NCBI GenBank assembly: GCA_009694025.1
Contig: SHVZ01000035.1
Span: forward strand, 1-34,076
Origin: Alphaproteobacteria bacterium
GTDB taxonomy: Bacteria > Pseudomonadota > Alphaproteobacteria > SHVZ01
Direction of reading: 5' to 3'
DNA length: 34,076 bases
The notes under the pieces are model-generated. The model did no database searches, was not told where the DNA came from, and saw only the letters and a program-made list of their open reading frames with translations. Of this stretch, positions 1 through 34,076 are shown in pieces (positions within the stretch are counted from its first letter, which is position 1; every line of letters starts with the position of its first letter). A program made the position numbers and the translations under genes.

Positions 1-323
1 ACCGCGTGTCCGCCGACGATGAAACGCATCGCCGGATCGCATCCGAGCCTGTCGGCGTCGTTGACATCTTCGTATCCGGCCAGGCGTCCGAACACAGATT
101 GACGAAATTGCGCGACCAACCCGTGACGACTGTTCCTGCCAGTTCGCGTATCGGCAAGAATGTCACCCGCCATCTGCGACAACCCAAGAACGTCGTCGAG
201 TTCCCGAAACGCCAGCAGGCCGGCGTCCGACGTGATCTGGGAACCATGAAATTCCAGCTTTAGCCGGCGGTCGAAATCGAGCCTCAAGACACCGAAATCC
301 GCTTCACCCGCTGGGTGCGTCAT
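1..323 (-). CDS. IS1380-family transposase, N-terminal part (runs off the left edge)
   Basis: Reading the minus strand from the ATG at 321-323 gives 107 codons with no stop before the window edge, so the gene is only partly visible. The protein opens MTHPAGEADFGVLRLDFDRR and continues with SDAGLLAFRELDDVLGL, then a conserved R/H/F-rich block (HGLVAQFRQSVFGRLAGYED) and VNDADRLGCDPAMRFIVGG. This order is the N-terminal signature of IS1380-type DDE transposases, which is family knowledge rather than a search result. The catalytic DDE residues lie beyond the window. Upstream DNA (324-481) is AT-rich and carries candidate element ends. Whether the copy is intact cannot be judged here. Family assignment is secure, while the particular element is unknown. 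Confidence 0.9.
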   Translation of the reverse strand, partial: MTHPAGEADFGVLRLDFDRRLKLEFHGSQITSDAGLLAFRELDDVLGLSQMAGDILADTRTGRNSRHGLVAQFRQSVFGRLAGYEDVNDADRLGCDPAMRFIVGGHA

Positions 324-406
324 GATCGGAGCCTCGATGTTTGAATAACGCGCTGATTACGATAACTGAATCGCGCTCAGGCTCCCACGAATTTGCGCTG
401 CATCTG

Positions 407-481
407 GGAAATGCGGGTTAACGATAATATAGTAATTTAACAAAATGCCCTAGCAGTATTGATTTACTAGGAAAATGCGGG
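407..481. repeat. Duplicated GGAAA(A)TGCGGG motif, candidate IS1380 element end
   Basis: GGAAATGCGGG occurs at 407-417 and GGAAAATGCGGG at 470-481, in the same orientation, with AT-rich DNA between them. The first copy is followed directly by TTAA (418-421). Both lie on the 5' side of the IS1380 transposase gene, where a terminal inverted repeat is expected. Read from outside inwards, each would begin CCCGCATTT. Which copy is the true element boundary cannot be decided without the other end of the element. Confidence 0.35.
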
Positions 482-503
482 CTATCGACCGCCGCATCGT
501 CAA

Positions 504-683
504 TCAGGCTGCGGAATCCTTCGCCTCGGGCGCCGGGACGGACTCTGCCTCGTCCTCGGGCTTGCGGCCGGCGGCGGCTTCCTCACGGCGCTGCTGTTTC
601 AACTGCAGCTTCTTCTGTTTTTTCTCTTCCTTGGCGCGAGCGCGCTCGTTGCGCTGCTGCTTGTAGTTCGGCTTGAAAGCCAT
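504..683 (-). CDS. Small lysine/glutamine/glutamate-rich conserved hypothetical protein (59 aa)
   Basis: The minus strand from the ATG at 681-683 to the TGA at 504-506 encodes 59 residues starting MAFKPNYKQQRNERARAKEE, then a highly charged helical stretch (KKQKKLQLKQQRREEAAAGR) and an acidic, alanine-rich tail ending AKDSAA. I recognise the MAFKPNY opening from small uncharacterised proteins common in alphaproteobacteria, where the family has no assigned role. No membrane segment or signal peptide is present. It is predicted to be a soluble charged helix or coiled coil, possibly nucleic-acid associated (inference from composition only). It lies 3' of the cold-shock gene on the same strand, with a terminator-like hairpin between them, and its stop is only 22 bases from the candidate IS boundary at 481. 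Confidence 0.8.
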   Translation of the reverse strand: MAFKPNYKQQRNERARAKEEKKQKKLQLKQQRREEAAAGRKPEDEAESVPAPEAKDSAA

Positions 684-720
684 GGTCAGCCTCCGCCGGG
701 TCTAGCCGACGCGAATCACG

Positions 721-758
721 AAAAAGGCAACGGCGGGCGCCAGGATCCCGGCGCCCGC
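721..758 (-). terminator. Probable intrinsic terminator of the cold-shock gene
   Basis: A perfect 9-bp GC stem (GCGGGCGCC at 733-741 with GGCGCCCGC at 750-758, 8-nt loop) lies 26 bases past the cold-shock stop codon. On the minus strand it is followed, after 7 bases, by TTTTT (721-725). The gap between stem and T run is longer than ideal, so this may be a weak terminator or an mRNA-stabilising stem. Confidence 0.5.
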
Positions 759-784
759 TTAGGGTAGGCTCGAAACCCGACGGC

Positions 785-994
785 TCAGACGGCCTTCAGG
801 TTCTCCGCCGACGACTTGCCACGCTTGGGATCGCGCTGCTCTTCGAAGGAAACCTTCTGGCCTTCGGAGAGAGTACGCATGCCCGCACGCTCGACCGCCG
901 AGATGTGGACAAAGACATCCGGCCCACCGCCCTCAGGCTGAATGAAGCCGAAACCCTTGGTGCTATTGAACCACTTGACCGTGCCGACCGGCAT
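785..994 (-). CDS. Cold-shock protein, CspA family (69 aa)
   Basis: A single cold-shock domain begins [20 protein letters not shown] and carries RNP1 (KGFGFI) and RNP2 (VFVHIS), the aromatic and basic surface that binds single-stranded RNA and DNA. In this family the protein acts as an RNA chaperone that melts secondary structure. The frame is open upstream to 1123, but the ATG at 992-994 is preferred: it gives the canonical 69-residue length, the domain begins at once, and GGAG lies 9 bases upstream. The 5' leader carries a stable hairpin (1021-1039). It stands alone, transcribed on the minus strand, with a terminator-like stem downstream. Confidence 0.95.
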
Positions 995-1020
995 AACTGG
1001 ACTCCAGATCTGGGAAAGAG

Positions 1021-1039
1021 CGCTGCGTTCGCCGCAGCG
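1021..1039 (-). promoter_or_regulatory. Stem-loop in the cold-shock gene 5' leader
   Basis: CGCTGCG (1021-1027) pairs with CGCAGCG (1033-1039) around a 5-nt loop that reads GCGAA on the minus strand. It sits 26 bases upstream of the start codon, just before the Shine-Dalgarno region. Cold-shock mRNAs often have structured leaders, so a role in mRNA stability or temperature-dependent translation is possible but unproven. Confidence 0.35.
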
Positions 1040-1171
1040 GATTTTACTTTGGAGCGCCCGGGATTTCGGTCTCAGACCACAGTCCGCAGTATTATCCCGA
1101 ACAGAAGACAGCACCGACGCCACTTGCGCAAGAGCTAAAGAGCGTTGGCCTGGCAGGGCCTTGCCGTGGCG

Positions 1172-1722
1172 TTAACCATTCCGGTAGTCGATCTTCACCA
1201 CTTCGACCGACTCGAGGCCTGCCGGGGTGCGCACCTCGATGCTGTCGCCCATCCGGGACTTGATGAGCGCGCGAGCGACCGGCGAGAGCCAGCTCACCTC
1301 ACCCTGGTCGTGGCGGACCTCGTCGACGCCGACGATGCGGATGGTCCGTTCGCGGTCCCGGGAATCGACGTAGGTCACCGTCGCGCCGAAGAACACCTGG
1401 TCGCGGGAGGTCTGCCGCGCGGGGTCGACCACCTCGGCGATCTCCAGGCGCTTGGAAAGGAAGCGGAGCCGCCGGTCGATCTCGCGCAGCCGCTTCTTGC
1501 CGTAGAGGTAGTCGCCGTTCTCCGAGCGGTCGCCGTTGCCGGCGGCCCAGGAGACGACCTCCACGACCTTCGGGCGCTCGACCTGCTTCAGCTGCTTGAA
1601 TTCGTCCTGGAGCCGGCGAAGCCCTTCCGGCGTGATGTAGTTCTTGACCCCGGCCGGCAACGGCTCGGCGGCTTCGAGCTCTTCCTCCTCGGCGGCGTCG
1701 GTCTCCTTGGTGAAGGCCTTGC

Positions 1723-1726
<4 letters not shown>
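1172..1726 (-). CDS. greB: Transcription elongation factor GreB
   Basis: The 184-residue protein begins [10 protein letters not shown], the typical GreB opening, then has an acidic linker (about residues 9-22) and [20 protein letters not shown] leading into the N-terminal coiled coil. The tip carries GDRSENGDY, matching the acidic GDxSENxDY loop that inserts into the RNA polymerase secondary channel and stimulates cleavage of backtracked RNA. The C-terminal FKBP-like domain follows (about residues 100-184: [11 protein letters not shown], then SPVARALI). The frame runs 12 codons further upstream, but the MSKAF start matches the family. That ATG (1724-1726) overlaps the glpK stop codon as ATGA, so translation is probably coupled to glpK. 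At 184 aa it is longer than E. coli GreB because of the acidic N-terminal extension. Confidence 0.93.
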
Positions 1727-3225
<1,499 letters not shown>

Positions 3226-3259
3226 CATTCCCCCGAGCATGGCATTTTCGTTACGGGCG

Positions 3260-3289
3260 ATTATGCTGCGCGCTTTCCTCGCGGAGCAA
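3260..3289 (-). promoter_or_regulatory. glpK: Candidate sigma70-type promoter for glpK-greB
   Basis: On the minus strand, TTGCTC (3284-3289) and CATAAT (3260-3265) are separated by 18 bases, a good match to -35 and -10 boxes. Transcription would start near 3253, giving a leader of roughly 25-30 bases to the glpK ATG. The promoter overlaps the ATG at 3263 that could start glpD, which supports the downstream TTG as the glpD start. Prediction only. Confidence 0.4.
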
Positions 3290-3292
3290 CGA

Positions 3293-4771
3293 TTGGTCTT
3301 CGACCTGCTGGTCATCGGCGGCGGCATCAACGGCGCAGGCATCGCCCGCGACGCCCAAGGTCGCGGCCTGAAGACGCTCCTGGTCGAGGCCCGCGACCTG
3401 GCCTCGGCGACCTCCTCGGCCTCGAGCAAGCTGATCCATGGCGGCCTCCGCTATCTCGAGCAATACGAGTTCCGCCTGGTCCGGGAAGCACTGATCGAGC
3501 GTGAGGTGCTGCTCAGGATGGCGCCGCACATCGTGCGCCCCCTCGCCTTCGTCCTGCCGCATCGCCCGCATCTCAGGCCCGCCTGGATGATCCGGCTCGG
3601 CCTCTTCCTCTACGATCGTCTCGGCGGCCGCGAGTGCTTGGCCGGCTCCTACGGCATCGATTGCCGGAGCCACGCCTTCGGCCGGCCGCTCGCCTCCGCC
3701 ATCACCCGCGCCTTCGTCTATTCCGACTGCTGGGTCGACGACGCCCGCCTCGTCGTGCTGAACGCGCGTGACGCCGCCGATCGCGGCGCCGAGGTCCGCA
3801 CCCGGACGCGCTGCGTCGAGACCAGGCGGGAGGGTGGGATCTGGCGGGCGCGGCTGGTCGCCGACGACGGGGCCGGGAGCGAGGTCGCCGCCCGCGCCCT
3901 GGTCAACGCCGCCGGGCCCTGGGTCAACGAGGTGTTGGGGCAGGTCGTCCACGCGAACAGCCCGAAGCACGTCCGCCTGATCAAGGGCAGCCACATCGTC
4001 GTGCCGCGCCTCCACGACGGGCCCCAGGCCTACATCCTGCAGAACGAGGACCGCCGCATCGTCTTCGTGCTGCCCTACGAGGACCGCTTCAGCCTGATCG
4101 GCACGACCGACGAGCCGTTCACCGGGGACCCGGCGTCGGTCGCGATCACCTCGGCGGAGACCTCCTATCTCTGCGAGGTCGTCACCCGGCATTTCCGCGC
4201 GCGCGTGGCGCCGGAGGACGTGGTCTGGTCCTATGCCGGCGTACGCCCGCTGCATGACGACGCCCATGTCGAGGCGGCGCAGGTGACGCGCGACTACGCC
4301 TTCGACCTCGACCTCGCCGGAGGGGCGCCGTTGCTCTCGATCTTCGGCGGCAAGCTCACGACGTTCCGCAAGCTCGCCGAACATGCGCTCGACCGGTTGG
4401 CCCCGCACCTCCCCGGCATGGGCCTGGCCTGGACGAAGGGCGCGACGCTCCCCGGCGGGGCGATGGCGAACGCCGATTTCGACGCCTTCCTCGCCGACCT
4501 CGTTGCCCGGCATCCCTGGCTGTCGGCGCCGCGCCGCATCGCCCGCGCCTATGGCACGGAGACCGCCCGGATCGTCGGTGACGCCAAGGGACGCGAGGAT
4601 CTCGGCCGCGATTTCGGCCAGGGTTTCACCGAGCGCGAGCTGGCCTATCTGGCCGAGCGCGAATGGGCGAGGATGCCGGACGACGTCCTGTGGCGGCGGT
4701 CCAAGCTCGGCCTCCATCTCGACGCCGGGGCCAAGGCCGCGATCGCCGACTGGTTCACAAGGAGACGCTGA
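3293..4771 (+). CDS. glpD: Glycerol-3-phosphate dehydrogenase (FAD, respiratory)
   Basis: Oxidises sn-glycerol-3-phosphate to dihydroxyacetone phosphate at the membrane, passing electrons to quinone. The FAD motif [20 protein letters not shown] is at the N-terminus. It is followed by [93 protein letters not shown] and [19 protein letters not shown], all diagnostic of GlpD. I chose the TTG at 3293 because GGAG lies 6 bases upstream and the protein then starts [11 protein letters not shown] (492 aa), like the family. In-frame ATGs at 3263 (502 aa) and 3239 have no evident Shine-Dalgarno sequence. The 3239 ATG shares a CATG palindrome with an ATG on the glpK strand. The next gene begins on the base after the stop. 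Confidence 0.94.
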
Positions 4772-5749
4772 ATGAAGGTCGTCATCACCGGCGCCGCCGG
4801 ATTTCTCGGCAAGAAGCTCTCGCAGCGGCTGGCCGGCAACGTCACCTTGACCGGCCGCTCGGGCAAGCCCGAGGCGATCACCAAGGTGACGCTGTTCGAC
4901 GTGGTCGAGCCCGAGGCGCCCAAGGACAAGCGCTTCAGCGCGGTCACCGGCGACGTCGCCGACAAGGCGCTGATGGACAGGCTGATCGATGCCGAGACCG
5001 ACAGCGTCTTCCATCTGGCCGGCGTCGTCAGCGCCGGGGCCGAGGCCGACTTCGACCTGGGCTACCGCGTCAACCTCGACGGCACGCTGGCGGTGCTCGA
5101 TACCTGCCGACGCCTCGCGCACGCGCCGCGGCTGGTCTTCACCTCGAGCCTCGCCACCTACGGCGGCGAGTTCAACAAGAGCATCGACGATGCCACCCCG
5201 CAGACGCCGCAGACCAGCTACGGCGTGCAGAAGACCATCGGCGAGCTCCTGATCAACGACTATTCGCGCAAGGGCTTCATCGACGGCCGGTCCCTCAAGC
5301 TGTCGACGATCTTCGTCCGCCCCGGCAAGCCCAACAAGGCGGCCTCGACCTTCGCCTCCTCGATCGTCCGAGATCCGCTGCAGGGCACCCGCGCCGTCTG
5401 CCCGGTGACGCGCGACGTCAGAATGGCGTTCCTGTCGCCGCGCCGCACCATCGACGCCTTCATCCATGCGCACGAGCTGCCCGGCGAGGCCTGGGGACCG
5501 TGGCGATCCTGCAACCTCCCGGCCATCAGCTACTCGATCGACGAGGTGGTGAAGGCGATGGAGAAGATCGCCGGATCGGAGCCGCTCTCGCGCATCGACT
5601 GGATTCCCGATCCGATGATCCAGAAGATCGTCGCGACATGGCCCGGCACCGTCGGCTGGGACAAGGCGAAGCGGCTCGGATTCAAGCCGGACGCCAACAT
5701 CGAGGAGATCATCAAGGCCTTCATCGACGAGGACATGGCCAAGGCGTAG
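4772..5749 (+). CDS. denD: NAD-dependent epimerase/dehydratase family protein, D-erythronate dehydrogenase (DenD)-like
   Basis: Extended SDR of 325 aa. MKVVITGAAGFLGKKL gives the GxxGxxG NAD-binding motif. The active site has serines at about 125-126 and Y150-G-V-Q-K154. The C-terminal pattern (SPRRTIDAFIHAHELP, SCNLPAISYSIDEVVKAME, WDKAKRLGFKPD) resembles DenD-type enzymes, which oxidise D-erythronate to 2-oxo-tetronate. The usual partners (OtnI isomerase, OtnK kinase, OtnC aldolase) are not in the window, so the exact substrate is uncertain. The ATG directly abuts the glpD stop (4769-4771) and is preceded by AAGGAGA, so the two genes are surely co-transcribed. Co-expression with glycerol-3-phosphate oxidation is unusual for DenD and suggests a broader polyol or C4-acid role. 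Confidence 0.75.
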   Translation: MKVVITGAAGFLGKKLSQRLAGNVTLTGRSGKPEAITKVTLFDVVEPEAPKDKRFSAVTGDVADKALMDRLIDAETDSVFHLAGVVSAGAEADFDLGYRVNLDGTLAVLDTCRRLAHAPRLVFTSSLATYGGEFNKSIDDATPQTPQTSYGVQKTIGELLINDYSRKGFIDGRSLKLSTIFVRPGKPNKAASTFASSIVRDPLQGTRAVCPVTRDVRMAFLSPRRTIDAFIHAHELPGEAWGPWRSCNLPAISYSIDEVVKAMEKIAGSEPLSRIDWIPDPMIQKIVATWPGTVGWDKAKRLGFKPDANIEEIIKAFIDEDMAKA

Positions 5750-5818
5750 CGGGGACTGTAGGATTCCATCGTCGACCCCGCCGATGTCATTGCTCTCCCA
5801 CCGCCTCCGAGCCGCCTC

Positions 5819-7027
5819 ATGGCCCGCCTGTCCGATTTGCACACAGCGTCACGCGTACGGTTGAGCGAAATCGAATGTCCCAGCTACGACGCCCAACCCT
5901 GGGTCCAGCTGCCGGCGCTCGACCGCAGCCGTATCGCGATCATCTCGTCGGCGGCGCTGATCCGGCGCGGCGATCCGGTGTTCCTGCCGACCGACACCGG
6001 CTGGCGCCCGGTGCCGCATGCGCTCCCGGACAACGAGCTGTTGCTGAGCCATGTTTCCATCAACTTCGACCGCACCGGCATTCAGCAGGACCTTGAGGTG
6101 GCGTTTCCGCGCCGCCGCCTCGATGAGCTGGTAGAGAGGGGGGTGATCGGTTCGGTCGGGTCGACGCACTACACCTTCATGGGGTCCAACGACCCCAAGC
6201 TGCTCGCCGATACGGCACGCGACATTGCCGGGCATCTCAAGGCCGAGCGCATCGACGCCGCCATCCTGGTTCCCGTCTGACCCTTCTGCACGCGCGCCGT
6301 GAGCGCGCTCGCCCACATCATCGAGACGCACGGCGTCGCCACCGTGGTCATCAGCCTGATCCGCCTCCACACCGAGAAGATCCGGCCGCCGCGTGCCCTC
6401 TGGGTTCCCTTCCAGCTCGGCCGGCCGCTCGGCTCGCCCGGTGAGCCGGCCTTCCAGACCCGCGTCCTTCGCCGGGCCCTGGCGCTGCTCGAGCGGCGGG
6501 ACGGTCCGGTCATCCTCGAGGACTTCGCCGAAGATGAGCCGAGGTCCGCCGACGATCCGGCGTGGTCGCCTCCTTTCGCCGCGACGGCCGGCGCTGTCGA
6601 CGGCAGGAGGCTGCACCGCGAACTCGACCAGGTGTTGCCGGCCTACCGCCAAGCGGTTGCGGCACGAGCGCGCAGCACCGTCGGATTGGCAGGCGTGCCC
6701 CTGCCGGAGGCGGTCGCCTTCATCGGCTGGCTCCTCTCCGGAAGCCTGCCCGTCAGCCCCAGTCCTGCGCTGACCGCGGCACAGGCTCTTCGGTTCATCG
6801 CCGACGACCTCAAGGCGGCCTGGACCGAAGCCGCTTCGCTGACCGGCAAACCCTCCAGCCGACAGCTCGCCGACTGGCTATGGGAGCGGACGGTGTTGGG
6901 GCGGGCGCTGCTCCGGATTCGCGAGCTGGCGCTTCAAAGCGAGGATTCGTCGTTCAAGGCCGCCGGCGGCAGCCTGCTCGTGCCCGGCGCGCGCGTGGCG
7001 CTGCTGGAGGCGGTAAATCCGCCGTAG
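5819..7027 (+). CDS. GrdB/PrdB-family selenoprotein read through an in-frame UGA (Sec154)
   Basis: The frame from ATG 5819 (MARLSDLHTASRVRLSEIEC) reaches a TGA at 6278-6280 and continues open in the same frame to the stop at 7025-7027, giving 402 residues with Sec154. The segment before the TGA has the PrdB-type core (VSINFDRTGIQQDLEVAFP, GVIGSVGSTHYTFMGSNDP, RIDAAILVPV). The segment after it (PFCTRAVSALAHIIETHG, IRPPRALWVPFQLGRPLGSP, RVLRRALALLE) is the family's continuation and makes no sense as a separate protein. The redox motif is U154-P-F-C157. In Clostridium D-proline reductase the PrdB selenocysteine is at a similar position, about residue 150. The C-terminal part (about residues 235-402) is a helical extension beyond the usual PrdB length. 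No PrdA or Grd partner subunits are nearby, so the substrate is unknown. The start lacks a strong Shine-Dalgarno sequence. Confidence 0.85.
6278..6280 (+). other. In-frame TGA, probable selenocysteine codon
   Basis: The codons run GTT CCC GTC TGA CCC TTC TGC, that is V-P-V-U-P-F-C. This places the UGA as the first residue of a UxxC motif, exactly where GRDB-family proteins carry selenocysteine. Similarity to the family is continuous on both sides in one frame. Confidence 0.85.
6292..6308 (+). promoter_or_regulatory. Candidate bacterial SECIS hairpin
   Basis: GCGCGC (6292-6297) pairs perfectly with GCGCGC (6303-6308) around the 5-nt loop CGTGA. The 17-nt hairpin begins 11 nt after the UGA. 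Its loop starts 17 nt after the UGA and has G at the second loop position. These features meet the published description of bacterial SECIS elements, a short upper stem-loop with a loop G, located about 16-37 nt from UGA. Two further pairs (6288-6289 with 6311-6312) could extend the stem below a 2x2 internal loop. Confidence 0.7.
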
Positions 7028-7079
7028 GCACCGAGATGCTCCTCGAGAATTCACCCACGGCACGAACGCGGAGGCATCG

Positions 7080-7685
7080 ATGACCTGGATCGCGACGATC
7101 GCCTACGAGGCGGCGACCGGCCGCCTCAGGTCGCTTTACGATCGCGTCAAGGGACCCGGCGACAATGTCGACAACATCATGATGGCGCACAGCCTCCGCC
7201 CGCACACGATGGAGGGGCATATGGCGATCTACAAATACGTGCTCCATCATTCCGCCAACCGCGTGCCGAAATGGTTTCTGGAGACGATCGGTGTCTACGT
7301 CAGCCGACTGAACGGCTGCTCCTACTGCATCGACCATCATTTCGCCGGCGTCGTCCGCTTGCTCAAGGACGATGCGCGCGCTACCGCGATCCGCGGCGCA
7401 ATCGAGAGCGGACGATTCGAGGACGCCTTCAGTCCTTCCGAGGCGGCGGCGCTCCGCTATGCCGCCTCCCTCACCATTGCACCGAAGTCGGTGACGGAGG
7501 CGATGATCGAGGCCATGCGCAGCGCCGGGTTCGACGACGGCATGATCCTCGAGATCAATCAGGTGACCGCCTATTTCGCCTACGCCAATCGCACGGTGCT
7601 CGGCCTCGGCGTCACCACCGACGGCGACATTCTCGGCCTGTCGCCGGGCAATGCGGCGGACCCCGACGACTGGTCGCATCGCTGA
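7080..7685 (+). CDS. AhpD-like / carboxymuconolactone-decarboxylase family peroxidase-related protein
   Basis: All-helical CMD/AhpD-fold protein of 201 aa with the redox motif GC80-S-Y-C83-I-D-H-H87, matching the CxxCxxxH active site of alkylhydroperoxidase D and of the peroxidase-related enzyme family. Members use the cysteine pair to reduce peroxides or exchange disulfides. The protein has no signal peptide and should be cytoplasmic. It starts 52 bases after the selenoprotein stop on the same strand, with GGAGG upstream of the ATG (gcggaggcatcgATG). It may therefore be co-expressed with the UxxC selenoprotein and could serve as its thiol partner (inference from adjacency). The precise substrate is unknown. 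Confidence 0.85.
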   Translation: MTWIATIAYEAATGRLRSLYDRVKGPGDNVDNIMMAHSLRPHTMEGHMAIYKYVLHHSANRVPKWFLETIGVYVSRLNGCSYCIDHHFAGVVRLLKDDARATAIRGAIESGRFEDAFSPSEAAALRYAASLTIAPKSVTEAMIEAMRSAGFDDGMILEINQVTAYFAYANRTVLGLGVTTDGDILGLSPGNAADPDDWSHR

Positions 7686-7719
7686 CGGTGGATGACCCGA
7701 CGTCGAGGGGCGAGTGCGC

Positions 7720-9219
7720 CTACGCCGTTTGATCGGCCGCCGGAACGACCCGGTCCTTCTGTAGACGAACCGTGACCCGGCACCCTCGGCCGGGCGCGCT
7801 GACGATCGAGAGGTTACCGCCATGCATCTCGACCGTCAGGCGAGCCAGATGCAAGCCGAGGCCGGTCCCATTTTGGCGGCGGGAAAGGGAATTGTCGAAC
7901 TGGCCGAAGGTCGACAACGCGGTCGGAATGTCCTCCTCCCGCATGCCGATGCCGGTATCGCTGACGACGAACTCGATCCCGCCATCGGGGCAAAGGGCGG
8001 CCGCCAGCTCGATGCGTCCGCCCTTCGGCGTGAACTTGACGCCGTTGCCGAGGAGATTGATCAGCATCTGCTTGATCCGCGTGCGGTCGATCGTCAGCCT
8101 CACCGGAGTTCCGATCTGCAGCGAATCCAGCGTCACGCCGGACGAGTCGCACAAAGGCTGGATGACGCTCAGGCAGTCACCCATCAGTTCCCCGACGTCG
8201 ACGACCTCTTCATGCAGCGTTTCGTTGCCGCTTTCGATCTTGGCGATGTCCAGAACGCTGTCGATGATGGCCAGCAGATGTCGGCCACTCATGCGGATGT
8301 CACGCGCGTACCCGTCGTAGCGGCGATGGCCCAGGGGGCCGAACATCCGATGCTCCATCATCTCGGCGAATCCGATGATCGCGTTGAGCGGGGTCCGAAG
8401 CTCATGGCTCGTGATCCAGACGAATCGGGACTTGGCCTCGTTCGCCGCCTCGGCCCGGAGTTTTTCGTGGACCAGCTCGACGGTCCGCTCATGCACCCGC
8501 TGTTCGAGCCTCTCGTTGTTCCGGGTGAGCAGAACCTCCGATGCCTGCAACATGGCGTTGGTGTACCTCAGTGTCGTTTCGCGCTCGTCCTCGCGCCGGA
8601 TCATCTCGTCGAAGGCCCGGGTGATCGCGCCAATCTCGTCCTTGCCGTGAATCCCGATCGGAAGTCTTTCGCCGGTCGTCGTGGAATGACGAATGGCGGT
8701 CTGCAAGAGGTGGAGCGGACGGCCGACGATGAAGCGAAATCCGACAAAGGCGGCCAGGACCGCGCTGAGGAAGGCGAAGGCCACGACCGAGAGGCCGAGC
8801 GACATCTTGAGTTGCTGGAACTCGCGCAATTCGGCGTCGGAGAAGCGGATCCGAAGCGTGCTGTCGGCGGGTCTGCGGACCACCAGGACGATTTCCTCGA
8901 CGGTCCCGCCGTCAAGGCATCCTTGCGCCGGCGGCACGGCCGCCAGGAGAGTGCCATCCCCGGCGCGGAATTCGGCGCAGACAAAGGCGCGGTCGACCGC
9001 CAGCGGCGCCAGCAGATCCTGGGCTAGCAGCTGGTTGCCGTGCGAATCGTGGCGGGCCAGCGCCATCGCCGCCCGCCCTGCCTGGTTGCCGATGCGCGTG
9101 GCCAGAACCTCCCGGTCCATGCGGATCTGGAGGTCGATCAGGTAGCCGATGCTGGGAATCGCCAGGCCCAGAAAGACCGGCATCAGGATCAGCAGGAATC
9201 TGGCCAGCAGACCGCGCAT
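7720..9219 (-). CDS. Membrane sensor histidine kinase (HAMP-HisKA-HATPase)
   Basis: A 499-residue kinase. TM1 spans about residues 5-28, a periplasmic or extracytoplasmic sensor of about 110 residues follows, and TM2 spans about 139-163. A HAMP region (about 165-215, with GRPLHLLQTAI and DEIGAITRAFDEM) leads into a coiled coil. The H box SH272ELRTPLNAIIGF carries the phospho-accepting histidine. The ATPase domain has an N box (INLLGNGVKFTPKGG), G1 (DTGIGM) and G2 (GTGLGLHLAR). There is no receiver domain and no response regulator nearby, so the partner is unknown. It lies 57 bases downstream of the secreted protein gene on the same strand and is probably transcribed with it from the region containing the CtrA-type box. 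The sensor domain is not one I recognise. Confidence 0.93.
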   Translation of the reverse strand: MRGLLARFLLILMPVFLGLAIPSIGYLIDLQIRMDREVLATRIGNQAGRAAMALARHDSHGNQLLAQDLLAPLAVDRAFVCAEFRAGDGTLLAAVPPAQGCLDGGTVEEIVLVVRRPADSTLRIRFSDAELREFQQLKMSLGLSVVAFAFLSAVLAAFVGFRFIVGRPLHLLQTAIRHSTTTGERLPIGIHGKDEIGAITRAFDEMIRREDERETTLRYTNAMLQASEVLLTRNNERLEQRVHERTVELVHEKLRAEAANEAKSRFVWITSHELRTPLNAIIGFAEMMEHRMFGPLGHRRYDGYARDIRMSGRHLLAIIDSVLDIAKIESGNETLHEEVVDVGELMGDCLSVIQPLCDSSGVTLDSLQIGTPVRLTIDRTRIKQMLINLLGNGVKFTPKGGRIELAAALCPDGGIEFVVSDTGIGMREEDIPTALSTFGQFDNSLSRRQNGTGLGLHLARLTVEMHGGNLSIVSAPGRGCRVTVRLQKDRVVPAADQTA

Positions 9220-9276
9220 CGGTCAGCACAGAGATTCCGGTGACAACGGAGGCGGCCGTGCCCGCTTCAGAGCCGC

Positions 9277-9681
9277 TCAGTCCGCCTGGCGGACCTTGCC
9301 GGCGCTCATGAGACCATCCAGGAAGGCCCGATCGGCGACGGCGACGTGGACGATCACGTAGGAGCGGCCCTTTCGGGCCATGTAGAAATCGATGTTGACG
9401 TCCTTGCCCTTGTCGTCGCGGAAGTCCGCGCACAGGACATAGTATCGCCCCATGGTCAGGATCATCGAGTGTGCCTTCACCGGATGCACGAAGCGAATTT
9501 CGCCGTCTTTCCGATCGAGATACAGATAGACGCCGTCGACCGTCTGTTCGTCGATGTGCACCTGCATGGCCGCCTGCAAGGCGGCCTTCTCGCTCACGCT
9601 GAGACTCCAGGCCGGCGCCGCCATCGATCCGAGGAGCGGAAGGAAGGCGAGGAACATGAGAAAACGTCGAAATTGTCGCAT
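9277..9681 (-). CDS. Secreted small protein of unknown function
   Basis: The 134-residue product starts with a signal peptide: basic MRQFRRF, then a hydrophobic core to about residue 24, with a likely cleavage around 24-27. The mature part of about 105 residues is mixed alpha/beta in appearance, with patterns such as VHIDEQTVDGVYLYLDRK, VKAHSMILTMGRYYVLCADF and VNIDFYMARKGRSYVIVHV. I do not recognise a named domain. As the first gene before a membrane histidine kinase, it may be an exported accessory or ligand-binding partner of the kinase's extracytoplasmic sensor (inference from position). The ATG (9679-9681) lies 47 bases downstream of the CtrA-type box. Confidence 0.85.
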   Translation of the reverse strand: MRQFRRFLMFLAFLPLLGSMAAPAWSLSVSEKAALQAAMQVHIDEQTVDGVYLYLDRKDGEIRFVHPVKAHSMILTMGRYYVLCADFRDDKGKDVNIDFYMARKGRSYVIVHVAVADRAFLDGLMSAGKVRQAD

Positions 9682-9728
9682 TGGAGGTCCCCATCAGGAT
9701 ACGAAAGCTGGCACCTTCGCATATGTAG

Positions 9729-9745
9729 GTTAATATTCCGTTAAC
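9729..9745 (-). promoter_or_regulatory. Perfect full CtrA-type binding site
   Basis: The sequence GTTAA-N7-TTAAC fits the CtrA consensus TTAA-N7-TTAAC on both strands: TTAACGGAATATTAAC on the minus strand and TTAATATTCCGTTAAC on the plus strand. It lies 47 bases upstream of the secreted protein gene that precedes the histidine kinase. No plus-strand gene starts nearby, so the target is the minus-strand pair. CtrA regulates cell-cycle, motility and envelope genes in alphaproteobacteria (established). Occupancy here is inferred. Confidence 0.55.
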
Positions 9746-9829
9746 GCGCATCGATGAAACCGGCCGCAGGCTGACGCTCCCAGACGAACCGCAGGAGGCC
9801 GCGCCGGCGCCGGTCCGAGGGACGCACGG

Positions 9830-10786
9830 CTAGACTTTGACCGGCGTCAGCAGCGGCTTTCCCGCCAGGAAGGCCTGGACGTTGGCGATCATCAGGTCGC
9901 CCATGGCGCCGCGGGTCTCGTGGCTGGCCGAGGCCTGGTGGGGTTGCAGGACGACGTTGTCGAGCATGTCGACCAGGGCCGTCGGCACGCATGGCTCGGC
10001 CTCGAACACGTCGAGGCCGGCGGCGGCGATCTGGCCCGACGCGAGGGCGGCGACCAGCGCAGGCTGATCGACGACGGAGCCGCGGGCGACGTTGATGAAG
10101 ATGCCCGTCGGCCCCAGCGCCTCCAGCGCCTTCGCATTCACCAGATGCTTGGTGCCCGGACCGCCGGGCGTCACCGCCATCAGAATGTCGACATCCTTAG
10201 CCAGCGACACCGGGTCGGCATAGTAGCGATAGGGCACGTCCTGCTTCGACCGTCCGTGATAGGCGATGGCGAGGTTGAACGCGGACGCCCGCTTGGCGAT
10301 CGCCTTGCCGATACGGCCGAGGCCGATGATGCCGAGGGTCTTGCCGCCGGTCAGCGACCACGTCATCTCCATGTTGCCCCGCTTCACCCATTCGCCCGAG
10401 CGGACATAGCGGTCGCCCTTGACGATCTGGCGGACGGTCGAGAGCAGGAGAGCCATGGCGAAGTCCGCCACCTCTTCGGTCAGCACGTCCGGCGTGTTGG
10501 TGACGGCGATGCCGCGTCGAGCGAGCTCCGCCACGTTCACCCCGTCGACGCCGACGCCGAAGCAGGCGACCAGCTTCAGGTTCGGCAGCGCGTCCAGAAT
10601 CTCCGGCGCGATCGGATCGTGACCGCTGGTGAAGGCGCAGCGGATCTCCGGCCCGATCGTCCTGGCCAACGCCAGCTTGTCGGTCGCCAGCCACAGCTTG
10701 TGCGCGGTGAACAGCTCGTCGATCTTCGCCATCGTCCCAGCGTAGGAGACCGGGCCGTTCTGCAGGACGGGGGGCTTGGAAGGCAT
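9830..10786 (-). CDS. D-isomer-specific 2-hydroxyacid dehydrogenase (hydroxypyruvate/glyoxylate reductase-like)
   Basis: 318-residue NAD(P)-dependent dehydrogenase. The substrate domain halves flank a Rossmann fold with LGIIGLGRIGKAIAKRASAF (GxGxxG at 155-160). The catalytic set is R235 in NVARGSVVD, the acidic DVFEAEP region at about 260-265, and H283 in LQPHQASAS. The pattern FGVGVDGVN and NTPDVLTEEVADFAM is typical of the glyoxylate/hydroxypyruvate reductase branch, which reduces 2-keto acids to D-2-hydroxyacids or the reverse. It starts 16 bases after the stop of the UxaA-family gene on the same strand, so the pair forms an operon. It probably handles a hydroxy or keto acid produced in the same sugar-acid route. 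The exact substrate is not determinable from sequence. Confidence 0.9.
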   Translation of the reverse strand: MPSKPPVLQNGPVSYAGTMAKIDELFTAHKLWLATDKLALARTIGPEIRCAFTSGHDPIAPEILDALPNLKLVACFGVGVDGVNVAELARRGIAVTNTPDVLTEEVADFAMALLLSTVRQIVKGDRYVRSGEWVKRGNMEMTWSLTGGKTLGIIGLGRIGKAIAKRASAFNLAIAYHGRSKQDVPYRYYADPVSLAKDVDILMAVTPGGPGTKHLVNAKALEALGPTGIFINVARGSVVDQPALVAALASGQIAAAGLDVFEAEPCVPTALVDMLDNVVLQPHQASASHETRGAMGDLMIANVQAFLAGKPLLTPVKV

Positions 10787-10802
10787 CGCTCGGGGCCGTT
10801 CC

Positions 10803-12326
10803 TCACATCACCGCGCCGATCGACCACGGCTGGAACTCGTCCTCGCCGAAGCCCATCTCCTCGCTCTTGGTCTTCTTGCCCGACGCCGTGTCCAGAATCA
10901 GCCGGAAGATGCGCTCGCCGCAAGCCTCGACCGTCTCCGCACCCTCGATGATGGTGCCGCAATTGATGTCCATGTCGTCGGGCATGCGTTTGTAGAGCAT
11001 CGAGTTGGTGGCGAGCTTGATCGAGGGCGCCGGCTTGCAGCCGAAGACCGAGCCCCGCCCCGTGGTGAAGCAGATCATGTTGGCGCCGGAGGCCACCTGG
11101 CCGGTCGCCGACACCGGGTCGTATCCGGGCGAGTCCATGAAGTTGAAGCCGTGGACAGTGAGCGGTGCCGCGTACTGGAGGACGCCGACGAGATTGGTGG
11201 TGCCGCCCTTGGTCGCGGCGCCGAGGGCCTTCTCGAGGATGGTGGTGAGCCCGCCCGCCTTGTTGCCGGGCGAGGGGTTGTTGTCCATCGAGCCCTTGTT
11301 CTTCGCCGTGTAGTCCTCCCACCAACGCATCAGGTCGACCAGCTTCTGGCCGACCTCGCGGCTGGAGGCCCGGCGCACCAGCACGTGCTCGGCGCCATAG
11401 GTCTCCGGCGTCTCCGACAGAATGACCGACCCGCCGTGCTTCACCAGCAGGTCCGAAGCGGCGCCAAGCGCCGGATTGGCGGAGATGCCGGAATAACCGT
11501 CGGAGCCGCCGCATTGGAGCCCGATCGTGATGTGGCTCGCCGGCACGGTCTCGCGCTTCACGTCGTTGACGACCGGCAGCATCTCGCGGATCGCCGCCAG
11601 CGCCTTGTTCATCGTCGCGACCGACCCGCCCGACTCCTGGATCGTCATGGTGTGCAGGAACGGCCCGGCTTCGAGCTTGTGGGCGCGCATGAGGCCGCCG
11701 ATCTGGTTCGCCTCGCAGCCCAGCCCCATGATCAGGATGCCGCCGAAATTGGCGTGCAGCGCGTATCCGGCGAGCGTTCGCCGGAGCACGTCCATGCCGT
11801 CGCCCTCGGCCGCCATGCCGCAGCCGAGGCCGTGGGTCAGCGCGACCACGCCGTCGACGTTGGGGAAGTCCTCCAGCAGCGCCTCGGCCTTCCGGGCGGT
11901 CATCTTGGCGACATGGGCCGAGCAGTTCACCGAGGTCAGGATGCCGATGTAGTTGCGGGTTCCGACCCGGCCGTCCTTGCGCTTGATGCCTTCGAAGGTC
12001 GCCTGGGCCGCGCCTGTCGCATAGGGGGTCGGCTTCGCCTCGACGCAGAACTCGTACTGCCGCTCGAACATCTGGAAGGCGCAGTTGTGGGTGTGCACGT
12101 GGTCGCCGGCGCCGATCGGCCGGCTGGCGAAGCCGATGATCTGGCCGTAGCGGCGGACGGGCTCGCCTTCGCCGACCGCCTTGGTCGCGATCTTGTGCCC
12201 GGCCGGGATATGCCCTTTGGCGCTCACGCCCTCGCCCGGGATCTGGGTCCCCGGCAGGATGTCGGCGCGGGCGACGACGACGGGATCGGCGGCGTTGAGC
12301 CGGATCGTCAGGGTCGGCTGGGTCAT
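10803..12326 (-). CDS. UxaA/GarD-family sugar-acid dehydratase (altronate dehydratase family)
   Basis: 507-residue iron-dependent dehydratase of the altronate/galactarate family. An N-terminal SAF domain (about residues 1-95) is fused to the large catalytic part. Diagnostic blocks are GTRNYIGILTSVNCSAHVA, THGLGCGM, IMGLGCEANQ, LQCGGSDGYSGISANPALG, ILSETPETYGAEHVL, NPSPGNKAGGLTTILEKALG, FTTGRGSVFGCKPAPSIKLA and DINCGTIIEG. Members remove water from aldonic or aldaric acids to give 2-keto-3-deoxy acids. Full length and all core motifs suggest an active enzyme. It heads a minus-strand pair with a 2-hydroxyacid dehydrogenase and is divergent from a BDH2-like SDR, consistent with a short sugar-acid degradation cassette. 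The stereochemistry of the substrate cannot be read from sequence, so I leave the symbol blank. Confidence 0.9.
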   Translation of the reverse strand: MTQPTLTIRLNAADPVVVARADILPGTQIPGEGVSAKGHIPAGHKIATKAVGEGEPVRRYGQIIGFASRPIGAGDHVHTHNCAFQMFERQYEFCVEAKPTPYATGAAQATFEGIKRKDGRVGTRNYIGILTSVNCSAHVAKMTARKAEALLEDFPNVDGVVALTHGLGCGMAAEGDGMDVLRRTLAGYALHANFGGILIMGLGCEANQIGGLMRAHKLEAGPFLHTMTIQESGGSVATMNKALAAIREMLPVVNDVKRETVPASHITIGLQCGGSDGYSGISANPALGAASDLLVKHGGSVILSETPETYGAEHVLVRRASSREVGQKLVDLMRWWEDYTAKNKGSMDNNPSPGNKAGGLTTILEKALGAATKGGTTNLVGVLQYAAPLTVHGFNFMDSPGYDPVSATGQVASGANMICFTTGRGSVFGCKPAPSIKLATNSMLYKRMPDDMDINCGTIIEGAETVEACGERIFRLILDTASGKKTKSEEMGFGEDEFQPWSIGAVM

Positions 12327-12417
12327 TTTCGTCCTCGGTCGGGAAGGCCTTGGCGGCCAGGCGGGCGCTCCCTAGTGTAGCGGCCCATCGGCGACCTTTC
12401 CAATCGGAGACGCGATC

Positions 12418-13158
12418 ATGAGCGGCCGCCTTCAGGGCAAGATCTGTGTCGTCACCGCCGCCGGCCAGGGCATGGGCCGGGCGTCGGTCGAGGCGTTCCA
12501 GCGGGAAGGGGCGACCGTGCACGCCTCCGACGTCGACGAAGCGAAGCTCGCCGGCCTGGCGAAGCTCGAGGGTGTCTCTTGCAAACGCCTCGATGTCACC
12601 GATCCCCCGGCGATCGAGGCCTATGCAAAATCCGTCGGCGCCCCCGACGTCCTCTTCAACGTCGCCGGCATGGTGCACAACGGAACGATCCTGGAGGCGA
12701 CGGAGAAGGACTTCGACCAGGCGATGACGCTCAACCTCCGCTCCATGGTCAGGATGATCCGCGCCTTCCTGCCGGCGATGCTGGCGAAGGGCGGCGGCAC
12801 GATCATCAACATGGCCTCGGTCGCCTCCTCGGTGAAAGGCGTGCCCAACCGCTTCGTCTACGGCACCTCGAAAGCCGCGGTCATCGGCCTCACCAAGTCG
12901 GTCGCCGCCGACTTCGTCGGCAAGGGCATCCGCTGCACCGCCATCTGCCCGGGGACGATCCAGACCCCGTCGCTGGACGAGCGCATCAACGCCAATGCCG
13001 ACGCCGTCACCGCCAGGAAGGCCTTCATCGCCCGCCAGCCGATGGGGCGGCTCGGCACGGCCGAGGAGATCGCGGCGCTTGCCGTCTACCTCGCGTCCGA
13101 CGAGGCCGCCTTCGCCACCGGCCAGGCGTTCGTCGTCGATGGCGGACTCGTGATGTAG
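12418..13158 (+). CDS. SDR-family oxidoreductase, BDH2/2-keto-3-deoxy-sugar-acid dehydrogenase-like
   Basis: Classical SDR of 246 aa. VVTAAGQGMGRASVEAF is the cofactor loop and LFNVAGMVHNG the NNAG-type motif. MASVASSVKGVPNRFVYGTSK carries the catalytic serine region, Y148 and K152. The C-terminus ends ATGQAFVVDGGLVM. It closely resembles BDH2/DHRS6-type SDRs, including the NR-x-VY arginine and PSLDERI and RQPMGRL blocks. In bacteria this subgroup includes 2-keto-3-deoxy-L-fuconate dehydrogenases. Beside a UxaA-family dehydratase, a role in oxidising a 2-keto-3-deoxy sugar acid is attractive but inferred. The ATG follows CGGAGA, and 91 bases separate it from the divergent gene. Confidence 0.9.
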   Translation: MSGRLQGKICVVTAAGQGMGRASVEAFQREGATVHASDVDEAKLAGLAKLEGVSCKRLDVTDPPAIEAYAKSVGAPDVLFNVAGMVHNGTILEATEKDFDQAMTLNLRSMVRMIRAFLPAMLAKGGGTIINMASVASSVKGVPNRFVYGTSKAAVIGLTKSVAADFVGKGIRCTAICPGTIQTPSLDERINANADAVTARKAFIARQPMGRLGTAEEIAALAVYLASDEAAFATGQAFVVDGGLVM

Positions 13159-13282
13159 GAGGCTTGGCCGGCGCGCGGCAGGCGATCTCTCCGATGTTTC
13201 CGCCGGAGCCCCGGGATCGCGACAAGCAACGCCGGTTCCTGGTAGGATTGAGATGAGGAATCGCCGCTGCTCCGGAGCCTTT

Positions 13283-13834
13283 ATGCGTCGTGCCGCCGTC
13301 CTCCTGGTCCTGACCGCTCTCGGTGGTTGCGCCGACGGGCTCCGGACGATGACCTACGAGTACCCGCAGACGGTGAACAGCGCCCGGGTCAATCTGCACG
13401 ACGCGGCGGTGAAGGGGCCGATGCTGCTGGAGGTACGCGACAACCCCTTTGGCGGCGACGTCGCCCGCCCGCTGGCCGAGGCGGCGAGCGAGACCAGCGT
13501 CGGCTTCAAGGTCCGCTTCGTCACCGAGCGGTCCCAGGCGGCCAACGCCGACACGCGGCTCGTCGTCCAGTTCTCCCCGGCCTCGGGCGTCAGCTCGGCC
13601 GAGGTCTGCGATCCCTCGCGCGCCGTCGCCAAGGCGCCGGACCCGGTCCAGCTCTCGGCGCTGGTCGCCTTCTGCGCCGGGGCCCGGCCGATCATCTCCA
13701 TGACCGCCGTCGGCGCCCGGCCGGAACGGCCGGACGCGCCGGTGATCCGGAACCTCGCCGAGCAGGCGATGATCCGCATGTTCTCGTCGAGCACCTCGCT
13801 GCACGAGAGCCCGGGCGACTATTGGCCCGACTAG
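13283..13834 (+). CDS. Putative outer-membrane or periplasmic lipoprotein of unknown function
   Basis: The 183-residue protein starts MRRAAVLLVLTALGGCADG, a short type II signal peptide with lipobox LGGC, so the mature lipoprotein would begin at Cys16. I chose the ATG at 13283 because GGAG sits 8 bases upstream and the signal peptide has normal length. An in-frame ATG at 13253 would add ten residues. The mature part contains RVNLHDAAVKGPMLLEVRDN, GFKVRFVTERSQAANADTRL and an ending SSTSLHESPGDYWPD. Two cysteines (in AEVCDPS and VAFCAGA) could form a disulfide. I do not recognise a domain. It lies just upstream of the AsmA-family gene and may share its transcript. Confidence 0.85.
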   Translation: MRRAAVLLVLTALGGCADGLRTMTYEYPQTVNSARVNLHDAAVKGPMLLEVRDNPFGGDVARPLAEAASETSVGFKVRFVTERSQAANADTRLVVQFSPASGVSSAEVCDPSRAVAKAPDPVQLSALVAFCAGARPIISMTAVGARPERPDAPVIRNLAEQAMIRMFSSSTSLHESPGDYWPD

Positions 13835-13901
13835 AGACCAGCAACCCCGCGGCTCGGGCGGCGCTGGCCGCCGCCGGGCTCAAGCGTCCCAGGAGACATT
13901 C

Positions 13902-15938
13902 ATAAAAAAACTCCTCATCGCCGCTGTCGCGTTGGTCGTCGCCGTGCTCGGCATCGCGATCGCCGCCCCCTTCTTCATCCCGGTGTCGGTCTACAAGGAC
14001 CAGATCGAGACCCGCGCCAAGGCCGCGACCGGACGCGCGCTCGCGATCAAGGGCGATATGCGGCTCTCGCTGTTCCCGGCGATCGCGATCGAGGCCACCG
14101 ACGTGAGCTTCGCCAACGCCGAAGGCGCGTCCACGCCCGATATGGCGCGGCTGAAGAGCCTGAAGGTGGCGGTCAAGCTGATGCCGCTGCTCAGAGGTGC
14201 GCTCGAGATCGACAGCTTCGTGCTGGAAGAGCCGGTGATCGTGCTGGAGATCGACAGGCAGGGCCGCGGTAATTGGCTCGTGGGCAGCGGAGGGGCGGCG
14301 CCAGCCGCGCCGGCTCAGGCCTCTGCCGGCGCCTCGACCGGCGCTCCCGGCGAGATCCGGCTCGGCGAGATCAAGCTCAGGGACGGCCGCCTTACCTACA
14401 TCGACGCCCGCACCGGCGAGAGGGAGGAGCTGACGGCGATCAACGCCACCGTCGGCCTGCCCGACCTCGACAGCCCGATGAGGTTCGACGGCGGCGCCAC
14501 GTGGCGCGGCAAGGCGATGACGGTGAAGCTCGAGGTCGACAAGCCGCGCGCGCTCCTGGCCGGCCAAGCGGCCGACGTCTCGCTCCTCCTCGGCGGCGAT
14601 CCGATGAAACTCGGATTCAAGGGCCAGGTCGCGACCTCAGGCCAAGGCCGGATGCAGGGCGACGTCGATCTCGCGATCCCCTCGGTCAAGGATCTCGCGG
14701 CCTGGGTCGGCAAGCCGATCGACGCGCGCCCGAACACCATGGGGGCGCTCGCCATCTCCGGGAAGCTCGACCGGCAAGGGTCGAAGACCTCCTTCGCCGG
14801 CGCCAGGGTCTCGCTCGACCAGCTGAAGGGCGCCGGCGACATCTCCGTCGACACCGCCGGACCGAAGCCGCGCCTGCAGGCGAAGCTCGCGGTCGAGAAG
14901 CTCGACATCAACCCCTACCTGCCGCCGGAAGCGCCGGCGCAGCGGAGCGGGAGCGGGAGCGGCACGCCGGCGGCCCAGGGTCCGCAGGGCTGGAGCGAGC
15001 AGCCGATCGACCTCTCCGGCCTCCGCGCCGCCGACGCCGACCTCGACTTGACCGTTGGCGGTCTCGTCGTCCGCAAGATCGAGATCGGCAAGGGCGTCAT
15101 CAAGGCCCAGCTCAAGGACGGCAAGCTCGCCCTCGATCTCTCGGAGCTGGCGCTCTATCAGGGCTCGGGTCAGGCCAAGGTCACGCTCGACGGCTCGGGG
15201 CAAGTCCCGGCGCTCGACCTGCGCCTCTCGCTCGCCGGCGTCCAGGCCGAGCCGATCTTGAAGGCCGCCGCCGACTTCGAGCGCCTCTCCGGCGCCTTCG
15301 CGACCGAGGGGCAGATCGCCACCCGCGGCCGCTCGCAGAAGGAAATGGTCTCGGCGCTTGGCGGCCAGGGTAAGTTCGCCTTCACCGACGGCGCCATCAA
15401 GGGCATCAATCTCGCCGCCATGCTGCGTAACATCACCAGCGCCTTCACCGATCCGATGGCGCGCGAGACCCAGAAGACCGACTTCTCCGAGCTCGGCGGC
15501 ACCTACGCCATAGCCCAGGGCGTCCTTCGCAATACCGATCTCGCGATGAAGTCGCCGCTGCTCCGCATCGAGGGCAAGGGCACGGTCGATCTGCCGAAGA
15601 AGACCGTCGACTACCGAGTCGAGCCGAAGGCGGTGATGACCACCGAGGGGCAAGGCGGGCAAATGCAGGCCGCCGGCCTGATGGTGCCGGTCGACGTCAA
15701 AGGGCCGTGGAGCGACCTCAGCTACCGCCCCGACCTGGCGGCGCTGATCCAGGTCGATCCGTCGAAGGTGCTTGATGCGCTCAAGGGTGCGATCACGTCG
15801 ATACCCGGCCTGCTGTCGCCGGGGGCCGCGAGCCAGCCGACGACACCGCCCGCCGGCCAGGCTCCGCAACCGCCGGCCCAGCAAGCCCCGGCTCAGCAGA
15901 ATCCTCTGGGGACGCTCCGGAACCTGTTCAGCCGCTGA
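13902..15938 (+). CDS. AsmA-family envelope protein, apparent ATA start
   Basis: A protein of about 678 aa with an N-terminal membrane anchor, then the AsmA N-terminal domain (FFIPVSVYKDQIETRAKAAT, GDMRLSLFPAIAIEATDVSF) and a large repetitive beta region typical of AsmA/TamB-like lipid-transfer proteins. The C-terminal AsmA_2-like part (FAFTDGAIKGINLAAMLRNI, about residues 490-510) is followed by a Q/P/A-rich tail. The family helps move phospholipid between inner and outer membranes. The natural start M-KKLLIAAVALVVAVLGIAI would be encoded from 13902, but that codon is ATA, 5 bases after AGGAGA. The first canonical start in frame is TTG 13932, which would remove the basic N-terminus and lies far from the Shine-Dalgarno sequence. 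Confidence 0.9.
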   Translation: MKKLLIAAVALVVAVLGIAIAAPFFIPVSVYKDQIETRAKAATGRALAIKGDMRLSLFPAIAIEATDVSFANAEGASTPDMARLKSLKVAVKLMPLLRGALEIDSFVLEEPVIVLEIDRQGRGNWLVGSGGAAPAAPAQASAGASTGAPGEIRLGEIKLRDGRLTYIDARTGEREELTAINATVGLPDLDSPMRFDGGATWRGKAMTVKLEVDKPRALLAGQAADVSLLLGGDPMKLGFKGQVATSGQGRMQGDVDLAIPSVKDLAAWVGKPIDARPNTMGALAISGKLDRQGSKTSFAGARVSLDQLKGAGDISVDTAGPKPRLQAKLAVEKLDINPYLPPEAPAQRSGSGSGTPAAQGPQGWSEQPIDLSGLRAADADLDLTVGGLVVRKIEIGKGVIKAQLKDGKLALDLSELALYQGSGQAKVTLDGSGQVPALDLRLSLAGVQAEPILKAAADFERLSGAFATEGQIATRGRSQKEMVSALGGQGKFAFTDGAIKGINLAAMLRNITSAFTDPMARETQKTDFSELGGTYAIAQGVLRNTDLAMKSPLLRIEGKGTVDLPKKTVDYRVEPKAVMTTEGQGGQMQAAGLMVPVDVKGPWSDLSYRPDLAALIQVDPSKVLDALKGAITSIPGLLSPGAASQPTTPPAGQAPQPPAQQAPAQQNPLGTLRNLFSR

Positions 15939-16009
15939 CCGGCGCGAAGTTTCGCTCTCGTCCGGGGGCCCCGAGCGACTAGTCTGCAGCCCCTCCCGGG
16001 GAGCGGCTG

Positions 16010-16912
16010 ATGGCGGATCTGTGGATTCCGGTGACGATCGCGGCGGCGTTCCTGCAATGCCTGCGGACGGCGATGCAGAAGCGGCTGACGGGCTCGCTCT
16101 CGGCCGAGGGCGCCAACTTCATCCGCTACGTCTATGGCGCACCGATCGCGCTTCTCCTCCTGGTCGTCCTGACCCGCGGCCTCGGCCGCGAGCTGCCGAC
16201 GCCGAGCACGGTGTCCCTGGTCTACGGCGCGATCGGCGGCTTGACCCAGATCGCCGCGACCTCGCTTCTCATCCGCGCCTTCACCTATCGCAGCTTCGTC
16301 GTCGGCACCACCTACTCCAAGACCGAGACCGTTCAGGCGGCGCTCTTGGCCGTCCTCATCCTCGGCGAGACGCTCGACTTCTGGGGCTGGGGGGCGATCG
16401 TTCTGGGATTCATCGGCATCGTCGTCATGTCCCGCACCGCGGCCGCCGGCGCCGGCTCCTGGCAGGACGCTGGCGCGCGGAAGGCCGCCCTGGTCGGGCT
16501 CGGCTCCGGCACCCTCTTCGGCATCTGCGCCGTCGCCATCCGGGCCTCGTCGCTGTCGCTCGCCTCGGGCGACGAGCTCGAGCGCGCGGCGGTGACGCTC
16601 GCCTCGATCACCACCATGCAGACGGCGATGATGGCGACCTATCTGGCGGTCCGCGACCCGCGGCAGATCGTCGAGGTCTTCCGCCTCTGGCCCCGCACAT
16701 TTCCGGTCGGCGTGATGTCGGTCGCGGGATCGGCCGGCTGGTTCTTCGGCATGACGCTGGAGAACGCCGCCCTGGTCCGCGCCCTCGGCCAGGTCGAGCT
16801 GGTGTTCACCTACCTGGCATCGCACCTGATCTTCCGCGAGCGGGCGACGGCGGGGGAGACCGCCGGCATCCTGCTGGTCGCCGGCAGCGTGATCCTGCTC
16901 ATCCTCCGCTGA
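16010..16912 (+). CDS. DMT-superfamily (EamA) transporter
   Basis: Integral membrane protein of 300 aa with about ten predicted transmembrane helices in two EamA-like halves. Examples are PIALLLLVVLTRGL, IGGLTQIAATSLLI, VQAALLAVLILGE, WGAIVLGFIGIVVM and, near the end, GILLVAGSVILLIL. The second half repeats the first-half pattern, including the helix end FTYLASHLIFRERATAGE that resembles the ETLDFWGW motif at the end of half one. DMT transporters export amino acids or other metabolites or import sugars, and the substrate here is unknown. The ATG follows a GGGGAG-type Shine-Dalgarno sequence. It lies 71 bases downstream of the AsmA-family gene and just upstream of a MarR regulator that could control it. 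Confidence 0.92.
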   Translation: MADLWIPVTIAAAFLQCLRTAMQKRLTGSLSAEGANFIRYVYGAPIALLLLVVLTRGLGRELPTPSTVSLVYGAIGGLTQIAATSLLIRAFTYRSFVVGTTYSKTETVQAALLAVLILGETLDFWGWGAIVLGFIGIVVMSRTAAAGAGSWQDAGARKAALVGLGSGTLFGICAVAIRASSLSLASGDELERAAVTLASITTMQTAMMATYLAVRDPRQIVEVFRLWPRTFPVGVMSVAGSAGWFFGMTLENAALVRALGQVELVFTYLASHLIFRERATAGETAGILLVAGSVILLILR

Positions 16913-16969
16913 TTGCGCCCGCCGGCGGCGGGGGATGCAACGGAATGAAACCTCGGCTAGGTTCCGGCC

Positions 16970-17494
16970 ATGGCGACGATCGAAGTCGACAAGGATCCGC
17001 TGACGACCGCGCGCGAACGGCTGGCCGAGCTCTACGGCCGGCCGGGATTCATGATCCGGCGCGCGCACCAGATCACCATCTCGGTGTTCCAGGCCCATGC
17101 AGGCGAGCTCGGCCTCACCAACACCCAGTTCGGCGTCCTCTACATCCTGAAGCGCTATCCCCGCATCGACCAGGTGACGCTGGCGAAGCTGCTCCGCCTC
17201 GACCGTTTGACCACCGGCACGGTGGTGGCGACGCTGGAGAGCCGAGGCCTGGTCGCCCGCGACGTCGGCGCGGCCGACCGGCGCCGGCGGGTGCTGGCGC
17301 TGACCCAGGAGGGCGAGACCATGCTGCATGCCGTGCAACAGAGGTCGGCCGGCACCTCGGCGACGCTGCTGGCCGCGCTCACTCCCGAGGAGCGCCGGAC
17401 CTTCCTCGACCTCCTCGCTCGGCTGGTCACGCATTTCGAGACCGGCGATGGCACGACCGAGATCAATCCAACGTTCGTCGATAGCGAAGGATAG
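16970..17494 (+). CDS. MarR-family transcriptional regulator
   Basis: 174-residue winged-helix regulator. GLTNTQFGVLYILKRYPRID and VTLAKLLRLDRLTTGTVVAT form the DNA-binding helices (about residues 45-85), followed by the wing (LVARDVGAADRRRRVLALTQ) and dimerisation helices at both ends. MarR proteins repress transporter or catabolic genes and release DNA on binding an aromatic or other small ligand. It starts 57 bases after the DMT transporter gene on the same strand, so that transporter is a candidate target. Its 3' end overlaps the convergent ABC permease gene by 32 bases. Confidence 0.93.
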   Translation: MATIEVDKDPLTTARERLAELYGRPGFMIRRAHQITISVFQAHAGELGLTNTQFGVLYILKRYPRIDQVTLAKLLRLDRLTTGTVVATLESRGLVARDVGAADRRRRVLALTQEGETMLHAVQQRSAGTSATLLAALTPEERRTFLDLLARLVTHFETGDGTTEINPTFVDSEG

Positions 17495-18578
17495 CGACGG
17501 TCCAGGCGACGCCGGCGAATGCCAGCAGCGGCCAGACCTCGGGCCAGATCTCAGGCAGGCCGTTGCCCTTCAGCAGAATGCCGCGAACGATCCTCAGGAA
17601 ATGAGTCAGCGGCAGCACTTCGCCGATCGCCTGCGCCCAATCGGGCATGCCCCGGAACGGAAACATGAAGCCGGACAGCAGCATCGAGGGCAGGAAGAAG
17701 AAGAAGGTCATCTGCATCGCCTGTAGCTGGTTTCTGGCGACCGTCGAGAAGGTGAGGCCGACCGCGAGGTTGGCCAAGAGAAAGGCCAGCAGCGCCAGCG
17801 TGAGCAGGCCGAGCGAACCCAGCATCGGCACCTGGAACAGGAGCCGGGCGGCAACCAGCACCACCGCGACCTGGACGTAGCCGATGGCGACGTAGGGCAG
17901 CACTTTGCCGAGCATGACCTCGGCCGGCTTCACCGGCATCGCCAGCAGGTTCTCCATGGTGCCGCGCTCGGTCTCGCGGGTAACGGCGAGCGAGGTCATC
18001 AGGATCATCGTCATCGTCAGGATGACGCCGAGCAGACCCGGCACGATGTTGTAGGCGGTCAGGCCCTCCGGGTTGTAGCGGCGGTGGACCAGCACCTCGA
18101 AGGGCGGCGCCTGCACCAGGTCCGGCAGGTCATGCAGCAGCGCCGAGCGCGGAAGCTGCGCAAGGGCCGCGACCGCGTTCGAAGTCGCGGCCGGATCGGT
18201 CGCATCGGCCTCGATCAGCAGCCGCGGGCGCTCGCCCTTCAGCAGATCGCGAGTGAAGCCGTCGGGGATGGTGACGACGAAGGCGACCTCGCCCGTGGCG
18301 ACCAGGCGTTCCGCCTCGCGCTGGCCGCTCACCTCGGCGACGATGCGGAAATAGCCCGAGCGCTCGAGCGCACCGACGATGTTGCGCTCGATCTGTCCGG
18401 GATCGCGCGAGAGCAGCGCCGTCGGCAGCCGCTTCGGATCGGCGTTGATGGCGTAACCGAAGATCACGAGCTGCATCACCGGGATGCCGAGGATCATGCC
18501 GAAGGTCAGCCGGTCGCGGCGGAGCTGGATCAGCTCCTTCAGCGTGACGGCGATCACCCGGCCGAGCGCTGCCAGCAT
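17463..18578 (-). CDS. ABC-2-type transporter permease (YbhS/YbhR-like)
   Basis: The 371-residue permease begins MLAALGRVIAVTLKELIQLR, with one N-terminal membrane segment (about 25-45), a large extracytoplasmic domain (about 46-175) and a C-terminal cluster of five or six helices. The cluster includes NIVPGLLGVILTMTMILMTS, the ABC-2 signature region TRETERGTMENLLAMPVKPA and LLSGFMFPFRGMPDWAQAIG. This is the layout of drug or lipid exporters of the YbhFSR type. The ATG at 18578 overlaps the ATPase gene's TGA by one base (TGATG), and a GTG one codon earlier is also possible. Family systems often encode two permeases. Only one is seen here, so it may work as a homodimer. Confidence 0.93.
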   Translation of the reverse strand: MLAALGRVIAVTLKELIQLRRDRLTFGMILGIPVMQLVIFGYAINADPKRLPTALLSRDPGQIERNIVGALERSGYFRIVAEVSGQREAERLVATGEVAFVVTIPDGFTRDLLKGERPRLLIEADATDPAATSNAVAALAQLPRSALLHDLPDLVQAPPFEVLVHRRYNPEGLTAYNIVPGLLGVILTMTMILMTSLAVTRETERGTMENLLAMPVKPAEVMLGKVLPYVAIGYVQVAVVLVAARLLFQVPMLGSLGLLTLALLAFLLANLAVGLTFSTVARNQLQAMQMTFFFFLPSMLLSGFMFPFRGMPDWAQAIGEVLPLTHFLRIVRGILLKGNGLPEIWPEVWPLLAFAGVAWTVAILRYRRTLD

Positions 18579-19495
18579 CACGGCCTCGGTGCGCCGGAGA
18601 TCAGATGAATGAACACGTCCTCCAGGCTCGGCGCCGCCTCGCGCCAGGCGAGCCGGGGATTGCCGAGGACCGGCTGGATGGCCCGGCGGAGCGCCTCGGC
18701 ATCGGGCGAGCTGACATGCAGCGACGGACCGAAGACGGCGGTGCCGATCCCGGGCACGCCGGCCAGCGTGCGGGCCACGTCGTCGCGGCCGGGGCCGGTC
18801 GCGACCCAGGTCGAGAGCCGGGCGCCGGCGATCACCTCGGCGACGGTCCCCGTCGCCAGCAGCTTGCCGTAGGCGATGTAGGCGATGCGGTCGCAGCGCT
18901 CGGCCTCGTCCATGTAGTGGGTGGAGACCAGCACGGTGACGCCGTCGCGGGCGAGCGCATGGATCTGCTCCCAGAATTCGCGCCTGGCCTGCGGATCGAC
19001 GCCGGCGGTCGGCTCATCGAGCAGCAGCAATTTCGGTGTGTGCATCATGCAGGCGGCAAGCGCGAGGCGCTGCTTCCAGCCGCCGGAGAGCGAGCCCGCG
19101 AGCTGGGCGCGGCGGCCGGCGAGGCCGACGCGCTCCAGCGTCTCCTCGACCGTCCGCCGCCGTTTCGGCAGCCCATAGAGACGGGCGACGAAGCTCAGGT
19201 TCTCCTCGACCGTCAGGTCCTCATAGAAGCTGAAGCGCTGGGTCATGTAGCCGACCTGCAGCTTGATCGCCTCGGCTTCGTTCACAATGTCGAGGCCGAG
19301 GCAGGTGCCGCGGCCGGCATCGGGTCGGAGCAGCCCGCAGAGCATGCGGATGGTCGTGGTCTTGCCGCTGCCGTTGGGCCCGAGGAATCCCCAGACCTCG
19401 CGGGCCGGCACTTTGAGCGCAATGCCGTCGACGACGGTCCGGGGCCCAAAGCGCTTGGTCAGGCCTTCGACGTCGATGGCGAGCGGCGCGGTCAC
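18578..19495 (-). CDS. ABC transporter ATP-binding protein (exporter, YbhF-like)
   Basis: 305-residue ATPase with Walker A GPNGSGKTT, Q loop (VGYMTQRFSFYEDLTVEENL), signature LSGGWKQRLALA, Walker B KLLLLDEPTAGVDPQ and switch histidine in LVSTHYMDEAERCDR. A C-terminal extension of about 80 residues is typical of the CcmA/DrrA-like exporter ATPases that energise ABC-2 permeases. It starts with GTG overlapping the TGA of the HlyD-type gene (GTGA), and its own stop overlaps the permease ATG. All three are therefore translationally coupled. Domains are complete. Confidence 0.94.
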   Translation of the reverse strand: MTAPLAIDVEGLTKRFGPRTVVDGIALKVPAREVWGFLGPNGSGKTTTIRMLCGLLRPDAGRGTCLGLDIVNEAEAIKLQVGYMTQRFSFYEDLTVEENLSFVARLYGLPKRRRTVEETLERVGLAGRRAQLAGSLSGGWKQRLALAACMMHTPKLLLLDEPTAGVDPQARREFWEQIHALARDGVTVLVSTHYMDEAERCDRIAYIAYGKLLATGTVAEVIAGARLSTWVATGPGRDDVARTLAGVPGIGTAVFGPSLHVSSPDAEALRRAIQPVLGNPRLAWREAAPSLEDVFIHLISGAPRP

Positions 19496-20433
19496 GGCAG
19501 CGGCCGGGCCTCGATCGGCTGGCCCGGCTTGAGTCCGGGTGCCGTCGGCCTCGCCTTCACCAGATAGACCAGCTTTTGGCGGCTCTCGATGGCGTAGATC
19601 ACCGGCGGGGTGAACTCGGCCTCGCCGGCGACGAAGGTGACCTGGGCGGTCAGGTCCTTGGCGCAGCCGTCGCAGGCGAGCGCCAGCCGTGCGCCCAGAC
19701 GGAGGGCGGCGATCTCCGGCTCCGGCACGTAGATCCGGACATGGATGCTCTCGGCCGGCAGCAGGCTCGCCACCGTGCCGCCGGCCGGCGCCAGCTCGCC
19801 GGCGCGGCGGACCAGGCGCTCGACGCGGCCGGCGGCGCGGGCCGGGACGACGCGGTCGGCAAACCGGATCTCCGCCTCGGCGAGCTGGGCGGCGGCGGCG
19901 TCCATCTGGGCACGGGCGGCGGCGACCTCGTCCTCGCGGGCTGGCAGCCGGGCGACGCGAAGCTGGGCCTGCAACTCGGCAAGCCGCGCGCCTGAGGCCG
20001 CGAAGGTCGCGCGCGCCTGATCGAGGAGCCTGGGATTGGCGGCGGGCGACTGTGCCAGCTCCTGCTGGCGGTCGCGCTCGCGCCGGGCGAGTCCGAGATT
20101 GGCTTCGGCCTGGACGATCTGCGCCTCGATCGCCTTGATCTCATCGATGCGCTTGCCGGTGAGCAGGTTGGCGAGCTGGGACTCGGCCTGATCGAGGCGC
20201 GCCTTGGCGGCATCGCGTTGCGCCGCCTCGCGCCGCGCTTCCAGGCGGAAGAGTTTTTGGCCGGGCGACACCTGATCGCCCTCGGCGACGAAGACCTCCT
20301 CGATCCAGCCGCCGTCGGGCGCGGCGACGAGGACGCGCTCGCCTTCGACATATCCCAGATATGCCCGGTCTTTCGGCTTCTCCTCGCAAGCGAGGAGCGC
20401 CAACGCGACGGCGACGAGAACGAGCTTGTTCAT
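19492..20433 (-). CDS. HlyD-family membrane-fusion protein with a lipobox (YbhG-like)
   Basis: The 313-residue periplasmic adaptor begins MNKLVLVAVALALLACEEKP, where LLAC16 is a lipobox, so it is predicted to be lipid-anchored rather than membrane-spanning. A lipoyl-like half (YVEGERVLVAAPDGGWIEEV, residues about 28-75) leads into a long alpha-helical coiled coil rich in A, E, Q and R (about 70-190). The second lipoyl half (RVVPARAAGRVERLVRRAGE) and a beta-barrel region follow. With the ATPase and ABC-2 permease it would form a tripartite-type exporter, and the outer-membrane channel is not encoded here. Its ATG overlaps the TetR stop (ATGA). A cysteine pair near 228-231 (ACDGCAKD) is unusual for the family. 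Confidence 0.9.
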   Translation of the reverse strand: MNKLVLVAVALALLACEEKPKDRAYLGYVEGERVLVAAPDGGWIEEVFVAEGDQVSPGQKLFRLEARREAAQRDAAKARLDQAESQLANLLTGKRIDEIKAIEAQIVQAEANLGLARRERDRQQELAQSPAANPRLLDQARATFAASGARLAELQAQLRVARLPAREDEVAAARAQMDAAAAQLAEAEIRFADRVVPARAAGRVERLVRRAGELAPAGGTVASLLPAESIHVRIYVPEPEIAALRLGARLALACDGCAKDLTAQVTFVAGEAEFTPPVIYAIESRQKLVYLVKARPTAPGLKPGQPIEARPLP

Positions 20434-21062
20434 GCGAGGCCCCTCAGCAGGGTGTCAACATGGAGCGACAGCAGCGGCGCCGGATCGAAGGGCGTCGGGT
20501 CATGGCGGGCGAAGCAGGTCTTCCAGATCGCCGAGAACAGGAGCGGCGCGATCACCAGACGGGCCGCGAGGTGCGGATCGGTCGGCCGAAACTCGCCGGC
20601 GTCGATGCCGCGCCGGATGATCTGGGCGAGGAGCCCGAGCACGCGCTCGACCACCGCCGTCCGGTAGAGGCGCGCGAGATCGGGAAAGTTCGAGGCCTCG
20701 GCGATGATGAGCTTGGGAAAGGCAGAGAGCTCGCTCTCGACGACGACCCGTGCGATCGCCTGGACCAGCATTCGCAGGAGGTCGCCGGCGCTCCCCTGCC
20801 AGCCGGCGACGTGGCCCTCCAGCCGCTCGACATTGGGCACGACGGCCGAGCGCACCAGCGCCTCGAAGATCGCCTGCTTGCTTTTGAAATAGAGGTAGAG
20901 GGCGGCCTTGGAGACGCCGGCCTCGCGGGCCACGTCGTCGAGACGGGCGGCGGAGAAGCCCTTCTCGGAAAAGACACGAAATGCCGCCGCCAGCAGGTCT
21001 TCAGGCTTGGCGATCTTGCGGGGCCGGCCGCGCCGGGAGGGGATGTGAGCGGTATCGATCAT
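20430..21062 (-). CDS. TetR-family repressor of the ABC exporter operon
   Basis: The 210-residue regulator carries a basic N-terminus (SRRGRPRK), the TetR helix-turn-helix (FSAARLDDVAREAGVSKAAL, then YLYFKSKQAIFEALV, about residues 36-70) and an all-helical ligand-binding domain. It is the first gene of a four-gene minus-strand operon (TetR, HlyD, ATPase, permease), each joined by overlapping codons. A perfect palindrome starts at the first base of its start codon and runs upstream, so it most likely represses its own operon. The arrangement resembles cecR-ybhGFSR of E. coli, which responds to drugs. The ligand here is unknown. Confidence 0.94.
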   Translation of the reverse strand: MIDTAHIPSRRGRPRKIAKPEDLLAAAFRVFSEKGFSAARLDDVAREAGVSKAALYLYFKSKQAIFEALVRSAVVPNVERLEGHVAGWQGSAGDLLRMLVQAIARVVVESELSAFPKLIIAEASNFPDLARLYRTAVVERVLGLLAQIIRRGIDAGEFRPTDPHLAARLVIAPLLFSAIWKTCFARHDPTPFDPAPLLSLHVDTLLRGLA

Positions 21063-21087
21063 TTATGACTGACTGGTCAGTCATAAA
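21062..21087. promoter_or_regulatory. TetR operator palindrome
   Basis: TTTATGACTGAC (21062-21073) and GTCAGTCATAAA (21076-21087) are exact inverted repeats separated by TG. The core TGACTGAC-TG-GTCAGTCA is typical of TetR-family operators. The palindrome touches the A of the TetR ATG, so the bound repressor would block the promoter or transcript start, and the mRNA may be leaderless or have a very short leader. The next gene in the other direction begins 184 bases away and could also be affected. Confidence 0.75.
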
Positions 21088-21270
21088 ATAATCCAGCACG
21101 CGCCGTCCGTCAAGATGGTCTGGCGGCCTGCCGGCCGATCGGCACCCGCCCCTTGCGCCGACCATCTCCGACCGGCGACACTTCTCTTTCTCGGTTGGAG
21201 AACCGGCCCGAACGCGGGGTGAATTGCCGGCGAGGCCGACAGCGACAAAACGGAACAGAGGAGCCACGCA

Positions 21271-22854
21271 ATAAAACGGGAGAGACTCTTAGGATCGGTC
21301 CTGGCCGCGGCCGCGCTCGCCCTCGTGGCGCCGGCACCGGCAGAGGCCCAGAACAACGTGCTGCGCGTCGTGCCCCAGGCCGACGTCAAGGTGCTGGACA
21401 CGCATTTCTCGTCGATCCAGGTCACCAAGATCTTCGCTCTCATGGTCCACGACACGCTGTTCGCCTGGGACTACAAGCTCGGCGCCAAGCCGCAGATGGT
21501 CGAGGCCTGGTCGGTGTCGCCGGACAAGCTCACCTACACCTTCACGCTCCGCCCCGGCCTCAAGTTCCATGACGGCCAGCCGGTGACCTCAAAGGACGTG
21601 GTCGCCTCGATCCAGCGCTGGACCAAGCGCGACGTCATCGGCCAGCGGCTCGCCGCCTTCACCGCTTCGATGGCCGCGGTCGACGATCGCACGTTCACTC
21701 TCACGCTCAAGGAGCCCTACGGCTTCGTCGAGTTCTCCCTGGGATCGGCCGGCGGCCAGATGCCCGCGATCTACCGGGAAGCCGACGCCAAGACCGATTC
21801 CTCGACGCCGATCGCGACGGCCATCGGCTCCGGCCCCTTCGTCCTCAACCGCGACGAGTGGAAGCCCGGCGCCTTCGTCGCCTTCAAGAAGAACCCGGAC
21901 TACATCCCGCGCGCCGAGCCGGTCGACGGGCTTGCCGGCGGCAAAATCGCCAAGGTCGACCGGGTCGAGTGGCACATCATCCCGGATTCCGGCACCGTCG
22001 CCGCGGCGCTCGTCAAGGGCGAGGTCGATCTCTGGGATTCGCCGGCGACCGACCAGCTCGGCCCGCTGGTCAACAACAAGGACATCGTCATCGACAAGCT
22101 ACCGCCCTTCGGCAACTACGGCGGTATCCGCGTCAACTCGCTGCATCCGCCCTTCAACAACGTGAAGGCGCGCCAGGCGCTGGCTTACCTCTTCGATCAG
22201 AGGGACTTCATGGCCGCCGCTTACGGCGACCAGAAATGGTGGAAGGTCTGCTACGCCTACTACGTCTGCGACGCGCCCTGGATGACCCAGGCCGGGTCGG
22301 AGCCCTACCAGAAAAAAGACCCCGCCAAGGCCAAGCAGCTCTTCGCCGAGGCCGGTTACAAGGGCGAGAAGCTGACGCTCATCACCACCAACGAGCTGCC
22401 GCAGATCGGCGCCATGGCGCTGGTGGCGGCGGCGGAGCTGAAGAAGATCGGCGTCGAGGTCGAAATGGTGGTGACCGACTGGGGCACGGTGGTCAGCCGC
22501 ATGCCGAAGAAGGACGCGCCCGACAAGGGCGGCTGGAACATGTTCACCACCTGGTTCACCGGCACGACCATGCATTCGCCGCTGACCAACATCGGCACCA
22601 ACATGGCCTGCGATCAGACCAACTGGTTCGGCTGGCCCTGCGATGCCGAGGTCGAGAAGATGCGCGACGCCTTCCTCAGGGCGCCGGACGACGCCGCCCG
22701 CAAGGTGATCCTGGATCCGCTGCACAAGCGGCTGATGGAGACCCAGCCCTACACGCTGCTCGGACAGTTCGACCCGCCCTTCGTCTGGCGGAAGAATGTC
22801 CAGGGCGTGGTCAAGGGCTCCGTGCTGGTCTTCTGGAACATCAGCAAGTCTTGA
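21271..22854 (+). CDS. ABC transporter substrate-binding protein, family 5 (peptide/opine type), apparent ATA start
   Basis: Periplasmic binding protein of about 527 aa in the DppA/OppA family (VLRVVPQADVKVLDTHFSSI, TYTFTLRPGLKFHDGQPVTS, FGNYGGIRVNSLHPPFNNVK, ending SVLVFWNISKS). Read from 21271 the N-terminus is M-KRERLLGSVLAAAALALVA, a normal signal peptide with AEA-Q cleavage. The codon at 21271-21273 is ATA, preceded by GAGGAG with a 7-base spacer. The only canonical in-frame start nearby, GTG 21325, falls inside the signal peptide. No permease or ATPase genes adjoin it. It ends in a strong terminator. It is a paralogue of the protein at 32333-33919 (both have NWFGWPCD). The ligand is unknown. 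Confidence 0.92.
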   Translation: MKRERLLGSVLAAAALALVAPAPAEAQNNVLRVVPQADVKVLDTHFSSIQVTKIFALMVHDTLFAWDYKLGAKPQMVEAWSVSPDKLTYTFTLRPGLKFHDGQPVTSKDVVASIQRWTKRDVIGQRLAAFTASMAAVDDRTFTLTLKEPYGFVEFSLGSAGGQMPAIYREADAKTDSSTPIATAIGSGPFVLNRDEWKPGAFVAFKKNPDYIPRAEPVDGLAGGKIAKVDRVEWHIIPDSGTVAAALVKGEVDLWDSPATDQLGPLVNNKDIVIDKLPPFGNYGGIRVNSLHPPFNNVKARQALAYLFDQRDFMAAAYGDQKWWKVCYAYYVCDAPWMTQAGSEPYQKKDPAKAKQLFAEAGYKGEKLTLITTNELPQIGAMALVAAAELKKIGVEVEMVVTDWGTVVSRMPKKDAPDKGGWNMFTTWFTGTTMHSPLTNIGTNMACDQTNWFGWPCDAEVEKMRDAFLRAPDDAARKVILDPLHKRLMETQPYTLLGQFDPPFVWRKNVQGVVKGSVLVFWNISKS

Positions 22855-22873
22855 CGTAGGACGGTCGTCTTAG

Positions 22874-22908
22874 GGGCCGGCGGCGTCCTGCCGCCGGCCC
22901 TTTTTCTT
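22874..22908 (+). terminator. Strong intrinsic terminator after the binding-protein gene
   Basis: GGGCCGGCGGC (22874-22884) pairs perfectly with GCCGCCGGCCC (22890-22900) around GTCCT. The 11-bp GC stem is followed at once by TTTTTCTT. It lies 20 bases past the stop codon and separates this gene from the downstream dehydrogenase. Confidence 0.92.
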
Positions 22909-22929
22909 GGCAAAGAGGGATACGGTCTC

Positions 22930-23829
22930 ATGAGCGAGCGCGTCGGCTTCATCGGTCTCGGCAACATGGGCGGGCCGATGTCCGCCAATCTCGCCCGCAA
23001 AGGCTTCGCCCTCACCGTCTTCGACACGAGGCCGGCCCAGGCGGCGAAGCTCGCGGCCCTTGGCGCCAAGCCCGCGACGGGCGTCGCCGAGGTCGTGGAC
23101 GCTTCCGACATCGTCGTCACCATGCTGCCGGACACGCCGGACGTGGAGGGCGTCGTCCTCGGCCCCGACGGCACGCTTGGCCGCGGCCGCAAGGGCATGC
23201 TGCACATGGACATGAGCACGATCGCGCCGGCGGCGAGCCGGCGGATGGCGGAGAAGCTGAACGCCAAGGGCATGCGCTGGGTCGATGCCGGCGTCGGCCG
23301 CTCGCCCGGTCACGCCGAGCGCGGCGAGAGCCTGTTCATGGTCGGCGCGACCGACGCCGACCTCGCCCGCGTCACCCCGCTCCTCGACGCCATGGGCGAC
23401 AAGATCATCCATGCCGGCCCGCCCGGCAGCGGCATCGCGCTCAAGATCGTCAACAACTACCTCGCCATGTGCCTCTGCCAGGTGAACGCCGAGGCCTTCG
23501 CCATGGCGGCCAAGCTCGGCATTCCGGCAAAGACGCTGTTCGACGTGGTGACGTCGTCGCTGGCCTCCAACGACCACCTGAAGCTCTACTGGCCGACCAA
23601 GGCGCTCAAGGGCGACGTCGAGCCGGGATTCGCCCTCGACTTGGCCTTCAAGGACATCTCGATCGGCGTCGCCGCCGCTGCCGATGTCGGCGCCCCCGCC
23701 CATGTCGGCAAGGCCGCACGCGATGCCATGGAGCGGGCGAGGAAGCAGCACGGGCTCGGCCGGAAGGACGTGACCGCGCTCCTCATGGCCGCCGCCGCCG
23801 AAGCCGGGATCGCGCCGCCGAGACTCTGA
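22930..23829 (+). CDS. Beta-hydroxyacid dehydrogenase (3-HIBADH/GarR/YihU-like)
   Basis: NAD(P)-dependent dehydrogenase of 299 aa. VGFIGLGNMGGPMSANLARK is the Rossmann motif, LHMDMSTIAP the substrate-binding DxST block, GVGRSPGHAERGES the glycine-rich loop, and K172 in LKIVNNYLAM the catalytic lysine. The C-terminal helical domain (SNDHLKLYWPTKALKGD, ALDLAFKDISIG) most resembles sulfolactaldehyde reductase YihU and tartronate-semialdehyde reductase within the family, so the substrate is likely a small aldehyde or beta-hydroxyacid. No sulfoquinovose genes are nearby, so a specific YihU role is not supported. It follows the terminator at 22874-22908, so it has its own promoter or relies on read-through. 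Confidence 0.9.
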   Translation: MSERVGFIGLGNMGGPMSANLARKGFALTVFDTRPAQAAKLAALGAKPATGVAEVVDASDIVVTMLPDTPDVEGVVLGPDGTLGRGRKGMLHMDMSTIAPAASRRMAEKLNAKGMRWVDAGVGRSPGHAERGESLFMVGATDADLARVTPLLDAMGDKIIHAGPPGSGIALKIVNNYLAMCLCQVNAEAFAMAAKLGIPAKTLFDVVTSSLASNDHLKLYWPTKALKGDVEPGFALDLAFKDISIGVAAAADVGAPAHVGKAARDAMERARKQHGLGRKDVTALLMAAAAEAGIAPPRL

Positions 23830-23841
23830 ACGGCACCGCGG

Positions 23842-24621
23842 TCAGCGGAAATCGAAGCCCCGCTCCTCGAGCTGCTGGCGGAGCTTGTCGCGGAGCCACG
23901 GGTGGAACTTCTTGTCCATGTCGTGGGTCCAGGAGTCGTCGGTGGTCGGCCGCCCGGTGGCGCGATAGTGGCGGGCGAGGTCGGCGTCGTAGGCGGCGAG
24001 CCGGGATGCCATGTCCCCCTCGGCGCGCTGGGCGCCGTAGCGCTCGTAGTGGACCACGCCGGCATAGTCCATGCGCGGCTTCTGCACCGGCGCGTCGTCC
24101 GGCCAACCGAGGCAGAGGCCGAAGACGCAGTAAACGCGCTCGGGCAGCCCCAAAATCTTTGCCACCGCCGAGGCGTCGTTGCGGACGGCGCCGATCATCA
24201 CGCCGCCGAGGCCGAGGGACCCGGCGGCCAGCGAGGCGCACATGCCGACCAGCGCCGCATCGATGCTGGAAACGAGGCCGGTCTCCATGTTGTTGTCGGC
24301 GACCGTATGGCCGTGCTTCTCCAGCGCGAAGGCGATGCGGGTCAGATCGGCGCAGAAGGCCAGGAACACCGGCGCCTCGGCGACGTGCTTCTGATGGCCG
24401 GTGACTGGCGCCAGGCGCGCCAGGACGTCCCGGTCGCGGACGACGACCACGGAGTAGGACTGGATGTTGGACGAGGACGGCGCGCGGAAGGCGGCCTTGA
24501 GGATCGCCTCGACCATCGCTTCCGGCACCGGGTCCGGCCGGAAGCGCCTGACGCTGACGCGCCTGGACAGGAGAGCGATGGTCTCGCTGCGGAGAGCGGG
24601 AGCGGGCTGCGTATCGGGCAT
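23842..24621 (-). CDS. Nitroreductase-family FMN oxidoreductase
   Basis: 259-residue flavoprotein from the ATG at 24619-24621 (MPDTQPAPALRSETIALLSR). SRRVSVRRFRPDPVP and KAAFRAPSSSNIQSYSVVVV are the FMN-binding motifs. LGLGGVMIGAVRNDASAV and VFGLCLGWPDDAPVQKPRMD complete the fold and define an NfsA-like or FRP-like nitroreductase using NAD(P)H. It is cytoplasmic and probably reduces quinones, nitro compounds or enones. The frame is open 16 codons further upstream, but those residues overlap the previous gene's end and do not match the family. It starts 8 bases after the MetX-like gene stop, so the two share a transcript. Confidence 0.92.
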   Translation of the reverse strand: MPDTQPAPALRSETIALLSRRVSVRRFRPDPVPEAMVEAILKAAFRAPSSSNIQSYSVVVVRDRDVLARLAPVTGHQKHVAEAPVFLAFCADLTRIAFALEKHGHTVADNNMETGLVSSIDAALVGMCASLAAGSLGLGGVMIGAVRNDASAVAKILGLPERVYCVFGLCLGWPDDAPVQKPRMDYAGVVHYERYGAQRAEGDMASRLAAYDADLARHYRATGRPTTDDSWTHDMDKKFHPWLRDKLRQQLEERGFDFR

Positions 24622-24629
24622 GAAGGGCT

Positions 24630-25646
24630 CTACAGGGACGTAAGGAAGGACTTCAGCGCCGGCGCCCATTTCGCCCAGTCGGCGCCGGAGGCGAGATGGC
24701 CGAAGTCGCTGTCGATCTCGTGGTAGCGGGCATCGACGCCGGCGTCCTCCAGCGCGGCCAGGACCCCGGGCGCCAGCGACGGCGGGAACAGCTTGTCGGT
24801 GCGCGACAGCACGAACAGCACGCGGGCCTTGATGTTCGCGAGCGCAGGCGTGACGTCGTAGGTGTCGAGGGCGCGGCCGAGGGCGAGGAGCGAGTGGCCG
24901 TCGAAGGCCTCGGCCCAGGCCCGGGCCTGGCGGGCGATCTCGCCGTCGCGCGCGGCCTTGTCGGGAAAGCGCGGCTTGAGCTCCGCCTCGATGCCGTACC
25001 CTCTGAGCGTCTCCTCGCGGAGCTGGGTCATCGTCTTCAGGATGCCACCGGCCTCGTAGTAGCGGCCGCCGTTCCAGTTGGGGTCGGCGGAGAGCTTGCG
25101 GAGCGTCGCGTCCGGATCGGCCTGGGGCGGCCGCTTCAGGCCGGTCACCACCGGCACCAGGCCGCGCATGAAGCCCGGATAGTCGATGCCCCAGGTGAAG
25201 GCCTGGAAGCCGCCATAGGACGGCCCGACGACGGCGACGAGGCCGCGGACGTCGAGCTGGTCGAGCAGGCGCTTCTGCGCGCCGACGATGTCGGAGAGGG
25301 TGATCTGCGGGAAGTCCGGGCCGTAGGGGCGCCCGGTCGCCGGGTTGGGGCTGCGGGGCGCGGTCGAGCCGAAGGCCGAGCCCAGCATGTTGGAGCTGAC
25401 GACGAAGTACTTTCCGGTGTCGATCGCCTTCCCCGGCCCGACCAGCCCGCTCCAGGCGCCTTCGGAGGCCGCCGCGCCGCCGTCGACGAAGAGGTGGCTC
25501 GACGTATAGCCGTGGGTGACGAGGATGGCGTTCATCCCGTCCGGCGCCAGCGTGCCGTAGGTCACGTAGGCGAGCTCGGCATCCGGGAGCGTCCCGCCCT
25601 GCGTCAGCGGCAGGTCGCCGATCGAGCCGATCTCCGTCGTCGCCAT
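24630..25646 (-). CDS. Alpha/beta hydrolase, homoserine-acetyltransferase-like (MetX fold)
   Basis: The 338-residue alpha/beta hydrolase has the MetX-type opening (DAELAYVTYGTL, NAILVTHGYTSSHLF), the nucleophile elbow GPS143YGGFQAF, aspartate D284 in RTDKLFPP and H317 in DFGHLAS, giving a full catalytic triad. True homoserine acetyltransferases have GGSMGG at the elbow. Here it is GPSYGG, so acyltransferase or esterase activity on another substrate is as likely. The ATG at 25644-25646 (MATTEIG) was chosen because the family fold begins soon after. An open frame reaches 25820 but adds 58 low-complexity residues. It heads a pair with the nitroreductase. Confidence 0.85.
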   Translation of the reverse strand: MATTEIGSIGDLPLTQGGTLPDAELAYVTYGTLAPDGMNAILVTHGYTSSHLFVDGGAAASEGAWSGLVGPGKAIDTGKYFVVSSNMLGSAFGSTAPRSPNPATGRPYGPDFPQITLSDIVGAQKRLLDQLDVRGLVAVVGPSYGGFQAFTWGIDYPGFMRGLVPVVTGLKRPPQADPDATLRKLSADPNWNGGRYYEAGGILKTMTQLREETLRGYGIEAELKPRFPDKAARDGEIARQARAWAEAFDGHSLLALGRALDTYDVTPALANIKARVLFVLSRTDKLFPPSLAPGVLAALEDAGVDARYHEIDSDFGHLASGADWAKWAPALKSFLTSL

Positions 25647-25731
25647 CTGTTCCGGTCGCCCCCTGTGGTGGAATCGAAGCGTATCTGCTGAAATCCTACC
25701 ACGTCCGACGGGAGCGCCCACCCTCTCCCGT

Positions 25732-25745
25732 TTGATCTGGATCAT
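25732..25745 (+). promoter_or_regulatory. FNR/FixK-type box upstream of the P-type ATPase
   Basis: TTGATCTGGATCAT matches the FNR/FixK/Anr consensus TTGAT-N4-ATCAA at 9 of 10 defined positions (the last A is T). It lies 59 bases upstream of the ATPase start codon, a position suited to activation under low oxygen. Such boxes precede cation ATPases and other microaerobic genes in proteobacteria. It also lies 85 bases upstream of the divergent hydrolase start. Binding is inferred. Confidence 0.55.
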
Positions 25746-25804
25746 CGTCCCCGAACCGGCAGGATGGAAGCTATCGTGCATCGCCACGTTTGCCGGAGGT
25801 CGAC

Positions 25805-28345
<2,541 letters not shown>

Positions 28346-28374
28346 TCGGCCGCGGAAGCGATGCCGGCGCGGCG

Positions 28375-30420
28375 TCAGCGTCGGGGAACGGCGATGTCGA
28401 GCCAGCCTTCGGGCGTCACCGTCGCGCGGTCGCCGGAACGGAGCAGCACGGTCGTGGTCGCCGACTCGACGATCGCCGGCCCGTCGATCGCCTGTCCGCG
28501 GGCGAGGCCGTCGAAATCGTGGACCGGCGCCTCGACCCAGTCGCCGAGATGGATGCGCCGCCGGGCGCTCGCCGGCGCCGGCGACCGCTCCGGGAGCGTC
28601 GGCTCCTTCGGCAGGTCCGGAAGCACGCCGATTACCGCGACCCGGGCGTTGACCAGCACCACCTCCTGATCGCGGAGCGCGTAGGTGTAGAGCTCGGTGT
28701 GGCGCTGATGGAAGCGCTCGACGATCTCCGGCATCGGGTCCTCGGCGCTCCAGTCGACGCCGTCGAGCGGCACCGCGACCTCGAAGATCTGCTCGCCATA
28801 GCGCATGTCGGCGGCATAGTGGATGCGGATCGGGCCGTCGAAGGTGGCGGGCAGCCGCGCCCGCCCCTCCGCCGCCATCTCCTCGTACAGCGCCTTGAGC
28901 GCGGCCGTGCTGAGCCGCCGGGTGTCGCCGATATGGGTGCGGGCGACCTCGTAGCGAAGGTCGGTCGCGAGCATGCCCCAGGCCGAGAGGACCGCGGCGA
29001 TCCTCGGCACGATCACCCGCGTGAGGTCGAGCTGGCGCGCCACGTCGGTCGCATGCAATCCGGCGGCGCCACCGAACGACAGCAGCGCGAAACGCCGTGG
29101 ATCGACGCCGCGGCGCACCGACACCAACCGGAGGCCTTCGGCCATGTTGGTGTTGACGACCCGGTGCACGCCGGCGGCGGCGGCGACGCGGTCGACCTTG
29201 AGATCCTTCGCCAGGCGGTCGAGGGCGGCTTCTGCTGCGCCCGAATCCAGCTTGCTGCGGCCGCCGAGGAAATTGCCGGCGTCGAGATAACCCAGCACCA
29301 GGTTGGCGTCGGTCACCGTGGCGGCGAGCCCACCCTGGCCGTAGCACGCCGGCCCGGGCTCGGCGCCGGCGCTTTCCGGCCCGACATAGAGGAGTCCGCC
29401 GGCATCGACGCGGCCGATCGAGCCACCGCCGGCGCCCAGGCTGACGATGTCCAGGCTGTTGAGCGCGACGCGCTGGCCGCCGACGCTGCGGTCGGGCGCC
29501 AGCGACGGCTCGCCGTTGACGATGAGCGAGATGTCGGTCGAGGTTCCGCCCATGTCGAAGGGGATGAGATTCTCGGTGCCTATCAGGCTGGACGCGTAGC
29601 GGCTGCCGGCGACGCCGCCAGCGGGGCCGGAGAGGACCGAGCCGGCGGCGAGGCGCACCGCCTCGTCGATCGGCGTGACGCCGCCGTGGGACTGGATGAT
29701 CAGGACCGGCCCCGAATAGCCTGCGTCCTTCAGGCGCTTCTCCAGCCGCTTCAGGTAGCTGGACAGGATCGGGCCGACATAGGCGTTGATCACGGTGGTC
29801 GAGACCCGCTGGAACTCCTTGATCTGCGGGAAGACGTCGGAGGAGAGCGAGACATAGGCCGACCGCATCGCCTTCTTCACCGCCTTGCCGGTCGTCCGCT
29901 CGTGGCGCGGATCGCGATAGGCGTGCAGGTAGCAGACCGCGACCGAGTCGACGCCCTGCTTCTTCAGGATCGCGATGGCACGGTCGAGGGAGCGGCGGTC
30001 GAGGGCGAGGCCGACCTTGCCATCGGCGCGCATCCGCTCTTTGACCCCGAGCCGGCGGGCGCGGGGCACCAGAGGCTCCGGCGCCGGCATGCGGAGATTG
30101 TAGCGGTCGTCCTTGAGGCCCTCGCGCATCTCGATGACGTCGCGGTGGCCGTCGGTGGTGAGGAGACCGACCTTGGCGCCCTTGCGCTCGAGCAGCGCGT
30201 TGGTCGCGACCGTGGTGCCGTGGACGATGCGGTCGGTTTGCTGGAGCAAGCCCGGGAGATCGGTCGACAGCATCTCGGCGAGCCGCACGAGCCCGTCGAT
30301 CACGCCGATCGACGGATCGGCCGGGGTCGAGGCCGCCTTGGCGAGGGTGGAGCGGCCGGCCTCATCGACCGCGACAAGGTCGGTGAAGGTGCCGCCGACG
30401 TCGACGCCGATTCGGATCAT
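28375..30420 (-). CDS. hyuA: Hydantoinase/oxoprolinase, HyuA subunit (ATP-dependent)
   Basis: 681-residue protein with the HyuA N-terminal ATPase-like domain (MIRIGVDVGGTFTDLVAVDE), the acetate-kinase-like fold motifs IVHGTTVATNALLE and FDMGGTSTDISLIVNG, and the glycine-rich SLGAGGGSIGRVDAGG. With HyuB it forms an ATP-dependent hydrolase of hydantoins, 5-oxoproline or N-methylhydantoin-type rings, or related acetone/acetophenone carboxylase-type activities. The ATG overlaps the hyuB stop (ATGA), so hyuB and hyuA are translated together. The full length is present. The exact ring substrate is unknown. Confidence 0.92.
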   Translation of the reverse strand: MIRIGVDVGGTFTDLVAVDEAGRSTLAKAASTPADPSIGVIDGLVRLAEMLSTDLPGLLQQTDRIVHGTTVATNALLERKGAKVGLLTTDGHRDVIEMREGLKDDRYNLRMPAPEPLVPRARRLGVKERMRADGKVGLALDRRSLDRAIAILKKQGVDSVAVCYLHAYRDPRHERTTGKAVKKAMRSAYVSLSSDVFPQIKEFQRVSTTVINAYVGPILSSYLKRLEKRLKDAGYSGPVLIIQSHGGVTPIDEAVRLAAGSVLSGPAGGVAGSRYASSLIGTENLIPFDMGGTSTDISLIVNGEPSLAPDRSVGGQRVALNSLDIVSLGAGGGSIGRVDAGGLLYVGPESAGAEPGPACYGQGGLAATVTDANLVLGYLDAGNFLGGRSKLDSGAAEAALDRLAKDLKVDRVAAAAGVHRVVNTNMAEGLRLVSVRRGVDPRRFALLSFGGAAGLHATDVARQLDLTRVIVPRIAAVLSAWGMLATDLRYEVARTHIGDTRRLSTAALKALYEEMAAEGRARLPATFDGPIRIHYAADMRYGEQIFEVAVPLDGVDWSAEDPMPEIVERFHQRHTELYTYALRDQEVVLVNARVAVIGVLPDLPKEPTLPERSPAPASARRRIHLGDWVEAPVHDFDGLARGQAIDGPAIVESATTTVLLRSGDRATVTPEGWLDIAVPRR

Positions 30421-32159
30421 GGCCGGCGCCGCCCCTTGGCGGTGCGCTTCGGCGCGCGTGCCGGTTTGCGCTTACCGGCCTTCTTCCTGGGTGCGGGCTT
30501 CGCCGCCGCCGGCCGCGTGGTGAAGCCGTTCCGGGCATCGCTGGTCCGGGCCTCTTTCGCCCGGGCCTTCCCCGGTCCCCAGCCGCCGCCGCCGCCGGAG
30601 AGGATGTGGAAGACGTCGCCTGGGCGGATCTCGATGCCGACCTCCTTGGTCTTGATCGCCCGGTCGGGACGACGGCGGGACCGCAGCACGTAGCGGTGCG
30701 GCAGGCCGTCCTTGCCGCCGAGCATGCCGCAGGCGCCGTACTTGACGCCGTCGCCGGCGGTGTTGCCGAGCGCCGGCTCATCGATCTCCATCACCAGCTC
30801 GAGCGTGCAACCGGGCCCGCCGCGATAGGTGCCGTCGCCGCCGGAGTCCGCCCTGAACTCGTGCCGGCGGAAGAACAGCGGGAAGCGGACCTCCGTCACC
30901 TCCAGGCTGCCGAACTTGATGCCGCCTGCGGCCTGCCACTCGCCGCCGCCGGGCCAGCCGTCACCGGCCGAGGAGCCGCCGCCGCCCGGCCGTGCCTGAA
31001 ACAGGTGCCAGATGAACGGCCGCCCGAGGCGCGGATCGACACCCTGGATGGCGATGCGGAAGCGGCGGCCCCAGCCAGCCATGGCGCGCTCCGGGCAAGC
31101 CGGCGCCAGCGCCTTGATGATCGCCTCCATGATCTCCTGCGCGCAGTGGTTGGTCGCCAGCGTCACCGGTGCGCCGGGATTGGCCCAGACCACGGTGCCT
31201 GGCTCGGCCAGCACCGTCAGCGGCCGGAACGTCCCGTCGTTCTTCGGCGTGTGTGGGTCGATCAGATAGGCCAGCGCCATCGCCACCGCCGAGCGCATGT
31301 TCGGATACGAGGAGTTGATGAAGCCCACGACCTGCCGGTGGGAGTCCGTCAGGTCGATGGTGAGGTCGCTGCCCTTCTTGGTGACCGTGGCGCGGATGTG
31401 GACGTCCTTATACTTGTGGCCGTCGTCGTCGAGGATCGCCTCGCCCTTGTAGACGCCGTCCTTCCAGCCGGCGATGACCGCGCGGGTCTGGCGCTCGGCC
31501 GAGTCGAGGATGGTCTCGATCGCCGCATGCGCCATCTCGGAGCCGAATTCTTCGATCAGCGCCAGCAGGCGCCGCTCGCCGATGCGGGCCGAGCCGATCA
31601 TCGCCGCGAGGTCGCCGCGGAAGTCGCGCGGGTGGCGGACGTTGGTGACGATCATCTCGTAGACGTCGCGGCGGAGCTCGCCCTTGTCGTAGAGCCGGAG
31701 CGGCGTGATGCGGAGCCCCTCCTGCCAGATTTCGGTCGCCGCCGCGTTGTAGGCGCCGTGGGTGGCGCCGCCGATGTCGCTCTGGTGCGAGCGGTTGATC
31801 GACCAGAAGGTCGGCTTGCCGTTCTCGAACACCGGCACGAAGGCGGTCAGGTCCGGCAGGTGGTTGCCGCCGTGATAGGGATCGTTGAGGAGGAAGACGT
31901 CGCCAGGATGGACATCGTCCTTGAAGAACTCGGTGACCGAGCGGGCCGCCCACGGGAGCGCGCCGACATGAATCGGCACGTGCTCGGCCTGGGCGATCAG
32001 GCGGCCTTCGGGATCGCAGATGCCGGTCGAGAAGTCGCGGCTCGAATTGAGGATCTGGGAATACGAGGTCCGGAGCATCGCCTCGCCCATCTCCTCGACG
32101 ATGGCGAAGAGCCGGTGCTGGACGACGGACGCCACGATCGGGTCGCAGGCAACGGTCAC
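30417..32159 (-). CDS. hyuB: Hydantoinase/oxoprolinase, HyuB subunit
   Basis: 580-residue HyuB (hydantoinase B domain) with ILNSSRDFSTGICDPEGRLI, DVFLLNDPYHGGNHLPDLTA, VPVFENGKPTFWSINRSHQS and DIGGATHGAY, all typical of the catalytic metal-binding half. The start is GTG (32157-32159), 6 bases after AGGAGGAACC. A basic tail of about 35 residues, rich in K, R and P (after NGFTTRPAA), extends past the usual end and may be a disordered extension. The gene lies 173 bases downstream of the family 5 binding-protein gene on the same strand, suggesting a transporter-fed catabolic unit. Confidence 0.92.
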   Translation of the reverse strand: MTVACDPIVASVVQHRLFAIVEEMGEAMLRTSYSQILNSSRDFSTGICDPEGRLIAQAEHVPIHVGALPWAARSVTEFFKDDVHPGDVFLLNDPYHGGNHLPDLTAFVPVFENGKPTFWSINRSHQSDIGGATHGAYNAAATEIWQEGLRITPLRLYDKGELRRDVYEMIVTNVRHPRDFRGDLAAMIGSARIGERRLLALIEEFGSEMAHAAIETILDSAERQTRAVIAGWKDGVYKGEAILDDDGHKYKDVHIRATVTKKGSDLTIDLTDSHRQVVGFINSSYPNMRSAVAMALAYLIDPHTPKNDGTFRPLTVLAEPGTVVWANPGAPVTLATNHCAQEIMEAIIKALAPACPERAMAGWGRRFRIAIQGVDPRLGRPFIWHLFQARPGGGGSSAGDGWPGGGEWQAAGGIKFGSLEVTEVRFPLFFRRHEFRADSGGDGTYRGGPGCTLELVMEIDEPALGNTAGDGVKYGACGMLGGKDGLPHRYVLRSRRRPDRAIKTKEVGIEIRPGDVFHILSGGGGGWGPGKARAKEARTSDARNGFTTRPAAAKPAPRKKAGKRKPARAPKRTAKGRRRP

Positions 32160-32294
32160 GGTTCCTCCTGGAGAGTGCAGTCGGCGGCGATGTCGCTATC
32201 GGGCCCGACCGCAAGGGCGGCGGCGGGGCTGGCAGAACCCCGAGCCCTCATTAGGTGCGAAATCGGCAGCGGTGACAAGTTGCCGGCTGCCGCT

Positions 32295-32315
32295 CCCCGG
32301 CGATCATCGCCGGGG
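32295..32315 (-). repeat. Intercistronic stem-loop after the binding-protein gene
   Basis: CCCCGGCG (32295-32302) and CGCCGGGG (32308-32315) form an 8-bp GC stem with a 5-nt loop, 17 bases past the binding-protein stop. No T run follows on the minus strand, so it is not a convincing terminator. Such stems often protect the 3' end of an abundant binding-protein mRNA from decay. Confidence 0.4.
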
Positions 32316-32332
32316 GAGGACGGCCGGAGCGC

Positions 32333-33919
32333 TTACTTCTTCGTCGCGTTCCACCAGACGACCTTGAAGTTGTCCAAGACGCCGTCGACGGTGTTCCGCC
32401 AGCCGGCCTTCTGGAAGAACATACCCAGGGGCACATAGGGGACGGTCTCGTAGAAGCGTTTCTGGAACTCCTCCGCGTGCCTCTTCCGTTCGCTCATGTC
32501 GGAGATCGCGACGAACTTGAGCCGCATGGCTTCGAGCTGCTCGTCGCAAGGCCATCCGAACCAGTTCTTGCCGTCACAATGCGTCGGCAGAATGCTGGCA
32601 GTCAAGGGATCGGTGCGATCCTGGGTGGGCCCCTGGGTCGGGAAGACATGCCAGCCCGCCCGGTTGACCTTGGGATCGTCCTTGAGCGTTCGGCGCTGCA
32701 CGAGCGTGCCGAAGTCCATGTTCTGCAGGTCGACGTTGACGCCGATCTGCTTCAACTGCTGCGCCGTCAAGGTGATCACCGCCGACAGGGATTGGTTCTC
32801 CGACGGGTTCAGCAGCACGAACGGATCGCCGGTGTAGCCGGACTCCTTGAGGAGCTGCTTCGCCTTCTCGATGTTGCCCGGGCCCGGCCGGGCGAAGCTG
32901 TCGGTTCCCGCGGCGGTCTCGAGCGGATAGCCGCAGGCGAAAACCGCCCAGCACGGTTTCTCCAGGCTCGGATTGCCGACGATGGCGGCGAGCGTATCTT
33001 GCTGGTTCATGGCATGAAGCAGCGCCAGCCGGAATTTCTGGTTGTTCGTCGGCGGCACCAGATGGTTCAGGCGCAGGAGCGGATTGAAACCGCCGCGATT
33101 GACCACCTTGGTGACCATGTTCCGTTCCTTCTCCACCACCGGGACAAGGTGCGCGGGAATGTATTCGTAGAAGTCGACCTCGCCCCGTATCAGCGCCTGG
33201 ACCGCGGTCGCCGTGTCGGAGATGTAGGTCACCTCGACGCCATCGACATGGACGGTCTTGCCCCCGGAGTATCCGTCGGCCTTCTCCGCTCGCGGCACAT
33301 AGTCCGGATTCTTGCGGTAGGACCACTTGTTGCCGGGAACCCATTTCGCCCGCTCGAAGATGAACGGGCCGGAACCGATGGAGTCGGTGACCTGCTCGCC
33401 GGGGTCCGTCACCGCGTCCTTCTCGCGCATGATGTGCACGACGGTAGGCGCGCCCAGCATCTCGATGACCGGGCCGAATTTCTCCTTGAGCCTGATCTCG
33501 AAGGTGCGGGCGTCGATCGCCACGATCTCGGCCGTCCGCGCCATCAGGTTCTGTCCGGGGCCGTAGCGCACACCCCATCGCTTGATCGACGGGATGACGT
33601 CCTTGGTCGTGATCGGCGTGCCGTCGTGGAACTTGAGGCCGGTCCTGAGCACGAACGTCCAGGTCAGGCCGTCGGGGCTGGTCTTCCAGCTCTCGACCAT
33701 CTGCGGCCGCGCGATGCCGGTCGAGTCCTGGGCGAACAGGTTGTCGTAGACGAGGTATGCATGCCCGGCGGTGATGTGGGCGCTGGTCCAGATGGGATCG
33801 ACCGAGACCAGGTCGGCCTCAGCCGCCTGCTTGATGATGTTCTGCGCCTGTGCGCTCGAAGCGGCAAAGGCCGCCAGCAGCAGGGATACCGCAGCCAAGT
33901 GGAATACCCGACGAAGCAT
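32333..33919 (-). CDS. ABC transporter substrate-binding protein, family 5 (second paralogue)
   Basis: 528-residue binding protein with a signal peptide (MLRRVFHLAAVSLLLAAFAA, cleavage near the AQAQ). It has the family 5 fold blocks TWTFVLRTGLKFHDGTPITT, GVEVTYISDTATAVQALIRG and VNRGGFNPLLRLNHLVPP, and ends NFKVVWWNATKK. The ATG at 33917-33919 follows GGGAGG with a 5-base spacer. It lies upstream of hyuBA on the same strand and probably supplies their substrate through permeases encoded elsewhere. It resembles the 21271-22854 protein in overall layout and in NWFGWPCD, so the two are paralogues with different ligands. Confidence 0.93.
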   Translation of the reverse strand: MLRRVFHLAAVSLLLAAFAASSAQAQNIIKQAAEADLVSVDPIWTSAHITAGHAYLVYDNLFAQDSTGIARPQMVESWKTSPDGLTWTFVLRTGLKFHDGTPITTKDVIPSIKRWGVRYGPGQNLMARTAEIVAIDARTFEIRLKEKFGPVIEMLGAPTVVHIMREKDAVTDPGEQVTDSIGSGPFIFERAKWVPGNKWSYRKNPDYVPRAEKADGYSGGKTVHVDGVEVTYISDTATAVQALIRGEVDFYEYIPAHLVPVVEKERNMVTKVVNRGGFNPLLRLNHLVPPTNNQKFRLALLHAMNQQDTLAAIVGNPSLEKPCWAVFACGYPLETAAGTDSFARPGPGNIEKAKQLLKESGYTGDPFVLLNPSENQSLSAVITLTAQQLKQIGVNVDLQNMDFGTLVQRRTLKDDPKVNRAGWHVFPTQGPTQDRTDPLTASILPTHCDGKNWFGWPCDEQLEAMRLKFVAISDMSERKRHAEEFQKRFYETVPYVPLGMFFQKAGWRNTVDGVLDNFKVVWWNATKK

Positions 33920-33947
33920 GTGAGCCTCCCTAGTACCCGCTATGCCT

Positions 33948-33965
33948 GAAGCGTGAGTCGTGATT
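33948..33965. repeat. Imperfect palindrome beside the IS630 start, possible element end
   Basis: The sequence around 33952-33965 reads TGAGTCGTGATTCA, which is nearly self-complementary. It lies 9 bases upstream of the transposase ATG, within the region where an IS630 terminal repeat would be expected. It might equally be an operator between the divergent genes. Weak evidence. Confidence 0.25.
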
Positions 33966-33974
33966 CAAGGGGGC

Positions 33975-34076
33975 ATGGCGAGAGGCATCCCTGAAGCGAC
34001 CCCGATCATACTGAAGGAAGATGAGCGTGCCCGGCTCGAAGGGTTGGCGCGCTCGACGAAGACGGAGCACCGGTTG
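33975..34076 (+). CDS. IS630-family transposase, N-terminal fragment (runs off the right edge)
   Basis: From the ATG at 33975 the plus strand is open for 34 codons to the window edge. It reads MARGIPEATPIILKEDERAR, followed by LEGLARSTKTEHRL. This is the opening of IS630-type transposases (helix-turn-helix N-terminus with a leading LxxxERAxLExLAR pattern). The DDE catalytic part is outside the window. It is transcribed away from the divergent binding-protein gene, whose start lies 55 bases away. The exact element end is not clear, though TA dinucleotides at 33931-33932 and 33942-33943 are candidate insertion sites. Confidence 0.75.
   Translation, partial: MARGIPEATPIILKEDERARLEGLARSTKTEHRL

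Follow-up and report, generated by a model that had tools for sequence, protein, structure and literature searches.

A predicted selenoprotein with a PrdB-like region and a helical extension, encoded across an in-frame UGA in an alphaproteobacterial genome

Two adjacent open reading frames in a 34,076-nucleotide stretch of alphaproteobacterial DNA (contig SHVZ01000035.1; referred to in its full length as the window) raise the question whether they represent two short genes or a single gene in which UGA is translated as selenocysteine (Sec), and what the product of such a gene might do. The first frame (5819–6280) starts with ATG, encodes 153 amino acids and is terminated by TGA at 6278–6280, the sole TGA within a frame that runs on to TAG at 7025–7027. 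In a mechanical ORF list the second half is displayed as a separate ORF starting with GTG (6299–7027). This GTG represents the codon of Val161, falls on the apical loop of the hairpin described below, which resembles a SECIS, and is unlikely to be a true start codon. Readthrough of the TGA as Sec yields a 402-residue product from 5819–7027 on the forward strand which contains the motif U154-P-F-C157; gene coordinates, TGA position and motif are exactly those of the original prediction. The codon for Cys157, proposed as the resolving partner within the UxxC pair, is located at 6287–6289. The NCBIfam model for PrdB (TIGR04483) matches residues 16–225 (5864–6493, forward strand; E 1.7e-25), and the family similarity accordingly continues across the TGA, as had been claimed. 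Automatic annotation is expected to split the gene at the UGA, because no Pfam or NCBIfam model calls the window protein above cut-off.

The homologues in three congeners of the same genus are 74–77 % identical from end to end, and every one has a single TGA at the corresponding position; further homologues (~40–53 % identity) likewise align in full length and contain the TGA. When single genomes of 84,980 species were scanned, 237 relatives were retrieved, the best 80 of which were analysed. All of these 80, the first three being the records of the congeners, display a lone TGA at this site and a frame open to ~400 amino acids, with L145 as the sole case carrying a further, non-TGA stop upstream. 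By label, they belong to Alpha-, Gamma- and Deltaproteobacteria, Desulfobacterales and kin, Chloroflexi (including SAR202 and Dehalococcoidia), Nitrospinota and one Clostridiales MAG. Homologues ending at the TGA without the downstream segment, named beforehand as evidence against readthrough, were not encountered among the 80. The dN/dS ratios versus the congeners (NG86) amount to 0.14–0.22 before and 0.21–0.29 after the TGA, and the downstream part is therefore under protein-level selection in this frame. Conserved TGA, selection past it and the retained length of ~400 residues agree in supporting the proposal that the two frames form one gene. Tandem long-form copies, apparently with a separate TGA splitting each of them, were observed at L122, L149 and L153. 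The long form of G040 (L018, G040:C4) harbours an extra in-frame TAG at about codon 281 besides the Sec TGA, at a position apparently occupied by Trp in the nearest relative of the alignment; a pseudogene, an error or recoding are conceivable.

Bacterial SECIS elements form a hairpin just downstream of the UGA, with a G early in the loop. In the 81 aligned sequences, all of which have the TGA and Cys157, codons +4, +5, +6, +8 and +9 downstream of the UGA hardly vary at the wobble position: codons +4 to +6 are ACG (76/81), CGC (76/81) and GCC (74/81), and codons +8 and +9 use the same wobble base in 98–99 % of the sequences, in contrast to the equally conserved Thr at +21, for which ACC, ACG and ACA are used freely. 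The mean frequency of the major wobble base across codons +4 to +9 is 0.90, compared to 0.42 (maximum 0.48) in 200 shuffles with codons drawn from each gene's own synonymous set. The implied stem pairs nucleotides +12/+28 to +17/+23 plus +18/+22, with 6.04 pairs per sequence versus 3.71 ± 0.13 in the synonymous shuffles; it is nearly invariant, displays a few compensated pairs and carries an apical G19-U20 in 81 of 81 sequences. In the window, this putative hairpin (nucleotides +12 to +28 after the UGA; 6292–6308, forward strand; apical G-U at 6299–6300) fits the bacterial SECIS rule. It folds as predicted, with a stability that is ordinary for its composition (z -0.37), and the case for a SECIS-like element is therefore entirely comparative. 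An Rfam search of the UGA region returned chance matches only. The conserved UGA together with the hairpin provides a ready signature for re-annotation of the family in environmental genomes.

A natural experiment was available in 385 alphaproteobacterial genomes, in which 33 long-form loci with and three without the TGA were detected. The latter three read PVCPNCTR, i.e., Cys replaces Sec; none of them retains the apical G-U, and SelB was found in none of their genomes. Among the further TGA genomes, SelB was found in 24 of 25 (in G341 only a fragment, located where a contig ends), as opposed to 0 of 12 genomes without the TGA form (Fisher p = 7e-9); these 12 comprise the three Cys genomes and nine with short forms only, the nine being grouped by the missing TGA and not by the residue at the Sec site. 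The exception is G268, which has the TGA form and an estimated completeness of 100 %, with no SelB match at E <= 1e-60. In 12 genomes the distance between the gene and selB does not exceed ~15 kb, the gene of G059 being located directly beside selC-selB-selA, and selB (10) and selA (9) are the commonest neighbours across 81 loci with flanks of up to 6 kb. Taken together, the conserved TGA, the purifying selection past it, the SECIS-like element, the restriction of Cys homologues to genomes without SelB and the linkage to sel genes bear out the proposed reading of the UGA: codon 154 is almost certainly decoded as selenocysteine, and the predicted status of the 5819–7027 product as a selenoprotein may be considered solid on this comparative sequence evidence. 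The gene may be one reason why these bacteria keep selenocysteine, as is suggested because it often resides beside selA-selB-selC and is changed to the Cys form only where SelB is missing.

The family relationship is looser. TIGR04483 scores 89.8 bits versus a cut-off of 300 bits, and Pfam GRDB (PF07355) yields 17.8 bits for the window protein versus a gathering cut-off of 22 bits; E values for the similarity to GrdB-type selenoprotein B (PF07355, TIGR01918) are 3e-9 for the window protein and extend to 1e-18 among relatives; with PF07355, other members reach 4.5e-13, and all 56 aligned members match this model at some level. Residues 34–230 share 32 % identity with an annotated PrdB (237 amino acids), with the UxxC at the same place. 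The original assignment to the GRDB family is accordingly a loose one, with scores below the PF07355 and PrdB cut-offs. AlphaFold models one confident chain (pLDDT 94.2, pTM 0.93) with an alpha/beta part, the UPFC at the start of helix 155–170, and subsequent helices from 262 to 399. Residues 226–402 (6494–7024, forward strand), which are mostly helical and absent from classical PrdB, match no Pfam or NCBIfam model, and sequence and fold searches of the PDB returned nothing convincing (best fold E 6.7e-3, TM ~0.2). The protein is PrdB-like, with a helical extension of ~175 residues that is missing from classical PrdB. With a chance somewhat short of even, the 400-residue form may constitute a separate, almost obligately selenium-dependent family, composed of a PrdB-like core and its own helical domain, without relatives of solved structure. 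Its members would be widespread in phyla ranging from Proteobacteria to Chloroflexi, their genes would often adjoin the sel operon, and both substrate and reaction would be unlike those of D-proline or glycine reductase. A second, shorter group of PrdB-like selenoproteins (~280–350 amino acids; UPxCHQTV or UPLCPHTV) was observed in the same and other genomes, often with several copies per genome (L019–L022, L112 at about +3.7 kb, L132 at about -5.1 kb, plus loci in the scan of 385 genomes).

The best explanation of the whole, considered very likely, is a single UGA-Sec gene for a 402-residue protein, presumably a thiol-dependent reductase. SelB and tRNA-Sec would decode the UGA at codon 154 as selenocysteine, for which the support is comparative, and decoding would be directed by the hairpin that starts 12 nucleotides downstream and carries the invariant G-U at its tip. 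The product would consist of the PrdB/GrdB-like domain, with U154-P-F-C157 at a helix start, and the helical extension. It may act as a stand-alone, cytosolic reductase, as proposed because of the UxxC pair, the replacement by Cys and the fact that no recognised partners were seen. The selenolate would attack an electrophilic or reducible substrate, Cys157 would then resolve the resulting intermediate, and the selenenylsulphide thus formed would be reduced again by a thiol system of the cell. A general redox role, deduced from the UxxC motif and the family, appears rather probable.

A narrower version of this explanation specifies the substrate class: the protein may serve in detoxification as a reductase that uses Sec to break a carbon-heteroatom bond, e.g., by reductive dehalogenation or other reduction of electrophiles. 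Among 124 immediate neighbours tested, glutathione transferases (4), haloacid-dehalogenase-like hydrolases (3), TetR regulators (3), disulphide oxidoreductases (3) and glyoxalases (3) were found in some relatives, and monofluoroacetate induces farACEB, an operon with a GrdB-like selenoprotein, up to 3,000-fold (PMC10838667); because of these neighbour classes and the GrdB-like fluoroacetate reductase, detoxification of electrophiles is a reasonable guess by analogy. However, each neighbour class occurs in only three to four loci (raw counts) and no conserved operon is formed, and the fluoroacetate system uses a GrdE-like partner, none of which was seen here by a search that was also silent in the control genomes. 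This narrower version is regarded as possible, yet rather doubtful.

An AhpD/CMD-type peroxidase-related protein (GCSYCIDHH, CxxC; TIGR01926 above cut-off) is encoded 52 bp downstream (7080–7685, forward strand) and is a possible functional neighbour; no such neighbour was conserved in the congener loci, where the simple ORF caller may have missed it. AhpD-like proteins are a known selenoprotein group, and the window protein of this type is the Cys form. Next to the homologue at L109, a 489-residue protein with a CPTC motif is encoded (7302–8768), the family of which recurs near three other loci; a guess by eye that it belongs to the UGSC family was not borne out, as neither Pfam nor NCBIfam returned a match. 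An automated search for other neighbours split by a UGA yielded mostly antisense frames of the gene itself. Elsewhere in the window, a hydantoinase/oxoprolinase A and B pair (28375–32159, reverse strand) and two SBP_bac_5 solute-binding proteins (21325–22854, forward; 32333–33919, reverse) represent ordinary-looking catabolism and transport.

That the protein is a true PrdB subunit, converting D-proline to 5-aminovalerate together with a pyruvoyl PrdA, is improbable. TIGR04483 is its best family match, and the identity to annotated PrdB and the position of the UxxC agree with such a role. Against it stand the score far below the 300-bit cut-off, the length of 402 versus 237 amino acids with the extension that classical PrdB does not have, and the genomic context. 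PF09338 (PrdA/GrdE) was detected in 0 of 38 genomes with the gene or close to the window's genome, a search in which the control genomes were silent as well, and sel genes were the commonest neighbour families displayed, with none of PrdA/PrdC type among the families listed. The claim that PrdA or Grd partner subunits are lacking is, with the same silence of the controls in mind, suggested by these counts. Since no PrdA/GrdE pyruvoyl subunit was seen, the protein is probably not a D-proline reductase; it is better described as a predicted Sec/Cys redox protein of the PrdB/GrdB kind and should not be filed as D-proline reductase.

Very improbable, too, is that the TGA is a genuine stop, i.e., that the locus is a frame-preserving pseudogene or two genes in a lineage that has lost Sec insertion. 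This alternative draws on the window's own assembly (78 % complete), in which selA, selB and tRNA-Sec were not found; of the sel genes proposed for inspection, only selD is present, as a 729-residue oxidoreductase-SelD fusion. Candidates were rejected upon inspection: an Rfam tRNA-Sec match (46.3 bits) is tRNA-Ser(GCT) and a weaker one tRNA-Lys, the two best selB matches are IF-2 and CysN/C by sequence, and the best selA match is a SelA-like PLP enzyme with partial model coverage, far below cut-off. The absence of selB and tRNA-Sec, which the original prediction had counted as contrary evidence, is thus formally the finding for this assembly, in which selD is nevertheless present and a contig ends at the flank in question. 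For a 12-kb segment of congener G005 that contains the sel operon at 773–4133, the sole good match in the window's genome (G000) is at 10456–11910 and lies on contig C10, which ends 22 bp beyond the match on the side facing the G005 operon; the intervening 6 kb are also missing from the assembly. An assembly gap would be the simplest explanation for the missing selA-selB-selC. These genes are present in congeners G001, G002 and G005, including two of the three congeners with the TGA gene; they were likewise not found in G003 (82 % complete), and in G004 selA is cut off at a contig end. A genuine stop is further contradicted by the TGA kept in 80 of 80 relatives, purifying selection past it and the intact SECIS-like element. 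That the UGA is read as another amino acid (e.g., tryptophan) via a variant code is hardly conceivable: all that speaks for it is a frame that stays open once TGA is taken as a sense codon, as opposed to one TGA at one fixed site in several phyla, TGA-less homologues (n = 3) with Cys and never Trp, and an occurrence that tracks SelB.

With the selenoprotein as the preferred reading, its novelty can be placed. In the Sargasso Sea survey of 2005, selenoproteins of the PrdB type with UxxC ranked third in abundance among the families (42 genes; PMC1088965), and in GOS in 2008 they were among the commonest (235 Sec and 110 Cys sequences; PMC2398784); a 2006 report (PMC1794560) lists "proline reductase" selenoproteins in Anaeromyxobacter and Geobacter. 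Occurrence outside Clostridium, to which the original prediction had pointed, is hence not a novelty. The Sargasso and GOS proteins resemble the window protein in PrdB similarity, UxxC, the common Sec form, Cys homologues and origin from aquatic bacteria; the likeness is based on PrdB similarity and UxxC and not on length (400-residue versus short form), and their function was apparently taken from the name only. Clostridial PrdB (TIGR04483) aligns with the N-terminal 230 residues at the identity given above and with the UxxC in the same place, but is only 237 residues long, has no helical extension and works with PrdA. GrdB, GrdF and GrdH (PF07355, TIGR01918), selenoprotein B of glycine, sarcosine and betaine reductase, share a distant similarity around the Sec site; the match, however, is mainly to the C-terminal part of GrdB and below the Pfam cut-off, and no GrdE-type partner was seen. 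The fluoroacetate reductase FarB (PMC10838667) of the anaerobic Cloacibacillus (Synergistota) is a relative of GrdB that contains Sec and has been recruited for a substrate other than an amino acid; it works with a GrdE-like partner and is encoded in an operon with a transporter. It is likened here by description and not by sequence. In sum, the 402-residue protein belongs to a group of PrdB-like selenoproteins known from ocean surveys since 2005, within which its long form is unnamed.
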